A stretch of 64,000 nucleotides of DNA. Origin: Halogeometricum pallidum JCM 14848. Lineage in GTDB: Archaea > Halobacteriota > Halobacteria > Halobacteriales > Haloferacaceae. The position numbers and the translations under genes were made by a program. The notes below the pieces were generated by a model. The model was not told the origin of the DNA. It saw only the letters and a program-made list of their open reading frames with translations, and ran no database searches. Numbering within the stretch: the stretch's first letter is position 1; each line of letters starts with the position of its first letter. The stretch spans positions 62,001 to 126,000 of the forward strand of contig NZ_AOIV01000008.1 of assembly GCF_000337095.1 (NCBI RefSeq), given 5' to 3'. Of this stretch, positions 1 to 64,000 are shown piece by piece.

Positions 1-710
1 AAGATGAGGATGGCCGTGCCGCCGGCCATGGCGAGGGGGAGGTTGCGCGAGGGATTCTTCACCTCCGCGCCCATCTGCCCGGCGACGGCGATGCCGATGT
101 AAGCGTAGAACAGGGGCACCGCGGCGGCGACGAAGCCGTCGAAGCCGCCGGTGAAGAACGGCTGGTAGTTCGCGACGTCGACGTTCGCTAACCCGGGGAC
201 GACGAGGACGAGAATGGAGACGATGAGGAAGCCGAAGATGATGTTCTGCGAGACGCTGTACCCCTTCGAGCCGACGAGGTTCACGAGGAATAGCACCGTC
301 AACAGCCCGAATCCCGCGAGGGCGGCGTCGACGGAGGGGTAGAACACCTGTAGGTAGCTGCCGAACCCGAGCGCCAACACGGCGTCGGCGGCCATGTAGC
401 CCAGCCATTTCGACCACGTGACGAGGAAGCCGGGGAGGCGGCTGTCGAACGTCCGCGAGACGTAGGCGTATGACCCGGCGGCCCCCGGAAATATCGTCGC
501 CATCCAGCCGTAGTTCAGGGCGATGCACATCGCGAGCACCCCCGAGGCGACGACGACGAGGATGACGCTCGGCCCCGTCGTGGAACTCGCCGTTCCCAGC
601 GTGACGAACAGTCCCGCGCCGAGCGTCCCCGCGACCACCGTGCTCACGGCACCCAAGAGCCCGATGTCGCGGGAGAGACTCCGCCCGTCGTTTACGTCTA
701 CCGATGACAT
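1..710 (-). CDS. APC-family amino acid permease (C-terminus beyond window)
   Basis: The first 236 residues of a polytopic membrane protein are visible; the C-terminal half lies before base 1. The N-terminus MSSVDVNDGRSLSRDIG leads into a glycine-rich first helix (VVAGTLGAGLF), the substrate and cation site signature of APC-superfamily amino acid/polyamine permeases. About seven hydrophobic segments are present. I chose the ATG at 708-710 because the hydrophobic core begins soon after it. The family exchanges or symports amino acids across the cytoplasmic membrane; the substrate cannot be read from sequence. It is divergent from nothing nearby: the next gene is on the same strand, so it may be transcribed alone or behind the regulator upstream. 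Confidence 0.9.
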   Translation of the reverse strand, partial: MSSVDVNDGRSLSRDIGLLGAVSTVVAGTLGAGLFVTLGTASSTTGPSVILVVVASGVLAMCIALNYGWMATIFPGAAGSYAYVSRTFDSRLPGFLVTWSKWLGYMAADAVLALGFGSYLQVFYPSVDAALAGFGLLTVLFLVNLVGSKGYSVSQNIIFGFLIVSILVLVVPGLANVDVANYQPFFTGGFDGFVAAAVPLFYAYIGIAVAGQMGAEVKNPSRNLPLAMAGGTAILI

Positions 711-788
711 GTGTTCGCATGGGTCGCCCACCCGATAAAGGCCCCCTCCCTCTCATGAGAGGGTCCGTCGAACCGGACGGTCAGAGAG

Positions 789-1472
789 CTAGTCGCCGCC
801 GAGCAGTTTCGACTCGGCCTTCCGCAGGTGTTCGAGCAGCGTCGCCTTCGAGACGTCCACCTCGGCGGCGAGTTCGGCCGCACTGGTCTCCCGTGGCCAC
901 GCGTAGTAGCCGCGGCGTCGAGCCAACTCGTACACCTCGCGCTGTCGTTCCGAGAGGGCGTCCGTGCGGAACATACCGGTGCCGCCCTTCGGCGCGGTGA
1001 TGAGTTCGACGCGGACGTCGGCCTCCTTCTCGGCTCGAATCGCCTCCAACCGCTCGTGGACCGTGTGGCGCGACTCGTGGACGAGCACGGTCCACTGCTC
1101 GCGGCCGCCCTGCATCCGAACCGGTTCGTCGGGGATGAACCCCCGCGAGACGAGGGCGTCGTTGATGGAGTTGTTCAGGTCGTAGCGGACGACGATGCCA
1201 CGCGTCGCGCTTCCGGGCACCGTCTCGTCCTCGAAGTCGCCCGTCTCCCACACCGACTCGGTCAGCGGGGAGTCCCGGACGGCGGCGACCAGTTGGTCGA
1301 GTTCCTCGGTCGAATCGGCGTAGACGGTGAACCGGCCGTTCGCCAGTCCGTCTATCTCGTGGACGCCGTGGCCGAGGAGGCCGCCGTCCGCCGACTCCGT
1401 CACCTCCAGCGTCCAGCAGTCGGGGTGCCAGATGTCCAGACTCACTCTCACCCCCGCCTCCTGGTTCGACAT
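789..1472 (-). CDS. Bat-like transcription regulator with C-terminal HTH_10 domain
   Basis: A 227-residue protein. The last ~55 residues (LSERQREVYELA ... DVSKATLLEHLRKAESKLL) match the HTH_10 fold of the bacterio-opsin activator family, a haloarchaeal group of DNA-binding regulators. The N-terminal ~150 residues form a mixed alpha/beta sensor-like region seen in many stand-alone HTH_10 proteins; no ligand pocket can be assigned. A longer in-frame ORF reaches 1499, but MSNQEAGV at 1470-1472 is the usual kind of start. It sits between the permease gene and aIF2-beta on the same strand; control of the downstream permease is possible but unproven. Confidence 0.88.
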   Translation of the reverse strand: MSNQEAGVRVSLDIWHPDCWTLEVTESADGGLLGHGVHEIDGLANGRFTVYADSTEELDQLVAAVRDSPLTESVWETGDFEDETVPGSATRGIVVRYDLNNSINDALVSRGFIPDEPVRMQGGREQWTVLVHESRHTVHERLEAIRAEKEADVRVELITAPKGGTGMFRTDALSERQREVYELARRRGYYAWPRETSAAELAAEVDVSKATLLEHLRKAESKLLGGD

Positions 1473-1591
1473 ATCGAGAGGAGGGCGACGTGCGCGCAAA
1501 AAGCTGTTGCGTCCGCAGATTCGTTCGGAGAGTCGTTCTCGACGGGTTCGTCGCTCTCGGCCGGTGCCCGAGTCGTGACCGCTTTCGCCGC

Positions 1592-2200
1592 TTAGACCTT
1601 ACGCGCGAACGCCAGCGTGCCGCTGGTACGCTCGATGAGCGCTCGGACGGTGTCGCCCTCGCGCGCGCCGGTGACGAAGATGGTGTATTTGCCCTTCTCG
1701 GCGACGCCGTCGCCCTTGCGACCCGTGCCGGTGATTTCGAGTTCGTACGTCCCGCCCTCCTCGATGGCGGGGCCGGTGTTCGTCTGCGTCTTGGCCGCGC
1801 GCTTCTGGACGGGGCGGAACGCACCGCAGGCCTCACAGCGGAGCATGTCGACGCCGTCCTCGGTGACGAGGCGCGTGTCGGGCAGGCCACACTCCGTACA
1901 GGTGACGTACTCGGCGACGTACTCGTCGATGGCCGCCTCGAAGTCGGCGACGGTGAACGACCCGTTGTAGCGCGCGCGGTCGCCGTCGAACTGGCCGTTC
2001 GTCCCCAGTTCCCGCTGGATGTTCCGGTGGAGGTGCTGGGGTTCCCGGCCGAGGGCGTCGGCGATGTTCCCGAGGTTGGTCAGTCGAGTGAACGCGCCGT
2101 CCGTCTCCCCCTCCGGGTCGGGGACGTTGAGGCGCGACTCCTCGTAGTTCCGCTCCGGAAGCGTGTCGAACGCCCTGTCGAGAGAATCTGCATAGTCCAT
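1592..2200 (-). CDS. Translation initiation factor aIF2 subunit beta with TRAM domain
   Basis: A 202-residue protein. The central part has the aIF2-beta/eIF5 fold (LTNLGNIADALGR, HLHRNIQRELGT), followed by a four-cysteine zinc ribbon (CTECGLPDTR ... MLRCEACG). The final ~60 residues (EEGGTYELEITGTGRKGDG ...) are a TRAM RNA-binding domain, a C-terminal addition common in haloarchaeal versions. aIF2-beta is part of the heterotrimer that delivers Met-tRNAi to the small ribosomal subunit. The start MDYADSLDRAF at 2198-2200 is preferred to the upstream in-frame extension, which looks like noncoding sequence. Confidence 0.95.
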   Translation of the reverse strand: MDYADSLDRAFDTLPERNYEESRLNVPDPEGETDGAFTRLTNLGNIADALGREPQHLHRNIQRELGTNGQFDGDRARYNGSFTVADFEAAIDEYVAEYVTCTECGLPDTRLVTEDGVDMLRCEACGAFRPVQKRAAKTQTNTGPAIEEGGTYELEITGTGRKGDGVAEKGKYTIFVTGAREGDTVRALIERTSGTLAFARKV

Positions 2201-2330
2201 ACGGGCCGGAGTGGATGCGGACCTAAAGCCGTTCCGTGTCCCGTGGTGGACGTGGCCACTGAGGTCCGCCCGTCTCACGCTCCCGCACCCTTCAAAGTAC
2301 GCTTCTCGAGGATATCGGCCGCGATTGCGG

Positions 2331-3302
2331 CTACTCGTGGCCGCTCACGGGCACCGGCTCGTACGGCCCTTCGAGGTACGCCACGTCCGACTCCGAGAGG
2401 TCGATATCCAGCGCTTCCACCGCGTCTTCGAGGTGTTCGACGCTGGAGGTGCCGAGGATGGGCGTCGTCACCCACGATTTCTCGAACTGCCAGGCCATCG
2501 CTATCTGCGCCATCTTCACGCCCTTCTCGTCGGCGAGTTCCTGCACGCGTTCGTTTATCTCCGGGCCGCCGCCGCGCGTGTACCCGCGGTCGTGCTCCGA
2601 CTCGTGTTCGCCGCGCGTCGTCGCGTCGAACTCCTCGTGCGGCCGAGTGAGAAAGCCCGCGCCGAGCGGCGACCACGGCATGACGGCGATATCCTCCTTC
2701 TCGCAGAGCGGCAGCATCTCGCGCTCCTCCTCGCGGTAGGCGAGGTTGTAGAGGTTCTGCATCGAGACGAAGCGGTCCAGTCCCAGCGACTCGGAGGCGT
2801 GAAGCGCCTCGGCGAACTGGTGAGCCCACATCGACGACGCCCCCAGCGAGCGCATCTTCCCGCGGCGTACCGCGTCGTCCAACGCGCGCATCGTTTGCTC
2901 GATGGGCGTCTCGTCGTCCCAGCGGTGGATCTGATAGAGGTCGACGGTGTCCATCCCGAGTCGGTCCAGCGAGGCGTCCAACTCCTGTTCGACGGTCTTC
3001 CGCGAGAGGCCGCCGGAGTTCGGGTCGTCCTCGTCCATCTGCCCGTACACCTTGGTGGCGACGACGAACTCGTCGCGGTCGTACTCCGAGAGCACCTCGC
3101 CCAGAATCTCCTCCGACTCCCCGTACGAGTAGACGTTCGCGGTGTCGAAGAAGTTGATTCCGAGTTCTATCGCCCGCTCGATGAGTTCGCGGCTCTCCTC
3201 CCTGTCGAGGGTCCAACCGTCCCAGTCCGTCCCGAAGCTCATACAGCCGAGACAGAGTTCCGAGACGGTGACGCCCGTCGACCCGAACGTTGTATACTCC
3301 AT
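2331..3302 (-). CDS. Aldo/keto reductase
   Basis: A 323-residue (beta/alpha)8 NADPH-dependent oxidoreductase. It begins MEYTTFGSTGVTVSELCLG and shows the catalytic tetrad in order: Asp and Tyr in FDTANVYSYGESE, Lys in VATKVYG, and His in DLYQIHRWD. The C-terminal nucleotide-binding part includes TTPILGTSS. The subfamily resembles the general aldo/keto reductases (YajO/Tas-like); the substrate is unknown. The ATG at 3300-3302 is the family start, with a promoter-like ACACTTTTC about 25-30 bases upstream, although the frame stays open far upstream (see the entry for 3303-3651). Confidence 0.93.
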   Translation of the reverse strand: MEYTTFGSTGVTVSELCLGCMSFGTDWDGWTLDREESRELIERAIELGINFFDTANVYSYGESEEILGEVLSEYDRDEFVVATKVYGQMDEDDPNSGGLSRKTVEQELDASLDRLGMDTVDLYQIHRWDDETPIEQTMRALDDAVRRGKMRSLGASSMWAHQFAEALHASESLGLDRFVSMQNLYNLAYREEEREMLPLCEKEDIAVMPWSPLGAGFLTRPHEEFDATTRGEHESEHDRGYTRGGGPEINERVQELADEKGVKMAQIAMAWQFEKSWVTTPILGTSSVEHLEDAVEALDIDLSESDVAYLEGPYEPVPVSGHE

Positions 3303-3651
3303 GCGTCGCCTTCGCACAACCGGAAGAAAAGTGTACGCTCGATGGTCCAAAATCTCCGGTTTCGCTCCGGTCGACCGCGTCCCCTCAGTAGCGGTTTCGC
3401 TCCAAAGGACGAACGCCGCGTATCCGGCGAGGACGGGCGAAACGGTCCCCGAGACCACGAGCAGGAGGAACGATATCGAGGCGGTTCGGTCGCGGAGACC
3501 CATCGTCGTGCAGCCGGTGCCGGAGCCTGCGTACATCTGTCGGACGCGAGGAGACGTAATGGCTCGTTTCGCGACGGCGTCGGATGATAGCGGAAGACGA
3601 CTGTCCCGGTAGAAGCCGTATACTCATTCTTCGGAGCGGAGACCGCTCGGT
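3303..3651. other. Intergenic stretch with an open hydrophobic in-frame extension
   Basis: This is the gap between the divergent aldo/keto reductase and deacetylase genes. On the minus strand the reductase frame stays open to 3536, and from an ATG at 3501-3503 it would encode a strongly hydrophobic segment (MGLRDRTASISFLLLVVSG...). GC at third codon positions looks high over the first ~40 codons and then falls, so it may be the remains of a small one-helix membrane gene, or a promoter region that happens to be open. The gap must also hold both promoters. I do not call it a gene. Confidence 0.4.
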
Positions 3652-4755
3652 ATGCCCACCTCCGACCGCCCCCTCCGTCACGCGGCCCCCGTCTCGCTGG
3701 CGGTCGCCATCGGCGTGGGCGTCGCCGTCGTCGGCGCCGGCGTCCTCGTCCCCGGCGGGTTCTCGCTCGTTCCGGGGGCCACCGCGCCGTCCGCGGCCCC
3801 GACGGCGAACCTCACGACCGATTCGACCGCGACGGCCTCCCCGCCGACTCCGGCGTCCGTCGGGACCGCCGCGCCGACCGAGGCGCCCGCAGAGTCGCCG
3901 CCGACGCCGGTACCGACGGCGAACGAGACGGCGGACGCGCAACCCGCGAACGGCACGTGGCGCGAGTACCGACTGGTCGTCGCCTTCAGGAACGACGACA
4001 TCCAACCGTACTACGAGGCGTCGACGATGCGGGCCGTCGACGCCGTCTTCGTCGAGGAGGGCGTCCCCGTGACGAACGCGGTCATCCCGTTCGTCGGCGG
4101 ACGGAACATCACCGACGCCGACGACACCTGCGCGTACCTCCGCGAACTCGGCCGCGAGCACCCGGACACCTTCGAGTTCGCCCTGCACGGCTACACCCAC
4201 GAGAACCGGACCGATTTCTACGGCTCAAGCGAGTTCGGCGCGCAACCGTACGAGACGCAACGCGCGTGGATGCGGGAGGGGACCGACGAACTCCTCGCGT
4301 GCACCGGCGAGCGTCCGACGACGTTCGTCCCGCCCATGAACACCTATGACGAGAACACGACACGCGCGGCCGCCGCGGCGGATTACGTCACGGTCTCCGG
4401 GGGGTCGTGGTTCACGCGGCAGTACTACGGCGAGGCCCCCGTCTTCGAGAGCGGAAGCGTCGTCCACGTCGCCAGCGCCGGCGGCTACGTCGAGAACTGG
4501 GCGACCCTGGAGACGAAGTCGCGCGCGGACCTGCGGGCGGACTTCGACGAGGCGTACGCCGAGGGCGGCACGTTCGTGATGATGATTCACTACCCCGACT
4601 TCGACGCGCCCGAGAATCGCGCGGACCTCCGAGCCCTCGTCGAACACGCGAAGTCCCGCGAGGACGTGCGGTTCGTGACCGTCGGCGAGCTCGGCTCGCG
4701 GGTGGCGAACGGGACGATGGTCCGGACCGACGACGGGTGGCGCGTCTCCGAGTAG
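3652..4755 (+). CDS. Secreted polysaccharide deacetylase-like protein
   Basis: A 367-residue protein. Residues 10-45 form a signal peptide or membrane anchor (AVAIGVGVAVVGAGVLV), followed by a Thr/Pro/Ala-rich linker to about residue 100 that is typical of exported haloarchaeal proteins. The catalytic region from residue 105 has the DUF2334/polysaccharide-deacetylase pattern: RNDD at 113-116 and HGYTHE with His179 and His183, which are likely metal ligands, then FVPPMNTYD. The late MMIHYPDFD motif also fits. Its role is probably deacetylation or remodelling of a surface glycan; the substrate is unknown. Confidence 0.85.
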   Translation: MPTSDRPLRHAAPVSLAVAIGVGVAVVGAGVLVPGGFSLVPGATAPSAAPTANLTTDSTATASPPTPASVGTAAPTEAPAESPPTPVPTANETADAQPANGTWREYRLVVAFRNDDIQPYYEASTMRAVDAVFVEEGVPVTNAVIPFVGGRNITDADDTCAYLRELGREHPDTFEFALHGYTHENRTDFYGSSEFGAQPYETQRAWMREGTDELLACTGERPTTFVPPMNTYDENTTRAAAAADYVTVSGGSWFTRQYYGEAPVFESGSVVHVASAGGYVENWATLETKSRADLRADFDEAYAEGGTFVMMIHYPDFDAPENRADLRALVEHAKSREDVRFVTVGELGSRVANGTMVRTDDGWRVSE

Positions 4756-4768
4756 GAGGACCGAGGAG

Positions 4769-5890
4769 TTAGAACCGCTCGTCGGCGCGTTCGCGCGCCG
4801 CGGCGGCGACGAACGGCAGCGTGATGGTGGCGTCGCCGACGACGGTGGCGTTCTTCGCGGACTTCTCTAGCTTCCCCCACGACCGGGCCTCGTCCAGCGT
4901 CGCCCCCGAGAGGCCCCCCGTGTGGTCGGGGTCCATCGTCAACTGGACGGCGTAGTCGTACGCGTCGGGGATGGTGAGCATCGTCTGGAGGACGTAGTTT
5001 TTGGGCACACCGCCGCCGACGACCATCGCGCCCGCCTTCTCGGCCTCGAACGCGAGATCCGAGAGGTGCGTCATGTCCTTCAGCGCGTCCAGGGAGAACT
5101 CGGAGGTCTGCGAGTAGATCCACGCCTGAATCCCGAGCACGGAGTCCTGAATCGCGGGGCAGTATATCGGCACGTCGTTGTCGTACGCCGCGGCGGCGAC
5201 GCCGGGGTCCTCCTCGATTCCGTCTTCTCTATTTCGTTCGAGGTTCGCCCGCCCCAACTCGGCGGTGAACTCCTGAATCGACACCGTGCGCTCGACCTCC
5301 GGGAAGACGTGCTCGCGGAGGTGCCCCTCGAACAGCGCGAAGTGCTCTTGGGGCAGATAGACGTTGTAGATGCGGTCGACCTGCTCGTCGCGCAGGTGCT
5401 CGTCGTGGTCGCGCATCGTCTCCCCCGTCGGCGCCGCCTCGTCGTCCGAGGGGTGGGGGTCGTGGGGTTCCGCCCGACCGTGGTGGTGTTTGCCGCCGAT
5501 GGCCTCGATGGAGTCGTGCGTCAGGTTCGCGCCCGTCGTGACGAGGGCGTCGATGTGACCCTCCTCGATGAGGTCGACGACTATCTGGCGCATCCCGGCG
5601 GGCACCATCGCGCCCGCGAGTCCGAACAGGTTCGTCACGTCCTCTCTGCCTATCATCTCGGCGTACACCTCGACCGCGCGCTGAAGCTTCGCCGCGCCGA
5701 TGCCCGCCTTGCCGTACTCGCCGGTGAGTTCGCCGACGGTCATCCCGCCGCGGACCTGCGCGTGCCCGATGGGGTTCTCGCGGAACTCCTCGCGGTGCGG
5801 CGGGCGGTACTCCGATTCGCCGTCGCCGTCGTCGCCGCGGTCCGCGTCGTCGTGACCGTCCCCCTCGTGCTCGTGGCCGTCGTCGCTCAT
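4769..5890 (-). CDS. Deoxyhypusine synthase
   Basis: A 373-residue enzyme that transfers an aminobutyl-type group to the target lysine of aIF5A using NAD. Diagnostic blocks are LFGLAGAMVPAGMRQ, TGANLTHD, DSVLGIQAW, MVVGGGVPKNYVLQT and SGATLDEARSWGK, where Lys340 matches the catalytic lysine of the family. The N-terminus has a His/Asp-rich tail and there is a second His-rich insert around residues 130-160, both unusual next to bacterial or eukaryotic relatives. In haloarchaea this pathway is known to use agmatine followed by an agmatinase-like enzyme rather than spermidine; both the agmatinase-like gene and aIF5A lie within 3 kb. Confidence 0.93.
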   Translation of the reverse strand: MSDDGHEHEGDGHDDADRGDDGDGESEYRPPHREEFRENPIGHAQVRGGMTVGELTGEYGKAGIGAAKLQRAVEVYAEMIGREDVTNLFGLAGAMVPAGMRQIVVDLIEEGHIDALVTTGANLTHDSIEAIGGKHHHGRAEPHDPHPSDDEAAPTGETMRDHDEHLRDEQVDRIYNVYLPQEHFALFEGHLREHVFPEVERTVSIQEFTAELGRANLERNREDGIEEDPGVAAAAYDNDVPIYCPAIQDSVLGIQAWIYSQTSEFSLDALKDMTHLSDLAFEAEKAGAMVVGGGVPKNYVLQTMLTIPDAYDYAVQLTMDPDHTGGLSGATLDEARSWGKLEKSAKNATVVGDATITLPFVAAAARERADERF

Positions 5891-5992
5891 ACCATCCGGT
5901 GCGCGTCCGCCCCGTTTAGTGGTCGCGGTCCGCGTCGGCGGTCGGCGGTCGGTGGGCGGACCGGACGGGGCCGCCCGGTCGTCCCGCCGTCC

Positions 5993-6763
5993 TCACAACC
6001 CCGTTGGGAAGTCCAGATACGTCACGTCCAGTCCCCACTCCTGTGCGAGGGCGGCGAGGCTCCGCACGCCGAACGTCTCCGTCGCGTAGTGCCCCGCGAG
6101 GAAGACGTTCAGCCCCGCCTCGCGCGCCTCGTGGTACGCCTGCTGCTTTCCTTCCCCCGTGACGAGGGCGTCCGCGCCGACGGCCTCGGCCTCCGAGAGC
6201 CAGTCGACACCCGAGCCGGTGACGACGGCTACCTCCGAAATCTCGTCGGGTCCGAAGTCGAGCACCCGCGTCGACTCCCCGCCGTTATCGAGTTCGTCCA
6301 GCGCCTCGCGGAGTTCCCCGACGGTGTACGTGCGGGAGGCACGGCCGCGCTGACCGATGTGGACGGGACCGAGTTCGCCGAACGGTTCGCGGGACTCGAG
6401 TTCGAGGCGGTCGGCGACGCCCGCCGCGTTCCCCCGCGATTGGTGGCCGTCGAGGGGGAGATGCGAGACGTACAGGCCGATGTCGTTCTCCACTAACGGG
6501 GCGATTCGGTCGTACGCTCTCCCCGTCACGCGGTCCAGCCCGCCCCACACGAGGCCGTGGTGGGTGACGAGGAGGTCCGCGCCCGCGTCGGCGGCCGCCT
6601 CGATAGTCGCCTCGGCGGCGTCGACGGCGAACGCGACGTGTTCTACCTCGCCCTCCTCGGACCCTACCTGCAGACCGTTGGCGCTCGCGTCCACGTCGGC
6701 GTACGCCTCGGTGTCCAGTTCCTCGTCGTACCGTGCGACCACGTCCGCGCGGTCCATGCTCAT
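5993..6763 (-). CDS. Nif3-like dinuclear metal centre protein
   Basis: A 256-residue member of the NIF3/YbgI/YqfO family. Metal-binding motifs are visible: the N-terminal LLVTHHGLVWGG pair of histidines and the C-terminal LAGHYATETFGVRSLA with His and Glu. The first block ANGLQVG is also typical. The family forms hexameric toroids with a two-metal centre; the reaction is still debated. The gene lies on the same strand as deoxyhypusine synthase, between it and the agmatinase gene, so it may belong to the same expression group. An alternative ATG lies two codons further in. Confidence 0.9.
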   Translation of the reverse strand: MSMDRADVVARYDEELDTEAYADVDASANGLQVGSEEGEVEHVAFAVDAAEATIEAAADAGADLLVTHHGLVWGGLDRVTGRAYDRIAPLVENDIGLYVSHLPLDGHQSRGNAAGVADRLELESREPFGELGPVHIGQRGRASRTYTVGELREALDELDNGGESTRVLDFGPDEISEVAVVTGSGVDWLSEAEAVGADALVTGEGKQQAYHEAREAGLNVFLAGHYATETFGVRSLAALAQEWGLDVTYLDFPTGL

Positions 6764-6980
6764 GGCTCGACGGACGGACGGACGCCCGCCGCTTTATGCC
6801 CTTGGTCACCGCTCGGGTCGAATCGGCCGGTCGCCTTCGAATCGGCCGACGGCCACGATACCTTTGTGTCCCGGGCCGCTACCGAGTGAGTACCCGTCAC
6901 CGACGGGCACGTCGTCGGAGGCGTGAACGGACGTCCCCGACGGAGAGACCAACGTCGCGGCTTCGCCGCGAGTGATTATC

Positions 6981-7088
6981 ATGGGTAAGTTCACGAAAGC
7001 ACTGCGCGCGTGGCGACACCTCCCGCGCGGCACGAAGCGGAGTATCAAGAGCAAGGCACGACGGCTGTTCGGAAGCAAAAAGCGGTAA
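6981..7088 (+). CDS. Very basic 35-residue small ORF
   Basis: An ATG-to-TAA frame of 35 residues starting MGKFTKALRAWRHLPRG and ending RRLFGSKKR; 14 residues are Lys or Arg. This is striking in a haloarchaeon, whose proteins are mostly acidic. It lies alone on the plus strand between Nif3 and the agmatinase-like gene, which both run the other way. Codon choice is GC-rich at third positions, and the frame is free of long-ORF shadow because the opposite strand here is intergenic. A nucleic-acid or ribosome contact is an inference only. It may also be chance. Confidence 0.5.
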   Translation: MGKFTKALRAWRHLPRGTKRSIKSKARRLFGSKKR

Positions 7089-7106
7089 CACCGACCGTTC
7101 GTTCTT

Positions 7107-7934
7107 TTAGTCGGACTCGGTCGCGGCGTCGGCGTGCGAGAAGACGAACTCCCTGAGCAGTTTCCCGGCCAGCGACGCGGCCTGTCCGTCGTCCCGGTCG
7201 TTCACCTCGACGACGTCGAAGCCGTCGGCGTGCGGCGCGACGGTGCGGACGACGTCGCGCATCTCCCTCGGTTCCAACCCGAACGGTTCGGGCGTCCCCG
7301 TGCCGGGCGCGAATCCGGGGTCGGCGCCGTCGATGTCGACGCTGAGGTACGCCGATTTCCCTTCGAGGCGGTCGCCGAACGCGAAATCCGCGGCGTCCTC
7401 GGGAGCGACGACGGTCACGTCGTCGGCGTCGGCGCGGTCCCACTCCTCGGGCGACCCCGTCCGCGCGCCGAGGACGATAGCTTCCTCGGCGCCGAGTTCG
7501 TCGAGGACGCGGCGGGTGACGGTGGCGTGGCTCCACTCGTTGCCGTCGTACTCGTCCCGCAAATCGAGGTGGGCGTCCAGACAGACGAACACGTCGGGAG
7601 CGACGGCGTCGACGCCGGCGCGGGTGACGGTGTGCTCGCCGCCCAAGAGGAGGGGGACGGCGTCGTCGCGGACGGCGTCGCGGAGCGTCCCGGCCACCCA
7701 CTCGACGTACTCGGCGGCGTCGTCCCACGGGCGGACGTCGCCCTCGTCGTGGACGAGACAGTCGGAGAAGCGCAGGTCGGTCCGCCGGTCGTAGTCGTCG
7801 AATGTCCGGGCGAACCGCCGGATTCTCTCGGGACCGAAGCGGGTCCCGGGTCGGAACGTGGTCGAGATATCCAGCGGGGCGCCCACGACGACGTACGCGG
7901 CGTCGTCACGTGATGCGGTTGCCCCGGGAAACAT
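7107..7934 (-). CDS. speB: Agmatinase-like ureohydrolase
   Basis: A 275-residue ureohydrolase. Manganese-binding motifs of the arginase/agmatinase family appear in order: LLLGGEHTVT, LDAHLDLRDEYDG and SVDIDGADPGFAPG. The substrate-loop EWSHATVTRR resembles archaeal agmatinase-type enzymes. In haloarchaea the gene next to aIF5A is thought to remove the guanidino group after agmatine is attached to the aIF5A lysine, or to act on agmatine itself. Here it lies 5 bases downstream of the aIF5A stop on the same strand, a strong sign of co-transcription. Confidence 0.9.
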   Translation of the reverse strand: MFPGATASRDDAAYVVVGAPLDISTTFRPGTRFGPERIRRFARTFDDYDRRTDLRFSDCLVHDEGDVRPWDDAAEYVEWVAGTLRDAVRDDAVPLLLGGEHTVTRAGVDAVAPDVFVCLDAHLDLRDEYDGNEWSHATVTRRVLDELGAEEAIVLGARTGSPEEWDRADADDVTVVAPEDAADFAFGDRLEGKSAYLSVDIDGADPGFAPGTGTPEPFGLEPREMRDVVRTVAPHADGFDVVEVNDRDDGQAASLAGKLLREFVFSHADAATESD

Positions 7935-7939
7935 CCCGA

Positions 7940-8314
7940 TCAGACGATCTTACGCTGGCCCTCGTATTCGAGGTACTCGATGTCGTCGTCGGGGGTGAGG
8001 TCCTCGTCGTCGGGGATGCGCATCGTGAACGTCTCGTAGGTGTCGAGGTCCATGATCTGGGCGTCCTCGCCCGTCACGGAGACGACCTGTCCCTGCTTTC
8101 GCTCGATGATGGGCACCCACACCTTCGCGTCGACGGGTTGGCTGAGCGAGCGCTTCTTGCTGTCGAAGACGCCCTTGCCCTCGATGCGGGCCTTCGCGCT
8201 GCCGTGTTTGCCGGGTTTGGCGGTGCTGTAGGCGTTTATCTTGCACGGCGCCTCCTCCATCATCACGTAGCTGCCTTCCTGAAGTTCGCGGACCTGCTTT
8301 TGCTCTCTGGGCAT
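7940..8314 (-). CDS. Translation initiation factor aIF5A
   Basis: A 124-residue protein with an N-terminal SH3-like and a C-terminal OB-fold domain. The hypusine loop is [12 protein letters not shown]; Lys36 in PGKHG is the expected modified residue. The factor binds the ribosomal E/P site and relieves stalling. It is the first gene of a likely two-gene operon with the agmatinase-like enzyme, and deoxyhypusine synthase lies on the same strand further down. The start [11 protein letters not shown] at 8312-8314 aligns with the normal N-terminus. Confidence 0.97.
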
Positions 8315-8432
8315 ACCTCCGCGTTATCGTCTAGCCGGTATAAACGGTTTGGAAACGGCCGACGCGGCGTTCTCCCGCGTGACGGACTCACGAACGCGAC
8401 GGCGGCCGTTTCCGCATCGGCCGTCGGCGCGC

Positions 8433-8849
8433 TCAGACCTCGTCGGTGTCGGTCCCGAGCCACGCATCCCGTTCCTCGTCGCGTCTGCGGGAGAGGCTTC
8501 CGAGCGCGCCCGTCGCCGCGTTCGGGAGCGTGACGGAGACGAGGATACCCGTCGTCGCCTCGCCGGGCGTGTCGAAGAACGGCAGGAGGTACTCGAACGG
8601 GAACGGAAGCGGGCCGTCGCCGACGACGGCGAGTGCGACCAGTCCGGGGATGAGGACGATACCCCACGACAGCGCCGACAGCAGGCCGTGCCACGCGCCG
8701 TCGGCCGGGTCCGGTCCGACGAGGTAGCCCGCGACGGCGCTCCCGACGAGGCCGCCGACGAGCGTCACCCGCCCCGTGAGAAAGAAGACGAGCGCCTCGC
8801 TGCACGCGGCGAGAGCGAATCCAGCGACGACGGCCCGCCACCGAGTCAT
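8433..8849 (-). CDS. Small membrane protein, DUF5518-like
   Basis: A 138-residue hydrophobic protein with about four membrane segments (residues 5-25, 30-45, 55-75 and 95-115) and a short charged C-terminal tail ending DTDEV. The glycine-rich LVGGLVGSAVAGYLVGP stretch resembles the haloarchaeal DUF5518 group. No catalytic motif is visible and the function is unknown. It follows the UbiB-type gene on the same strand after about 67 bases. Confidence 0.75.
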   Translation of the reverse strand: MTRWRAVVAGFALAACSEALVFFLTGRVTLVGGLVGSAVAGYLVGPDPADGAWHGLLSALSWGIVLIPGLVALAVVGDGPLPFPFEYLLPFFDTPGEATTGILVSVTLPNAATGALGSLSRRRDEERDAWLGTDTDEV

Positions 8850-8916
8850 TGCCGATATTCTCGGTCGTCCCTCCAGATAAACGTCCGCCTCCGAAACTCA
8901 GGTTTGATAAGGGGAG

Positions 8917-10596
8917 CTACTCCTCGCCGCGTCGCTTCCGCATGCTCTGCCGCGTGAACTGCGGCGTCGTCCGAATCCCTTGCTTCGAGCGGAACGAGCG
9001 GTAGAGTTGAATGAGTACCGGTAGCGTCAGCACCGCGGCGACGACGGCGGGGAGAATGCTCGTCTGGTCGAAGGCGTAGAGGATGGCCGTCGAGAGGACG
9101 CCGACGGCGAGCAAGACGCCGTAGACGATGCGGCGGGCGAGTTTGTCCAGCACGCCCTCTTTGTCCTGCAACCGGACGTTCACGGTGAGGTTCTCGCGTT
9201 CGACCCTGTCCAGCACCCGGTCGAGTTTCGGCGGGACGGTGAACAGCGCCTCCGTCGTCCGCTGGACCTGCTGGCCCGCGTCGCGGACGAGTTCCTTCGC
9301 CGTCTCCTCGTAGTAGCCCTCCTCGCGGAGGTAGTCGGTGGCCACGGAGATGAAGTCGAACTCGGAGTCGAGGGTGACGCAGACGCCCTCGACCACCGTC
9401 GCCACGCGGAGCACCAACGCGAGGTTCCGGGGGAGGCGGAGGGGGAACTCGTAGATGGTCGACTCCACCTGCTCGATTATCTGCTGGACGCGGTACTGCT
9501 CGATGTCCTCGCCGCGGGCGTCGGCGATGGCGAGTTCCATCACGTCGCCCATCACCTGCCGGTCGGCCTCGGGGGACAGCGTCCCCATCTCGATGAGGGC
9601 GTCGAGGATGCCGTTGATGTCCTGGTTGGCGACGGAGATGTAGAAGTCGATTATCTTGTCCTGGATGAACGGTTCGACCCGCCCGGACATCCCGAAGTCG
9701 TAGAAGATGATGGAGCCGTCCTCGTCGACGGCGAGGTTGCCGGGGTGGGGGTCGGCGTGGAAGACGCCGTCGTCGATTATCATCTGCAGGTAGATGCGCT
9801 GGAGGCGTTCCGCCAACTCCGTGCGGTCGATGCCCATCGCGTCGAGCGCTTCCACGTCGTTTATCTTCGTCCCGGGGAGGTACTCCATCGTCAGCACGCG
9901 CGGCCCCGAGCGCTCCTCGACGGGTGCGGGAATCTGGATGTCGTCGTCGCCCTCGAAGTTCGACTGTATCTGTCCGAGGATGCGACGCTCCCGGTCGTAG
10001 TCCATCTCCTGTCTGATGGTCTTGGCGAACTCGTCGGCCAGGTTTTCGAGCGAGAACGCCCGACCCTCCCCGATGAAACGCATCAGGAGCGGGAGCGACC
10101 ACTTGACGACCTGCAGGTCCGCCTCGACCAGCGACTCGATGCCGGGGCGGCGAACCTTCACCGCCACGTCCTCGCCGTCGTACCGCGCGGTGTACACCTG
10201 GCCGAGGCTGGCGCCGCTTATCGGGTCGTCGTCGAACGACTCGAACGCCTCCTCGACCGGTCCGAGTTCGGCTTCGAGCACCTGTCTCGACTCCGCCCAC
10301 GGCGCGGGCGGCACGTCGTCTTGGAGGCTCGACAGCACCTCGATGTACGCGGGCGGGAGAATGTCCGGCCGCGTCGACAGCAGTTGTCCGAGTTTGATGA
10401 ACGTCGGTCCGAGCGTCAGGAGGGAGTCGAGCAGAATCGTCGCCCGTCGCTCCTGCATCTCGGGGGTGACGCTCCGCGACCCGCCGAAGAGGACGAACCG
10501 GCGACGGTCCCTCGCGTACGCGGCTATCAGGGGGAAGAACTGGTAGACGACGACGAGGAACCGCCAGTACGAGCGGAGATTGACCAGCGTCACCAC
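8917..10596 (-). CDS. ABC1/UbiB-family atypical protein kinase
   Basis: A 559-residue member of the ABC1/AarF/UbiB family. Visible motifs are FIKLGQLLSTRPD (the KxGQ block), SLGQVYTARYDG (the modified nucleotide loop), VAVKVRRPG with the lysine, FHADPHPGNLAVDEDG (catalytic loop) and FYDFGMSG (metal-binding DFG). Two hydrophobic helices near residues 490-535 anchor the C-terminus. Bacterial and mitochondrial relatives support quinone synthesis; in haloarchaea the role is inferred. It is followed upstream by Hsp20 only 12 bases away, so the two are probably co-transcribed. Confidence 0.93.
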   Translation of the reverse strand: MVTLVNLRSYWRFLVVVYQFFPLIAAYARDRRRFVLFGGSRSVTPEMQERRATILLDSLLTLGPTFIKLGQLLSTRPDILPPAYIEVLSSLQDDVPPAPWAESRQVLEAELGPVEEAFESFDDDPISGASLGQVYTARYDGEDVAVKVRRPGIESLVEADLQVVKWSLPLLMRFIGEGRAFSLENLADEFAKTIRQEMDYDRERRILGQIQSNFEGDDDIQIPAPVEERSGPRVLTMEYLPGTKINDVEALDAMGIDRTELAERLQRIYLQMIIDDGVFHADPHPGNLAVDEDGSIIFYDFGMSGRVEPFIQDKIIDFYISVANQDINGILDALIEMGTLSPEADRQVMGDVMELAIADARGEDIEQYRVQQIIEQVESTIYEFPLRLPRNLALVLRVATVVEGVCVTLDSEFDFISVATDYLREEGYYEETAKELVRDAGQQVQRTTEALFTVPPKLDRVLDRVERENLTVNVRLQDKEGVLDKLARRIVYGVLLAVGVLSTAILYAFDQTSILPAVVAAVLTLPVLIQLYRSFRSKQGIRTTPQFTRQSMRKRRGEE

Positions 10597-10608
10597 CTCA
10601 CCGCGCCG

Positions 10609-10980
10609 TCACGCATCCGCGCCGTCGGAACCCGCGATGGGAATGGTCCGTTCCGGGGCGGACTCGCGCTTCGGCAGGCGGATGGTGAGGACGCCGCGGT
10701 CCATCTCGCCGTCGGCGCCGGCGCCCGCTGCGTCCGGGGGGAGGGGAAGTTCGGCGTCGAGGAACAGAGAGCGGTCCTCGCGCACGTAGCGGAACTCCCG
10801 CGGCAGTTCCTTGTCGCGGCGCGCCTCGATGACGAGACGTCCCTTCTCGACGCGGAGTTCCGCGGTGTCGGGCGTCACGCCGGGGAGGTCCAGGACGATG
10901 AGGTACGCGTCGTCGGACTCCAAGAGGTCGGCGAACACGGCGTCCGGCAGTTCCTGAAGCGCGTCCCGCAGTGCAGACAT
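10609..10980 (-). CDS. Hsp20/alpha-crystallin small heat shock protein
   Basis: A 123-residue protein with an alpha-crystallin domain at about residues 20-110: AYLIVLDLPGVTPD starts the beta sandwich and MDRGVLTIRLPKR matches the conserved G-x-L strand near its end. The C-terminal RTIPIAG carries the I-x-I type anchor. It acts as an ATP-independent holdase. It is the promoter-proximal gene ahead of the UbiB-type kinase. The N-terminal arm is short, as in many haloarchaeal copies. Confidence 0.9.
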   Translation of the reverse strand: MSALRDALQELPDAVFADLLESDDAYLIVLDLPGVTPDTAELRVEKGRLVIEARRDKELPREFRYVREDRSLFLDAELPLPPDAAGAGADGEMDRGVLTIRLPKRESAPERTIPIAGSDGADA

Positions 10981-11086
10981 ACTCCCCGGTAAGGAGTCCG
11001 GGTCGAAAAAGCCCGCGGTCGGGGAGTTCGACGCGTCTAAGTGTTGCGGCCGACCGACGGGACAGCCGGCGATACCGCGGCGGCGG

Positions 11087-12220
11087 TCACTCCGCGAGCG
11101 CCAGTCGGACCGCGTCGGACAGGCCGGCGACCCGGGCCGCGTGCTCCCAGGACTCCTCGCGGATGCCGTTGGTGACGTAGGCGAACCCGACGTTCAGTTC
11201 CGGGTCGCCCCAGCCGAAGACGCTCCCGAGTCCGGCGTGGCCGAACATTCGCTCGCGGCTGAGCGACCCGAACATGTCGTTGGCGAGGCCGCCGGTCCAG
11301 AAGCCGAGACCGTACCGCGCCGGTCGGGAGAGCGTGCCGTCGGAGTCCGTCTCGGCGTGGGTACGCGTGGCCTCCGCCACCGTCTCCGAGTCGAGCACGC
11401 GAGTCCCGTCGAGTTGACCTCCGTTCGCGATGCAGGCGTAGAACCGGGCCATGTCGGCCGCCGTCCCGACGCCGTTCGCCGCCGGAATGACCGCCCGGCG
11501 GACGGCCTCGGCGTTGAACGCCTCGGCCGACTCGGCGGCCGGGACGCCGAGTCCCTCGCCGGGGTCGCGGCACCGGTCGAACGCCTCGAACCCCGAGAGG
11601 GTGGCCACGTCGTCGTCCTCCTCGGGGCCCAGACCGATGGAGGTGCGCTCCATCCCCAGCGGTTCGAATACGTTCTCAGCGACGAACTCGTCCACGTGCT
11701 GTCCGCTGAGACGGCGGACCAGTTCGCCGACCAGCCACCCGTAGTTGAAGGTGTGGTACGCGGGCGTCTCGCCGGGGTCGAACACCGGCTCTATCTCCTC
11801 CATCGCCCGCACGACGGCGTCCCAGTCGCCCCACTGCTCGGCCGCGTCGTCGAACTCGCCGTACGGGACGCCGGCGGTGTGGCTAAGCACGTGGCGGAGC
11901 GTTATCTCTGACTTCGTCGTCCCGGCGTCGGCGAACTCGGGCCAGTGTTCGACGACGGCGTCGTCGTAGTCCGCCTCCCCGCGTTCGACGAGTTGGTGCA
12001 GGCCGACGCCCGCGTACGGCTTCGTACACGAGAAGAGCAGGTGCCGCGTCTCCGAGGTGGTCTCCCCGCCGTCCGGACCGCTCGTCCCGCCCGCGAAGTT
12101 CGCCGCGAGTTCCCCGTCGACGTAGACGGCCAACTGCGCGCCGTGGTGTAACCCGACCGCCAGTTGGCGGTCGAACGCCGCTCGGAGTCGCTCCCGGTCG
12201 CCGTCGGTGAGTCTCGCCAT
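11087..12220 (-). CDS. Class C beta-lactamase-fold serine hydrolase
   Basis: A 377-residue cytosolic-looking protein of the beta-lactamase/EstB family. The nucleophile motif SxxK is seen in LFSCTKPYAG, the second motif in FNYGWLVGEL, and the third (HxG) in FGHAGLGSVFGWG. Family members are esterases or peptidases rather than antibiotic resistance enzymes in archaea. The ATG at 12218-12220 (MARLTDGDRE) is chosen; an in-frame ORF reaching 13447 is only antisense shadow of moeA. It is divergent from moeA, with about 120 bases between starts. Confidence 0.9.
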   Translation of the reverse strand: MARLTDGDRERLRAAFDRQLAVGLHHGAQLAVYVDGELAANFAGGTSGPDGGETTSETRHLLFSCTKPYAGVGLHQLVERGEADYDDAVVEHWPEFADAGTTKSEITLRHVLSHTAGVPYGEFDDAAEQWGDWDAVVRAMEEIEPVFDPGETPAYHTFNYGWLVGELVRRLSGQHVDEFVAENVFEPLGMERTSIGLGPEEDDDVATLSGFEAFDRCRDPGEGLGVPAAESAEAFNAEAVRRAVIPAANGVGTAADMARFYACIANGGQLDGTRVLDSETVAEATRTHAETDSDGTLSRPARYGLGFWTGGLANDMFGSLSRERMFGHAGLGSVFGWGDPELNVGFAYVTNGIREESWEHAARVAGLSDAVRLALAE

Positions 12221-12340
12221 GTCTCGAATGAAAGTGGAGGTACGATAAGCGTTGGCCGGCAGGTCGAAGCGTCGGGGCATCGTCCCTTCCCGCCCCGCCG
12301 CCCCGCGGAGCCTTTTACCGTCGGCCCGCAACGACTCGGT

Positions 12341-13606
12341 ATGACGAACGCGCACGACCGGCAGACCGCCGGGTTCAAAGAGCGCACGCGGGTCGCCGAG
12401 GCGCGCGAGACGCTCCTGTCGGCGGCGACGACGCACGGACGGACCGAGAGGCTTCCCCTCGGACGGGCCGACGGGCGACCCATCGCGGAGGCGGTGACGG
12501 CGCCGAACCCCGTGCCGAACTACGACCGCGCGGCGATGGACGGGTGGGCCGTCCGCGCCGAGGACACGTTCGGGGCGTCCGACCGGTCGCCCGCGGTTCT
12601 CCGCCTCGCCGACGGTGACGCTAAGTCGACGCCCGACCGCGCGGTCGACCCCGGGTCGGCCGTCCGCGTCCACACGGGCAGCGAACTCCCGGCGGGTGCG
12701 GACGCGGTCGTGATGGTCGAACGCGCCGACGCCGTCGGGGAGGAGTTGGAGGTGTTCGACGCCGTCACGGACGGCGAGAACGTCGGCGAGACGGGCGAGG
12801 ACGTCGCCGACGGGCAGCGACTGTTCGACCCCGGCCACCAACTCCGCCCCTCGGACCTCGGTCTCCTGAAATCCGTTGGGATAGACGAGGTGTCGGCGTA
12901 CGAGTACCCCACGGTCGGCGTGGTTCCGACGGGCGAGGAACTCGTCCAGTCGGACCCCGACCCCGGCGAGATAATCGAGACGAACGGGCTCACCGTCTCG
13001 CGTCTGGTCGAACGCTGGGGCGGCGTGGCGACGTACCGCGACGTGGTGACCGACGACGAGGCGGCCCTCCGCGCCGCCGTCCAACGCGACCTGACGAAGG
13101 ATATCGTCGTGACGACGGGCGGGTCCTCGGTCGGCGAACGCGACCTGATTCCCGAAGTCGTCTCCGAACTCGGCGAGGTGCTCGTTCACGGCGTCGCCCT
13201 CAAACCGGGCCACCCCGTCGCCCTCGGAATCGTCGAGGAGACGCCCGTCGTGATGCTGCCGGGCTACCCCGTCGCCTGCATCGTCAACGCCGTCCAGTTC
13301 CTCCGGCCCCTCCTCAAGCGCGTCGGGAACCTCCCCGAGCGACCGTTCCCGACCGCCGAGGCCCGCCTGCGGCGGAAGATTCCGAGCGAACCCGGCGTTC
13401 GGACGTTCGCGCGCGTGCGACTCGACGACGGTGACGCGAACGCCCACGACGGCGCCGAACGGACGGCCGAACCCACCCGCGCCGACGGGTCGGGCGTGCT
13501 CTCCTCGGTCGCCCTCGCCGACGGGTGGGTGACCGTCCCGGAGGGTCGGGAGGGCTACGCCGAGGACGAGACGGTGACCGTCGAAGGATGGGAGTGGTCC
13601 GCGTGA
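12341..13606 (+). CDS. moeA: Molybdopterin molybdenumtransferase MoeA (first copy)
   Basis: A 421-residue enzyme that inserts molybdate into adenylylated molybdopterin. Family blocks are PNYDRAAMDGWAVRAED, HTGSELPAGADAVVMVE, VGVVPTGEEL, VTTGGSSVGERDL and LPGYPVACIV. The start MTNAHDRQTAGF follows a TTTTA-like promoter element about 30 bases upstream. Its stop overlaps the GTG of the second MoeA by four bases (GTGA), so the two are translationally coupled. Confidence 0.95.
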   Translation: MTNAHDRQTAGFKERTRVAEARETLLSAATTHGRTERLPLGRADGRPIAEAVTAPNPVPNYDRAAMDGWAVRAEDTFGASDRSPAVLRLADGDAKSTPDRAVDPGSAVRVHTGSELPAGADAVVMVERADAVGEELEVFDAVTDGENVGETGEDVADGQRLFDPGHQLRPSDLGLLKSVGIDEVSAYEYPTVGVVPTGEELVQSDPDPGEIIETNGLTVSRLVERWGGVATYRDVVTDDEAALRAAVQRDLTKDIVVTTGGSSVGERDLIPEVVSELGEVLVHGVALKPGHPVALGIVEETPVVMLPGYPVACIVNAVQFLRPLLKRVGNLPERPFPTAEARLRRKIPSEPGVRTFARVRLDDGDANAHDGAERTAEPTRADGSGVLSSVALADGWVTVPEGREGYAEDETVTVEGWEWSA

Positions 13607-15498
13607 GCCGAAAGGAGTTCCGCGACCTGGCGGACCCCGTCGAGGCGCACGAGGCTATCGCGGGCCTCGACCTGACCCCCGAGGCGGAGACGGTCCCCCT
13701 CCGGGAGTCGCGCGGCCGCGTCCTCGCCGAACGAGTCGACGCCGGGATGGACGTCCCCGGGTTCGACCGGGCGAGCATGGACGGCTACGCCGTCCGCGCC
13801 GAGGACACCTTCGGGGCCGACGAGGGGTCGCCGCGGGAACTCGCCCTCGTCGGCGCGGTGCACGCGGGCGTCGAACCCGACGTGACCGTCGGCGACGGCG
13901 AGGCGGCCGAAATCTCGACCGGCGCGGTGATGCCCGACGGCGCGGACGCCGTCGTCATCGTGGAGCGAACGGAGGAGCGAGGCGGGAACGTGGTCGTCCG
14001 CGACGCCGTCGCCCCCGGCGACAGCGTGATGCTCGCCGGCGCGGACGTGGCCGCCGGCGCGCGCGCCCTCGGTCCGGGGACGCTGCTCACGCCGCGCGAA
14101 ATCGGCCTGCTGTCGGCGCTCGGCGTCGACGAGGTGCCCGTTCGCGGAAAACCGACGGTCGGTATCGTCTCCACCGGCGACGAACTCGTCCGACCGGGAG
14201 AGCCCCTGAACAGCGACGCCGGGCAGATATACGACGTGAACAGCTACACCGTCGCCACCGGCGTCGAGGAGGCCGGCGGCGAGGTCCGGACGTACCCCCA
14301 CGCCGGCGACGACTTCGAGGAGATGGAGCGTCTGTTGATAGAGGCGGCCGAGGAGTGCGACCTCGTCCTCTCCTCGGGGTCGACGTCGGCCTCCGCTGTC
14401 GACGTCATCTACCGCGTCATCGAAGAACGCGGCGAGTTGCTCCTGCACGGCGTCTCCGTCAAGCCGGGCAAACCCATGCTCGTGGGAACGCTGGGAACGG
14501 GTGAGTCGCCCTCCGCGTACGTCGGCCTGCCGGGCTACCCCGTCTCGGCGCTCACCATCTTCCGGACGTTCGTCGCGCCCGCGATTCGCCGCGCCGCCGG
14601 CTTGCCCGAACCGCGGACGGCGACCGTCTCGGGGTCGATGGCGGTCCGCGAGCGCTACGGCGAGGGCCGGATGCGCCTCATGCCCGTCGGCCTCGTCGAG
14701 GACGAGGGCGGCGAGACGCTCGTCTACCCCGTCGACAAGGGGAGCGGGGCGACCACCTCGTTGGTCGAGGCCGACGGCGTGGTAGAGATTCACCCCGACA
14801 CCGACTATCTCGCCGAGGGCGAGTCCGTCGAGGTGCGCCTGTTCTCGCCGGACGTGCGCCCCCCGACCCTGCTCGGCGTCGGCGAGGACGACCCGGCGCT
14901 CTCGCGCCTCCTCGACCGCCTCGACGCGCCGCGCTTCCTCCCGGTCGGCACCCGCGAGGGCCTCCGCCGACTCCGGGGCGGCGTGCCGGACGTGGCCGTC
15001 GCCACCGGACCGGTCGACCGGGACGTCGACGCCGTCGAACTGGGTCGGTGGACCCGGGAGTGGGGGCTCGTCGTCCCCGCCGACAACCCCGAGAGCGTGA
15101 CCGGCCTCGCGGACCTCGTAGAGCGGGATCTGCGTTTCGTCAACCGCGGCACCGATTCCGGACTCCGGTCCTCCCTCGAAGCGGCCCTCGGCGACTTGGC
15201 CGACGACCGGGGAGCGAACCGCCGCGACCTCGCGGACGCGATTTCGGGCTACGAACTGACGACGAAGGCGACCGAGAGCCCCGCGCGGGCCGTCCTGCGC
15301 GGGAAGGCGGACGCCGGACTCGGCCTTCGGGCCACCGCCGAGCACCTCGGGATGGCGTTCGTCCCCGTCGGCCGCGAGTCCGTGCGCGTCCTCGCCAACC
15401 CCGAACGCACGAAGAAATCCAGCGTCGAGGCGTTCGCGTCGGTGCTCGAAGCGGCCGGCGACGTGTTCGACCGCCTCGACGGGTACGAACCGAACTGA
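13603..15498 (+). CDS. moeA: MoeA fused to a periplasmic-binding-protein-like domain (second copy)
   Basis: A 631-residue fusion. Residues 1 to about 405 form a second MoeA (DRASMDGYAVRAEDT, STGAVMPDGADAVVIVE, VSTGDELVRPGE, SSGSTSASAVD, GLPGYPVSAL). From about residue 415 (RPPTLLGVGEDDPAL) a type-II periplasmic-binding-like fold follows (RFVNRGTDSGLR, GYELTTKATESPARAVL), as in molybdate/tungstate regulator-type fusions. The extra domain may sense or bind the oxyanion. I chose the GTG at 13603, which overlaps the previous stop; an ATG five codons upstream at 13588 is the alternative. Confidence 0.92.
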   Translation: MSRKEFRDLADPVEAHEAIAGLDLTPEAETVPLRESRGRVLAERVDAGMDVPGFDRASMDGYAVRAEDTFGADEGSPRELALVGAVHAGVEPDVTVGDGEAAEISTGAVMPDGADAVVIVERTEERGGNVVVRDAVAPGDSVMLAGADVAAGARALGPGTLLTPREIGLLSALGVDEVPVRGKPTVGIVSTGDELVRPGEPLNSDAGQIYDVNSYTVATGVEEAGGEVRTYPHAGDDFEEMERLLIEAAEECDLVLSSGSTSASAVDVIYRVIEERGELLLHGVSVKPGKPMLVGTLGTGESPSAYVGLPGYPVSALTIFRTFVAPAIRRAAGLPEPRTATVSGSMAVRERYGEGRMRLMPVGLVEDEGGETLVYPVDKGSGATTSLVEADGVVEIHPDTDYLAEGESVEVRLFSPDVRPPTLLGVGEDDPALSRLLDRLDAPRFLPVGTREGLRRLRGGVPDVAVATGPVDRDVDAVELGRWTREWGLVVPADNPESVTGLADLVERDLRFVNRGTDSGLRSSLEAALGDLADDRGANRRDLADAISGYELTTKATESPARAVLRGKADAGLGLRATAEHLGMAFVPVGRESVRVLANPERTKKSSVEAFASVLEAAGDVFDRLDGYEPN

Positions 15499-15563
15499 CA
15501 ACCGACTGACTCACACATCAGTCAGCACGAAATTTTTTGTGGTATGAGACTAACCGACGTGGT

Positions 15564-16325
15564 ATGTCCCTCGCATCGACCGTCCTGCATGTCGACGACG
15601 ACCCCGATATGCTGGAACTCTCCGCGCTCTCCTTTCGTCGCGCCCACGGCGACGAGGTCGAAGTGCTGACCGCGTCCGACGCTGAAGAAGGCTTGACGCT
15701 GCTCGATTCGCACGCCGTCGACTGCATCATCAGCGACTCGCTCCGCCTCGCGGACGACACCGCGTTCATCGTCGCCGCGCGGCAGCGAATCGGCGACGTG
15801 CCCATCATCTTCTACACGGCCAAGGAGTGGGACGACGTCGCTCTCGACGCCTTGGAGGCGGACGTCTCCGAGTACGTCAGGAAGGCGGAGGCCGACGGCA
15901 TCACCGCCGTCGTCGAACGCGCCCGCAAACTCGCCTCCCAGGACCGCGCTCCGACCGTGACCGAGGCGCAACTGTTCGAGGGACGGCCGTGCGAGACCAC
16001 CGAGGAGGCCGTGGGGACGTTCCCCGCCGAAATAGAGGGCGGGCCGTGGACCATCATCGGCGTCCACGACTGGGACGTCGACGACGAACTCGGGACCACC
16101 ATCGCGCAGGTGCTCGCGGCGTACACCGGCGTCGACGTCCTCGAATCTGAGCCCCTGTTCTCGTCGCTCGACACGGAAGCGTTACAGTCGATGCTCGAAC
16201 CGCGGGGCGACGGAGCGCCCCGCTACGACATCTACGTCCGGTTTCCGTACGGGCAGTACGAGGTGTCCGTCTCCAGCGAGGGCTTCATCGCCGTCCGCCG
16301 CCTTCCGGAGACGGGCTACGAGTGA
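15564..16325 (+). CDS. Response regulator receiver with HalOD1 output domain
   Basis: A 253-residue protein. Residues 5-125 are a receiver domain: the acidic pair in VLHVDDDPD, likely phosphoacceptor Asp58 in CIISDSLRL, and FYTAKEW with the conserved Thr and Lys. A C-terminal HalOD1-type domain starts near residue 155 (WTIIGVHDWDVDDELGTTIAQVLAAYTGVD ... YDIYVRFPYGQYEVSVSS; quoted in part). HalOD1 is a haloarchaeal output module of unknown mechanism. No histidine kinase lies beside it, so the partner is encoded elsewhere. Confidence 0.85.
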   Translation: MSLASTVLHVDDDPDMLELSALSFRRAHGDEVEVLTASDAEEGLTLLDSHAVDCIISDSLRLADDTAFIVAARQRIGDVPIIFYTAKEWDDVALDALEADVSEYVRKAEADGITAVVERARKLASQDRAPTVTEAQLFEGRPCETTEEAVGTFPAEIEGGPWTIIGVHDWDVDDELGTTIAQVLAAYTGVDVLESEPLFSSLDTEALQSMLEPRGDGAPRYDIYVRFPYGQYEVSVSSEGFIAVRRLPETGYE

Positions 16326-16330
16326 GTCGG

Positions 16331-17011
16331 CTACTCGGGGACGAATCCGCCGTCGGTGGCGACGCGACGGGTCCGTAGGTCGTCGAACGAGTCGACTCTG
16401 ACGTCCGCGAGGACGCACCGACCGCGACGTTCCGGCGGGTGACGCTCGACGTGGAGGCCGTCGAGGCCGGCGTTCCACGCGGCGCCGATGTCGCTGGATC
16501 CGTCGCCGGCGAGGACGCCGCGCCCCTCTTCCGGGTCGACGCCCAACGCCCGCATCGCGTGCTGGACCGGCGCGGGGTCCGGCTTCCAGCCCAGTTCTTC
16601 GGTGCAACAGACCACCGTGTCGAACCAATCCCGGAGGTCGAGGTGGTCGATGACGGGCTCTGCGAGGAAGCGCTGACAGTGCGTGACGACGCCGACCGGT
16701 CGGTCCTCGACGACATCGCGGAGGAGGCGGGCGGCGTCTTCGTGGAGGTACGTCGCCTCCGCGCGGGCCTGCGGGTCCTCGACGGCGTGGAACGCCGGCC
16801 AGAACTCGGCGGGGTCGATACCCCACTCGCGCAGTTGCGGGTCGCGGGCGCCCCCGAGGCCGTGCCAGAGTATCTCGGCCTCGCGGTCGGTGAACTCCCG
16901 GCCGAGACTGTCGCTCACCCGGTCGAACACCTCTCGGGTGTACGACCAGTCGGCGTCGACGAGCGTTCCGTCGAGGTCGAACAGCCAGAAGTCGTATGCG
17001 TCGGAAACCAT
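16331..17011 (-). CDS. HAD-superfamily hydrolase
   Basis: A 226-residue haloacid dehalogenase-like phosphatase. Motif I FDLDGTLVDADW holds the nucleophile and acid Asp residues; motif II is VVTHCQR; the lysine lies in LGWKPDPAP; and motif IV is LAGDGSSDIGAAWNAG. The helical cap between motifs I and II is subclass I, as in phosphoglycolate phosphatase. Substrate unknown. It faces the response regulator tail to tail with five bases between stops. Confidence 0.92.
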   Translation of the reverse strand: MVSDAYDFWLFDLDGTLVDADWSYTREVFDRVSDSLGREFTDREAEILWHGLGGARDPQLREWGIDPAEFWPAFHAVEDPQARAEATYLHEDAARLLRDVVEDRPVGVVTHCQRFLAEPVIDHLDLRDWFDTVVCCTEELGWKPDPAPVQHAMRALGVDPEEGRGVLAGDGSSDIGAAWNAGLDGLHVERHPPERRGRCVLADVRVDSFDDLRTRRVATDGGFVPE

Positions 17012-17079
17012 CAGGAGACAGTGATAGGGTTTCTCTCGCTATATGTGTTTCGTCGGTACTGTCCGATTAACGGACCGGT

Positions 17080-17451
17080 TCACGCTTCCTCGACCCGGAT
17101 GCTCGACCCGAGGTATTTGTGGAGCGTCTCGCGCGCCGAGTCCGCGTTGAACGGGGTCGGGTCCGCCGCTATCTCCGCTCGCAACGCCTCCATGTACGCC
17201 TCGTCGGCGCGCAACTCGCGGAACGACACCGAGTCGACGGGGACCGACAGCCACCCCTCCGCGAGTTCGCGGGCGTGATGCCCGTCGTTCACCTCGCCGC
17301 GCCAGAGGGCGTCGCGGAAGAACAGCCAGTCGCCCTCGCCCGGGTCGTCGGCCGCCACTTCGACCACCGTCTCGAAGGTCCGTGGGTCCGTTCGGACGCC
17401 CGCCTCGGCGTCGAGGCGGAATCGGACTCGGAAGACGTACGCGGCGTCCAC
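17080..17451 (-). CDS. LWR-salt family protein
   Basis: A 123-residue acidic soluble protein with the DALWRGEVNDG motif that names the haloarchaeal LWR-salt family. It has an N-terminal beta-rich region (YVFRVRFRLDAEAG) and a helical C-terminus ending RVEEA. Function unknown. It lies five bases before the pterin dehydratase stop-to-start junction on the same strand, so it is probably co-transcribed behind that gene. Confidence 0.8.
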   Translation of the reverse strand: MDAAYVFRVRFRLDAEAGVRTDPRTFETVVEVAADDPGEGDWLFFRDALWRGEVNDGHHARELAEGWLSVPVDSVSFRELRADEAYMEALRAEIAADPTPFNADSARETLHKYLGSSIRVEEA

Positions 17452-17455
17452 GGCG

Positions 17456-17731
17456 CTATCGCTCGTCGTCGAAGAGGTCCGCGAGTCGGATGTCCTTCTC
17501 CGTGATGCCGCCCTCCTCGTGGCTCGTCAGGCGAACTTCGACCTCCTCGTAGTTGATGATAATCTCCGGGTGGTGGACCTCCTCTTCGGCTACCTCGCCC
17601 ACCTGCGTGACGAACTCGATACCCTTCAGGTAGTCGTCGAACTCGTAGGTCTTCGTTATCTCGTCGCCGTCGCGTTCCCAGCCGTCGGGAAGGCGGCTTT
17701 GTATCTCGTCGTCTTCGAGTAGCTCGGCCAT
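17456..17731 (-). CDS. 4a-hydroxytetrahydrobiopterin dehydratase (pterin carbinolamine dehydratase)
   Basis: A 91-residue single-domain enzyme. The active-site block EVHHPEIIINYEEVEVRLTSHE keeps the His-His-Pro and the second His, and GGITEKDIRLA completes the family pattern (motif quoted in part). The family dehydrates pterin-4a-carbinolamine to recycle the pterin cofactor of aromatic amino acid hydroxylases, and some members assist Moco enzymes. No hydroxylase is in the window. MptA, which makes pterin precursors, is about 30 kb away. Confidence 0.93.
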   Translation of the reverse strand: MAELLEDDEIQSRLPDGWERDGDEITKTYEFDDYLKGIEFVTQVGEVAEEEVHHPEIIINYEEVEVRLTSHEEGGITEKDIRLADLFDDER

Positions 17732-17782
17732 AGTGGTGCGTCGGACGCCGTCCGAATAACGTTTCTCCCCGTTCCCGAGTCG

Positions 17783-19156
17783 TCAGTCGTCCGAGAGGCT
17801 CTCTAAGACGTGCTGGGGGACGTCGGCGTCGTCCGGGACGTCCTCCGGGACGTTCTCGGGGCGTCCCTCCCGCGGACCCGACGGCGCGCCGAGCGAGGGT
17901 TCTTCGCCGCCGAAATCGGGGTCGAACAGCGTCATCGCCGTCTGGATGGTGTCCCAGTCGTCCTCGACGGCGGCCTCGCGGAGGCTCTTCGTCGGCGCCG
18001 ACAGCAGTTGGCCGACGAGGGCGTCCGCGAGCGCCGACACCGTCTCGCGCTGCTCGTCGGTCAACTCGCCCTGCGCCTCTAGCTTCGACAGCGCCGTGTC
18101 CAGTTCGCGCCCCTTCACGCGCTCTGCGGCCTCGTACATCCCGCTTATCGCCTGATCGGCGCGCTTGCGTTTGAACGATTCGAGCAGTCGCTCGAACTCC
18201 TCGTCTATCATCGCCTCGACGCGCTCTGCGGCCTCGCGGCGGCGTTCGCGCGTCTCGTCGGTGACCGCCTCCAGACCGTCGATGTCGTGGACGACGACGC
18301 CCGGCACGGCGTCGACGCCGGGGTCGACGTCGCGCGGTTGCGCGATGTCGATGAGCGTCGTCTCGCCGCCGGTTTCGACGTGGGCGTGCGAGAGGACGTA
18401 GTCGGGACTGCCGGTGGCCGAGATGACCACGTCGGCGGCCTCCACCGCCTCGTCGACGGCCGCGAGCGGAATCGCCCGCGCCGGCACGTCCACCTCCGCG
18501 GCCACGTGCTCGGCGTGCGGGACCGTGCGGTTGGCGACGACCAGTTCGGCGACGCCGGCGTCAGCGAGTGATTTCGCCGCCAGCGCGCCCATCTCGCCCG
18601 CGCCGACGACCAGCGCCGTCGATCCGGCCAGCGCCGTCTCGGACTCCGACTCGGCGAGACGGACCGCCGCCGACCCCAGGGAGACGGCGCCCTCGTTTAT
18701 CGCGGTCTCGGTCCGGGCGCGTTCGCCGACGTGGACGGCCTTCGTCACCGCGTCGTCGAGCACCCGCCCGATGCCGCCCGCGCCGCGGGCGTCCTCGAAG
18801 GCGCGTTTGAGTTGGCCGAGTATCTGGTCCTCCCCGAGGACGAGCGATTCGAGCCCCGCCGCGACCCGCATCAGGTGGCGGAGGCTCTCTTCGTGGCTCA
18901 TCTGGACGACGACGCCGTCGCGGACGTGGGGGGCGAAGTCGGCGAGGGCGCGGCGGCCGGCGGCCTGTGCGTCGGTGACGACGTAGGCCTCGGCACGGTT
19001 ACACGTCTGCAGGGCGAAGGCCTCGGAGACGCCCTCGTGCGCGAGGAGGGTCTCGATGACGGAGCGGACGTCCTCGCTGGACGCGGACTCTATCTCGTCG
19101 ACGGTCGCGCGCTCGTGAGAGACGCGAACGCCGGAGATGACTCCTGCGCTCCTCAT
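17783..19156 (-). CDS. hemA: Glutamyl-tRNA reductase
   Basis: A 457-residue enzyme that reduces glutamyl-tRNA to glutamate-1-semialdehyde, the first step of tetrapyrrole synthesis. The catalytic cysteine is Cys52 in LQTCNRAEAY. The substrate domain block ARTETAINEGAVSLG and the NADPH-binding VVGAGEMGALAA are clear, followed by a helical dimerisation domain from about residue 310. The last ~50 residues are a Pro/Asp-rich haloarchaeal tail. The start overlaps the preceding gene's stop by four bases (19153-19156). Confidence 0.96.
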   Translation of the reverse strand: MRSAGVISGVRVSHERATVDEIESASSEDVRSVIETLLAHEGVSEAFALQTCNRAEAYVVTDAQAAGRRALADFAPHVRDGVVVQMSHEESLRHLMRVAAGLESLVLGEDQILGQLKRAFEDARGAGGIGRVLDDAVTKAVHVGERARTETAINEGAVSLGSAAVRLAESESETALAGSTALVVGAGEMGALAAKSLADAGVAELVVANRTVPHAEHVAAEVDVPARAIPLAAVDEAVEAADVVISATGSPDYVLSHAHVETGGETTLIDIAQPRDVDPGVDAVPGVVVHDIDGLEAVTDETRERRREAAERVEAMIDEEFERLLESFKRKRADQAISGMYEAAERVKGRELDTALSKLEAQGELTDEQRETVSALADALVGQLLSAPTKSLREAAVEDDWDTIQTAMTLFDPDFGGEEPSLGAPSGPREGRPENVPEDVPDDADVPQHVLESLSDD

Positions 19157-19809
19157 CGTTCTCCCCCTCCAGTGTTACGTATCACGCGGTCTGCCTCTTG
19201 GCGGGCCTTAGATTCCCCCGTACGTAAAGCCTTCCACACGCGTTCCGATCGCACGACGGCGCGCACCGCGTCCCGCCGTTCGCGGGGCGTGCGGTCGCTC
19301 TCGCGCATCTCCTCGCGTAGGCGCCCGGTCAGTTCCGCCATCGCGCCCGCACCCTCGATTTCCGCTTCGATTCGCTCGCGCAGGTGCTTCGAGAGGGCGG
19401 GGCTCGCTCCGCCCGTCGAAATCGCCACCCGCACGTCGCCGTCCTCGGCCGTCGCGGGGACGACGACGCTCCCCGCTCCCTCGCGTTCGCCGCTCACGTC
19501 CGCGCGGTTCACCAGCGCGCCGGCCTCCCGGGCGGCGCGTTCGGCGGCGTCGTTCACCGCTTCGTCGTCCGTCGCAGCGACGACCAACGCCGGCGAGTAT
19601 CGGGCGACCCAGTCGGCCACCTCGGCGGGCGTCGGCGACGCCTCAACCAACTCGGCGCCGCCGTAGTCGTCCGCCCCGAACTCGAACGCCGGGGCGACTA
19701 CGGTCACCTCCGCCTCGGCGGCGAAGCGCCGCGCCTTCCGCGCGCCGACGGCGCCGCCGCCGAAGACGAGCACCGATTCCTCCGTGAAGTCGTGGTACAG
19801 CGGGATCAC
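19153..19809 (-). CDS. Precorrin-2 dehydrogenase / sirohydrochlorin ferrochelatase
   Basis: A 218-residue protein equivalent to the N-terminal half of CysG or Met8. VFGGGAVGARKARRF is the NAD-binding loop; the remainder (VVAATDDEAVND, AISTGGASPALSKHLRE) fits the dimerisation and active-site part. It oxidises precorrin-2 and inserts iron to give siroheme. It is the middle gene of a three-gene tetrapyrrole operon, overlapping hemA by four bases, 70 bases after the siroheme decarboxylase. Confidence 0.93.
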   Translation of the reverse strand: MIPLYHDFTEESVLVFGGGAVGARKARRFAAEAEVTVVAPAFEFGADDYGGAELVEASPTPAEVADWVARYSPALVVAATDDEAVNDAAERAAREAGALVNRADVSGEREGAGSVVVPATAEDGDVRVAISTGGASPALSKHLRERIEAEIEGAGAMAELTGRLREEMRESDRTPRERRDAVRAVVRSERVWKALRTGESKARQEADRVIRNTGGGER

Positions 19810-19879
19810 CGATTTCGCACCTCCCTCTCGTTCGCTCGTCTGCTCTCGTGTCCGCTCGCGTTCGCCGTTCTCACGCTCG

Positions 19880-20971
19880 TCACTCCGTGTTGGCGTCCGC
19901 TCGCTCGTCCATCCTGATTCCCGTCTTCTTGAGGATGCGCGTCGAGAACAGCGTGTCCCAGTCGCCCTGCTCCTCGTCGGTCGTCCGCGGGCCCACGTCC
20001 CAGTGCTCGGCCATCACCTCGCGCACCCGTTCGATTCGCTCCTCGCTCTCCGCCTCCGAGCGCCCGTGCGTCATGGCGAAGAAGTTGTACGGCCAGACCC
20101 CCTCGTGGCGGGGCCGCCGGTAACAGTGCGTCACGAAGTCCAGCGACGCGACGGCGGGGCCGACGTCGTCGACCACGTCGTCGGGGACGTCCCAGACGGT
20201 CATCCCGTTCTCGGTGTAGCCGAGGGCGTAGTGGTTCGGGATGACGCCGACGCGCCGGACCTTGCCTTCGAGTTCGAACCGCTTTATGGTCTCGACGACC
20301 CAGTCCGTCTCCGCGCCGAGGGCGGCCGCCACGTCGGCGTACGGCGTCTCGGTCACCGGGAGGCCGCCCTGTATCTCCAGCACGAGGTCGCGTTCGGCCG
20401 GCGTCAGCGTCCGGCGGTTCTCGGGTTCCACGTCGGGACCGAGATGCGAGAGGTCCACGTCGCCCGCCGGAATCGGCCCGTCGAGCATGAACTTCGCCTC
20501 GACGCGGAACTCGTCCTCTTTCGGTAAGTTGTACGTCGGTTGACCCGTCTCCGCCTCTATCTCCGCGAGCACCTCCGCGACGCGGTCCTCCTCGGCGACG
20601 CTCACGACGAACCACATGTTGAGGTGCGGGTGCTCGCGTTCGTAGTTGTGCGCGACCTCCCGGTGGGCGTTCACCAGTTCGGCCACCTCCTCGAATCGGT
20701 CCTCGGGGGCGTGCATGGCGACCAGCGTCGCCGTCCCGCCTATCTCCTCGGCGTTGACGAGGGCGCCGAAGCGCGTCAGCACGCCCGCCTCGTCGAGGTC
20801 GCGGACGCGGTCGAGGAGTTCCGCGGCGCTCACGTCGATACCGCGCTCTCGGAGCGCCGCCGCGGCCGGTTCGAAGGGTCGCTCGACCACGGGAAACCCC
20901 CCCTGAAACGCGTTGACGACGGCTCGGTCGAGGTCCGTCAACTCGGCTCTGTCGACGTCGGCCCTGCTCAT
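19880..20971 (-). CDS. Siroheme decarboxylase, AhbA-AhbB fusion
   Basis: A 363-residue protein made of two Lrp/AsnC-like halves. The first half begins with a winged helix (LDRAVVNAFQGGFPVVERPF) and an effector-type domain ending near residue 165; the second begins at about 185 (LVLEIQGGLPVTETPY) and contains WPYNFFAMTHGR with a conserved histidine. Separate AhbA and AhbB proteins form the decarboxylase that makes didecarboxysiroheme in the siroheme-dependent haem route; here both are one chain. It leads the operon with precorrin-2 dehydrogenase and hemA. Confidence 0.9.
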   Translation of the reverse strand: MSRADVDRAELTDLDRAVVNAFQGGFPVVERPFEPAAAALRERGIDVSAAELLDRVRDLDEAGVLTRFGALVNAEEIGGTATLVAMHAPEDRFEEVAELVNAHREVAHNYEREHPHLNMWFVVSVAEEDRVAEVLAEIEAETGQPTYNLPKEDEFRVEAKFMLDGPIPAGDVDLSHLGPDVEPENRRTLTPAERDLVLEIQGGLPVTETPYADVAAALGAETDWVVETIKRFELEGKVRRVGVIPNHYALGYTENGMTVWDVPDDVVDDVGPAVASLDFVTHCYRRPRHEGVWPYNFFAMTHGRSEAESEERIERVREVMAEHWDVGPRTTDEEQGDWDTLFSTRILKKTGIRMDERADANTE

Positions 20972-21124
20972 GGTCGTCCCTCGGAAGTCCGCGAGGATAA
21001 GCGTCTCGGAGCGGGCGGTTCGGTCTCTCGAAGGGGATCGCTCACCGTCTCGCTCCAGACGACGCCGGACCGAAAACGTACGGTTAGCTATAGACGAACG
21101 GGCGCTCTCCTCGCCCGACCGCCG

Positions 21125-21523
21125 CTACGGAACCGGCGTCACGCGGTCGACGCGGTCGAGGGCTTCGAGGTCGGAGACGAGGCCGTCTTGGTCGACGTTC
21201 GCCTCGTAGTAGAACACGAGGTCGAAGGTCCCGTCTCGGAGGAGTTGCTGGCACTCCCAGACGAACGCCTCGTCGTCGAGGGTGAGTCCCTGGAACTGGT
21301 TCGAGGCGAAGTCCGTGTCGTCGTTGCCGGCGTAGATGTACGTCTCGCCCTTCCCGGCCCGCCCGGAGATGACCTCGTTGATGTCGACGGTGAGTTCCTG
21401 CATCTCCAGGTCCTCCTCGCTGCCGAGGTCGGTGTGGACGACGGCGCCGAGGAGTTCGATGTCGCCGGGTTCTAAGAGCGCCAGCGTGCGTTTGTAGAGG
21501 TCCTCGTCTACTGTCTCGCTCAT
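21125..21523 (-). CDS. Haloarchaeal conserved protein of unknown function
   Basis: A 132-residue acidic soluble protein (MSETVDEDLYKRTLALLEPGDIE ...; quoted in part). It has alternating beta strands and helices, and a late YYEANVDQDGLVSDLEALD segment. It resembles a haloarchaeal DUF5778-type family, but I am not certain of the name. No signal peptide or membrane segment. The start at 21521-21523 is preferred over an upstream in-frame extension with Arg-rich noncoding character. Confidence 0.7.
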   Translation of the reverse strand: MSETVDEDLYKRTLALLEPGDIELLGAVVHTDLGSEEDLEMQELTVDINEVISGRAGKGETYIYAGNDDTDFASNQFQGLTLDDEAFVWECQQLLRDGTFDLVFYYEANVDQDGLVSDLEALDRVDRVTPVP

Positions 21524-21733
21524 ACCCGACGGTGGGCGAGGAGGGATAAACGGGTGGCGGTTCGTCCGCGGCGGCGCGGGCGCGATCCTCCGAACGTGAC
21601 CTGCTATCGACGTTCGGAGACGCTCGCCCGCTCGAACGCCCACAACAGTTATCAGATAGAAGGATAGTAGATATGGACTGAACGTGGTGGGAGAACGAAA
21701 AGAAACATACGTCTCGGAAGGGTTTCATCTCCA

Positions 21734-22696
21734 ATGAGACAGTGGCTTCGTCGACAGTTCAACGGCGCCTACGAGCGGACGCTCCGCCGTGAACTCGGAA
21801 ACGGACCCGCGCACGTCGCCATCATCCAGGACGGCAACCGCCGGTACGCCCGGAGTCACGGCGACGACGAACCGGAGGGACACCGAGAGGGCGCGAAGAC
21901 GACCGAACGCGTCCTCGATTGGTGCGACGAAGCCGGCGTCGAGGAACTGACGCTGTACACCTTCTCGACGGAGAACTTCGACCGCCCCGCCGACGAACTC
22001 GAACCGCTGTTCGACCTCATCGAGTCGAAACTGTACGAGTTCGCCGACGCCGAACGCGTCCACGACTCCGAGGTCCGCATCTGCGCCATCGGCCAGACGG
22101 ACCGCCTCCCGGACCGCCTCCGCGAGGCCATCGACTACGCCGAGGGGGAGACGGGCGACTACGACGGCTTCCGTCTCAACATCGCCCTCGCCTACGGCGG
22201 CCGGGCCGAACTGCTCGCCGCCGCCCGCGACGTGGCCCGCGACGTGGAGGCGGGAGAGCTCTCGGCGTCGGACGTCTCTCTCGACGCCGTCGACGAGCGA
22301 CTCTGTCGCCGCCCCGCCCGCGACGTCGACCTCATCATCCGGACGGGCGGCGACGAACGGACGTCGAACTTCCTGCCGTGGCACGCCAACGGCAACGAGG
22401 CGGCCGTCTACTTCTGTGCGCCCTACTGGCCGGAGTTCTCGAAGGTTGATTTCCTCCGCGGCCTCCGGACGTACGAGTCCCGCGAGAAGTCCTGGCAGCG
22501 CACCCGCACCGAACGGGCCGTCGCGCTCGTCCGGTCGGCGGCCGAGACGGAGTTGGCCGAGGCCAAGACCGTCGCCGGCCGCCTGCGCGAGCAACTCCCC
22601 TCTGCCGGAGCCGAGGAGGTCGTCGCCGAGTTGGAGCGACAGGGCGACGGGAGCGACGTGGAACGCAAGACCGAGACGGTTGAGTTCGCGGACTGA
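21734..22696 (+). CDS. uppS: Undecaprenyl diphosphate synthase-type cis-prenyltransferase
   Basis: A 320-residue enzyme that extends an allylic diphosphate with cis isoprene units, giving the lipid carrier for surface glycans and N-glycosylation. The catalytic block IIQDGNRRYARSHG has the conserved Asp33; TLYTFSTENF and IIRTGGDERTSNFLPW are the substrate and diphosphate-binding motifs. A helical C-terminal extension of about 60 residues is longer than in bacterial enzymes. A degenerate paralogue lies at 23148-23756 on the opposite strand. Confidence 0.93.
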   Translation: MRQWLRRQFNGAYERTLRRELGNGPAHVAIIQDGNRRYARSHGDDEPEGHREGAKTTERVLDWCDEAGVEELTLYTFSTENFDRPADELEPLFDLIESKLYEFADAERVHDSEVRICAIGQTDRLPDRLREAIDYAEGETGDYDGFRLNIALAYGGRAELLAAARDVARDVEAGELSASDVSLDAVDERLCRRPARDVDLIIRTGGDERTSNFLPWHANGNEAAVYFCAPYWPEFSKVDFLRGLRTYESREKSWQRTRTERAVALVRSAAETELAEAKTVAGRLREQLPSAGAEEVVAELERQGDGSDVERKTETVEFAD

Positions 22697-22783
22697 CCGC
22701 GTCGTCGCACCGAAGCACGCGTCGCCTCGGAGCGTCCGCCCATCAGACGATACAAACGGCTGGGCGCACTACGCGAGGTACCG

Positions 22784-23014
22784 ATGAAACCACGTTCCGG
22801 AGCGTTCGCAGCGGGTATCGTCTTCGTCTTCGCCGTCGCCGTCGTAGACGCGGGCGTTCTCGCGACTCTCGCTCCCCCGACCGCCGCTCAGACGGCTCTC
22901 GGAGTGCTCGACCGACTGACGGAGTTCGTTCGGGGTCTCGACCAGTTCCTCGAAGCCGTCCTCGACCTCGTGCGGACCTTCAGCAGTCTGTTCGGCGGTG
23001 AGGGCGGAGACTGA
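22784..23014 (+). CDS. Small single-helix membrane or secreted protein
   Basis: A 76-residue frame with a hydrophobic N-terminal segment at residues 8-32 (AAGIVFVFAVAVVDAGVL) and an amphipathic helical rest (LDRLTEFVRGLDQFLEAVLDL) ending in a Gly-rich tail. Codon third positions are GC-rich like neighbouring genes, and it starts about 40 bases after a GATACAAAC promoter-like element. No family recognised. It lies between the two cis-prenyltransferase genes. Confidence 0.6.
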   Translation: MKPRSGAFAAGIVFVFAVAVVDAGVLATLAPPTAAQTALGVLDRLTEFVRGLDQFLEAVLDLVRTFSSLFGGEGGD

Positions 23015-23147
23015 CCTCCCGGCTCCGCTCGCAACGGCGTTCGGACGCTTCCTCCGTCGGCGCCCGAACCGCCGTCGGAACACTCCGACGAGATTCGGCC
23101 TACCGGCCACATTTCCGTCGCTCACTTCGTTCGCGACGGCGTTCGGC

Positions 23148-23756
23148 CTATCGACCGAACCGCCGCTGCCGGTTCTGGTAGTCGAGCACGGCCCGCAGGT
23201 AGTCCCGTTTCCGGAAGTCCCGCCAGTTCACGTCCGTGAAGTACAGTTCCGAGTAGACCGACTGCCAGATCATGAAATCCGAGAGGCGTTCGGCGCCCGT
23301 CTTGATGAGCAGGTCGGGTTCGTCGGGGAAGACGAGTCGCTCCTCGACGTGGTCGGCGCCGATGTCGTCCGGCGAGATATCGCCGGCCTCCACGTCCTCC
23401 GCGATGTCGCGCACCGCGTCGGCGAACTCCCGTTTGCCGCCGAGGCCGATGCTCACCTGCACGGGTTCGTCGGCGCGTTCCCGGTCGCCGGGGCCGCGGA
23501 CGGCGATGGGGCGGGGGGATTCGACGTCGCGGAGTTCGCGTTCGAGGGTCTCGACGACGGCCTCGTCGAGGACGCTCACCGAGATGGTGACGCGTTCGGC
23601 GCCGAACTCGAACGCCCATTCGAGAAATCGCGACAGGGTCTCGTAGGCCCCCTGTTCGAGTAGGTCGCGTTCGGTGATGACGACGGCGACGTGCGACGGG
23701 GGGTCGGCGTCGTGCCGCCGGAGTCGGAAGGCGAGGTAACCGTCGTACAGTCCCAC
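23148..23756 (-). CDS. Cis-prenyltransferase paralogue lacking the catalytic DGN motif
   Basis: A 202-residue member of the UppS fold. The C-terminal half is well conserved (LLIKTGAERLSDFMIW, YSELYFTDVNW, RDYLRAVLDYQNRQ) and ends RRFGR, an R-x-G terminal motif. The N-terminal catalytic block is gone: where DGNRR should lie the sequence reads HVAVVITERDLLEQGAYE. This pattern resembles the non-catalytic partner of heteromeric cis-prenyltransferases (NgBR/Nus1 type). A catalytic UppS is the near neighbour, so a two-subunit enzyme is plausible but is inference. Confidence 0.88.
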   Translation of the reverse strand: MGLYDGYLAFRLRRHDADPPSHVAVVITERDLLEQGAYETLSRFLEWAFEFGAERVTISVSVLDEAVVETLERELRDVESPRPIAVRGPGDRERADEPVQVSIGLGGKREFADAVRDIAEDVEAGDISPDDIGADHVEERLVFPDEPDLLIKTGAERLSDFMIWQSVYSELYFTDVNWRDFRKRDYLRAVLDYQNRQRRFGR

Positions 23757-23899
23757 GGTAACCGATGCGTCCCCCCGTCGCTAAACCCCACCGATTCCGG
23801 CGCTCCGCCTCGGAGCGCGACCGACCCGCCCTCGCGCGCCCTCGGGGCCGCATGGGCCATGTCGGGAGGGTTAAGTGCGCGTCGGAGATACCCGACTGT

Positions 23900-25228
23900 G
23901 TGCAATCGACGCTCCGGCGGGCGGGCGGCTTTGCCGCTGTGGGGACGCTAGCGCTCGCCGCACCGGTGCTGAAGGCGGCGGCGTTCGCCCCGTTCGCGGC
24001 CGTCGCCCTCCTCGCGGCCTTCGTCGTGGACGACGGCCCCTTATTCGAGGTGTTCGCTCGCCCGGGCGACCACCAGGACGGCCGCCTCAACGGTCTCGCG
24101 GGGTTCGCGCTCGCCGCCGCCGGTCTCGCAATTCTCGTCGCGGCGATGGAGATGCCCGTCGCACTGTTCGTCGCCACCGTGTTGGTCATCTCCTACGGCA
24201 ATCTCGGCAAGCAGGCCGTCGCTGCCGTCTCCGACGACCCCTTCCTCGGCACCTCGGGGTTCGTCGTCGGGGGGTTCCTCGGCGGTTTCTTCGGACAGAT
24301 CGGTGCCCGCCTCATCGAAGAGACCGCCGTCCCGGTCGCCTCGCTGTGGCCGTCGCTTCCGCTGTTCGTTTTCCTCGCCTCGTCGGCGGCGGTCGTCGCC
24401 GCGCTCTTCCGCGAGATGCTGTTCGAACGCGACGACCCGCTGGTGATGCTGTCGACGGGACTCCTGCTGTGGCTGTTCGGCGCGCTCGCGGGACCGGTCG
24501 GCGCCGTCGAAATCGTCGGTGCGCTCGCTCTCACGGTCGCGCTCGGATACATCTCCTACGCGCTCGAAGCAGCCTCCGTCGCCGGGATGCTCTCCGGTGT
24601 CCTGTTCAGCCTGCTCGTTATCGTCTTCGGCGGCTTCGGCTGGTTCGCTGTCCTGATGGCGTTCTTCGCCATCGGCGCGTTATCGACGAAGTTCCGGTAC
24701 GACGAGAAGCGCAACCGCGGCGTCGCGGAGGACAACGACGGCGCCCGCGGCACCGGTAACGTCCTCGGCAACGCCGCCGTCGCCCTCGTCGCCGTCGTCG
24801 GGTTCGCCGCCAGCACGCGGATACCGGTCGACGGGACGCTCTTTCAGTACGCATTCGCGGGGTCGATGGCCGCCGCCCTGAGTGACACGCTCTCCTCGGA
24901 GGTCGGCGGCCTCTACGACAACACCCGACTCATCACGACGTTCGAACGGGTCGACCCCGGCACCGACGGCGGCGTGACGTGGCAGGGGGAACTGTCGGGC
25001 CTCGTCGGCGCGGCCATCGTCGCCGTCGTCGCCATGCTCCTCCTCTCGGCCGTCACGACGCCCGTCGGCGGCGCCGTCGTCCTCCTCGGCGGACTCGCGG
25101 GGATGACCGTCGACAGCGTTCTCGGCGCCACCGTCGAGGGGGCGCGGGTCGGCAACGAGGCGGTCAACTTCACGGCGACGCTCGTCGGCGCCGTCGTCAG
25201 CACGGGCGTCGCCTTCCTCGTCCTCTGA
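23900..25228 (+). CDS. DUF92 integral membrane protein
   Basis: A 442-residue polytopic protein with roughly ten or more hydrophobic segments. The C-terminal half carries DUF92/TIGR00297 signatures: MAAALSDTLSSEVGGLY with the conserved Asp-Thr and Ser-Glu, GGVTWQGELSGLVGA and GGLAGMTVDSVLGAT. Plant relatives act in phytyl phosphate recycling; the archaeal role is unknown but a polyprenol phosphate substrate would suit the neighbouring cis-prenyltransferases. I chose GTG at 23900, about 28 bases after a TTAAG promoter element, suggesting a leaderless message. Confidence 0.88.
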   Translation: MQSTLRRAGGFAAVGTLALAAPVLKAAAFAPFAAVALLAAFVVDDGPLFEVFARPGDHQDGRLNGLAGFALAAAGLAILVAAMEMPVALFVATVLVISYGNLGKQAVAAVSDDPFLGTSGFVVGGFLGGFFGQIGARLIEETAVPVASLWPSLPLFVFLASSAAVVAALFREMLFERDDPLVMLSTGLLLWLFGALAGPVGAVEIVGALALTVALGYISYALEAASVAGMLSGVLFSLLVIVFGGFGWFAVLMAFFAIGALSTKFRYDEKRNRGVAEDNDGARGTGNVLGNAAVALVAVVGFAASTRIPVDGTLFQYAFAGSMAAALSDTLSSEVGGLYDNTRLITTFERVDPGTDGGVTWQGELSGLVGAAIVAVVAMLLLSAVTTPVGGAVVLLGGLAGMTVDSVLGATVEGARVGNEAVNFTATLVGAVVSTGVAFLVL

Positions 25229-25229
25229 C

Positions 25230-25643
25230 GTGCCCGTCCGCCGCGCCCGCCCCGACGACCGGTCAACGCTCTCGCGCCTCCAGTCGCACCTCGACGAACC
25301 CGCTCCTCGACTGCTCGCCGCCGCCGGCCTCGTCGGCACCCTCTTCGTCTCCGTCGACGCCGACGACCGGCCGGTGGGCTACCTTCTCGCCGTCGAGGAC
25401 GACGACGCCTGTCACGTCGCGGAACTGGTCGTCGCCCCCGACTGCCGGCGCGAGGGCCGCGCCCGCGACCTGCTGACCGCGGTGTTCGAGACGCGGCCCA
25501 GCGGGTCCGTCGTCACGGTCACCGTCGCCGCCGGGAACGACGCGGCGCGGTCGCTCTACGAATCGGTCGGCTTCGAGAAAGCGGGCCGCCGCCCGGACTA
25601 CTTCGAGTCGGGCGACGCGGTGGCGTACGCGCTGACGGTCTGA
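25230..25643 (+). CDS. GNAT-family N-acetyltransferase
   Basis: A 137-residue acetyl-CoA-dependent acetyltransferase. LVVAPDCRREGRARDLL is the acetyl-CoA pyrophosphate loop, and VAAGNDAARSLYESVGFEKAG the C-terminal motif B. It starts with GTG one base after the DUF92 stop, so it is the second gene of that operon. The substrate (amine, peptide or small molecule) cannot be told. Confidence 0.92.
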   Translation: MPVRRARPDDRSTLSRLQSHLDEPAPRLLAAAGLVGTLFVSVDADDRPVGYLLAVEDDDACHVAELVVAPDCRREGRARDLLTAVFETRPSGSVVTVTVAAGNDAARSLYESVGFEKAGRRPDYFESGDAVAYALTV

Positions 25644-25649
25644 TCCCGC

Positions 25650-27152
25650 CTACTCGCCGGCGTCGAGCAACTGCTCGGCGGCGAGGACGCGGACGCTCAC
25701 CGGCTTCTTCACGAACTCGCCGGTCGAGGCGGCGACGGCGTGCCCGACGCCGCGTTGGGCCGACACGTCGGCGAGACGCTGGTCGAACTCCCCGTCGAGT
25801 ACGACCGTGTGCGGCGGCGTCTCCGCGTCGCGGATGGCGTCGAACGCCTCCGCGGCGTCGCGTTCGTCGACGGTCGCGAGTTCCTCGTCGAGGAAGCGGA
25901 CGGTTCCCGACCCCGCCTCGACGACCTCCCGGACGTGTTCGAGGAGCGACTGCGGGGCGTTCGAGTCGGCGTCCTCGGGGGACGATTCGGACGCCGTCCC
26001 GTCCGTCGTCCCGTTCATCCCGGCGTCGCTCTCGGCGGTCTCGTCGGGGTCGGCGTCGCTCTCGGACGCCTCGGTGACCACGCCGGCCGCGCCGTTCGCG
26101 GACGTGGCGTCCCGGACCGTCGGTTGCGCGTCCGTCTCGGCCGGTCCGTTCGCCGCCGACGTCGTCTCGGGCGACGCGTCGTCGAGTCGTTCGACGGTGA
26201 CGCCCGTCTGTCCGCCGGCGGACGCGTCCTCGGACCCCGTCTCGGAGGTCGGAGCCGCAGACTCAGTCGTCTGCGACTCCCGAGGAGGGTCCGCGGCGTC
26301 CCCCTCGGAGACCGGCCCGTCGGTCGCCGCCTCGCGGACGCTCCCCTCGGTCGGGAGCATCTCGAAGGCGACCTTGTTCCGGAGGGCCGACATCAACTCG
26401 TGGCGCTGGAGGTCCTCGACGGACTGCCCGTCGGGGGCGAACGCCACGTAGTCCACGTCGCCCACCTGCGCGAGTTCGCGCAGGATGAGTTCGCCGCCCC
26501 GGTCGCCGTCCAGGAAGGCCGTGACCGTGCGGTCCTGCGTCAACTTCGCGATGGCTTCGGGGACGTTCGTCCCCTCGACGCCGACGGCGTTCTTCACGCC
26601 GTAGCGGAGAAGCGTCAGCACGTCCGCCCGCCCCTCGACGACGATGATGGCGTCGGAGTCGTGGACGCGGGGACCCGCGGGTAGCCCCTCGAACTCGGTG
26701 ATGTCCTCGACGCGGACGCTCTCTTTGACCTCGTCCAGAATCTCCGTGGAGGTCATGACGCTGTCGTCGAACGAGGAGGAGAGCAGTTCCTTGGCCCGGT
26801 CGACGACTTCGCGGCGCTTGGCCTCGCGCACGTCCTCGATGTCCGTGACCCGGACGTCGGACTGGCACGGTCCCACGCGGGTGATGGTTTCGAGCGAGGC
26901 GGCGAGGATGGCCGTCTTCACCTTGTCCAGACTGCTGGCGATGGTGACCGACCCGAACGACTGGCCGTTCTCGCTCTCTATCTGTACGTCTATGCGGCCG
27001 ACTTTCGACGATTGTTGGAGGTCGCGGAGATCCAACTCCTCGCCGAGCAGACCTTCCGTCTGCCCGAAGATGGCGCCGACGACGTCGGAGCGTTCGACGA
27101 CGCCGTCCGCGGTAATCGCGGCGTGAATGAGATATTTTGCTGTATCGTCCAT
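25650..27152 (-). CDS. dnaG: Archaeal DnaG primase-like protein
   Basis: A 500-residue protein. Archaeal DnaG has a TOPRIM fold, here with IVVEGRADVLTLLRYG (Glu) and AFLDGDRGGELILRE (Asp pair). The N-terminal ~160 residues (KYLIHAAITADGVVERSDVVGAIFG ..., quoted in part) are the archaeal-specific region. It is known as an exosome subunit and has primase activity in some species. Between about residues 275 and 405 lies a long acidic, low-complexity Ser/Thr/Asp/Glu linker, then a conserved C-terminal domain. It is transcribed away from the symporter genes. Confidence 0.95.
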   Translation of the reverse strand: MDDTAKYLIHAAITADGVVERSDVVGAIFGQTEGLLGEELDLRDLQQSSKVGRIDVQIESENGQSFGSVTIASSLDKVKTAILAASLETITRVGPCQSDVRVTDIEDVREAKRREVVDRAKELLSSSFDDSVMTSTEILDEVKESVRVEDITEFEGLPAGPRVHDSDAIIVVEGRADVLTLLRYGVKNAVGVEGTNVPEAIAKLTQDRTVTAFLDGDRGGELILRELAQVGDVDYVAFAPDGQSVEDLQRHELMSALRNKVAFEMLPTEGSVREAATDGPVSEGDAADPPRESQTTESAAPTSETGSEDASAGGQTGVTVERLDDASPETTSAANGPAETDAQPTVRDATSANGAAGVVTEASESDADPDETAESDAGMNGTTDGTASESSPEDADSNAPQSLLEHVREVVEAGSGTVRFLDEELATVDERDAAEAFDAIRDAETPPHTVVLDGEFDQRLADVSAQRGVGHAVAASTGEFVKKPVSVRVLAAEQLLDAGE

Positions 27153-27196
27153 GATGAGACACCCCTCCTGGGTGCTGAGATGATGATGGTAACGGT

Positions 27197-27234
27197 GTCA
27201 CGAGCGACTCGGTGACGGCCTTATATAAGGGCCG
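27197..27234. promoter_or_regulatory. TATA box and inverted repeats ahead of dnaG
   Basis: A TTATATAA box at 27221-27228 lies about 70 bases upstream of dnaG and is flanked by CGGCC (27216-27220) and GGCCG (27230-27234). Next to it GTCAC (27197-27201) and GTGAC (27212-27216) form a second inverted repeat at the expected transcription start. Both could be regulator sites; the TATA box itself is persuasive. Confidence 0.5.
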
Positions 27235-27431
27235 CTACGGGCAAATAACTATCGTACCGGTCGTCCGTTTCGACGTTCGTCGTCGGGACGACGACGCCCC
27301 CACGGTACGTCCCTCGACCCTTCGGGGGCCGGTATCGGGTTTTCCTCCCCGGTCTCGCCCGATCCGAGGCTATGATGGAAATTTGTCTTCGGAATTGCCG
27401 AACGAATCGAAAACAACAATACTTACGTGAT

Positions 27432-27671
27432 ATGAGTGGTTATCCGGTTCCGATGACGCGACCGAAGACGGATTATCTGTGGGTCGGCGTGTTCGCCGTC
27501 CTAGTGACTTTCGCCGTTCCGTGGTTCATGTGGCGCGACGCGACCGTGTGGGCCGGACTGCCGGTGTGGCTGTGGTGGCACGTCGGGTGGATGGCGCTGG
27601 CCTCCGTGGCGTTCTACCTGTTCACGCGCGGCGCGTGGGACCGCGGCATGAACGTCGACGGGGAGGTGTGA
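27432..27671 (+). CDS. DUF3311 small membrane protein, symporter partner
   Basis: A 79-residue protein with two hydrophobic helices (residues 16-34 and 43-63), containing VPWFMWRDATVWAG and WWHVGWMALASVAFYLF. DUF3311 proteins are regularly encoded just ahead of sodium:solute symporters, as here; the symporter ATG follows one base after the stop. The ATG at 27432 is preferred to an in-frame upstream ATG at 27372, which would put a charged, AT-rich stretch at the N-terminus. Confidence 0.88.
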   Translation: MSGYPVPMTRPKTDYLWVGVFAVLVTFAVPWFMWRDATVWAGLPVWLWWHVGWMALASVAFYLFTRGAWDRGMNVDGEV

Positions 27672-27672
27672 G

Positions 27673-29175
27673 ATGGTCGCCTCCGACCTCCTCGTGCAGA
27701 CGGGCGTCGTCGGCGCCTACCTCGTCGTCTCGCTTCTCGTCGGCTTCGTCGCCTACCGACTGACGAGTCGGGACGCCGAGGACTACTACCTCGCCAGTCG
27801 GTCGCTGGGAACCGTCGTCCTCCTGTTCACGACGTTCGCGACGCTGCTCTCGGCGTTCACGTTCTTCGGCGGCCCCAACGTCGCCTACTCGGCCGGCCCC
27901 GAGTGGATTCTCGTGATGGGCCTGATGGACGGCGTCCTGTTCGCTCTCCTCTGGTACGTCGTGGGCTACCGCCAGTGGCTCATCGGACGCGCGCACGGGT
28001 ACGTCACGCTCGGCGAGATGCTCGGCGACCGCTTCGGGTCCAAGCACCTCCGCGCCCTCGTCGCCGTGTTCAGCCTCTTTTGGCTGTTCCCCTACGTGAT
28101 GCTGCAGCAGATGGGCGCCGGCGAGGCCATCGTTGGCCTCACCGAGGGCGCCGTCCCCTACTGGGCGGGTGCGGCTCTCATCACCCTGTTCATGATACTG
28201 TACGTCGGCCTCGCGGGCCTCCGCGGCGTCGCGTGGACCGACACGATACAGGGGCTGTTCATGCTCTCTATCGTCTGGGTCGCCGTCGCGTGGGTCGTCT
28301 CCGCGGCCGGCGGCCTCTCGACCATCTCCGCGGGGATGGCCGCGAACACGCCCGAGGCGCTCGCACTCGGCGGCGGCCTCTACACGCCCCAGTACGTGAT
28401 ATCGACGGCGGTCACCATCGCCTTCGGCGTCGTGATGTTCCCGCAGATAAACCAGCGGTTCTTCATGGCGAAGGACGCGCGCGTGCTGAAGCGGTCGTTC
28501 GCGCTCTGGCCCGTCCTCGTCGTCCTCCTGTTCGTCCCCGCGTTCCTCCTGGGCGCGTGGGCGGCCGGACTGGGCGTCGAGGTGGCCGAGGGGTCGAACG
28601 TCATCCCCGCCCTCCTGAACGAGTACACCCCCGTCTGGTTCGCCGCACTCGTCATCGCGGGCGCGATGGCGGCGATGATGTCTTCCTCGGACTCGATGCT
28701 GCTCTCGGGGTCGTCGTATCTCACCCGCGACCTCTACCGGCCGTTCGTCAACCCGATGGCGTCCGACGACCGGGAGGGCTGGGTCGCCCGCATCGGCGTC
28801 GCCGCGTTCGCCGTCCTCTCGTTCGTCGCCAGCCTGTTCCGGCCGGGGACGCTGGTCGAGGTAGGCGACACCGCCTTCGGCGGGTTCGCGCAGTTGGCGC
28901 TCCCGGTGATGGTGGCGCTCTACTGGCCCCGGACGACGAAGCTCGGGATGTACGCCGGTATCGTCGGCGCGCAGGCGTTCTACCTCCTGCACGTTTTCCT
29001 CCCGCCGGTGACCGTCCGCGGCGCGACGCTGTTCGGTCCGACCTACCTCGGCTGGGACTTCGCGCTCTGGGGGATGGGGCTCTCCCTCGTACTCACCGTC
29101 GGCGTCTCGCTTCTGACGCCCGCGGCGGCCGGGGAGGACGCCGGCACGTTCGCCGTGGGCAGTCGCGCCGACTGA
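27673..29175 (+). CDS. Sodium:solute symporter family transporter
   Basis: A 500-residue membrane protein of the SSS family with about 13 hydrophobic segments. The N-terminal FTTFATLLSAFTFFGGPNVAYSAG and GEMLGDRFGSK, and the later MAAMMSSSDSMLLSGSSYLTRDLYR (quoted in part), are family signatures; the Ser/Ser-Asp run is near the sodium sites. It imports an organic solute with Na+, which suits a halophile. It forms an operon with the DUF3311 gene. Confidence 0.93.
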   Translation: MVASDLLVQTGVVGAYLVVSLLVGFVAYRLTSRDAEDYYLASRSLGTVVLLFTTFATLLSAFTFFGGPNVAYSAGPEWILVMGLMDGVLFALLWYVVGYRQWLIGRAHGYVTLGEMLGDRFGSKHLRALVAVFSLFWLFPYVMLQQMGAGEAIVGLTEGAVPYWAGAALITLFMILYVGLAGLRGVAWTDTIQGLFMLSIVWVAVAWVVSAAGGLSTISAGMAANTPEALALGGGLYTPQYVISTAVTIAFGVVMFPQINQRFFMAKDARVLKRSFALWPVLVVLLFVPAFLLGAWAAGLGVEVAEGSNVIPALLNEYTPVWFAALVIAGAMAAMMSSSDSMLLSGSSYLTRDLYRPFVNPMASDDREGWVARIGVAAFAVLSFVASLFRPGTLVEVGDTAFGGFAQLALPVMVALYWPRTTKLGMYAGIVGAQAFYLLHVFLPPVTVRGATLFGPTYLGWDFALWGMGLSLVLTVGVSLLTPAAAGEDAGTFAVGSRAD

Positions 29176-29299
29176 GAGACTTATTTCGAAACGGACACCG
29201 AACGACGCTCGCGGTTCTCGTTCGGTCGGCGTATGCACCGCCGCGTACCGATTATCGAACTTCCGAAGCGCTCATGCCCGTTCGGACGAATCCTCTCGC

Positions 29300-30124
29300 A
29301 TGAACGAACCGGGCGTGGGAGCGCTCCTCACTCAGGAGTCGATGGCCGCCCGCGTCGAGGCGGGGGAGATGCCCGAGTGGGCCGTCCGACACTTCGAGAC
29401 GTTCACCGACGCCCTCCTCGGCGAACGTGACGGCACCCCGTTCCCCTGCTACTTCGGCGCGAACTCCGTCCGCGACGGCGAACCGCTGTACGCCGCCGTC
29501 CCGTCGCTGGTGGAGAAGGACGCGCTTTTCGCCTTTCGGGACGCCCTACTGGAGTATCTCGACGTCTTCCGCGAGATGCCGGGACGGACGTCGTTCGTGA
29601 CGTTCTTTCGCCCGCCGGACCGCGAGTTCTCGGAGGGCGACTACCACGAAGCGCTGTGGCACCTGCTCCAGTTCCTCCACGTCCACGACCCCGAACCGTG
29701 GCCCGAGGACATCCCGACCGACCCCGACGACCCCGAGTGGGAGTTCTGCTTCGGCGGCGAACCGATGTTCCCCACCTGCCGCGCGCCGTTCTACGAGGGG
29801 CGCCGGAGCCGGTACTGCCCGGTCGGCCTCGAAATCACGTTCCAGCCCCGGTCGCTGTTCGACGGCATCACGGTCGACACCGAGGCCGGACGGCAGGCCC
29901 GCGAGACCATCCAGTCCCGGATGGAGGAGTACGACGGCGTCTGCCCGCACGCCGACCTGGGCGACTGGGGCGTCGACGGCGACCGGGAGTGGCCGCAGTA
30001 TCTCTTCCGCGAGGACGCCGCCGAGTCGCCCGACGAGTGCCCCATCGTCGTCACCCGCGAGCACCCGAAGGCCGCGCCACCGCACCCGAACCTACCGCCG
30101 GAAACCGGGGCCGCCGATGACTGA
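29300..30124 (+). CDS. YqcI/YcgG family protein
   Basis: A 274-residue soluble protein. [38 protein letters not shown] and [26 protein letters not shown] are the conserved blocks of the YqcI/YcgG family (quoted in pieces). The cysteines and histidines suggest a metal or haem-related role but the function is unknown. Its stop overlaps the next gene by eight bases, so the two are co-translated. Confidence 0.88.
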
Positions 30125-30707
30125 GGAACGTATCGACGCCGACGCCGACGTTGACGCCGCTTCCGCCCCCGCCCTCCTCCTCGTCGACCTTCAGACGGGT
30201 CTCGACGACCCGACGCACGGGGAGCGCAGCACCCCGGACGCCGAGTCGAACGCCGCCCGCCTCCTCGACGCGTGGCGCGAACGCGACCACCCGCGCGTCC
30301 ACGTTCGCCACGACTCCACCGAACCGGACTCGCCGCTTCGCGGCGACGCCCCCGGGTTCGCGTGGAAACCGGAGACGGCCCCCCGAGACGACGAACCCGT
30401 CTTCACGAAGCGGGTCAACTCGGCGTTCGTCGGGACGGAGTTAGAGTCGTGGCTCCGCGACGGCGGTCACGAGTCGGTGGTCGTCGTCGGCCTCACCACC
30501 GACCACTGCGTCTCCACGACGACGCGGATGGCCGAGAACCTGGGGTTCGACGCCACCGTCGTCTCCGACGCCACCGCGGCGCACGAACGCGAGGGACCGG
30601 ACGGCGAACGCTACGGCGCCGACGAGATGCACCGGACCGCGCTGGCGCACCTGTATCGGGAGTTCGCGGACGTACGAACGGCCGACGAGGTGCTGTCGAC
30701 GCTGTAA
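30117..30707 (+). CDS. Isochorismatase-family cysteine hydrolase
   Basis: A 196-residue hydrolase with an intact catalytic triad: Asp24 in [12 protein letters not shown], Lys98 in FTKRVNSAF and Cys131 in TTDHCVSTT. The family covers isochorismatase, nicotinamidase and related amidases; this member resembles the general cysteine hydrolase group and the substrate is open. It overlaps the YqcI/YcgG gene by eight bases. A short acidic N-terminal tail precedes the fold. Confidence 0.92.
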
Positions 30708-30783
30708 CCGCCGTCGCCGCCGTCGGCACCGCGACGCCCCCGGGTGTCGGTGAGTTTACAGCTCCGCGCGACGACCGACCGGT

Positions 30784-31170
30784 ATGAAGCGCCGCCGCCT
30801 GTTTTTCGTCCCCGCCCTCCTCTTTCTCCCCGGGTCGCTCCTGTTCGTCGCCGTCGCCCCGCCGCACACCCTCCTCTCTACCCTCGTCGTCGGTTGTCTC
30901 TTCGTCGCGGGGTGCGGCTTCGCCGTGGCCGGCCTCGTCCCGTCGGTGTCCGTCGGGGGTCGAGAGGTGCCGTGGTACGCCTTCGCCGGCGTCGCGGACG
31001 TTGCCCTCGGCGTCTCGATGCTCCTGAACGCGGTGCAGATGGCCGCCGGCGGGAGCGGCGAGGACCTCTTCTTGGCCGTCGCCACCGGCCTCGCCGGATT
31101 GCCGCTGCTGTTCATCGGCGCCGACTACCTTCGGGGCGGAAAGTACCTCGACGTGAGCGTCTTCGAGTGA
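30784..31170 (+). CDS. Four-helix membrane protein of unknown function
   Basis: A 128-residue hydrophobic protein with an Arg-rich start (MKRRRLFFVPALLFLPG) and about four membrane segments near residues 5-27, 32-53, 62-82 and 95-110, ending GKYLDVSVFE. No motif or family recognised. It stands alone between the isochorismatase-like gene and a convergent membrane protein gene. Confidence 0.7.
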   Translation: MKRRRLFFVPALLFLPGSLLFVAVAPPHTLLSTLVVGCLFVAGCGFAVAGLVPSVSVGGREVPWYAFAGVADVALGVSMLLNAVQMAAGGSGEDLFLAVATGLAGLPLLFIGADYLRGGKYLDVSVFE

Positions 31171-31203
31171 TGCGAGAACGGGGGGAACCGAGGCCGAGCC
31201 GTC

Positions 31204-32202
31204 CTAACTCAGGATGAGCGACCCGACCGTCAGCGTCTGCTTCGCCAGCGTCGCCAGACGGAGCACGTAGGCGATGAACACGAGAAACGGCAACACCGAC
31301 ACCGTGAACGCCGCGCTGACGACCCACAGTATGGTCTCCAGACCCAGTATCGTCCCGGTGAACGTGTTCGGGTCGACGAAGATGACGACGGCGCCGGCGA
31401 TGACCAGGGCGGGGACCGAGGCGTACAGAATTGCCCGCGAGAGCTTCACCAGCGCCCACTGGAGGTACAGCACCTTCACGTACTCCCGGAGCGGTCCGTA
31501 CATCGTCACCCCTTCCAGCACGTTCCGGAGCGCACCGCGTTCGTCCTCGCTCATCTCCGGTTCGTACTGCTCGCCGAGGCGCCGCGCGTCGTACATCTTG
31601 CGGGCGTAGTTGAAGTCCAGGGCGGGCGAGACGACGTTGAACGTCCCGAAGTCGGAGTCTTCGAGCTCCGACATGGCCGTATCGGCGTTGTCTTCGAGGT
31701 CCGCGACGTACTCTCCGATTCGGTCCCGGAACTCCTCGCTGTCGTTTCCCTCGACGGCGTCCCGGAGCGCCCGCGCCCGTTGCACGCACACCTCGATAAC
31801 CTCCGCGAGGAGCACCGCCGGGTCCGAGGGCGTCGTCTTCCCGAGCAGTTCGTCCGTGTTCTGATAGAAGTCCATCGTCACGTCCATCCGGTTGCGCTGG
31901 GTTCCGAGCGACCCGATCTCCTGTGAGAGCACGAGCTGATTTATCGAGACGACGAGCGTCGTGCTGGTGATGATGGCGCCGACGAGCCCCGAGAACAGCG
32001 TCTCGACCATGTCGCTCGTCTCCATCGTCGCCCTGAGCGACACCGGTTTGAGGACGCCGGCCCCCACGAACGTGAGGAAGACGACGAGGGCCAACGCGCC
32101 GATGATGACCCGGCGGTTCACGCCGAGGAGCACCCAGAACAGGTACTTGTTCACGCCGGTCCGTTCGCGGAGCCTGTTCTCCGTCGAGAGGTCGTCAGTC
32201 AT
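31204..32202 (-). CDS. Membrane protein of unknown function
   Basis: A 332-residue protein. Two hydrophobic helices near residues 32-52 and 68-90 are followed by a soluble acidic helical region at about 95-250, then two or three helices to the C-terminus (SVPALVIAGAVVIFV, FLVFIAYVLRLATL). This 2TM-loop-3TM plan with a large cytoplasmic domain suggests a channel-like or signalling protein, but no family is recognised. The gene overlaps the upstream DUF4177 gene by eight bases. Confidence 0.72.
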   Translation of the reverse strand: MTDDLSTENRLRERTGVNKYLFWVLLGVNRRVIIGALALVVFLTFVGAGVLKPVSLRATMETSDMVETLFSGLVGAIITSTTLVVSINQLVLSQEIGSLGTQRNRMDVTMDFYQNTDELLGKTTPSDPAVLLAEVIEVCVQRARALRDAVEGNDSEEFRDRIGEYVADLEDNADTAMSELEDSDFGTFNVVSPALDFNYARKMYDARRLGEQYEPEMSEDERGALRNVLEGVTMYGPLREYVKVLYLQWALVKLSRAILYASVPALVIAGAVVIFVDPNTFTGTILGLETILWVVSAAFTVSVLPFLVFIAYVLRLATLAKQTLTVGSLILS

Positions 32203-32392
32203 CGTCGACTGGTCGCTTGAAGACGACGAACTTCGTCCCGCCCTTGTCGTACTCGATGGTGCCCGTGAACTCCCAGCCCTCGGCGCCGAGTTCGTTGAAC
32301 TGCGCCGTCGGGTTGACCGCCTCCCGTTTCGTCAGCCCCTGGGTCGGTTCGACCGCCTTGTACTCCCACTCTGTTGGTTCGCGGTTCGCCAT
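32195..32392 (-). CDS. DUF4177 small protein
   Basis: A 65-residue soluble protein; WEYKAVEP at the start and LNELGAEGWEF-like FNELGAEGWEFTGTI with the final KFVVFKRP strand match DUF4177. These small beta proteins have no assigned function. It overlaps the following membrane protein gene by eight bases (32195-32202), so the two are translationally coupled. Confidence 0.88.
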   Translation of the reverse strand: MANREPTEWEYKAVEPTQGLTKREAVNPTAQFNELGAEGWEFTGTIEYDKGGTKFVVFKRPVDDD

Positions 32393-32510
32393 ACCAGAAC
32401 GACAGACGCGGGACAGTTAACTGGCGGCGTTGCGCCCACCTCCCGCGGTCGCCGTCCGGACCGGCGGCCTCGGCGGGAACGCTTTTTCCGGCTCCCGGCG
32501 ATGGGGCCGT

Positions 32511-32909
32511 GTGGCTCGAACCTCCCGTCGCCGCCGCGTGCTCGCCGCGTTCCTCGTCGTCTGTAGCGTCGCCTTCGGTGGCTGTCTCACGGTCGGTCCG
32601 ACCGCCGAGGCGGACACGAGCGACTCGGCCGTCTTCGAGCGCGTCTCGGCGACAGAACCGTGGTCCGGGACGGGCGTCCGGACGCGGGTCACGCTGAAGT
32701 CCACGCCGGAGGCCGGGACCGTGACGACCATCTCGGTCGTCGAGGCGTCGGGGCGGACGTTCCGCACGACGGAACTCGACCCCGGCCAGACGACGGTGAT
32801 CCTCTCTCTGCCCGCGCACGCGAACGTGACGCTCGTCGCCAGCGACTCGGTCAACTCTTCGACCGTCGGGACGCTGAACGTGACCACCGGCGGAGAGAGG
32901 GTGTTCTGA
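32511..32909 (+). CDS. Predicted lipoprotein
   Basis: A 132-residue exported protein. With the GTG at 32511 the N-terminus is MARTSRRRRVLAAFLVV followed by CSVAFGGC: a basic region (Arg-rich, possibly a Tat-type signal), a hydrophobic core and a lipobox ending at Cys. The mature part is a Thr/Ser-rich beta-sandwich-like domain (TVTTISVVEASGRTF, VILSLPAHANVTLV). A TTTTTCC element lies about 27 bases before the start. An upstream in-frame ATG at 32430 gives an implausible Arg/Gly-rich leader. Confidence 0.75.
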   Translation: MARTSRRRRVLAAFLVVCSVAFGGCLTVGPTAEADTSDSAVFERVSATEPWSGTGVRTRVTLKSTPEAGTVTTISVVEASGRTFRTTELDPGQTTVILSLPAHANVTLVASDSVNSSTVGTLNVTTGGERVF

Positions 32910-32978
32910 CGCCGCCTCGTCTGACTCCCCGAGACGCCATCTGGTGACTTTTATAGCCGCGAGAGCCACCTACCGCGT

Positions 32979-33911
32979 ATGCAGACGCACATCGTCCCGG
33001 TCGGGTTCGACTACGACCGACTCATCGCGCCGCTGATACGCGACCAGTTGGACGTCGACCGCGTCATCCTGTTGGAGGGGGCGGTGGGAAGCGAGGCGAA
33101 CGTCGAGTACTCGCAGAACCTCTCGCAGAAACTGGAAAAGGACTTCCAGAACCTCCTCGGCGCCGATACCGAACGCGTCGTCATCGAGGACGTGTACGAC
33201 TACGACACGGCGTTCGAGCAGGCGTACGACCTCATCAACACCGAACTCGATAGAGGTGAAGACGCCGAGGTGTGGGTGAACGTCTCGGCGATGCCGCGGC
33301 CCGTCTCCTTCGCGTTCGCCACCGCGGCCCACTCGGTGATGGTCGAGCGACAGGAGGATAGAGAGCGCATCCACACCTACTACACGGCCCCCGAGAAGTA
33401 TCTGGAGACCGAACTCGCGGAGGAGGTCCGCGAGGCGCGCGACCTGCTCGGCGACCTCTTGGACGGCGAGGAGTTGGACGACGACCGCGTCCGCGAGCGG
33501 TTCGAGACGGCGTCCGATCTCTTGGAGGAGTTCGACGAACGCGGGACGACCATCGGCGCAAAGCGCATCGGCGACGAGCACATCGTCGAGTTGCCCGTCG
33601 CCTCCTTCTCGAACGTCAAGCCGTTCGAGGAGATAATCCTCTTCGAGTTGGGCGAGTACGGCGAGTTCGAGTCCGTCTCCGAGTTGGCCGAGACGCTCGC
33701 CCGCGACATGAACGAGGAGTACACCGACTCCTTCCGCTCGAAGGTCATCTACAACGTCGACAGACTGGGTCCCGGCGGGAAGGGCTACATCGAACAGGAG
33801 GAACACGGCAAGTCCTACCGCACGCGCCTCTCGCGCATCGGCGAATTGTGGGTCCGGTCGCACGCCGGCGCCGACGCCGACGAACTCTCCCGGACCGGCG
33901 GGGAGTTCTGA
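32979..33911 (+). CDS. HFX_2341-family transcription regulator with CARF-like domain
   Basis: A 310-residue protein. The N-terminal ~130 residues (MQTHIVPVGFDYDRLIAPLI ... VWVNVSAMPRPVSFAFATAA; quoted in part) have the Rossmann-like layout of CARF/DUF6293 ligand-binding domains, including the conserved VNVSAMPRP loop. A helical linker follows, then a winged-helix region from about residue 205 (FEEIILFELGEYGEFESVSELAETL) ending in a wing near GKGYIEQEEHGKSYRT. CARF domains bind cyclic oligonucleotides in CRISPR systems; the haloarchaeal ligand is unknown. Confidence 0.85.
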   Translation: MQTHIVPVGFDYDRLIAPLIRDQLDVDRVILLEGAVGSEANVEYSQNLSQKLEKDFQNLLGADTERVVIEDVYDYDTAFEQAYDLINTELDRGEDAEVWVNVSAMPRPVSFAFATAAHSVMVERQEDRERIHTYYTAPEKYLETELAEEVREARDLLGDLLDGEELDDDRVRERFETASDLLEEFDERGTTIGAKRIGDEHIVELPVASFSNVKPFEEIILFELGEYGEFESVSELAETLARDMNEEYTDSFRSKVIYNVDRLGPGGKGYIEQEEHGKSYRTRLSRIGELWVRSHAGADADELSRTGGEF

Positions 33912-33923
33912 CCTTCGAGAGCG

Positions 33924-34979
33924 CTATTCCCAGTCGAGACCCGCCGAATTCGCCGGGGCCTCGAGCGGACTCGTCGGGAGGCCGTCGGCCACGGCGGGGT
34001 CGTTGTACTCGCCCGGCGCCACGTCGTTCGGGCCGTCGGGGTAGAACAGCGACGCGAGCAGTTGCACGTGGTCGCGGCCGACGTCCAACTCGAACTGGCC
34101 GCCGCCGTACAGCGAGATGTCGTTGGCCTCGGCGTACTCGATGGTCTCGAACAGCGACTCGACCGTGCCGAACCGCGACGGTTTGACGTTCAGCCACGAG
34201 GGCTCGAACGGGAGTTCGCGCACCGAATCGACGCCGGTGATTGGCGCGTCCCACGAGACGCGGTCCTCCTCGCCGTCGAACAGCGGTCGCGTCTCCTCGG
34301 TGAGCGCCGGGTCCTCGACCACCGCGTCCGGGAATCCCCGCAGCACTCGCTCGTACAGGTCGGGGTCGGGCGCCTGGTCCACGTCGGTGCCCTCGTAGTG
34401 TCCCTTCAGGTCGACGATGCGGACGGCGCCCGTTCCGGCGAGCGAGTCGACGAGTTCGTCGGTCCAGTCGGTCGTCGGGTCGAGTTTGAACTCCGCCTCG
34501 GGGTCGGCGTCGAGCAGTTCCTCCACCCGGTCGGTCGTCGGCGGGTCGCCCAGTCGGGTCGAGACGACGAACCGGAGGGGGTTCGGCGTCCGGCCGACGG
34601 CCTCCCCGAGCGAGCGGTCGTTCTGCTTGAGCGCGAGGTCCAGCGCCGCGGATTCGAGCGCCCACCGTCGGTAGTGGCGGGCCGTCTCGCGCGCCGGCGG
34701 CGCCCTCGGGAAGAGGTCGACGTCGTCGAGGTACTCGGAGAAGGCGGCGAACGACCCGTACCGTCCCCGGAGGTCGAACGCGGGAGCGCTCTCCAGCACC
34801 TTGTGGTCCTCCGTGTCGTAGGAGACGTCCTCGCCGCGGCCGGAGGCGTCGTCGCCCCGCAGGTGAAACGTCGTCGTCGTGCGTTGGAACCCGCTCGACG
34901 TGTCGCGTTCCCGCCGCGTCCGCGCCGTGTCGGTGATACGTAGCGGAAGCCCGGAGACGGCGTCGTAGAGGCCGCTCAT
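33924..34979 (-). CDS. Enolase-superfamily enzyme
   Basis: A 351-residue protein. The C-terminal barrel shows the superfamily metal ligands and bases in order: a lysine in EFKLDPTTDW, Asp in IVDLKGHY, Glu in VVEDPALT, Asp in SWDAPITG and a final lysine in WLNVKPSRFG. The layout is closest to the o-succinylbenzoate synthase/muconate cycloisomerase group rather than glycolytic enolase, but the substrate cannot be named. The gene is convergent with the CARF-HTH regulator gene. Confidence 0.82.
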   Translation of the reverse strand: MSGLYDAVSGLPLRITDTARTRRERDTSSGFQRTTTTFHLRGDDASGRGEDVSYDTEDHKVLESAPAFDLRGRYGSFAAFSEYLDDVDLFPRAPPARETARHYRRWALESAALDLALKQNDRSLGEAVGRTPNPLRFVVSTRLGDPPTTDRVEELLDADPEAEFKLDPTTDWTDELVDSLAGTGAVRIVDLKGHYEGTDVDQAPDPDLYERVLRGFPDAVVEDPALTEETRPLFDGEEDRVSWDAPITGVDSVRELPFEPSWLNVKPSRFGTVESLFETIEYAEANDISLYGGGQFELDVGRDHVQLLASLFYPDGPNDVAPGEYNDPAVADGLPTSPLEAPANSAGLDWE

Positions 34980-35099
34980 GGGTGTTCGACCGGTACGCTC
35001 GCCAGTTCGCGTTCTGTTTCCGACCCCCGCCGCCGTCGCCCGAGAGAGAACTCCGTAGAGACGCCCTCGGACTCTCTCTCGTAGTTCAGAAGAAGCAAT

Positions 35100-35118
35100 C
35101 TACCCTCGAAGAGGGTAG
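35100..35118. repeat. Perfect 8-bp inverted repeat (hairpin)
   Basis: CTACCCTC at 35100-35107 and GAGGGTAG at 35111-35118 pair perfectly with a 3-base loop. On the minus strand the hairpin is followed by ATTGCTTCTT, like a terminator for the DUF7344-type gene that ends 125 bases upstream; it could also be an operator ahead of the enolase-like gene. A run of ten G at 35163-35172 lies nearby. Confidence 0.55.
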
Positions 35119-35242
35119 TTCGTGTATTCACTGTTCGCCTTGTATATTACTGCGGACGACGCGGGGGGGGGGCGGGAGCCACCTTGCCCGTCCGAGCGTT
35201 CGTGCGCGAGGCCCCGACGGACCGCCTCCGCGGACGCTTCCG

Positions 35243-35578
35243 TCACTGTCCCGAGCGGTCGTCTCGGTCGTCGCGAACGAACCGAAGCAGCGGTACGAGG
35301 TCGTCGAACCGCGCGCCGCGACGGAGGACGCCCTCGTCTCTGTCCCACTCGACGAACTCCGTCGCGTCGAGTTTCGGCAGGTGGACGTGGTACAACGTCG
35401 CCCGACGGCCCGGCGGGGCATCGTCGCCGTCGCCGAGGAGTTCCGCGTCGATTCGAAGCGACTCCTGGTCGAGGAGTTCGAGGAGGATTCGTCTCCGGGA
35501 GGCGTTCGACAACGCCTCGAATCGCTCGTCGACTCGGTCGGAGTCGCGCTCAGGTCTCCGGTCATCTGCTCCCGACAT
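35243..35578 (-). CDS. Small winged-helix regulator (DUF7344-like)
   Basis: A 111-residue protein with a winged-helix core: RVDERFEALSNASRRRILLELL is the ArsR-like helix pair and ATLYHVHLPKLDATEFVEWD the recognition helix and wing (both quoted in part). This is the haloarchaeal DUF7344 kind of small regulator. The ATG at 35576-35578 is taken; upstream in-frame codons are AT-rich and unlikely. It is divergent from the Bat-type regulator gene at 35731. Confidence 0.82.
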   Translation of the reverse strand: MSGADDRRPERDSDRVDERFEALSNASRRRILLELLDQESLRIDAELLGDGDDAPPGRRATLYHVHLPKLDATEFVEWDRDEGVLRRGARFDDLVPLLRFVRDDRDDRSGQ

Positions 35579-35730
35579 TTGTGCCCTCTCACCCCGCCTC
35601 GAAGCCGACACGGCGGCGGTCCCACCCGCGCTACCGTCCGGCACACATAACAATCTTGGTCTCTTACTATTCTTAAACCGATGCCTGTGCAATCATGCCT
35701 TTCAAATAGGGGTGGGCCGTCTCAGAGCCG

Positions 35731-36390
35731 ATGGTAGTCATCGTCCACGTTCTCGTCGACGCGGATGCCTTCGACCTCGGGCGGGTGACGCAGGTCGGCC
35801 CCGAGGTGCGCGTCGAACTCGAACGGGTCGTCCCGACGGACGGGAGCGTGATGCCCTTCTTCTGGGCGTCCGGAGCGGAGTCCGAGGCGTTCGAGCGCTC
35901 GGTGCGGGGGAGCGATGCCGTCGAGGAGTTGCGAGCGCTCGCGCGCGTCGACGGGCGGGTGCTCTACCAGGTGCGCTGGACGGAGACGACGCCGAGTCTG
36001 ACGGGGGCCATCGCCGCGCACGACGGCACCATCCTCGAAGCGTCCGGCGGTCGGACGTGGTCGTTTCGACTCCGGTTTCCGGACCACCGCGACCTCGCGG
36101 CGTTCCACGAGGACTGCCGGGCGCGCGGCGTCGACCTGCACGTCGAGCGAATCGCCACGCTCGACGCGGAGTACGCCTCAGAGTACGGCTTCGACCTCAC
36201 GACCAAACAGTCGGACGCCCTCGCGTTGGCGGTCGAGTCGGGGTACTTCGAGGTGCCGCGGCGGGTGACGCTGTCGGAGGTAGCCGACGAACTCGGAATC
36301 AGCCAACAGGCGGCCTCCGAACGGATCCGACGGGCGGCCGACACCGTCCTCCGTCGGGCGTTGATGTCGCGGTCCGGAAACGACCGCTGA
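35731..36390 (+). CDS. Bat-like transcription regulator with HTH_10 domain
   Basis: A 219-residue protein with the HTH_10 domain at its C-terminus (LTTKQSDALALAVESGYFEVPRR, then SEVADELGISQQAASERIRRA; quoted in pieces) and an N-terminal bacterio-opsin activator-type domain (residues 1-150). It is a second member of this family in the window, beside the one at 789. The gene is flanked by a divergent small regulator and a convergent DUF1405 gene; its target is unknown. Confidence 0.88.
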   Translation: MVVIVHVLVDADAFDLGRVTQVGPEVRVELERVVPTDGSVMPFFWASGAESEAFERSVRGSDAVEELRALARVDGRVLYQVRWTETTPSLTGAIAAHDGTILEASGGRTWSFRLRFPDHRDLAAFHEDCRARGVDLHVERIATLDAEYASEYGFDLTTKQSDALALAVESGYFEVPRRVTLSEVADELGISQQAASERIRRAADTVLRRALMSRSGNDR

Positions 36391-36427
36391 GCGCCGACCT
36401 CGCGTCGTCGCGTCCGCGTTCGTCGCC

Positions 36428-37180
36428 TCAGACCCGGCCCGAGCGGAGTTCCAACTTCTTCACGCGCGTCGAGAGCGTGAGGAACGTCGCGGCCAGGGTC
36501 AGCGTGACCGCCCCGGCGGCGGCGACCTGGAGGACGGTCGACCCCGCGAACGGGACGGCGTCGGCCAGCGGTAGCGACGTGTGGTGCGGGTTCCCGACGA
36601 TCGGAACGAAGTAGTCGACCACGTCGTTGAACCCGTACCAGACGACGGCGACGGCGACGGCCCGGACGGGAAAATCCGAGATGCGGTGGAGGACGAACGC
36701 CTCGACGGCCATGGCGAGGTGGCTGAACACGAGAAAGAGATACATCGGCAGTACCGTCCCCGCGAGGAACGCCTCGGAGAACGTCACGAGGACGAACGGG
36801 GTCCACAGCCCGAGCTTCAGACAGCCGAAGAACGCGAGGGCGTTCAGATACTCGTTGGACCGGCCGAGTTTCCAGAGAGCGAACGCGCCCGCGACGAACA
36901 GCGTTCCGACCGGACTGTCCGGGACGAACGGCCACATCACGACCGGTTCGCTCGCGAACTGCCACGTTATCAGCGGGTCCGAGAGCGGGAGCGGGTGGAA
37001 GCCGTAGTACCAGAAGCCGAACGCGGTGCCGAGGAGGTTGGTGGCGACGACGACCCAGACGAGCGTGAGTCCCGCGTTCTCCACCCGTTCGGGCAGGGGT
37101 GCGAGCCACCGCGGGAGTCGGTCGGCGGGCGGGAGTCCGTCGCCGTCGAACAGGCGACTGAGTCCGGTGGACGCGGCCAT
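36428..37180 (-). CDS. DUF1405 membrane protein
   Basis: A 250-residue polytopic protein with about six or seven hydrophobic segments. FGFWYYGFHPLPLSDP, LWTPFVLVTFSEAFL and VAVVWYGFNDVVDYF are typical of DUF1405, an uncharacterised family in archaea and bacilli. The start at 37178-37180 is chosen (MAASTGLSRLFDG); the frame is open far upstream only because pdxS lies antisense. Confidence 0.88.
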   Translation of the reverse strand: MAASTGLSRLFDGDGLPPADRLPRWLAPLPERVENAGLTLVWVVVATNLLGTAFGFWYYGFHPLPLSDPLITWQFASEPVVMWPFVPDSPVGTLFVAGAFALWKLGRSNEYLNALAFFGCLKLGLWTPFVLVTFSEAFLAGTVLPMYLFLVFSHLAMAVEAFVLHRISDFPVRAVAVAVVWYGFNDVVDYFVPIVGNPHHTSLPLADAVPFAGSTVLQVAAAGAVTLTLAATFLTLSTRVKKLELRSGRV

Positions 37181-37351
37181 ACGTCGGGCAGGGACGAGCG
37201 TTACAAAGCGATGGCGGTTCGGGGAATCGGAGGGGTCGGGAGCCGACCGGGCCGACCGAGTCGAACGGTCACCCTCCGCGCGCGACTCCCGTCCCGCCCG
37301 CCGTCGGCCGCACTGGTTGGTCTTAAGTAGGTCGACCCGTAACCTCCGAGT

Positions 37352-38260
37352 ATGCCCGAAGAGACCGATTTGGAAGAGCTCCGTCGCGGGACGGACCTCG
37401 TCAAGCGCGGCTTCGCGCAGATGCAGAAGGGCGGCGTCATCATGGACGTCGTCGACGCCGAACAGGCACGAATCGCCGAGGAGGCGGGCGCGGTGGCGGT
37501 CATGGCGCTCGAAGCGGTCCCCGCCGACATCCGCAAGCGCGGCGGCGTGGCCCGGATGGCCGACCCCGCCGACGTGAAGGAGATAATCGACGCCGTCTCC
37601 ATCCCCGTGATGGGCAAATCGCGCATCGGCCACACGAAGGAGGCGCAGATTCTGGAGTCCATCGGGGTTGACATGGTCGACGAGAGCGAGGTGCTGACGC
37701 CCGCCGACGACCGCTATCACATCGACAAGCGCGACTTCACCTCGCCGTTCGTCTGCGGCGCGCGCAACCTCGGCGAGGCGCTCCGCCGCATCGAGGAGGG
37801 CGCGGCGATGATTCGGACGAAGGGCGAGGCCGGCACGGGCGACGTGAACCAGGCCGTCCACCACCAGCGCAACATCAAAGGCGCCATCCGCGAACTCGAA
37901 GGTAAGACGCACGAGGAGCGCGAAAAGTGGGCCCGAGAGCACGAGGCGCCCGCCGAACTCGTCCACGAGACGGCCGAGATGGGCCGGCTTCCGGTCGTGA
38001 ACTTCGCCGCCGGCGGCATCGCCACGCCCGCCGACGCCGCCCTGATGATGCATCACGGCTGCGACGGCATCTTCGTCGGGTCCGGCATCTTCGGCGCGGA
38101 GAACCCCGACGTGATGGGCGAAGCCGTCGTCGAGGCGGTCAACAACTGGGACGACCCCGAGCGACTCGCGGATATCTCCTCGAACATCGGCTCGGGGATG
38201 AAGGGCGAGGCGAACGCCACGCTCCCTGACGAGGAGAAACTGCAGGGTCGCGGCGTCTGA
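37352..38260 (+). CDS. pdxS: Pyridoxal 5'-phosphate synthase PdxS subunit
   Basis: A 302-residue (beta/alpha)8 enzyme that builds PLP from ribose 5-phosphate, glyceraldehyde 3-phosphate and ammonia. [34 protein letters not shown] and [16 protein letters not shown] carry the substrate and lysine residues; [17 protein letters not shown] and FVGSGIFG are the phosphate loops. The ammonia-supplying PdxT partner is not in the window. A TTAAGTA promoter box sits about 28 bases before the ATG, suggesting a leaderless transcript. Confidence 0.97.
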
Positions 38261-38261
38261 G

Positions 38262-38300
38262 TCGGAAAAAGAGTCGTTTTCTCTTCTGCGGTCTCGCGCG
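38262..38300. terminator. T-rich convergent terminator region
   Basis: Between the pdxS stop and the convergent UspA stop there are about 49 bases with an AAAAA run, useful as a T-run for the minus strand, and a CGTTTTCTCTT stretch for the plus strand. Archaeal termination commonly needs only short T-runs, so this small gap probably serves both genes. There is no strong hairpin. Confidence 0.4.
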
Positions 38301-38309
38301 TTGTCGGCG

Positions 38310-38801
38310 TTACGCGACGGTGTTCGCGTCCGAGGTGCTCGAATCGACCGCGTCCTCGCCCATCACGACCGTGACGGGGCCGTCGAAGCTGAGGAGCACG
38401 GTCTGTGCCACGTCGCCGAACAGGGCCTTCCCGGTCGGCGAGCGCTTCCGCCCGCCGAGGAAGACGTGGTCGACGCCCTCCGCGCGGGCCACGTCGAGGA
38501 TGGCGGCCGCCTCGCGACCGATGGTCCCCACGGGCCGGTAGGAGACGTCGACGCCCGCCAGTTCCTCGTCGGCCAGCGCCATCGCGCCGCGTTCGGCCGA
38601 CTCCTCGGCCTGTTCGAGCGTGTAGACGGCGTCCGAGGACCCGATGCCGGCGACGGCCCGGCGCTTCTCCTCGAACTCCTGTTCGGGGATGACGGTCAAG
38701 AGGACGAGTTCCGCGTCGGTGGCGGCGGCGTACTCGCCCGCCTCGCGGAGGAGGCGGCGGCCGCGTTCGCCCGGCGTCACGACGACGAGTGCGTGGTTCA
38801 T
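38310..38801 (-). CDS. Universal stress protein UspA family
   Basis: A 163-residue single UspA domain. It starts MNHALVVVTPGERGRRLL and ends with the ATP-loop pattern FLGGRKRSPTGKALFGDVA and SFDGPVTVVMGED. UspA proteins bind ATP or similar and help under stress; the trigger is unknown. A perfect 16-bp palindrome lies three bases upstream of the start codon (separate entry). It is convergent with pdxS. Confidence 0.92.
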   Translation of the reverse strand: MNHALVVVTPGERGRRLLREAGEYAAATDAELVLLTVIPEQEFEEKRRAVAGIGSSDAVYTLEQAEESAERGAMALADEELAGVDVSYRPVGTIGREAAAILDVARAEGVDHVFLGGRKRSPTGKALFGDVAQTVLLSFDGPVTVVMGEDAVDSSTSDANTVA

Positions 38802-38803
38802 AC

Positions 38804-38819
38804 TCGAACGTACGTTCGA
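38804..38819. promoter_or_regulatory. 16-bp perfect palindrome before the UspA start
   Basis: TCGAACGTACGTTCGA is fully self-complementary and ends three bases from the UspA start codon (38799-38801). An AT-rich AGATATTTCAC box on the minus strand lies about 25-30 bases upstream, so the palindrome falls between TATA and start, where a repressor would block transcription. Confidence 0.55.
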
Positions 38820-38926
38820 TGTCGTGAAATATCTACTCGAATACGTGTTGTCGGAGCGCACGGGAGCGGTCGGCACGGAGGCGTCCGGTAGACCGCCGGT
38901 CGGCGTCCGAACGGGAAGAGAATCGG

Positions 38927-39802
38927 TCAGAACAGGTCCGCGCCGCCGCCGACCCTCGTCTTGTACGCCCGGGCCTCGACGCCGGCGTCCTCGAAGGCGT
39001 CGAGCATCGCGGCCGCGATTCGCCCCCGTTCGTCGGGGTCGCAGACGGCGAGCAGGGACGGCCCCGCGCCCGAGACGGTGACGCCCGTCGCGCCCGCCTC
39101 CAGCGCCGCCGACCGGACGGCGTCGTAGCCGGTGATGAGTTCCGACCGCGCGGGCGTGACGAGTCGCTCGTCCATCCCCTTGCCGACGAGTTCGGGGTCC
39201 GACCGGCACATCCCGACGGTCAGCGTCGCCGCCGACCCGACGGTGTGGACCACGTCCGCCATGTCGGCCCGGTCGGGGACGACGCGGCGGGCGTCGCGCG
39301 TGGAGACGGCTATCTCGGGGAGGCAGGCGACCAGGGAGATATCCGTCTCCACGGGGGTCACCTCGTCCTCGCGGGCGACGGTGAATCCGCCGAGGAGGGC
39401 GGGAGCGACGTTGTCGACGTGCGCCTCGCCGGAGACGACGGCCTCGCCCTCGGCGGCGACGGGGACCAGTTCGGTCCGGGTGTGTCCCCGTTCGTAGAGG
39501 GCGTTCAGCGCGAGGGCGGCGCCAGCGGCGCTGGCCGCCGACGAACCGAGTCCCGAGGATGGCCTGACGCCTTTGTCTATCTCGATGTGCGCCGGGGCGT
39601 CGAGGGCGTCGGCGACGGCGCCGACGACGTTCTTTTCGGGGTCGGTCGGGATGTACTGGCTGCCGACGCCGGTCACGTCGATGGTCGTGCGCGGGGCGCG
39701 TTCGACGCGAATCACGTCCGCAGGTCGGTCGAGGGCGACGCCGAAGACGTCGAAGCCGCTCCCGAGGTTCGCACTCGTCGCGGGTGCCCTAACCGTTCGC
39801 AT
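38927..39802 (-). CDS. thrB: Homoserine kinase
   Basis: A 291-residue GHMP kinase. Motif 1 lies in ATSANLGSGFDVFG, motif 2 in RPSSGLGSSAASAAG (ATP loop) and motif 3 in VTVSGAGPSLLAV. It phosphorylates homoserine in threonine synthesis. The ATG at 39800-39802 (MRTVRAPATSANLG) is the family start. No other threonine gene is adjacent, which is common in haloarchaea. Confidence 0.95.
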   Translation of the reverse strand: MRTVRAPATSANLGSGFDVFGVALDRPADVIRVERAPRTTIDVTGVGSQYIPTDPEKNVVGAVADALDAPAHIEIDKGVRPSSGLGSSAASAAGAALALNALYERGHTRTELVPVAAEGEAVVSGEAHVDNVAPALLGGFTVAREDEVTPVETDISLVACLPEIAVSTRDARRVVPDRADMADVVHTVGSAATLTVGMCRSDPELVGKGMDERLVTPARSELITGYDAVRSAALEAGATGVTVSGAGPSLLAVCDPDERGRIAAAMLDAFEDAGVEARAYKTRVGGGADLF

Positions 39803-39943
39803 GGACCGTTTCTTCCCCAACTGCGGGTAAAAAGGTAGCGAAGCGGGGAAATACACGTCCTGCGAGGCGTCTGTCTCCCCGACCGACGTATCGGGGCGCG
39901 GGCGAACGGAAGGGATTTTCCACGGGGTCGCGTAGCCCGGTAC

Positions 39944-41290
39944 ATGATAGGTGTCGTCGGCGGCGGAATCGCAGGACTCGCCGCAGCGTACCGGTTGCGA
40001 CAGCGCGGATACGACGTACAGGTGTTCGAGGCCACGGACGACGTGGGCGGCCTCGCGGCCGTCTACGAGACGGCCGGCGACGACATCGAGAAGTTCTATC
40101 ACCACCTCTCGAAGTCCGAGGAGACCATCGTCGAACTCGCCGAGGAACTCGGCCTCGGCGACAAACTGCAGTGGCGCGTCGGCAAGAACGCCTACTACGT
40201 GAACGGGGTCGTCCATCCCCTCGACACGGCGTGGCAGATAGCCGCCTACCCGCACATGAGCGTCTACGATAAGTTCCGCCTCGGGATGCTCACGCAGGGT
40301 ATCGACGTGCGCGGCGGGGTGCCGGACTTCGACGCCTACGACGACCTCTCGGAGTACGAGAACGTCTCCATCCGCGATTTCGTCGTGGAACACACGACGC
40401 AGGGCGTCTACGACAACTTCGTCGACCCCCTTCTGGATGGCAAATTCGGGGAGCGAAAGAACGACGTGTCCGCCGCCTGGTTCCTCGGGCGCGTCCGCTT
40501 CCGCGGCGAACGTGACCTGCTCCGCGGCGAAATTCTGGGTTACTTCGACGGCGGGTTCCGACCCCTGCTGGACGCCCTCGTGGAGGCCGTCGGCCGCGAG
40601 AACATCACGACGGGGGCGCGCGTCACCGGGATGGAGACCGAGGGCGAGTCCGTCGGGTCGATGACCGTCGAAACCGAGTCGGGGACGGAGACGCACGACG
40701 TGGACGCCGCCGTCGTCGCGGCGATGCCGAACGTGCTCGAAGACCTCACCGGCTACGAGTGCGACATCGAGTTCCAGGGCGCGGTGTGCGGTCTCGCCAC
40801 GATGAACGAGTCGCTGATGGACACCTACTGGCTCAACGTCGCCCACGACGCCCCGTTTGGCTCGCTCATCGAGCACACGAACTTCGTTCCGAAGGAGCGG
40901 TACGGGGGACAACACCTGATGTACGTCGCGAGCTACGTGCAGGGCCCCGAGGAGGAGCTTTGGCAGATGAGCGACGAGGAGGTCGAATCGCTCTGGTTCG
41001 ACGAGATAGAGTCGATGTTCCCCGGGTTCGACCGCTCGGCCGTCGAGCAGTTCCGCATCGCGCGCAACCCGCGCGCCGGCCCCATCTACGAGCGCGGGTA
41101 CCTCGACATGGTCGTCCCCTACGACCTCGCCGACGACGTGGCGGAGGGCGTCTACTACGCGGGTATGGCCTCGGAGGCGCAGTACCCCGAGCGCTCGCTG
41201 AACGGCGGCATCGTCGCCGGCTACGAGTGCGCCGACCGCATCGCAAAGCGCGTGGATGCGGACGCCGCCTCGACCGTCGCCGACGACTGA
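39944..41290 (+). CDS. FAD-dependent oxidoreductase, protoporphyrinogen oxidase/UDP-galactopyranose mutase-like
   Basis: A 448-residue flavoprotein. MIGVVGGGIAGLAAAYRL is the Rossmann FAD loop, followed by FEATDDVGGLA. Late in the chain VYYAGMASEAQYPERSLNGGI is the second FAD contact (quoted in part). The middle FVDPLLDGKFGERKNDVSA region resembles amine oxidase/mutase-type folds. Its role could be in glycan sugars or in desaturation; it is not decided by the sequence. It lies divergent from thrB with a 141-base gap. Confidence 0.85.
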   Translation: MIGVVGGGIAGLAAAYRLRQRGYDVQVFEATDDVGGLAAVYETAGDDIEKFYHHLSKSEETIVELAEELGLGDKLQWRVGKNAYYVNGVVHPLDTAWQIAAYPHMSVYDKFRLGMLTQGIDVRGGVPDFDAYDDLSEYENVSIRDFVVEHTTQGVYDNFVDPLLDGKFGERKNDVSAAWFLGRVRFRGERDLLRGEILGYFDGGFRPLLDALVEAVGRENITTGARVTGMETEGESVGSMTVETESGTETHDVDAAVVAAMPNVLEDLTGYECDIEFQGAVCGLATMNESLMDTYWLNVAHDAPFGSLIEHTNFVPKERYGGQHLMYVASYVQGPEEELWQMSDEEVESLWFDEIESMFPGFDRSAVEQFRIARNPRAGPIYERGYLDMVVPYDLADDVAEGVYYAGMASEAQYPERSLNGGIVAGYECADRIAKRVDADAASTVADD

Positions 41291-41359
41291 CGGCTCTCCC
41301 TTCCCGATCCGCTCGCGAGTATCTCCCGATCGACACGAATCGAAACCCCTTTCACCGTT

Positions 41360-41377
41360 ACTGACTGACCAGTCAGT
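41360..41377. promoter_or_regulatory. TetR operator palindrome
   Basis: ACTGACTG and CAGTCAGT are perfect inverted arms separated by two bases. The site ends two bases before the GTG of the TetR gene at 41380, the place for negative autoregulation of a leaderless message. It resembles operators of TetR-type drug-efflux regulators. Confidence 0.78.
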
Positions 41378-41379
41378 TA

Positions 41380-42021
41380 GTGAGCGAACGAGTAGAGTCG
41401 TCGGTGCCCACCGACGTACACGAGACGATGATGGAGGCGACGTACCGGGCGCTCTGCGCCAACGGGTTCGCCTCACTGACGATGCAGGACATCGCCGACG
41501 AGGCGGACAAGAGCACGTCGCTCCTGCACTACCACTACGACACGAAACAGGACCTCTTGGTCGCCTTCCTCCGCTACCTCATCGAGCGGTTCGAAGAGCG
41601 GTTCGAGGACACCGAGGACGAGGGCCCCGAAGAGCGGCTTCGCGGCTTCGTCTCGCGAATGGTACCCGACGACGACGGCGAGGACGACTACGACCGATTC
41701 GGCCTCGCCATCATGGAACTCCGGATGCAGGCCCCGTACGAGGACGCCTACCGGGAGCAGTTGCGGACGAACGAGGCGGTTATCCGCTCCCGCCTCGCGG
41801 ACGTCGTCCGGGACGGCATCGAGGAGGGAGTCTTCCGCGAGGTGGACCCCGACCGGACGGCGCGTCTCGTCTTCGACGCCCTCGACGGCGCGCGGAGCGA
41901 ACGCGTGACGGTCGGTGCCGACGAGGCGCCCGCGGAAGTCGCGGCGGCCCTCGACGAGTTCGTGTTCTCGTCGCTGCTCGTCGCTGAGGGCGAGGCAGAC
42001 GAGGGGGACGAGACCGAGTGA
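41380..42021 (+). CDS. TetR/AcrR-family transcription regulator
   Basis: A 213-residue regulator. The N-terminal HTH (residues 12-60) reads ETMMEATYRALCANGFASLT then MQDIADEADKSTSLLHYHY (pieces), as in TetR. The C-terminal domain is the helical ligand-binding and dimer part. Translation most likely begins at GTG 41380, directly behind the operator-like palindrome. It overlaps the MATE exporter start by four bases, so regulator and efflux pump form one operon; self-repression lifted by a drug or metabolite is inferred. Confidence 0.9.
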   Translation: MSERVESSVPTDVHETMMEATYRALCANGFASLTMQDIADEADKSTSLLHYHYDTKQDLLVAFLRYLIERFEERFEDTEDEGPEERLRGFVSRMVPDDDGEDDYDRFGLAIMELRMQAPYEDAYREQLRTNEAVIRSRLADVVRDGIEEGVFREVDPDRTARLVFDALDGARSERVTVGADEAPAEVAAALDEFVFSSLLVAEGEADEGDETE

Positions 42022-43502
42022 GTTCGCGCGACGTGAACCTTACCGAGGGCGGGATGCTGAAACCGCTCCTCGTGCTCTCGCTTCCCATCGTCCTCTCGCA
42101 GTTGATGCAGGTGTGCTACAACTTGGCAGACACGTTCTGGGTCGGCCGCGTCGGCGAGAACGCCGTCTCGGCGCTCTCGTTCGCCTGGCCCATCGTCTTC
42201 TTGATGATATCCATCGGCGGCGGCTTCACCGTCGCCGGCACCGTCCTCGTCGCGCAGAACAAGGGCGCGGGCCGCGAGGACAGGGTCGACCACGTCGCCG
42301 GGCAGACCATCGCGTTCGTCACCCTCCTATCCGTCGCGTTCTCGGCGCTCGGCTACCTCCTCGCGCCGTCGCTCCTGCCCCTCATCGGCACGACGCCCGG
42401 CACCGAGGTTCACTCACTGGCCGTGACGTACACGCGCACCATCTTCCTCGGCGTCTACTTCATGTTCGGCTTCTTCATCTTCCAGGCGCTCCTGCGCGGG
42501 TGGGGCGACACCCGGACGCCGATGTACCTCATGGCGTTCGGCGTCGTCCTCAACGTCGTCCTCGACCCGTTCCTCATCCTCGGCTTCCAGAGCAACCCCG
42601 TGTTCGGGATGCTCGGACTGGGCGGCCTCCAGTCGGCGCTGTACGCGACGACGGGATTCGCCGGCCTCGGCGTGCAGGGCGCCGCCGTCGCCACGGTGTT
42701 CTCCCGCGGCGTGGGCGCGCTCGTCGGGTTCGCGCTGCTGTTCTCGGGGCGCGTCGGCATCCACCTCTCGAAGGAGGACCTCCTCCTCAAGGCCGAGACG
42801 GTGCGGAAAATCGTCCGTATCGGCGCGCCGACGAGCGTCGAGCAGTCGACGCGCGCACTCGGCGTGACGGCCCTCACGGCGCTCGTCGCCTACGCGGGCG
42901 CGACGGTGGCCGGCGTCGACACCTCCGCGACGGTGGCCGCTTTCGGCATCGGCAACCGCCTGAACTCGCTGGTGTTCCTGCCCGCCATGGGCCTCCAACA
43001 GGGCGTCGAGACGGTCGTCGGGCAGAACCTCGGCGCCGACAGCCCCGACCGCTCCGAGCGCGCGGTCCACCTCGGCGTGGGGCTCATCACCGTCGCGCTC
43101 GCCGGGGTGAGCGTCGTCGCGTACGCCTTCGCCGAACCCATCGTGGCGGTGTTCATCCCCGGGGAACCGAACGTCGTCGCCATCGGCGTCGACTACCTGC
43201 GGATCATCGCGCCGTCGTTCGCCTTCCTCGGTGTCTTCAGAATCGTCTCCGGCGGCTTCCGCGGGAGCGGTTCGACCCGCACGGCCATGGCGTTCTCGCT
43301 GCTGTCGCTGTGGGTGCTCCGCATCCCGCCCGCCTACGCGCTCGTCGAGTGGACGGACCTCGGGGTGAACGGCATCTGGTACGCCACGGCGTTCTCGAAC
43401 GTCGTCGCCGCCGTCCTCGCGGGCCTCTGGTTCACGCGCGGGACGTGGCGGAACGACGTCGTCGACGACACCCCGCGCGCTTCGCCCGCCACGGACGACT
43501 GA
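42018..43502 (+). CDS. MATE-family multidrug/solute exporter
   Basis: A 494-residue transporter with twelve predicted helices in two pseudo-symmetric halves. LSLPIVLSQLMQVCYNLADTFWVGRVG (quoted in part) at the N-terminus and the repeated RIGAPTSVEQSTRALGV in the second half are typical MATE signatures. It exports organic compounds using Na+ or H+. Translation starts at GTG 42018 inside a GTGA overlap with the TetR gene, so it is under the same operator. Confidence 0.95.
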   Translation: MSSRDVNLTEGGMLKPLLVLSLPIVLSQLMQVCYNLADTFWVGRVGENAVSALSFAWPIVFLMISIGGGFTVAGTVLVAQNKGAGREDRVDHVAGQTIAFVTLLSVAFSALGYLLAPSLLPLIGTTPGTEVHSLAVTYTRTIFLGVYFMFGFFIFQALLRGWGDTRTPMYLMAFGVVLNVVLDPFLILGFQSNPVFGMLGLGGLQSALYATTGFAGLGVQGAAVATVFSRGVGALVGFALLFSGRVGIHLSKEDLLLKAETVRKIVRIGAPTSVEQSTRALGVTALTALVAYAGATVAGVDTSATVAAFGIGNRLNSLVFLPAMGLQQGVETVVGQNLGADSPDRSERAVHLGVGLITVALAGVSVVAYAFAEPIVAVFIPGEPNVVAIGVDYLRIIAPSFAFLGVFRIVSGGFRGSGSTRTAMAFSLLSLWVLRIPPAYALVEWTDLGVNGIWYATAFSNVVAAVLAGLWFTRGTWRNDVVDDTPRASPATDD

Positions 43503-43593
43503 CGCGAGGGTCCGACACAGAGGCGCCGACGGGCGACGCGCGCCGACACGCTGTCGCCCCCGTCGCGGTGACGGGACGCCCCGAAAACCGAAT

Positions 43594-44193
43594 CTACGCT
43601 TCGCTCTCGTCCGTGTCGCCGTCGCGCATCCCGGGCGCGGCGTTCACATCCACGTCACGGGGCTCTTCCTGCCCGCCGACGCGCACCTCGCCGTCCTCGT
43701 CCTCGACGTACACGTCGTCGGCGAACCCGCCCTCCGCGTGGGGGTGTTCGGGGTCCTGCAGTCGCTCGGGCGTCGACGGCGCCTCCGGAACCTCCTGCGT
43801 GCGGAAGTCGCCGAGGGGGTTCGCGATGTCGATGCCGTAGCGGCGGAAGAACTGCTCGTAGCGTTCGTAGTGGGCCTCGAGTTCGTCGGCCGGGAACTCC
43901 ATCATCTCCGTCCAGCCGTGGTTGTAGAAGTCGAAGTTGGCCTGGACGTGGGTTATCTCCCGCGCCTCCGCCTCGGTGTAGCCCTCTTCGAGGGCGGCGA
44001 CGTAGGTGTCGAACGTGCAGTCGAAGAACGCCTCCAGGTGGGGTTCGCGCTCCTCGCGGTGTGCGGGGTCCGCCTTCTCGCCGAACACCCGCACGTGCAG
44101 GTCGACCAGTTTCTCCGTGGCGATGTCGCCGACGACGGGCATCGTCAGCGCCTTCTTCGCGGCGAAGTGACGGATGTTCTGTCTGAGCTTCAT
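43594..44193 (-). CDS. DUF6149-like haloarchaeal protein
   Basis: A 199-residue acidic soluble protein. MKLRQNIRHFAAKKALTMP and the helical HLEAFFDCTFDTYVAALEEGY are conserved in a haloarchaeal family that I recognise as DUF6149. Residues ~135-199 form a Pro/Asp/Glu-rich disordered tail. Function unknown. It is divergent from the flavoprotein gene at 44394 and convergent with the MATE gene. Confidence 0.75.
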   Translation of the reverse strand: MKLRQNIRHFAAKKALTMPVVGDIATEKLVDLHVRVFGEKADPAHREEREPHLEAFFDCTFDTYVAALEEGYTEAEAREITHVQANFDFYNHGWTEMMEFPADELEAHYERYEQFFRRYGIDIANPLGDFRTQEVPEAPSTPERLQDPEHPHAEGGFADDVYVEDEDGEVRVGGQEEPRDVDVNAAPGMRDGDTDESEA

Positions 44194-44393
44194 CTACTCC
44201 TCGATTGGGACCGGACGGACTTCAAGGGTCCGCGTCGCCGGGTGCGAACCGCTCGGCGGCGTCGACGGGTCACCCAACCCCGCGCGGACTGAGCGGTCAT
44301 CGCGCGCGAAGACACTCTTGTTACAACTCGAAGGCACACGAAGGATGATGTGGATAGCAATTCACATTAACCCCGGAGTCGAAGATTCCGCAT

Positions 44394-45638
44394 ATGACTC
44401 AGTCGTACGTCATCATCGGCGACGGTGTCGCGGGGAGTTCCGCCGCCGAAACCCTCCGAGAGGAGGAACCAGACGCCGACATCACCATCGTCACCGACGA
44501 GGGCGAGGCCCTGTACAACCGCATCCTGATCAAGGAGTTCGCCAAGGGCAAGCTTCCGGAGGCGCCCATCTCCATCCACGACCCCGAGTGGTACGACGAA
44601 CGCGATATCGACCTGAAGATGAACACGCTCGTCACCGATGTCGACCCCGAGGGGCACACCATCGAGACGCACGAGGGGGAGACGCTGTCGTGGGACAAAC
44701 TGCTCGTCTCCGTGGGGGGGACGCCGACGCAGTTGCCCGTCGACAACTCCGACGCCGAGGGCGTCCACCACTTCTGGACGTTCCAGGACGCTCGCAAGAT
44801 TCGCTCGCACATGGAGGAGGCCGATAGCTCCGTCGTCGTCGGCGCGGGCCTCCTCGGCATCGACCTCGCGGCAATCACCGCCGCGCAGGGCGTCGAGGGC
44901 AAGTACCTCATGCGCGGGAACTGCTGGTGGCGCTACGCGCTCTCGCGGGAGGGCGGGGAGATAATCCACGAGGCGCTCCGCGAACGCAACGTCGAACCCG
45001 TCTTCGACTCCGGCGTCGACCACTTCGAGGTAGACGAGAACAACGAGGTCACGACGGCCGTCGACCCGAACGGCGACGAGTACGACGCCGACTTCGTCGG
45101 CATCGCCATCGGACTCGACTTCAACACCGAGATTCTGCAGGGGACCGACATCGAAGTCGACAACGGCGTCGTCGTCGACGAGTACATGCGGACGAACCAC
45201 GACGACGTGTTCGCCGCCGGCGACATCACGCAGTTCCACGACGTCATCCTCGGCGAACGCGCGCAGAACGGCGCGTGGGGCTCCGCGAAGGAGCAGGGTA
45301 CCATCGCCGCGAAGAACATGGTCGACTACGAGTCCGAGGAGTTCCGCTGGGTCTCCTCGTACTCCATCACGCACTTCGACTTCCCGTTCCTCTCGTTCGG
45401 CCACCCGACGCTGGGCGACGACGAGGCGGAGGCGAAACACTCCGACACCGAGTGGCGGCGCCTCGCGTTCAAAGACGGGAAGATATGCGGCGGCGTCCTC
45501 ATCGGTGACCTCGCGCCGCAGTCGAAGTACAAGAAGCTCATGCGCGAGGAACGCGTCGTCGCCGACCAGAAGGACGTGCTGATGCAGGAGCAGTTCGACA
45601 TCGACGACCTCGACCTCGAAGAGGCCCCCGCGGAGTAA
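44394..45638 (+). CDS. FAD/NAD(P)-dependent oxidoreductase (pyridine nucleotide-disulphide family)
   Basis: A 414-residue flavoprotein. MTQSYVIIGDGVAGSSAAE is the FAD loop; SSVVVGAGLLGIDLAA is the NAD(P) loop; and DVFAAGDITQFHD is the second FAD motif. It resembles nitrite reductase/rubredoxin reductase-type NAD(P)H dehydrogenases but no partner gene lies beside it. A short imperfect inverted repeat precedes it near 44348-44368. Confidence 0.92.
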   Translation: MTQSYVIIGDGVAGSSAAETLREEEPDADITIVTDEGEALYNRILIKEFAKGKLPEAPISIHDPEWYDERDIDLKMNTLVTDVDPEGHTIETHEGETLSWDKLLVSVGGTPTQLPVDNSDAEGVHHFWTFQDARKIRSHMEEADSSVVVGAGLLGIDLAAITAAQGVEGKYLMRGNCWWRYALSREGGEIIHEALRERNVEPVFDSGVDHFEVDENNEVTTAVDPNGDEYDADFVGIAIGLDFNTEILQGTDIEVDNGVVVDEYMRTNHDDVFAAGDITQFHDVILGERAQNGAWGSAKEQGTIAAKNMVDYESEEFRWVSSYSITHFDFPFLSFGHPTLGDDEAEAKHSDTEWRRLAFKDGKICGGVLIGDLAPQSKYKKLMREERVVADQKDVLMQEQFDIDDLDLEEAPAE

Positions 45639-45839
45639 CGTAGACTCCCTTCGCGATTCGGTTCGTTCGACCCGGCGTTACGCCTACGGACCCCGTTTCT
45701 CCTCCGCACCGATTCCGTTCGAGCGACCGCGCCCGACGCGAAACCCCCCTGCGAGGACAGTCTCTTCTCCGCCCCGTCCCCGGTCCGGACTCCTGTTCGT
45801 TCCCCAACCTTTATCAAAGAATATGTCGTTTGTTACCTT

Positions 45840-46076
45840 ATGTCACGAACCGCACGAGGCGCACAGCAGGAGATTCCGAACGAAGGAATGACCATAGTGC
45901 GAACGGGCCCGGCGGACATCGACGCGGACGCGACGGTCCGCCACTACGACCAACTCTCCGAACGGGCCCGACGGGTCGTCGCCGACGCCGCGAACGGGTC
46001 GGAGCCGTCGGTGCGGGCGCCCGACCTCTCACCCGGCGACGTCGTCCGCTTCACCGACTACTACGTCGTCCGCTGA
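45840..46076 (+). CDS. Small acidic hypothetical protein
   Basis: A 78-residue frame beginning MSRTARGAQQEIPNEGMT and ending FTDYYVVR. Third codon positions are GC-rich as in nearby genes, and an AACCTTTATCAAAG promoter-like box lies about 30 bases upstream. The C-terminal LSPGDVVRFTDYYVV suggests a small beta barrel. No family recognised. Confidence 0.6.
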   Translation: MSRTARGAQQEIPNEGMTIVRTGPADIDADATVRHYDQLSERARRVVADAANGSEPSVRAPDLSPGDVVRFTDYYVVR

Positions 46077-46286
46077 CGCCGACGGGCCCCGCCTCTCCGC
46101 TCTCGCCCGTCCCCGCCATTCTGGGCTCGCCCGCCCCTACCGCCCCCGCTCTCACCGTTCGTCGCCGCGCCGTCGCGCTTCCCGACCGCTCGGTCCACCG
46201 GAGGAGATTCCACCGTCCGTCGCGGGTCGTCCGGCGGCGTGCGCGGAATCGAAGCGGTTTTGCGTCCCACGCGACCACGTTTCATC

Positions 46287-46703
46287 ATGGACGGAGGCGG
46301 CTCGACAGATATGACGCTGGCGTTCGAGTTGGAGGCGCTGAAGGCGCTCGCCGACCCGACCGTCGTATTCAACGACGCGCGACAGTGGACGGAGTACGTC
46401 GGCGTGGTGAGCGAAAAGCCCACCTACGTCGTCACGAACTTCACCCGGAAACACCGCGTCCGTCAGGACTTCTTCTCGGGGCCCCGCGGCGTCAAGGAGA
46501 GCCTGGAGAACGTGAAACGCCAGTTCGACACCGACCGGCACGTGTTCGTCGGCACCTCCGAGGAGGACCGCGCGTTGGCCGAAGAGACGGGCTGGGAGTA
46601 TCTTCCCCTCGAACAGGCTTCCGAGGCGGCCGGGGGGACGCTGGCCGGCGACGAGGAGGAAGCGGACCCCTTCGAATCGGAGACGCGGGACGACTGGCCC
46701 TGA
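46287..46703 (+). CDS. Conserved haloarchaeal protein of unknown function
   Basis: A 138-residue soluble protein (MDGGGSTDMTLAFELEALKAL ..., quoted in part). NFTRKHRVRQDFFSGPRGV and VGTSEEDRALAEETGWEY are likely conserved segments of a DUF7124-type haloarchaeal family; the name is tentative. A beta-alpha fold with a helical acidic C-terminal tail is suggested. The ATG at 46287 is preferred over a frame opening at 46239. Confidence 0.68.
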   Translation: MDGGGSTDMTLAFELEALKALADPTVVFNDARQWTEYVGVVSEKPTYVVTNFTRKHRVRQDFFSGPRGVKESLENVKRQFDTDRHVFVGTSEEDRALAEETGWEYLPLEQASEAAGGTLAGDEEEADPFESETRDDWP

Positions 46704-46802
46704 CGTCGACGCCGGGGAGACGCCCCGTATCGGTCGAATTCTCGCGTGAGGGGTGTTCCCGTAACGAAAGCGTTAATCGAGCCGCTACCCACCGTTGGTA
46801 CG

Positions 46803-47741
46803 ATGAGTCACCAGTTGCCTGACGTTCAGGCAAGCCAACCCGACGTCACCGTCGGACTGAGTCAGGTGGGAGTGACGGGCGTCGACAAACTCGTCAAAAT
46901 CGCCCGCGACGGCAAGCGACCGCTGATTCTGATGGCGGAGTTCGAGGTGTTCGTCGACCTACCGAGCGGTCGGAAGGGTATCGACATGAGCCGCAACATG
47001 CAGGTCATCGACGAAGTGCTCGAAGCGGCCGTCGCCGAACCGACGTACCGCGTCGAGGACATGTGCGGCGACGCCGCCGAGCGACTCCTCGCGAAGCACG
47101 ACTACACCTCGAAGGCCGAGGTGCGGATGACCGCCGAACTCGTCCTCAAAGAGGAGACGCCGGCGTCGGGACTGCCGACGCAGAGCACGACGGACATCAT
47201 CGCCAGCGCCGTCGCCACCGACGAGGGTACCCGCGAGGAGATCGGCGCCGAGGTGGTCGGCATGACCGTCTGCCCGTGTTCGCAGGGGATGTCCGCCTCC
47301 CGCGCCCGCGACGTGCTCCGCGACTTAGAGGTCGACGACGACACCATCGAGGAGTTCCTCGAACAGGTGCCGCAACCGGGTCACTCACAGCGCGGTCACG
47401 CGACGCTGACCGTCGAGACGAACGGGTCGCCCGACGTCGACCTCATCGACCTCGTGGACGTCGCCCGCGACTCGATGTCCGCGCGCATCTACAACCTCGC
47501 CAAACGGCCCGACGAGGACCACATGACCTACCACGCCCACGCCGACGCGAAGTTCGTCGAGGACTGCGTCCGTTCGATGGCCGAACAGGTCGTCGAGGAG
47601 TTCGACCACCTCGCCGACGACGCCGTGGTTCACATGAAGCAGTCGAACGACGAATCCATCCACCAGCACAACGCCCACGCGGAGCGCGTCACCCCCCTCG
47701 GCGAACTCCGCACCGAGGTCGAGACCGTCGACCGCTCGTAA
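46803..47741 (+). CDS. mptA: GTP cyclohydrolase MptA
   Basis: A 312-residue enzyme of the GTP cyclohydrolase IV/FolE2 class, which makes 7,8-dihydroneopterin 2',3'-cyclic phosphate for archaeal pterins. [35 protein letters not shown] (metal-binding Cys region) and [16 protein letters not shown] are the conserved blocks. The start [18 protein letters not shown] matches family N-termini and lies about 30 bases after an AAAGCGTTAATC element. Confidence 0.95.
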
Positions 47742-47773
47742 TCCGCCCTCGACGCCGACGACGGCCGTTCCCG

Positions 47774-48706
47774 CTACGCCCGTCCGCCGGACGCGATGAC
47801 CGCCTTCAGTATCCTGTCCTCCTCGCCTTCCGTGATGTCCGGCGCGTCGAAACAGGCGCGGACGACTTTGCAGGCGAGGTCCGGTTCGCCCAGCGGCGGC
47901 GGTTCGTCGCCGCTCGCGGGGGGAGCGCCGTCGAGTCGATCCTCCAAGGCGGCTACCCGCGCGGAGAGTTCGTCGAGGCGAGCTAGCACCTCCCGCCTCG
48001 ATTCGGGGGCGCGGTCGGCGCCCGGGTCCCCCCCGTTCGACCGGACCGCGTCGCCGGCTTCCGTCTCCCCCCTTAGCTCCGATTCTCCGGGCCCGTCGGC
48101 CTCTGAGTCCATCGCGTCGTTCCCGTCCGTCTCTCCGGCCTCGTCTCCGTTATCGACGCCCACGCCGTCGGTCCGTTCGTGCGTCACCTCGCTCCCGCCT
48201 CGCAGCGCTTCGTCCCCGAGTGCGGCCTCCGCGAACGCCCGTCGGCGCTGCCAGTCGAACCCCTCGATGGAGTTGAGACGGTTGTTGATAGTGGACTGTG
48301 TCACCCCGAACTGCTCGGCGAGTTCGCCCTGCGTCGCCTCGGGCGAGACTCGAATCGCCCGAAGCGCCTCCCGTTGCTTCATCGTCAGCGTCGGCGGATC
48401 GTTCGGTTCATCGATGCCTCGGGGATCGACTCCACCCGCGTCCCCGTCCGTCTGTGCGTGTTCCATCTGTGATTGCTCCTCGGTCGCGTCGTGTTCTGAA
48501 CCGCCGGTCGTCCCCTCGCTCTCGGCGGGATCGCCGTACTCCTCGAAGACGCGTTCCACGAGGTCGGCGGACGCCCCGTTGACGGCGGCGGCGACCTGCT
48601 CGACCGACGCGCTCGGTTGCGACTCGGCGGCGTCCAGAATCTTCTTGTGTATCATCGCCCGCGGAACGGACGACTTCCCGTTGCCCACTCCCGAATATGA
48701 ACTCAT
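47774..48706 (-). CDS. HTH regulator with acidic linker and C-terminal coiled coil
   Basis: A 310-residue protein. A helical N-terminus (MIHKKILDAAESQPSASVEQ...) is followed by an acidic linker, then a winged-helix core near residues 105-160: MKQREALRAIRVSPEATQGELAEQ and GVTQSTINNRLNSIEGFDW (pieces). After a second long Asp/Glu/Gly-rich linker a predicted coiled coil (LARLDELSARVAALEDRL) precedes a small C-terminal domain. This is a haloarchaeal HTH protein of unknown target. Upstream lies a 219-base gap to the TrmB gene. Confidence 0.75.
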   Translation of the reverse strand: MSSYSGVGNGKSSVPRAMIHKKILDAAESQPSASVEQVAAAVNGASADLVERVFEEYGDPAESEGTTGGSEHDATEEQSQMEHAQTDGDAGGVDPRGIDEPNDPPTLTMKQREALRAIRVSPEATQGELAEQFGVTQSTINNRLNSIEGFDWQRRRAFAEAALGDEALRGGSEVTHERTDGVGVDNGDEAGETDGNDAMDSEADGPGESELRGETEAGDAVRSNGGDPGADRAPESRREVLARLDELSARVAALEDRLDGAPPASGDEPPPLGEPDLACKVVRACFDAPDITEGEEDRILKAVIASGGRA

Positions 48707-48925
48707 AACTCGTGTGTGTTAGAGTACCACAACGTGCGCCCGTATTGTCATGGACCGACTATATCAAACTATTTTCACGTAAACGAGGGTCTGGGCGAAC
48801 GCCGCACGCAGAATCGAAACTATTGCTTCTGAGACTGGAGGAGACGACGTAAGACGGACGGAGGCGGCTGATTTAGTCGCCGTCGGAGTTCGCTTAGTAG
48901 CGTATTAAGCTTCGGAGGGACTCCG

Positions 48926-49750
48926 TTAGTCGTCGGCGTCGACCGTCGAGAGCGACAGCGCGTCGGCCTCCTCCCAGCGCGGGTCGAACATCCCCCGGAT
49001 ATCGGCGGCGAAGTCGGCGTCCTTCAGGTCGATCATCGCGAACGCCTCCCCGGGGTCAAGCGGGTTGGGGACCTCGATGCACACCTCCATGTTGTCGATG
49101 AGATTGAACGTTCCCGGAAGCTGTTCGGTCGTCCGCACCTCGAATCGGGGGTGGTCCTCCAGTTGCTCCACGTAGCGTTGGCCGACGCTCCGAGGGAGCG
49201 AGGCGACGATTTCGGGCGACATCAGCACCGACACCTCGACGCCGCGGTCCAGGGCGGCCTCCAACTCCTCGGTGACGAGTTCGCCGACGCGGCCGAGGTC
49301 GAACTGCGGCGAGAGCGCCCCGGCGACGATAACGAGCGAGTCGTCGGCCGCCGAGAGTCGTTCGAGAAGCAGGTCGACCGACTCGTCCATGCCGACCGCG
49401 GCGGTCCAAAACTGCCCTTGAACCGGCTCCGCGGCCTCCAGTTCGTTCGTCAGGTCGTCGACGACGGCCTGGTACTGTTCGGCCTTCTCGGACAACTCCT
49501 GCCGCTTCGTCTCGAGCAGGCGGTCCAGCGCCGTGTCGGGTTCGACGGCGACGTACTTTTTCGGCCGACTGGCGGCCTGACTCCGCACGAGGCTGTGCTG
49601 TTCGAGGCTGTTCAGGACGTCGTAGATGCGGCCCATCGGCACGTCGCTGGCACGTGACAACTCTTTGGCCGTTGTCGCGCCGGTCCGAAGCAGCGAGCGG
49701 TACGCGCGCGCCTCGTACTCCGACAATCCGAGGTCCCGGAGGCTGGCCAT
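48926..49750 (-). CDS. TrmB-family transcription regulator
   Basis: A 274-residue protein with the TrmB-type winged helix at the N-terminus (LSEYEARAYRSLLRTGATT, VPMGRIYDVLNSLEQHSLV) and a C-terminal domain from about residue 100 with LLLERLSAADDSLVIVAGA and VSVLMSPEIVA, as in TrmB sugar-responsive regulators. The ligand is unknown. The ATG at 49748-49750 is preferred; a second ATG lies three codons upstream. A TATA-like GTTTTTACC lies about 25 bases upstream. Confidence 0.9.
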   Translation of the reverse strand: MASLRDLGLSEYEARAYRSLLRTGATTAKELSRASDVPMGRIYDVLNSLEQHSLVRSQAASRPKKYVAVEPDTALDRLLETKRQELSEKAEQYQAVVDDLTNELEAAEPVQGQFWTAAVGMDESVDLLLERLSAADDSLVIVAGALSPQFDLGRVGELVTEELEAALDRGVEVSVLMSPEIVASLPRSVGQRYVEQLEDHPRFEVRTTEQLPGTFNLIDNMEVCIEVPNPLDPGEAFAMIDLKDADFAADIRGMFDPRWEEADALSLSTVDADD

Positions 49751-49835
49751 ACCTCTCACTCAGCCTCCATCGGTAAAAACGAATCGGAGGTTTACACGTA
49801 TCGGCCGTTCACCCTTTCGCCCCTCGAGCGACGGT

Positions 49836-51476
49836 TCAGGCGTCGTCGGTGAGGTCGGAGACGGCTGTCATCAACTGCTCGGGTGTGGCCGCCGCCCGCT
49901 CGCACTCCCCGACGCGGACGACCGCTTCGTCGGGCGAGACGCCGTCGGCGCCGGGAAGGACGACCTTCTCGTGGTCGGCGACGCGCAGGGCGGCGCGGTG
50001 GAGGTCCGACCCGGCGGGCGCGCCGACGGCGACGGTCAGCGTCGGTCGAGTCAACCGGGCGGCGACCGATCCGTATCCGGCGACCTGCACGCCGATTCGG
50101 TCCCACGCACCCGCGAACGCGCCGACGGCCTCGCGGGCCGCCTCCTCGTACCGCTTCTCGCCGGTCGCCGCCGCGAGGTCGACCAGCGCGTCCGCCATCT
50201 CGACGTTCGCGTCGAGGGGGCGGAGCGGACGGTCCAGGAGGCCGAGTCCGGACGACGGACCGTCCCGAAAGGCGCCGTCGTCCGATTGCAGTCCGTCGAG
50301 GGCCGCGTCGGCGACGGCGCGCGCGCGGTCGAGGTACCGTTCGTCCCCGAGCACCTGCCGGGCGCGGACGAACGCGCCGAGGGCCCGCGCCTGATCCTCC
50401 AAGAGGAGCGTCTCGCCCGACTCCTCCGCCGCCTCGAAGTGCGTCACGACGCCGTCGTCGACGAGTCGGTCGTCGAGATAGTCTAGCGTCCGCGCCGCGT
50501 AGTCGCGGGCGTCCTCGTCGTCGGTGTACGCCGTGAGCGTCAGGAGGGCGTCGGCGGCGAGGGCGTTCGCGCCCGCGTAGGCGGTCAAGTCGCGACGCGG
50601 GCCGGCCCCCTCGGTGCGTTCCTCGGCGTCGCCCCCGTGGTAGTCGTCGTCGCCGGGACCGACGCTTCCCCCGAACGCGGCGCCGTTCCAGAGTCGGTCG
50701 ACGAGGAACTCGCGAGTTCGCTCGGCCGGGCCGAGGAGGGCGTCGTCGCCGGTGTAGAGGTAGCCGTTGGCGAACGCGCGGACGAGGGCGGCGTTCGCGT
50801 CGAGCAGTTTCTCGCGGTGGGGTTCCGACCAATCGCGGCCGTCGGCGTAGCGGAAGAACCCGCCGGCCACGTCGTCGAACAGCGTTTCGCCTATCGTCCG
50901 GAGCGTCTCGACGGCCTGCCGGTTCGACCGCTTGAGGGCGAACTCTATCGTCCGCGGCATCGGGAACTTCGCCCCGTCGCCCCACCCGGCGAACCGGTCG
51001 TCGTACTTCTCGTCGAGTTGGCCCGCGAGGTGCTCTTCGATGCGGGTGTCCACCGGTCCCGAGGGCGTCGGGTCGCCGGCGAGGGCGCGGGGGACGCGCC
51101 CGGACTCGGGGCCCTTCTCGGTCCACGTCTGCCGCACGCGGTTCAGCACCTGTCGCATCCCGTCGGGACCGAGGTACATCGCGCCCGTGATGAGTTCGCC
51201 CGCGGGCGTGCAGAACACCGTCGAGGGGAACCCGCCCATGTTGTACCGCTCCCGAACGCGCGGGTGGCGGTCCACGTCGACGCGGACGGGGACGAAGTCG
51301 TCGTTCACGTTCGCGGCGATGCGCGGTTCGCCGTACGTCTCCACGTCCATCTCGTGACAGCCGTCACACCACGTCGCCGTGAGCGAGAGCAACAGCGGTT
51401 TCCCGGCCGTCTCGGCCTCCTCGAACGCCTCCGGACCCCACTCACGCCACTCGACGCGCGTCTCGTCGTCCGTCAT
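49836..51476 (-). CDS. Thioredoxin-domain protein, YyaL/SSP411 family
   Basis: A 546-residue two-domain protein. The N-terminal thioredoxin fold has Cys37 and Cys40 in TATWCDGCHEMD and PSTVFCTPAG. The large C-terminal part (from about residue 170) is an alpha/alpha toroid seen in the SSP411/YyaL family (DDVAGGFFRYADGRDW, LLDANAALVRAFANG). The activity is not known. The length is shorter than the usual ~700 residues because part of the C-terminal region is reduced. Confidence 0.9.
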   Translation of the reverse strand: MTDDETRVEWREWGPEAFEEAETAGKPLLLSLTATWCDGCHEMDVETYGEPRIAANVNDDFVPVRVDVDRHPRVRERYNMGGFPSTVFCTPAGELITGAMYLGPDGMRQVLNRVRQTWTEKGPESGRVPRALAGDPTPSGPVDTRIEEHLAGQLDEKYDDRFAGWGDGAKFPMPRTIEFALKRSNRQAVETLRTIGETLFDDVAGGFFRYADGRDWSEPHREKLLDANAALVRAFANGYLYTGDDALLGPAERTREFLVDRLWNGAAFGGSVGPGDDDYHGGDAEERTEGAGPRRDLTAYAGANALAADALLTLTAYTDDEDARDYAARTLDYLDDRLVDDGVVTHFEAAEESGETLLLEDQARALGAFVRARQVLGDERYLDRARAVADAALDGLQSDDGAFRDGPSSGLGLLDRPLRPLDANVEMADALVDLAAATGEKRYEEAAREAVGAFAGAWDRIGVQVAGYGSVAARLTRPTLTVAVGAPAGSDLHRAALRVADHEKVVLPGADGVSPDEAVVRVGECERAAATPEQLMTAVSDLTDDA

Positions 51477-51674
51477 GCCTCTCCGTCGGGGACCGCTTGG
51501 GGTAAGCCCTTCGAGGCGTCGCCCGAATCGAACGACTCCGAGAGGAGGCGCGTCGACTCGGGAACGACCCTCCGCGACGCCACACAGTCAATAAGACGAG
51601 ATTGTCCTGGTTCGATGCGTTTGTTTCCGTTGTAGCGTGTTTTAAGGTAAGGCGAGTGATACTGTACAGCGAAC

Positions 51675-51833
51675 ATGCCCTCTCAGTTCGAATGCTTCCA
51701 AGACGGATGCAACTTCATGGTCCGCGCGGACAGCGACGAGGAAGTCGTCCACCTCGTCCGAGAACACGCGCAGTTCACACACGACATCACCCTCGACGCA
51801 GACACCATCGAAGAGGAGATCGAACGCGTCTGA
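51675..51833 (+). CDS. DUF1059 small protein
   Basis: A 52-residue acidic protein, MPSQFECFQDGCNFMVRA followed by a helical tail with EEVVHLVREHAQFTH and EEEIERV. The paired cysteines (FECFQDGC) and the histidines in HLVREHAQ and FTHD give a small metal-binding layout seen in DUF1059. A GTTTTAAGG box lies about 32 bases before the ATG. It precedes a HTH regulator gene by 58 bases on the same strand. Confidence 0.82.
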   Translation: MPSQFECFQDGCNFMVRADSDEEVVHLVREHAQFTHDITLDADTIEEEIERV

Positions 51834-51891
51834 TGCGCGCGTTCCTCGCCCGCTTCGAGTCTCAGTGCGACTCCGAACCCACGGACACAAC

Positions 51892-52644
51892 ATGGACGAC
51901 GACGACGTCATCGAGGTAGTCAAACGCCTCCCCATCCTCCAGGCCCTCCGAGACGGGTCGCAGAGCGCGGGGAGTCTGGAAGAACAACTCTCCTTCTCGC
52001 GGTCCACCATCCACCGAGCCACGAACGCGCTCGCCGCGTTGGGAATGATTCGGAAGCGCGGCGGCGAGTTCGAGTTGACCTCGTTCGGCCGCGTCGCGGT
52101 CCGCTGTCTGTCCCAGTGTCGACGCGACCTCGACATCGCCGACCGCCTCGCCCCGTTCCTCAACGCCGTCGACGCCGACGTGGCGTTCCCCATCGCCGCT
52201 CTCTCGGACGCCGCGGTCACCTCGCCGGACCGCGGGCAGGCGCACTTCGCCGTCAAGCGCGTCTCGGATCTGATGGCGGAGTCCGAGTCGCTCCGCACTT
52301 TCTCGGCCGTCGTCTCCCCGGTGTACGTCGACATCTGCTGTCGGCAGGCGCGTCGAGGCGCGAGCGTCGAGGCGATTTTCGACAGGCGGGTCGTCGACAT
52401 CCTGTTCGACGACTACGGCCCGGAGGCGCGCGAGGCGATACGGAGCGGCGACTTGGAGGTGCTCATCTGCGACGACTGCCCGTTCGAGTTGTTCGTCTTC
52501 GACGACTGCGTGGCGATGACGGCTCACGGCTCCGGCGGCGAACGGACGCCGTTCGTCGAATCGACGAACCCCGACCTCTACGAGTGGGCCGAAGACCTGT
52601 TCGAGCGGTACAAATCCGACGCGGAGTTCGCCACCGTATTCTGA
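51892..52644 (+). CDS. FilR1-like winged-helix transcription regulator
   Basis: A 250-residue protein. The first 70 residues (LPILQALRDGSQSAGSLEEQ, FSRSTIHRATNALAALGMI) form a winged helix. The C-terminal domain (LRTFSAVVSPVYVDICCRQ, GDLEVLICDDCPFELFVFDDC; pieces) resembles the DUF1724 middle domain of methanogen FilR1-type regulators. The CC and CDDC cysteines may bind metal or respond to redox. The ATG at 51892 is chosen over a frame opening at 51865. Confidence 0.85.
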   Translation: MDDDDVIEVVKRLPILQALRDGSQSAGSLEEQLSFSRSTIHRATNALAALGMIRKRGGEFELTSFGRVAVRCLSQCRRDLDIADRLAPFLNAVDADVAFPIAALSDAAVTSPDRGQAHFAVKRVSDLMAESESLRTFSAVVSPVYVDICCRQARRGASVEAIFDRRVVDILFDDYGPEAREAIRSGDLEVLICDDCPFELFVFDDCVAMTAHGSGGERTPFVESTNPDLYEWAEDLFERYKSDAEFATVF

Positions 52645-52809
52645 ATCTTCGGTCCGAGTAGCGACCGTGACCGCCCCATTCTCTTTTCTCACGTCTGAAA
52701 CAGCTCCCGTCGACCGAATCGTTTTCTAAATTGAACAGATGTGCAAATTTTGTTCGATACGGCGACGTATATTTGTATACCCGTCCATTATGATGACGTA
52801 CGAGGAAGC

Positions 52810-53151
52810 ATGTCTGCTGACACTGGGGATGGAAACGGATCGTCGATTCCGTTCAAAACGATCGACGACTTCCGGTACGACGACCAGATGGGGATGCATC
52901 GAGCGAGATACGACGCCGCGTCCGCGCACGAACTCCTCGTGGACATCGTCCTCGCCGTCGCGGACATCGAGGGGGCTACGACGGACGACATCGACCCGGC
53001 GTACCGGAGTATCGACGCGGACGCTTTCGAGACGCTGGTGCGCACGAATACGGGTGAGAATCCTTCGGCCGGACCGCTGACGTTCCCGCTCGGCGGGTAC
53101 CAAGTGACCGTCGTCGCGGGCGAGGTCACGTTCGAGCGCCGACCGTCCTGA
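52810..53151 (+). CDS. Stand-alone HalOD1 domain protein
   Basis: A 113-residue protein: after an N-terminal Gly/Ser region (MSADTGDGNGSSIPFKTID), the domain HELLVDIVLAVADIEGATTD ... SAGPLTFPLGGYQVTVVAG (pieces) matches the HalOD1 output module, here without receiver or kinase. The upstream 165 bases are AT-rich with an imperfect inverted repeat. It is not known how these stand-alone modules work. The window has another HalOD1, fused to a receiver, at 15564. Confidence 0.78.
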   Translation: MSADTGDGNGSSIPFKTIDDFRYDDQMGMHRARYDAASAHELLVDIVLAVADIEGATTDDIDPAYRSIDADAFETLVRTNTGENPSAGPLTFPLGGYQVTVVAGEVTFERRPS

Positions 53152-53273
53152 CCGACCGGAGCCATCGCGGGCGGACGCCCTCTCGGCGGAGCGACGAGCC
53201 GGTTGTTAGAAGGTGTTTTAGGCACGCCCGTGCTACGTCCGAGTAGTCGGGCGCCCCCCTCGCCCTGTTGAAT

Positions 53274-53666
53274 ATGAGACCAGAACTCCACAGAGAGACC
53301 CGAATCCCGAGCCCGGACCACGTCCAGACGGACGGCGGCGAGCCCTCGCTCGATACCGTCTTTCAGATACTCAGCAACCGCCGTCGTCGGTTCGTCCTCT
53401 ACTTTCTCACGGAAGTGGACGACTCGGTCGGACGCGAGGAGTTAGCGAGGCGCATCGCGACGTGGGAACGAGACGAGGACATCGGCGACGTCCCGAGCGA
53501 CGAGATAGCCCGGGTCACCGTCTCTCTCGACCACGCCCATCTCCCGCGACTCGAAGATAGCGGCATCCTATCGTACGACCGCGAGAATCGGGAGATCGCG
53601 GCGACCGACGCCGTCGACCGTTTCCTCCCGTATCTGGAGTTAGCCCAGTCCGAGGACTTCGACTGA
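53274..53666 (+). CDS. DUF7344-type small winged-helix regulator
   Basis: A 130-residue protein with a winged-helix fold: SLDTVFQILSNRRRRFVLYFL is the first helix pair and DHAHLPRLEDSGILSYDREN the recognition helix and wing. The layout matches the DUF7344 kind seen at 35243. ATG 53274 is preferred to the TTG two codons upstream. Target unknown. Confidence 0.82.
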   Translation: MRPELHRETRIPSPDHVQTDGGEPSLDTVFQILSNRRRRFVLYFLTEVDDSVGREELARRIATWERDEDIGDVPSDEIARVTVSLDHAHLPRLEDSGILSYDRENREIAATDAVDRFLPYLELAQSEDFD

Positions 53667-53789
53667 CGCCGTCGAACGCCCTTCGACGGGACGTGAGGCA
53701 GACTCTCGCGATAGTGTCGACGCCCGCATCCGCGTTCGGGGCCCGGTCGTCGAATCCTCGCGAACGACGCCCCACAGGACACAAGGGCT

Positions 53790-54299
53790 ATGAACGACGA
53801 CCGAAAAGGACAGAGCATGCAGACGCGCTGGGTCATCGCGGCACTCCTCGCGATTCCGCTCTTGGACACGTTGCTGTTGATTCCGCTGTCCGGGTTCATC
53901 GGATTCGTGCCAACGGTGCTGCTGGTCGTCCTGACCGGCCTCGTCGGAATGCTTCTCGTTCGCGCCGAGGGCCGTCACACGCTCTCGAAACTCCAGCGGA
54001 AGGTCGCGACGGGGGCGTTGCCGACGAACGAACTGCTGGATGGGGGGCTACTCATCGGCGCGGGCGCGTTCCTCCTCACACCCGGCGTGGTCACCGACCT
54101 CCTCGGATTCGTCCTGGCCGTCCCGGTGACGCGGTATCCGATTCGCGAGGCACTGAAACGCTTCGTCGTTCGTCCGTACCTCGAAAAGCAGACCGAGGGG
54201 TTCTTCTCGGGCGACGTCTGGGTCGGCGGGTTCCCCGACGACGACGTCATCAACCTCGACCCGGAGAACTACGGTCGGCCGGACGACGACAACTCCTGA
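53790..54299 (+). CDS. FxsA-family membrane protein
   Basis: A 169-residue protein with an N-terminal hydrophobic run (RWVIAALLAIPLLDTLLLIPLSGFIGF, quoted in part: residues ~13-39) followed by VPTVLLVVLTGLVGMLLVRAEG and a second membrane segment GGLLIGAGAFLLTPGVVTDLLGF (pieces). These match FxsA, originally linked to phage exclusion in E. coli. The ATG at 53817 (MQTRWVIAALLAIPLLD) is an equally likely start. Role in archaea unknown. Confidence 0.85.
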   Translation: MNDDRKGQSMQTRWVIAALLAIPLLDTLLLIPLSGFIGFVPTVLLVVLTGLVGMLLVRAEGRHTLSKLQRKVATGALPTNELLDGGLLIGAGAFLLTPGVVTDLLGFVLAVPVTRYPIREALKRFVVRPYLEKQTEGFFSGDVWVGGFPDDDVINLDPENYGRPDDDNS

Positions 54300-54772
54300 C
54301 CCGCGAGGTTCGTCCGCCGTCTCACTTGCGACGAGCGATTCTCCCGTAGTCGGTGTAAAGACTCGAACACAGTATCTGGTGCTCTACCGAGATTTCTGTC
54401 CCTATCCATCGACAAAGAAATTCTATAGTGGTCGTTTCTGGATCTATATTAGAAACTACGTACGAAAGTATCCCAGTATGGACGTATAACTGACTACTAT
54501 AATTACATTCTGTCTTTGTATAGATACATAAGTGTGGGTCTGGTTAGATGTTCCCCACTCGCACACCCGAACGGTGAGCGGTCAGATATCGTTCTCTGCA
54601 ACTACACGAACTTCGACACCGGGGTGTCAAGGTTTCCCATTACGGACGTATGCCTGTAACTAGCCCCCTCACGAGTGATGGGGTCAATCACATCGTCGCC
54701 TTTCCGTGTCGCTCGGGGGTGGCGGAGTCGTGTAATTCGGTCGCAGAAGAGGCCGGTTCGACGCGGTGAGAC
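54300..54772. other. AT-rich intergenic region without a gene
   Basis: This 473-base gap lies between fxsA and the first PadR gene. It is visibly AT-richer than neighbouring genes, has no long open frame and no tRNA or hairpin strong enough to call. Two short copies of a GGACGTAT-centred sequence occur at about 54480 and 54640. It probably holds terminators and regulatory DNA, or is a decayed remnant. Confidence 0.4.
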
Positions 54773-55069
54773 CTACTGGTCGTCGAGGCCCGGAATGGTC
54801 TCGTTCTCCCACCGACGACGGTTTTCGAGGGCCTCGCGGCCGGTCTCCGAGAGCGTGTAGAAGTTCGTCCGTCGGTCGAGTTGTCCCTTCTCGACCAGAC
54901 CGTTCTCCACGACCACGTCGAGGTTCGGATAGAGACGGCCGTGGTTCACCTCGTTGATCTCCTTTTCGATCTCCTCTTTGACGGTCTGTCCCGAGGGCTT
55001 GTCCAATCCCGCAATCACCGTCAGCAAGTCCCGCTGAAACCCGGTCAACTCGAACATCTCGTTCGTCAT
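54773..55069 (-). CDS. PadR-family transcription regulator (copy 1)
   Basis: A 98-residue regulator: MTNEMFELTGFQRDLLTVIAG, then SGQTVKEEIEKEINEVNHGRLYPN (pieces), with recognition helix and wing VVVENGLVEKGQLDRRTNFYTL. This is the N-terminal winged helix of PadR without the usual dimerisation helix; the C-terminal half is short. It is nearly identical to the next gene upstream (55187-55483). TATA-like ATATATAT lies about 20-25 bases before the start. Confidence 0.93.
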   Translation of the reverse strand: MTNEMFELTGFQRDLLTVIAGLDKPSGQTVKEEIEKEINEVNHGRLYPNLDVVVENGLVEKGQLDRRTNFYTLSETGREALENRRRWENETIPGLDDQ

Positions 55070-55186
55070 CGACCATCTCTTCTCACGACGAACATATATA
55101 TTCAACCAATGTTCTATAGTATTGACTGTCACACAATGGGATGTAAAACCGAATCACCAGGGTCCGGTTGGCGACCGCGACCGCCG

Positions 55187-55483
55187 TCAGTCGTCGGTGA
55201 GGTTCGGGACGGTATCGTTCTCCCACCGACGGCGGTTCTTAAGCGCTTCGCGGCCCGACTCGGACAGCGCGTAGTAGTTCGTTCGCCGATCGAGTTGTCC
55301 CTTCTCGACCAGACCGTTCTCGACGAGGGCATCGAGGTTCGGGTAGAGGCGACCGTGGTTCACCTCGTCGATCTCTTTTTCGATCTCCTCTTTGACGGTC
55401 TGTCCGGAGGGCTTTTCGAGTCCCGCGATCACGGTGAGGACGTCTCGCTGAAATCCAGTCAGCTCGAACATATTATCCGTCAT
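55187..55483 (-). CDS. PadR-family transcription regulator (copy 2)
   Basis: A 98-residue regulator nearly identical in length and sequence to its downstream neighbour at 54773-55069: both share the GQTVKEEIEKEI and VENGLVEKGQLDRRTN segments. Tandem duplication within the last stretch of evolution is likely. The TATA box region (AAATACTTGTGACA on the minus strand) resembles that of the neighbouring copy. Targets unknown; heterodimers are possible. Confidence 0.93.
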   Translation of the reverse strand: MTDNMFELTGFQRDVLTVIAGLEKPSGQTVKEEIEKEIDEVNHGRLYPNLDALVENGLVEKGQLDRRTNYYALSESGREALKNRRRWENDTVPNLTDD

Positions 55484-55679
55484 CAGTCTCCCCTTCTTGC
55501 GAGTGTCACAAGTATTTATGCAGAGTCACAGATAAAAGAAAATCACTAATAGCTACGTGTATATCGACCAGCGGCGAGTTGCGACCCCGATACCCGCCGT
55601 TCGAATCGTCTGTCGACTTTTCTCTGACGACGCCGTCGTGAGCGACGGTGCAGACGACTGAAGGGGGAATTCCGAACGT

Positions 55680-56609
55680 TCATCCGCCGTGCTTTCCCCC
55701 ACCGTCCGGCGACCGGTATCCGAGCAGTCGAAAGGTGACGTAAGATGTGACGTTGATACACCCGACGTTCAACAGGAGGACGGCGAACGCGCCGAACGCG
55801 ACGGAGAACTGGCGCCACGCGAGACCGACGCCGCCGGCGGCGGCAGCGGGGATGACGGCCGCGGCCACGGCTACGCCGGCGAGCACTACCCCCTGGTCGG
55901 TCGCCAACGCGAGTGCGCTCGCAGCGCCGGCGGCTATCGCGATCGTGAGTATGAGGAAGCCCGGAGTGCTGAAAGCGGTCACCTGCTTCGTTCCGACTAT
56001 CGGCCCGTTCGGCGGCACGACGGCCGTCCAGTTGGCTAACAGTCCGACGCAGAAGCCGGTGACAACTGCGAATCCGAGCCCGAACAGCTGCGATTTAGCC
56101 CCGTCGACTAGGAGTTCGGAGTCGCCGAGGAGTGCGCCGAGTGCGACGGATAGCAGCGAACTGGTGAGCGGTGAGATGACCATGGATCCGACGATGGCGA
56201 TGACCGAGTTCAACAGCAGACCCGCCGTCGCCACCGTCGCACTGAGCACCGCTTGCGCGAGGAAGATCTTTCGGTCCGGCTCTATCTCCCGAGCGGAGGT
56301 CCGCAGTTCGTCGCGGGCGATACGCGAGTCCGACTCCTCGCCCTCCGTGTACTCCTTCTCCAGTTCATCGACGTTCGGCGTCATCGCGGTGTTGAGGTCG
56401 CTGACCACGGTGTATCGTTCCACCTCGACCTCCGAATCTCGCAGTTCCTCCAGAATCGCCTCAACGGCGCCCGAAGGCACCGGAAAGGAGACGAGCGAGG
56501 CATCTCGGCGGTCGGCGTCGAGAGAGACGAAGTCGACGCCGACCTCGTCTAAGGTGTCGAACGTCGCGTCCCGATGTTTGTCGCGGACGAGTATCTCTAT
56601 GCGGCGCAT
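55680..56609 (-). CDS. DUF389 (TIGR00341-type) membrane protein
   Basis: A 309-residue protein. An N-terminal soluble part (MRRIEILVRDKHRDATFDTL..., to about residue 115) has a ferredoxin-like fold, followed by six or so hydrophobic segments. IVGSMVISPLTSSLLSVALGALLG and FSTPGFLILTIAIAAGAASALAL (pieces) are typical of the DUF389/TIGR00341 family, whose function is unknown. The ATG at 56607-56609 is preferred; the longer frame upstream starts with TTG. Confidence 0.88.
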   Translation of the reverse strand: MRRIEILVRDKHRDATFDTLDEVGVDFVSLDADRRDASLVSFPVPSGAVEAILEELRDSEVEVERYTVVSDLNTAMTPNVDELEKEYTEGEESDSRIARDELRTSAREIEPDRKIFLAQAVLSATVATAGLLLNSVIAIVGSMVISPLTSSLLSVALGALLGDSELLVDGAKSQLFGLGFAVVTGFCVGLLANWTAVVPPNGPIVGTKQVTAFSTPGFLILTIAIAAGAASALALATDQGVVLAGVAVAAAVIPAAAAGGVGLAWRQFSVAFGAFAVLLLNVGCINVTSYVTFRLLGYRSPDGGGKHGG

Positions 56610-57145
56610 CGGCGACCTATCCCGTGGGTGCGGTCGCTCCCGGAACGTCCACCGTCCCGCGGCGCCGCAGTCGGTCGACTCGAGCAATGCAGCGACGCTC
56701 CGTTCACCGATGCGGAGTTCGTCCGGGTCGCTGGAAAGCGTTGTGACCGACGGCGGATCCGAGGCTCCATCGAGGATAGAGTCGGACGCTTTTAGCTTTC
56801 CATCATCTCGCTACTATGGGAGTACAATTGTCGTATATAAAATCACATATCCGCCCCAAAACATTTTGTTGTCGAGTGTGTTTCTATACAGACGAATATA
56901 TAAACAAAAAATTCGATACTAAACTCGGAACCCACAGATATGTATACAAGTATGTCAGATATGGTTTCTAATCAAGCATAGGGTTGCTCGGATGCATTCC
57001 CGTCCCCGCTGAACATCTCGTACAGACGCCGGCGCGCGCCGCCCGCTCTCCTATCGGTCGTACGCCGGTGTCTATCACCCGACGGAGCCGCCTCGAAAAG
57101 AAACTCTTAAACGAATCCTCGAACAACGACTGAATGCGCTCACCT
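56610..57145. other. Intergenic region between DUF389 gene and tRNA-Ile
   Basis: No gene is supported in this 536-base gap. The left 200 bases lie upstream of the DUF389 gene and hold its promoter (a GAAAGCTAAAAG box on the minus strand near 56790). From about 56800 to 56960 the DNA is very AT-rich. The right end carries a CTCTTAAACG box about 35-40 bases before the tRNA, the likely tRNA promoter. Confidence 0.5.
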
Positions 57146-57219
57146 GGGCCAATAGCTCAGTCAGGTTGAGCGCTCGGCTGATAACCGGGAGGTCCGCGGT
57201 TCAAATCCGCGTTGGCCCA
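57146..57219 (+). tRNA. tRNA-Ile (GAT)
   Basis: A 74-base cloverleaf: acceptor GGGCCAA pairs with TTGGCCC at 57212-57218, with A57219 as discriminator. The anticodon stem CTCGG/CCGGG encloses the loop CTGATAA with anticodon GAT at 57180-57182. The T arm GCGGTTCAAATCCGC is canonical. CCA is not encoded and there is no intron. The last 13 bases are repeated at 63489-63501, marking it as the integration site of a mobile element. Confidence 0.97.
57207..57219. repeat. attL: 13-bp repeat of the tRNA-Ile 3' end
   Basis: CCGCGTTGGCCCA at the 3' end of tRNA-Ile is identical to 63489-63501. Paired with a tyrosine integrase gene next to the second copy, this is the expected core of a tRNA-targeting integrative element; the tRNA remains intact at this end. 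Confidence 0.85.
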
Positions 57220-57226
57220 CCTACCT

Positions 57227-57281
57227 TCCTGGCCTTCGTTGGCCAGGAGAGATTGGGGCCGGGAACTCCCCAGCCACCTAA
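57227..57281. repeat. Two-hairpin motif, copy A, beside attL
   Basis: An 8-bp stem (57227-57234 with 57241-57248) is followed by a GGGG...CCCC hairpin (57255-57258 with 57268-57271) and then the rest of a 19-base stretch at 57263-57281 that is identical to 63546-63564. It starts 7 bases after the att core. A matching two-hairpin motif, with a differently sequenced first stem, lies beside attR. Confidence 0.7.
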
Positions 57282-57402
57282 TCTCGGCGTTTCCTCAAAC
57301 TCGCTATAGGGGTCTCTATGAGCAATTCGGTAGTTCCCCTACCTGTACCCTACGCCATCTGGCGATAGGTTTAGCTCAGTATAGTAGTCCGGGGTGGGTC
57401 TT

Positions 57403-57573
57403 GTGAATCCGATACCCGGATTCTGTGCCGCCTGTCGCCAATATTCCTGTGAGCTCGTACGCGGGCGAGAAACGGCAGACGATCCTCTCTGCTCATACTG
57501 CTATGAGGGACTAGTTCGTCCTGCGTACGATCCACGGCTTCTCTCGAAACACATCCAGGAGATGGCCCGATGA
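57403..57573 (+). CDS. Zinc-ribbon peptide, 56 residues
   Basis: A GTG-started frame of 56 residues with two CxxC knuckles: FCAACRQYSC and PLCSYCYEG. This gives a complete four-cysteine zinc ribbon, a common fold in small haloarchaeal and viral proteins. A TATAGTAG box lies about 20 bases upstream, so the message is likely leaderless. Its stop codon overlaps the next frame (ATGA), which in turn leads to Rep. It is too short to appear in ordinary ORF listings. Confidence 0.7.
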   Translation: MNPIPGFCAACRQYSCELVRGRETADDPLCSYCYEGLVRPAYDPRLLSKHIQEMAR

Positions 57574-57905
57574 ACGGGTGTCTTCGCGCGGTTCAGCGAG
57601 TCCGCCGCGATCTCTACCCTCCCACACACCCACCCTCATTGTTGGGTGACCGAGAGGACCCCCTTCACGGGGGTCCGATCGGTCGTCCGTCCATCCGCCG
57701 CAAGCGGAGGAACGGAAGAGACGGCTCGCCCGGCAGCGCAGCGAAGCGAGCAGCCCGGAACGCGGTGCGGGCGCTCACCGCACCGCGCACCGGCTCGACC
57801 ACCCGTCCGTGGGGCTTGTCCCCACGCAACGGAAGCCGACGCGCACCCTCGACCGAAGGGAGAGGGCCCGAGGTGCGGTGGCAGTGCGGGAGGTGGAGCA
57901 GTTAG
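57570..57905 (+). CDS. Arg-rich ORF between zinc ribbon and Rep
   Basis: A 111-residue frame starting in an ATGA overlap with the zinc-ribbon gene and ending one base before the Rep GTG. The Arg/Pro/Gly-rich composition (residues ~40-110) is unlike an acidic haloarchaeal protein, and its DNA holds a 21-base hairpin at 57656-57676. It could be a real coupled gene or a structured origin region that happens to be open. The coupling favours translation; composition argues against a folded protein. Confidence 0.4.
   Translation: MNGCLRAVQRVRRDLYPPTHPPSLLGDREDPLHGGPIGRPSIRRKRRNGRDGSPGSAAKRAARNAVRALTAPRTGSTTRPWGLSPRNGSRRAPSTEGRGPEVRWQCGRWSS
57656..57676. repeat. Hairpin, candidate Rep origin
   Basis: GGACCCCC and GGGGGTCC pair around a 5-base loop. 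It lies about 230 bases upstream of the rep start; HUH Rep proteins nick at or beside hairpins in their double-strand origins, often just ahead of the rep gene. A second, weaker stem (CACCC/GGGTG) is at about 57632-57649. The link to replication is inference. Confidence 0.45.
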
Positions 57906-57906
57906 C

Positions 57907-59238
57907 GTGAGTAATCCATCAGCACTCACTGGAGCTCACGCGCCAGATTGGGAGTCCCGTTCTCGGCCTTCCAAGACTAACTGTACAACCGCCGACTCGA
58001 ACTCTCTACCGACCGGTGAGACGACTTGGCGGGGATATTGGTGGAAACAAAAGAACCGTCTGGTCGACCAATTTCTTGAAGACATGCCAAACCGGGCATC
58101 TCGACCGCTATCAGTCCGTAACAATGTGAAACTTCGTGAAGAGGCCACGAGGGAGAAGCATGAGGATTCTACAGGCGCTCGACGTTCAGCCCCTTGGTCA
58201 TCGGTATTACGCGAGTTCTTGACTTGGTACAACGACTACCGCTATCTACACCTTCGGTTCCGTGATCCAGATGGTAATTTAGTGCGGGGTCAGATGTCGA
58301 ACAGCCATCAACCACGATACAGGAACCGGTATTACGCTCGCATCAAGGCCCTTGAACGCCAAGCTATTGCTCAGTTTGACGATCTGTACGTAACGATGCT
58401 ATCGCTCACTGGCTCTATGCAGAACGCCAACGGAGGTTGGCGTGCCCCGGCCGATCACCTCCGAGACGTTGTTTCGTCTTGGCGTCCTGATCGCGGTCGC
58501 GGTGTTTACCATGCATTGAGGGATTCTCTCAGTGCTGCGAACGATGTTACTCGCTGGGAATATGCCATTGTGACTGAACACCATGCAAATGGCTACGGGC
58601 ATATTCACGTAGCAGTATTTACTGATGGTCCGGTTGATCAGGAGACGTTTCGCCCGGCTGTGAACGCGCACGTTCGGAAGTGCGATATTGCAGGAGCTGA
58701 AGCGCACCAGGTGACTGGAGATGGCGGGGTCGTCTCTGTCTCGCGAGTTAATCCAGATCTTGATCCAGATGACTATGATGGTTCTAATGAGGTTGGGAAT
58801 CTTGGATCGTACATAGCAGAGTACATCGGAGCAGGCGACGACGGCGGCGATCTGCTTGATCGTGAGCTCTCGGAGTTAATCCATCGTGCAGCCTGCTGGG
58901 CAACAGGAACTCAGCGTGTACGGTTCAGCACAGGTGCAAATGAGCTCATAGATGATGATTTAGCAGAAGAGCCTGATACTGACGACGGCGAACCAATCTT
59001 AGTACCTCGACCAGAGTTTGATCCTGATGCCGATGACCCGGGTGCTACTGTCGGCTATGGAGCTCCTCACGAGGTCATGAACGAAGGCTGGACACTCGAT
59101 GGCATCGGCACGGTTGATGAAGATGGCGAGGATGTTTTTGACCCTGGACATGAAGGAGTTATCTGGATGAATATCGATGATGCACGCCATCTCGATCCTC
59201 CAAATATCCAACCACCTCCACTCACCAGCTACGACTAA
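57907..59238 (+). CDS. HUH-family rolling-circle replication initiator (Rep)
   Basis: A 443-residue protein. Motif 2 of the HUH endonucleases is HIH (His232, His234) in GYGHIHVAVFTDG, with a preceding WEYAIVTEHH. Motif 3 carries Tyr302 and Tyr306 in NLGSYIAEYIG, the two-tyrosine pattern of Y2-type Reps. Relatives occur in haloarchaeal plasmids and pleolipo-/sphaerolipo-type viruses. A GTG start at 57907 is used, one base after the previous frame. The C-terminal ~110 residues are acidic and Pro-rich. Codons are less GC-rich than the host's. Confidence 0.88.
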   Translation: MSNPSALTGAHAPDWESRSRPSKTNCTTADSNSLPTGETTWRGYWWKQKNRLVDQFLEDMPNRASRPLSVRNNVKLREEATREKHEDSTGARRSAPWSSVLREFLTWYNDYRYLHLRFRDPDGNLVRGQMSNSHQPRYRNRYYARIKALERQAIAQFDDLYVTMLSLTGSMQNANGGWRAPADHLRDVVSSWRPDRGRGVYHALRDSLSAANDVTRWEYAIVTEHHANGYGHIHVAVFTDGPVDQETFRPAVNAHVRKCDIAGAEAHQVTGDGGVVSVSRVNPDLDPDDYDGSNEVGNLGSYIAEYIGAGDDGGDLLDRELSELIHRAACWATGTQRVRFSTGANELIDDDLAEEPDTDDGEPILVPRPEFDPDADDPGATVGYGAPHEVMNEGWTLDGIGTVDEDGEDVFDPGHEGVIWMNIDDARHLDPPNIQPPPLTSYD

Positions 59239-59396
59239 GAATTAAGCGAGACTGCGTTGATAACGTAGGTACGTTGACTCTTGGCTACAATCCTAAGGAA
59301 AGTATATATGAAATATGAAAAACGCTTCTCCCAATATGAACGGTGTCTTCACACTCGCTACGTATTTTCATTACAATTGAAAATAACGCACTACAA

Positions 59397-60278
59397 ATGA
59401 AGGATCTCGCAGAATCAAACAAGGGTGCCCGTGGTTTTATAAAAGTACTCGAAGAATATATACCACTGTTCTTCTTTGGGGCAATCTTCATCAGTGGATG
59501 TATCTTACTATTTGCTCTTATTAGTATATCCGACAATTTTCCATTTGGCCAATTTACTTTCGTCCGAGATATTGGAATATTAACACTATCTTTGTTAATT
59601 CTCCCTCTACTGATTGCTACTGCGGTCTTTCCTGCCACCAACCTATTCATGCGACTCGTTCTGGGGCATATTTCGTTAGAAATTTCTTCTTCTTTGTATG
59701 TCCTAGCACGATTCCATTACATTCGACACATTCTAAATAATCTCACTATCTCCTATCTCATTATCCCACTCGTATATATGCGTTCAATTGCTAGTGGACT
59801 CCTTAGCACACAGATTGCTTTGAGCTCGACAATAATTGCAGTGTATTTCCTTTTTATAATAGTTATACAAGATCTCTTTACGACCCTTATTATGGGCTTT
59901 TCAACCAGTGTTCGATGGAACCTTCAAGTAATCCTCGCATTGATGGGGATAGTAGCCGCGGTTGGAGTTTTCTCTGCTAATTATATTGACCGGAATACCT
60001 CTGATATCGCACCAAGGATATATCTCACTATTCCAATTCGTCTTTCCATTTTAGTCATGGGAGTTACTGGCGTATTTGCTATCTCCACTCTCCTTATTGC
60101 GATATTCCAGGAAGATCTACAGGCGGTATTCGCTAATGTATCTGCCTTTTTCTTGGCTATATTCTCTATGGGTCTTTTCTCCTTTGTAGTATATCTATTT
60201 TCACTCCCTTTTCGCGGAGGAATGCAAATTCTCAGGAAACGCGCAGCCATGCAAGCGATTCGACGATATGCGTTAGGT
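59397..60278 (+). pseudogene. 5' part of an interrupted membrane protein gene
   Basis: The first 294 codons of a gene broken by the IS6 insertion (the IS starts at 60279). About seven hydrophobic segments are present, then KRAAMQAIRRYALG. The frame runs 12 more bases into the IS and stops there. Removing the IS and one target copy joins it in frame to 61018-61869 to give a 577-residue protein: an N-terminal membrane domain and a soluble acidic C-terminal domain. A GTG at 59343 is an alternative start. Family not recognised. Confidence 0.82.
60271..60278. repeat. IS target-site duplication, left copy
   Basis: CGTTAGGT, identical to 61010-61017. Eight bases is the usual duplication for IS6-family insertions. 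It is part of the broken gene. Confidence 0.95.
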
Positions 60279-61009
60279 GGCACTGTCTAGATAAGGACGA
60301 GCAGGTTGAAGAGCTAGTGATTCATGCTACTCTCAGACCTGCTCAAAGAGAGTTTAGACACTGCAACGCTTGAATGTTGGCAGCGGGAGCGGACGGCGAC
60401 GCCCGTCAGGGCGTTCGCCGTCCGCCTCCACGCTGCCGGTCTCTCGCTCAGGGAAACAGAGGCGATTCTGCATCTACTCGGCGTAGATCGCTCGTTTCAG
60501 GCGATTTTCCAGTGGGTACATCGACTGGCTGACAGCGTCTCAGACCCGCCTTCGGCGCAGCCGAAGCGGGTCGCTGTCGACGAGACCGCTGTCAAAATCA
60601 ACGGAGAATTGTCTTGGTTGTACGCTGCAATAGATCTCGACACAAAATTACTTCTCGACGTACAGCTGTTCAAGCGACGTGGCACCGACCCGGCGGCTGC
60701 GTTCCTTCACGGAGTCGTCGAGAAACACGATTGTGAAGACACTGTGTTTCTGGTCGATCAATTCGGCTATCGGACTGCCCTCTCTCGATTAGGGTTAAAC
60801 GGTCGGGTTGACTATACGGACCGAAACCTGATCGAAAAGTGGTTTCACACCCTCACAATGCGAGTCGACCGCTTCCATAATTCGTGGGTGGGCAGTCGGC
60901 TGAGCGTTCGCCAGTGGCTTGCGCTGTTTGTTCATTACTATAACTTTCAACGACCGCATCAAGCGCTCAATGGACGAACACCGGTTGAGGAGGTTAACTA
61001 GACAGTGCC
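60279..61009 (+). mobile_element. IS6-family insertion sequence, 731 bp
   Basis: Terminal inverted repeats GGCACTGTCTAG (60279-60290) and CTAGACAGTGCC (60998-61009) are perfect over 12 bases. The 8-bp duplications CGTTAGGT lie on both sides. It holds a single transposase gene. Perfect ends and duplication indicate a recent insertion; the transposase frame is intact, so it may be active. IS6 elements transpose by replicative co-integrate formation. Confidence 0.95.
60324..61001 (+). CDS. IS6-family DDE transposase
   Basis: A 225-residue transposase with the DDE residues in order: Asp in RVAVDETAVKI, Asp in FLVDQFGYRT and Glu in NLIEKWFHTLTMR. The N-terminal LRETEAILHLLGVDRSF is the DNA-binding helix region. 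Its last codons run into the right inverted repeat (TAG at 60999-61001). It is an intact copy within the insertion sequence. Confidence 0.95.
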   Translation: MLLSDLLKESLDTATLECWQRERTATPVRAFAVRLHAAGLSLRETEAILHLLGVDRSFQAIFQWVHRLADSVSDPPSAQPKRVAVDETAVKINGELSWLYAAIDLDTKLLLDVQLFKRRGTDPAAAFLHGVVEKHDCEDTVFLVDQFGYRTALSRLGLNGRVDYTDRNLIEKWFHTLTMRVDRFHNSWVGSRLSVRQWLALFVHYYNFQRPHQALNGRTPVEEVN

Positions 61010-61017
61010 CGTTAGGT
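61010..61017. repeat. IS target-site duplication, right copy
   Basis: CGTTAGGT, identical to 60271-60278. The frame of the interrupted gene continues right after it. Confidence 0.95.
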
Positions 61018-61869
61018 AGTCTACAAAGGGAATTGTCATTTGAGATTCTGAACGGTATCGAACAGAACAATAACGATCAGAATACACCCGGAGAAAGCCA
61101 ATCCGTCGGTATTACTTCCGCAGACCTCAATCTAAAATCTGGTGAGAGAATAACTGACATCCAATTAAAGGATATTGGGAATATCTACCAAACTTATGGA
61201 AACTGCTTTGAATCCTTGACATTTGAGAAAACAGTGGGTGACGAGATCGTCGGTTATGATGATACGGTAGTATCTGTCTCGGGCTGGAACGGAAAACGAG
61301 CGATTAGTGAACTCTGCTCAGATTTGTCTGATGCGTATTATTCTGATCTCGTTGGTGATGGTTTCGGAATTAAGCCTCAACGACAAAACAATGCACTTGA
61401 AGAGTATATATCTCAGCTAGAAAACCAGTCAAAAAAAGCAATATCTGAACATAACCCAGCCCGACTATCTTTCCTGATGGAGGAGTATCGTCACTTGATT
61501 GAGATTTGTTCAATCAACAGTGAACTCTATAGCTCAGAAACAGTATCTGTAGAACTTCCCACCCAAACTTTGCAGCAGAGTCTGGAAAATACTGTCCAAT
61601 TCACGATTGATGTTACTAGCCCAGAGGGAGAACTTACTCCCTCAAAAAGGTCCATATTAGGTATAATAGTTTACGCAGTATACAGATCGGGAGCGGAAAG
61701 CTATAAAGAAGGCCACGATCCATCATATTCGGAAAAAGCAGAGGAAGTGTTAGATAGATTCTTAATGTTGCTACCGCGAGACGATGTTGATCTATATGAT
61801 GATATTCGGGAAAGAAGAGATAGCCTCAGAAAACTGAGTGGGGAAGAGTCCAAAGAGAATCGCTCATAG
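61018..61869 (+). pseudogene. 3' part of the interrupted membrane protein gene
   Basis: 284 codons to the stop of the gene whose 5' part is at 59397-60278. It encodes the soluble C-terminal domain: SLQRELSFEILNGIEQ, LKDIGNIYQTYGNCFESL, and helical, charged sequence ending SGEESKENRS. It has no membrane segments. A frame opening inside the IS at 60919 would make a 316-residue fusion of transposase-derived and host residues, which is unlikely to be used. Confidence 0.8.
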
Positions 61870-61899
61870 TTGCTAGGTAGTTGGTTCCACAACAAGTTA

Positions 61900-62262
61900 T
61901 TATTGAGAATTCTTATTGTTTGATTCAGGAGCCTGGTCGTAGACCTCTGGATCACCAGTGACAACAAAAGCACCATCGGGTGTAATCTGATATTTCCCTC
62001 GGCCAACTTTTTCAACTAATCCTCCTGCTTGTAATGTATTCAGCCGCCGCGAAACGGTTACACGTGATACATTAGTGTTCTCTGCAATAACCGAGGGGGT
62101 GAGAATAAGTCCGGTGTACATTACAAATAGAATGTGTGCGTCTGCCCCAGTGAACCAGTCTGGTGTGTCGCCACTAATTATTGGTTTTGTTTCTCCAGAA
62201 AGATTCGGAAGTTGAGATAGCTTTTCCGAGGCTGTTTCCTCCTCGTTGTCGCAGTCGTCCAT
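61900..62262 (-). CDS. PhiH1-like winged-helix repressor
   Basis: A 120-residue regulator. The core WFTGADAHILFVMYTGLIL ... VIAENTNVSRVTVSRRLNTL and AGGLVEKVGRGKYQITPDG (pieces) is the winged helix of the haloarchaeal phage PhiH1-type repressor family. ATG at 62260-62262 is chosen; the upstream frame is hydrophobic and probably not translated. It is divergent from the integrase with a palindrome between, the expected place for controlling both. Confidence 0.85.
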   Translation of the reverse strand: MDDCDNEEETASEKLSQLPNLSGETKPIISGDTPDWFTGADAHILFVMYTGLILTPSVIAENTNVSRVTVSRRLNTLQAGGLVEKVGRGKYQITPDGAFVVTGDPEVYDQAPESNNKNSQ

Positions 62263-62354
62263 TAAACAGCGTATTGGGTTGAGTACTGAAAACAGTATGG
62301 TCTTTTTATATCCACCTTTTAGAGGTAGCCATACATAGGCAACTACTTGTATGA

Positions 62355-62366
62355 TACTAATTAGTA
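62355..62366. promoter_or_regulatory. 12-bp palindrome between repressor and integrase
   Basis: TACTAATTAGTA is perfectly self-complementary. It lies in the 145-base divergent gap, about 40 bases before the integrase ATG and next to a GTTAAGAT box at 62373-62380. It could be the repressor's operator. Confidence 0.5.
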
Positions 62367-62407
62367 ACAACAGTTAAGATACCCCGTACAGAATCGTTCA
62401 GATAAGG

Positions 62408-63445
62408 ATGAGGAGGAATAGAGATCTCGACCCAATCACACCCGACGCGGCGCTTGAATACTATCTCGATGCTCGTCGGTATGATCTCCGTGAGACTACT
62501 CTTCGGACGCATAGAGCGCGTCTTAAGTCCTTCACCGATTGGTTGAAAGACCAAAACGTGGAGAATATAAATGATGTAGACCTCCAGCTGGTCCACGCTT
62601 ATCGAGTCTACAAGCGCGAAGACAACGGAGATGACTCACCCTGCAACGATGTTACTATGCAGGGCCAGGTATCCACTGTCCGCCGATTCCTCGCTCATCT
62701 CGTCGATATTGATGCAGTGAGAGAGGAACTCCCTGAGCGTGTTCGACTTCCGAAGGTCCATGGTGACGATTCCCGTGATACGATGCTTGGTCAGGGTCGT
62801 GCGAAGGCAATCCTCGAATATCTCCAAGACTTCCAATACGCTTCATCAGAACACGTTACACTCTTGCTCATGTGGCGAACATCGGCTCGTCGAGGAGGTG
62901 TCCGTTCGCTCGATCTCAAGGATTTTGATCGCGATGATCGGGCGCTTTGCTTTCGCCATCGACCGAAGAAAGGAACTCCTCTGAAAAATGGAGAGAGAGG
63001 AGAACGCGATGTTTCACTTGCTCCTCACGTAGCTCACGTCCTGGAGGACTACATCGAGAGTCCAAACCGGTACGACACTACGGACGAGTACAATCGCTCA
63101 CCGCTAATCACGACGAAATACGGGCGGCCATCAGTCGGTACGTACCAAAACTGGATATACCGATTCACTCGACCGTGCGTGATCGGGGAACCGTGTCCAC
63201 ACGACTACGACCCGAGTACCTGCAATTATACAGCTCACGATAGAGCGAGTGGATGTCCTTCGTCTGTATCTCCTCACGCCGTTCGGAAAGGTTCGATTAC
63301 GGCGCTTCGGGATTCTGGGACTCCACGCGAGGTTGTTAGTGATCGGGGTGACGTGAGTGAGAAAATTCTTGAGAAGCACTACGATAAGGCTTCGAAACGC
63401 CAGCGGATGCGGCGTCGGAAAGATCATCTACCGGAGGATTTCTGA
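62408..63445 (+). CDS. Tyrosine-type integrase of the element
   Basis: A 345-residue tyrosine recombinase. An N-terminal core-binding domain (TLRTHRARLKSFTDWL) precedes the catalytic domain: Arg161 or Arg162 in MWRTSARRGGVRSLD, His290 and Arg293 in SPHAVRKGS, and the nucleophile Tyr325 in EKHYDKASK. Four cysteines (257, 263, 272, 283) before the His-Arg motif may form a zinc-binding insert seen in haloarchaeal integrases. The gene ends about 40 bases before attR. A GTTAAGAT box lies about 30 bases before the ATG. Confidence 0.95.
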   Translation: MRRNRDLDPITPDAALEYYLDARRYDLRETTLRTHRARLKSFTDWLKDQNVENINDVDLQLVHAYRVYKREDNGDDSPCNDVTMQGQVSTVRRFLAHLVDIDAVREELPERVRLPKVHGDDSRDTMLGQGRAKAILEYLQDFQYASSEHVTLLLMWRTSARRGGVRSLDLKDFDRDDRALCFRHRPKKGTPLKNGERGERDVSLAPHVAHVLEDYIESPNRYDTTDEYNRSPLITTKYGRPSVGTYQNWIYRFTRPCVIGEPCPHDYDPSTCNYTAHDRASGCPSSVSPHAVRKGSITALRDSGTPREVVSDRGDVSEKILEKHYDKASKRQRMRRRKDHLPEDF

Positions 63446-63488
63446 ATGCCTGAATCAATGTTCAGACAGGCAGTTCAATTGTCTTATA

Positions 63489-63501
63489 CCGCGTTGGCCC
63501 A
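63489..63501. repeat. attR: 13-bp repeat
   Basis: CCGCGTTGGCCCA, identical to 57207-57219. It is the chromosomal half of the original tRNA 3' end, left after integration. Confidence 0.85.
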
Positions 63502-63511
63502 TCCACTGCGC

Positions 63512-63564
63512 GAACGGTCCTTGACCGTTCCGCGTTAGGGGCTGAGAACTCCCCAGCCACCTAA
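63512..63564. repeat. Two-hairpin motif, copy B, beside attR
   Basis: An 8-bp stem (63512-63519 with 63523-63530) is followed by a GGGG...CCCC hairpin (63538-63541 with 63551-63554) and a 19-base stretch at 63546-63564 identical to 57263-57281. The first stem shares no sequence with copy A but is paired over the same length, so pairing has been kept while sequence changed. Confidence 0.7.
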
Positions 63565-63791
63565 CTTCGTTGCACTTACTCCTCGAGAGGCTTCGGTGTC
63601 TACGCCGAACTGCATCAGTTCAGACCGATATGCATCCCGAGAGCGGCGCATCGCTCCTTTCGGACCGTTGATTGGACTCGTCGACTTCGCGGCGAACGGC
63701 GCTTGTCGTGTCATATATCTTCGAGGAGTCGGACCGACGAGGAGAATCAGAACGCCGTTTCGGCGCACCTCACAACCGAAGCATCTATCAC

Positions 63792-63811
63792 ATTTTAGGT
63801 GGGCCTAAAAT
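63792..63811. promoter_or_regulatory. Iron-box-like palindrome ahead of the DtxR-type gene
   Basis: ATTTTAGG and CCTAAAAT form perfect 8-base arms around TGGG. This TTAGG...CCTAA layout is that of DtxR/IdeR-type operators, and a DtxR-type gene starts 46 bases downstream. It is probably autoregulatory. A 15-codon frame (ATG at 63813) ends in the ATGA overlap of that gene. Confidence 0.65.
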
Positions 63812-63856
63812 CATGGCGAGAGCAAGCGCGGTTCGGGAGGTGCCGAGGGGTCGCGG

Positions 63857-64000
63857 ATGAGCGAGCGCTCGCTGTACCTCCCCGCGCTGTACATCGTCGA
63901 GCACCGGCAGCAGCCGCCCGTCGCTCCCGGGCGGGTCGCCGAACTCGTCGGTCGCACGCCGGCGACGGCCATCGAGGCGATTCACCGGTTCGACGACGAG
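63857..64000 (+). CDS. DtxR-type metal-dependent regulator (N-terminus only)
   Basis: The first 48 codons are visible: MSERSLYLPALYIVEHR and APGRVAELVGRTPATAIEAI. The helix-turn-helix pattern resembles haloarchaeal SirR/IdeR-type regulators that sense iron or manganese. The metal-binding and dimer domains lie beyond the window. The iron-box-like palindrome just upstream supports the call. A leader peptide-like frame overlaps its start by ATGA. Confidence 0.72.
   Translation, partial: MSERSLYLPALYIVEHRQQPPVAPGRVAELVGRTPATAIEAIHRFDDE

Follow-up and report, generated by a model that had tools for sequence, protein, structure and literature searches.

We analyzed a 64,000-nucleotide stretch of the Halogeometricum pallidum JCM 14848 genome (contig NZ_AOIV01000008.1, positions 62,001 to 126,000; hereafter, the window), which contains two convergent genes of the cis-prenyltransferase family separated by 451 bp. 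The first gene (21734-22696, + strand) encodes a protein of 320 aa, hereafter C, that matched PF01255 (1-217, 1.2e-65) and TIGR00055 (7e-67). Direct reading of the sequence placed the DGNRR block with the catalytic Asp33 at 21830-21844 (+) in the context AIIQ-D33-GNRR, where D33, G34, N35, R36, and R37 are the A3 invariants. With a full domain, the Asp in DGNxR, and the FPP-site residues S71, N74, and R77, C is the predicted catalytic subunit. The predicted model of C (pLDDT 86) matched the folds of DHDDS and UppS.

C has no C-terminal RxG of its own, as would be found in an enzyme of the homodimer type. In place of this tail, it carries a C-terminal extension (22499-22693, +). The domain passes via ...YESREKSWQRTR... 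into this helical extension, and its continuation ...RGLRTYESREKSWQRTR... leads to a tail with helices predicted at residues 237-272, 274-285, and 290-305. The C-family profile aligned human DHDDS through residue 294 and E. coli UppS only through residue 243. The extension was aligned with DHDDS only by the full profile; as a search query on its own, it returned no significant relatives. Past the last conserved helix motif, the C tails of 141 measured proteins (L063-L091, L098-L111, and others) fell into two main classes, with at most 25 residues in 51, many of them from methanogens, and at least 45 residues in 81, from haloarchaea and others. Many methanogen C proteins are without the long extension and have only the RxG motif missing. 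The C protein of L069 bears RRFGG close to its C-terminal end.

The second gene (23148-23756, - strand) encodes a degenerate paralogue of 202 aa, hereafter P, which is a probable accessory subunit. Its match to PF01255 was confined to the C-terminal half (profile positions 117-219, 2.4e-26), and the alignment placed a degenerate remnant, ITERDLL (23658-23678, -), where the DGNRR block would lie. The C-terminal end reads QNRQRRFGR, with the RxG tail motif R199-F200-G201 encoded at 23154-23162 (-). The AlphaFold2 model of P (pLDDT 89) had the cis-prenyltransferase fold, and its last residues were of low confidence, as expected if the tail is ordered by a partner. P thus combines the same fold with the loss of the catalytic residues and an RxG end, as would a heteromer partner. 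About 20 residues precede the first core strand, including one short helix (3-14) with charged residues, and an N-terminal transmembrane domain such as that of NgBR/Nus1 was not found in P. The dN/dS values of this P against four relatives were 0.11-0.19, lower than those of C against three relatives (0.17-0.29). These results indicate that P is under purifying selection and is a working gene. In lineage f20 (L176 and L177), P has ~160-170 aa, with the N-terminal half mostly lost and the C-terminal half and RRFG tail kept. The P proteins of family f16 (L181-L186) have an Asp in LVLDETDLL at the catalytic-Asp column, without the subsequent G-N-R-R.

Divergent from P lies a gene for a DUF92 integral membrane protein (23765-25228, +; PF01940, 5e-55), whose real start is probably a GTG near 23900. 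The preliminary description of the window had named a UppS with Asp33 in DGNRR, a neighboring protein that had lost this block while keeping the C-terminal motifs and an R-x-G end, and DUF92 next door, and all three assignments were confirmed. A small ORF between C and P (22784-23014, +; 76 aa) has a hydrophobic N-terminus. Among the fetched loci nothing resembled it convincingly, most relatives have only a short gap at this place, and we do not count it as part of the system.

Reciprocal motifs in C and P

We next compared the active-site columns of 183 C proteins and 174 P proteins. DGN was found in none of the P proteins. An Asp occupied the D26 column in 20 of them, the N28 and R30 columns showed no conservation, and at least 170 have deletions at the N74 and R77 columns. 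At the column of E. coli R242, P proteins have Arg (172 of 174) or Lys (2 of 174), and the G244 column holds Gly in all 174. In C proteins, D26, N28, R30, S71, N74, and R77 were kept except in 2-4 gapped rows, the D, N, and R of the DGNRR block being present in 179-181 of the 183 and gapped in the remainder, and the R242 and G244 columns were not conserved. As judged from the aligned sequences, the split of motifs between C and P is reciprocal and nearly absolute. The motifs are complementary, in that each protein has what the other lacks, the predicted substrate site in C and the closing tail in P. The missing RxG in C, absent from the preliminary description, is the strongest argument for a heteromer.

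Distribution of C and P

The source genome has only two PF01255 genes, one C and one P, and no gene of the MM_0014/MA1831 type. In the class Halobacteria, PF01255 was detected in 242 of 242 genomes, nearly always as exactly two genes. The P query matched all 242, and the matches listed (about 160) were near full-length with 66-100% identity. C and P occurred together throughout with the sole exception of genome G072, in which P was present and C was not found, possibly owing to an assembly gap. The phylum-wide sample had the family in 195 of 197 genomes, nearly always as two genes; for Halobacteriota other than haloarchaea, the count was 155 of 157, with a single C and a single P in almost all. 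Similarly, in a set of 67 genomes across families, almost all genomes with the family had a full-length copy (1 to ~216) and a second copy, the latter usually matched over its C-terminal half only. G365, like G072, had P, and C was not found in the genome. In G248 and G256 (family f18; ~91% complete genomes), no PF01255 gene was found, and DUF92 was present. The joint occurrence of C and P is far beyond chance. The degenerate clade therefore does occur with a catalytic partner, as the preliminary description had proposed to check, in all sampled haloarchaea except G072 and, with rare exceptions, across the phylum.

We also surveyed 59 genomes of Thermoplasmatota. Exactly one PF01255 gene was present in 49, a second match in 7 (one a fragment), and none in 3. 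The copies that were fetched have DGNRR and a RRYGK/RRFGR-type end in the same chain.

Genomic association with DUF92

Among 62 genomes of the phylum, P and C were convergent neighbors in 24, representing 13 families, and P and DUF92 were divergent neighbors in 31, representing 11 families; no other close orientation of either pair was seen among the 62. In the contig scan of 80 named loci, which does not include M. mazei itself, C was convergent in 42 of the 63 loci with enough sequence, and DUF92 was divergent in 41 of 66, including Methanothrix, Methanoperedens, and Argoarchaeum. Family f15 has C at another place in the genome, yet P and DUF92 lie side by side in 9 of 9 cases. The P-DUF92 pairing also occurs with C elsewhere in the genome in families f15, f19, and f26. 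DUF92 is thus more than a chance neighbor of P. It was present in 119 of 119 Halobacteriota genomes, as a single copy in all except one, and in 51 of 59 Thermoplasmatota genomes. Being widespread in Thermoplasmatota as well, DUF92 is not tied specifically to the heteromer.

The pairing of DUF92 with P, even without a nearby C, suggests a role for DUF92 in polyprenyl phosphate metabolism. Plant VTE6 is presumably a DUF92 protein. VTE6 is a phytyl-phosphate kinase (PMC7580956), and archaea complete their dolichol phosphate by late steps that are not yet known (PMC5088576). We regard DUF92 only as a reasonable candidate for a late step of dolichol phosphate synthesis.

Phylogeny

A maximum-likelihood tree was calculated from 58 rows and 249 columns, with human DHDDS as the one eukaryotic sequence and NgBR left out. 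P formed one clade (100/99) and C another (97/92). Each clade spans families of the phylum, and both take in Methanosarcinaceae. Since both kinds of protein form a single clade that runs across the phylum, one duplication before Halobacteriota followed by complementary loss accounts for them. A single archaeal enzyme with both motifs would thereby have given rise to the two genes before the phylum diversified, and the ancestral state is likely the Thermoplasmatota-type single gene. Human DHDDS grouped with the single-gene Thermoplasmatota enzymes, outside C (97/78), which, in a tree with one eukaryotic sequence and without NgBR, suggests parallel origins for the heteromers of eukaryotes and archaea.

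Comparison with known cis-prenyltransferases

M. mazei has three cis-prenyltransferases, MM_0014, MM_0618, and MM_1083, and the MM_0618/MM_1083 heteromer makes C45-50 products (Emi 2019, as cited in PMC8131916). This is the archaeal heteromeric form to which the preliminary description had alluded, and it comes from the same phylum as H. pallidum. A Methanosarcina-type genome (G351) also has three family genes. Two of them are a C and a P, and the third had 7VQ9 (2.5e-135) and MM_0014 (6.5e-132) as its two top PDB matches. Since the third gene is MM_0014-like, the C and P of G351 are by elimination the presumed counterparts of MM_0618/MM_1083 as that source reports them. By the same elimination, haloarchaeal C:P is very probably orthologous to MM_0618/MM_1083. 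The M. mazei-type genes are not adjacent (family f13), whereas the haloarchaeal pair is convergent and beside DUF92. MM_0014 and the MA1831 type (PDB 7CAQ) are, like C, archaeal cis-prenyltransferases without RxG, but they form a separate long branch and are homodimers ending in TLGG with short irregular products (PMC8131916). Bacterial UppS and the single-gene Thermoplasmatota enzyme share the fold, DGNxR as in C, and RxG as in P; unlike C and P, they have both motifs in one chain encoded by one gene.

Human DHDDS/NgBR likewise pairs a catalytic subunit without RxG with a dead subunit ending in RxG, and DHDDS has a C-terminal helical extension similar to that of haloarchaeal C (PMC7573591). 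By contrast, the long N-terminal membrane region of NgBR is absent in P, which starts at about its domain, P retains much more UppS-like sequence than NgBR does, and DHDDS lies outside C in the tree. This kind of system is already known from eukaryotes and one methanogen. Our search for literature on haloarchaeal UppS1/UppS2 or a Haloferax cis-prenyltransferase found nothing relevant. Our analysis adds the reciprocal motif split, the near-universal distribution in the phylum, the single origin, a history that appears separate from that of the eukaryotic pair, and the link to DUF92.

Proposed heteromeric enzyme

We consider it highly probable that C and P are the subunits of a single heteromeric cis-prenyltransferase supplying the polyprenyl diphosphate from which archaeal dolichol phosphate is formed, and that the C:P pair is obligate, with the tail of P completing the site of C. 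C would hold the whole substrate site, namely, Asp33, the FPP-phosphate residues, and the IPP-phosphate arginines, and would add IPP units in the Z configuration onto an E-prenyl diphosphate, of which FPP and GGPP are the probable candidates. With a C-terminus that leads into the extension and has no RxG, C would be unable to close its own site. P, with the same fold and a dead site, would pair with C via the usual dimer interface, and its R-F-G tail would cross to order the Mg/IPP site of C. The complementary motifs, the joint occurrence, the tree, the selection on P, and the folds are observations; from them we infer the physical complex, its stoichiometry, the completion of the site in trans, and the product of C:P. 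From this product, a polyprenyl diphosphate, haloarchaea would derive dolichol phosphate, the N-glycosylation carrier. Points that speak against the proposal are the methanogen C proteins without the long extension, the RRFGG of the L069 C protein, and the genomes in which C (G072 and G365) or both genes (G248 and G256) were not found. Haloarchaeal carriers are C55-60 dolichol phosphates.

In the human enzyme, the C-terminus of NgBR crosses the interface, and its tail residues contact phosphate and the FPP-binding residues of DHDDS; the helix-turn-helix of DHDDS is incompatible with a DHDDS homodimer that completes itself, and the heteromer is ~400 times more active (PMC7573591). Some activity is nevertheless seen with human DHDDS by itself, and C may likewise be active without P. 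Where the enzyme is a homodimer, Mg is coordinated via water by the Arg of RxG, and some structures show the acceptor phosphate bound by the Gly backbone (PMC8131916). This arrangement would also suit C and P.

Alternative explanations

C could work as a conventional homodimer, with P as a separate, no longer catalytic protein that serves, for example, in polyprenyl phosphate binding or the regulation of glycosylation. MM_0014 is an archaeal cis-prenyltransferase that functions as a homodimer without RxG (PMC8131916), and in several families the genes for P and C lie apart. However, RxG, which would have no evident use in a protein lacking a partner site, has its Arg in all but two of the P proteins, and it is also conserved in homodimer types (PMC8131916); a conserved alternative to the tail was never seen in C, and the proven M. 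mazei heteromer, as cited there, is the likely orthologue. We therefore regard an ordinary C homodimer as very unlikely. That P is a decaying, pseudogene-like paralogue without function would fit the loss of the whole catalytic N-terminal block and has almost no probability, as its dN/dS values are below those of C, it is present in every haloarchaeal genome sampled, and its single clade goes back as far as the phylum itself. Both selection and distribution refute this reading.

A further alternative, which concerns the history of C and P and not their function, is that archaeal C:P and eukaryotic DHDDS:NgBR are orthologs that go back to a common two-subunit ancestor. Both pairs show complementary loss with the same logic, the C profile aligned DHDDS with the extension included, and the P profile aligned NUS1 over the whole domain (5e-10). 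However, the P profile scored UppS (1e-32) and DHDDS (1e-21) far above NUS1, no NUS1 chain was among the best 50 fold matches of P, and the single eukaryotic sequence in the tree fell outside C. Common descent of the two pairs is thus unlikely. The heteromeric enzyme anticipated in the preliminary description is supported for haloarchaea by co-occurrence and the reciprocal split of motifs; its comparison with DHDDS/NgBR stands for the manner of working, and orthology is not supported, as DHDDS groups with single-gene archaeal enzymes. Beyond the C:P enzyme itself, we propose only tentatively that the heteromer is ancestral to Halobacteriota, arose in parallel to the eukaryotic one, and forms a module with DUF92, which would supply a missing late step of dolichol phosphate synthesis (e.g., as a polyprenyl/dolichyl phosphate kinase or by an exchange reaction).

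Implications

The haloarchaea, with the model Haloferax volcanii, are a main system for archaeal N-glycosylation, and their dolichol phosphate pathway is incompletely known (PMC5088576). Our analysis offers a testable two-gene enzyme where family models show two UppS-like genes and puts DUF92 forward as a candidate for an unassigned step. The C:P pair would be a second, apparently independent, case of a homodimeric enzyme split into an active and an inactive subunit. This split resembles the human enzyme for the dolichol lipid of protein glycosylation and may be useful when reading DHDDS/NUS1 disease variants.
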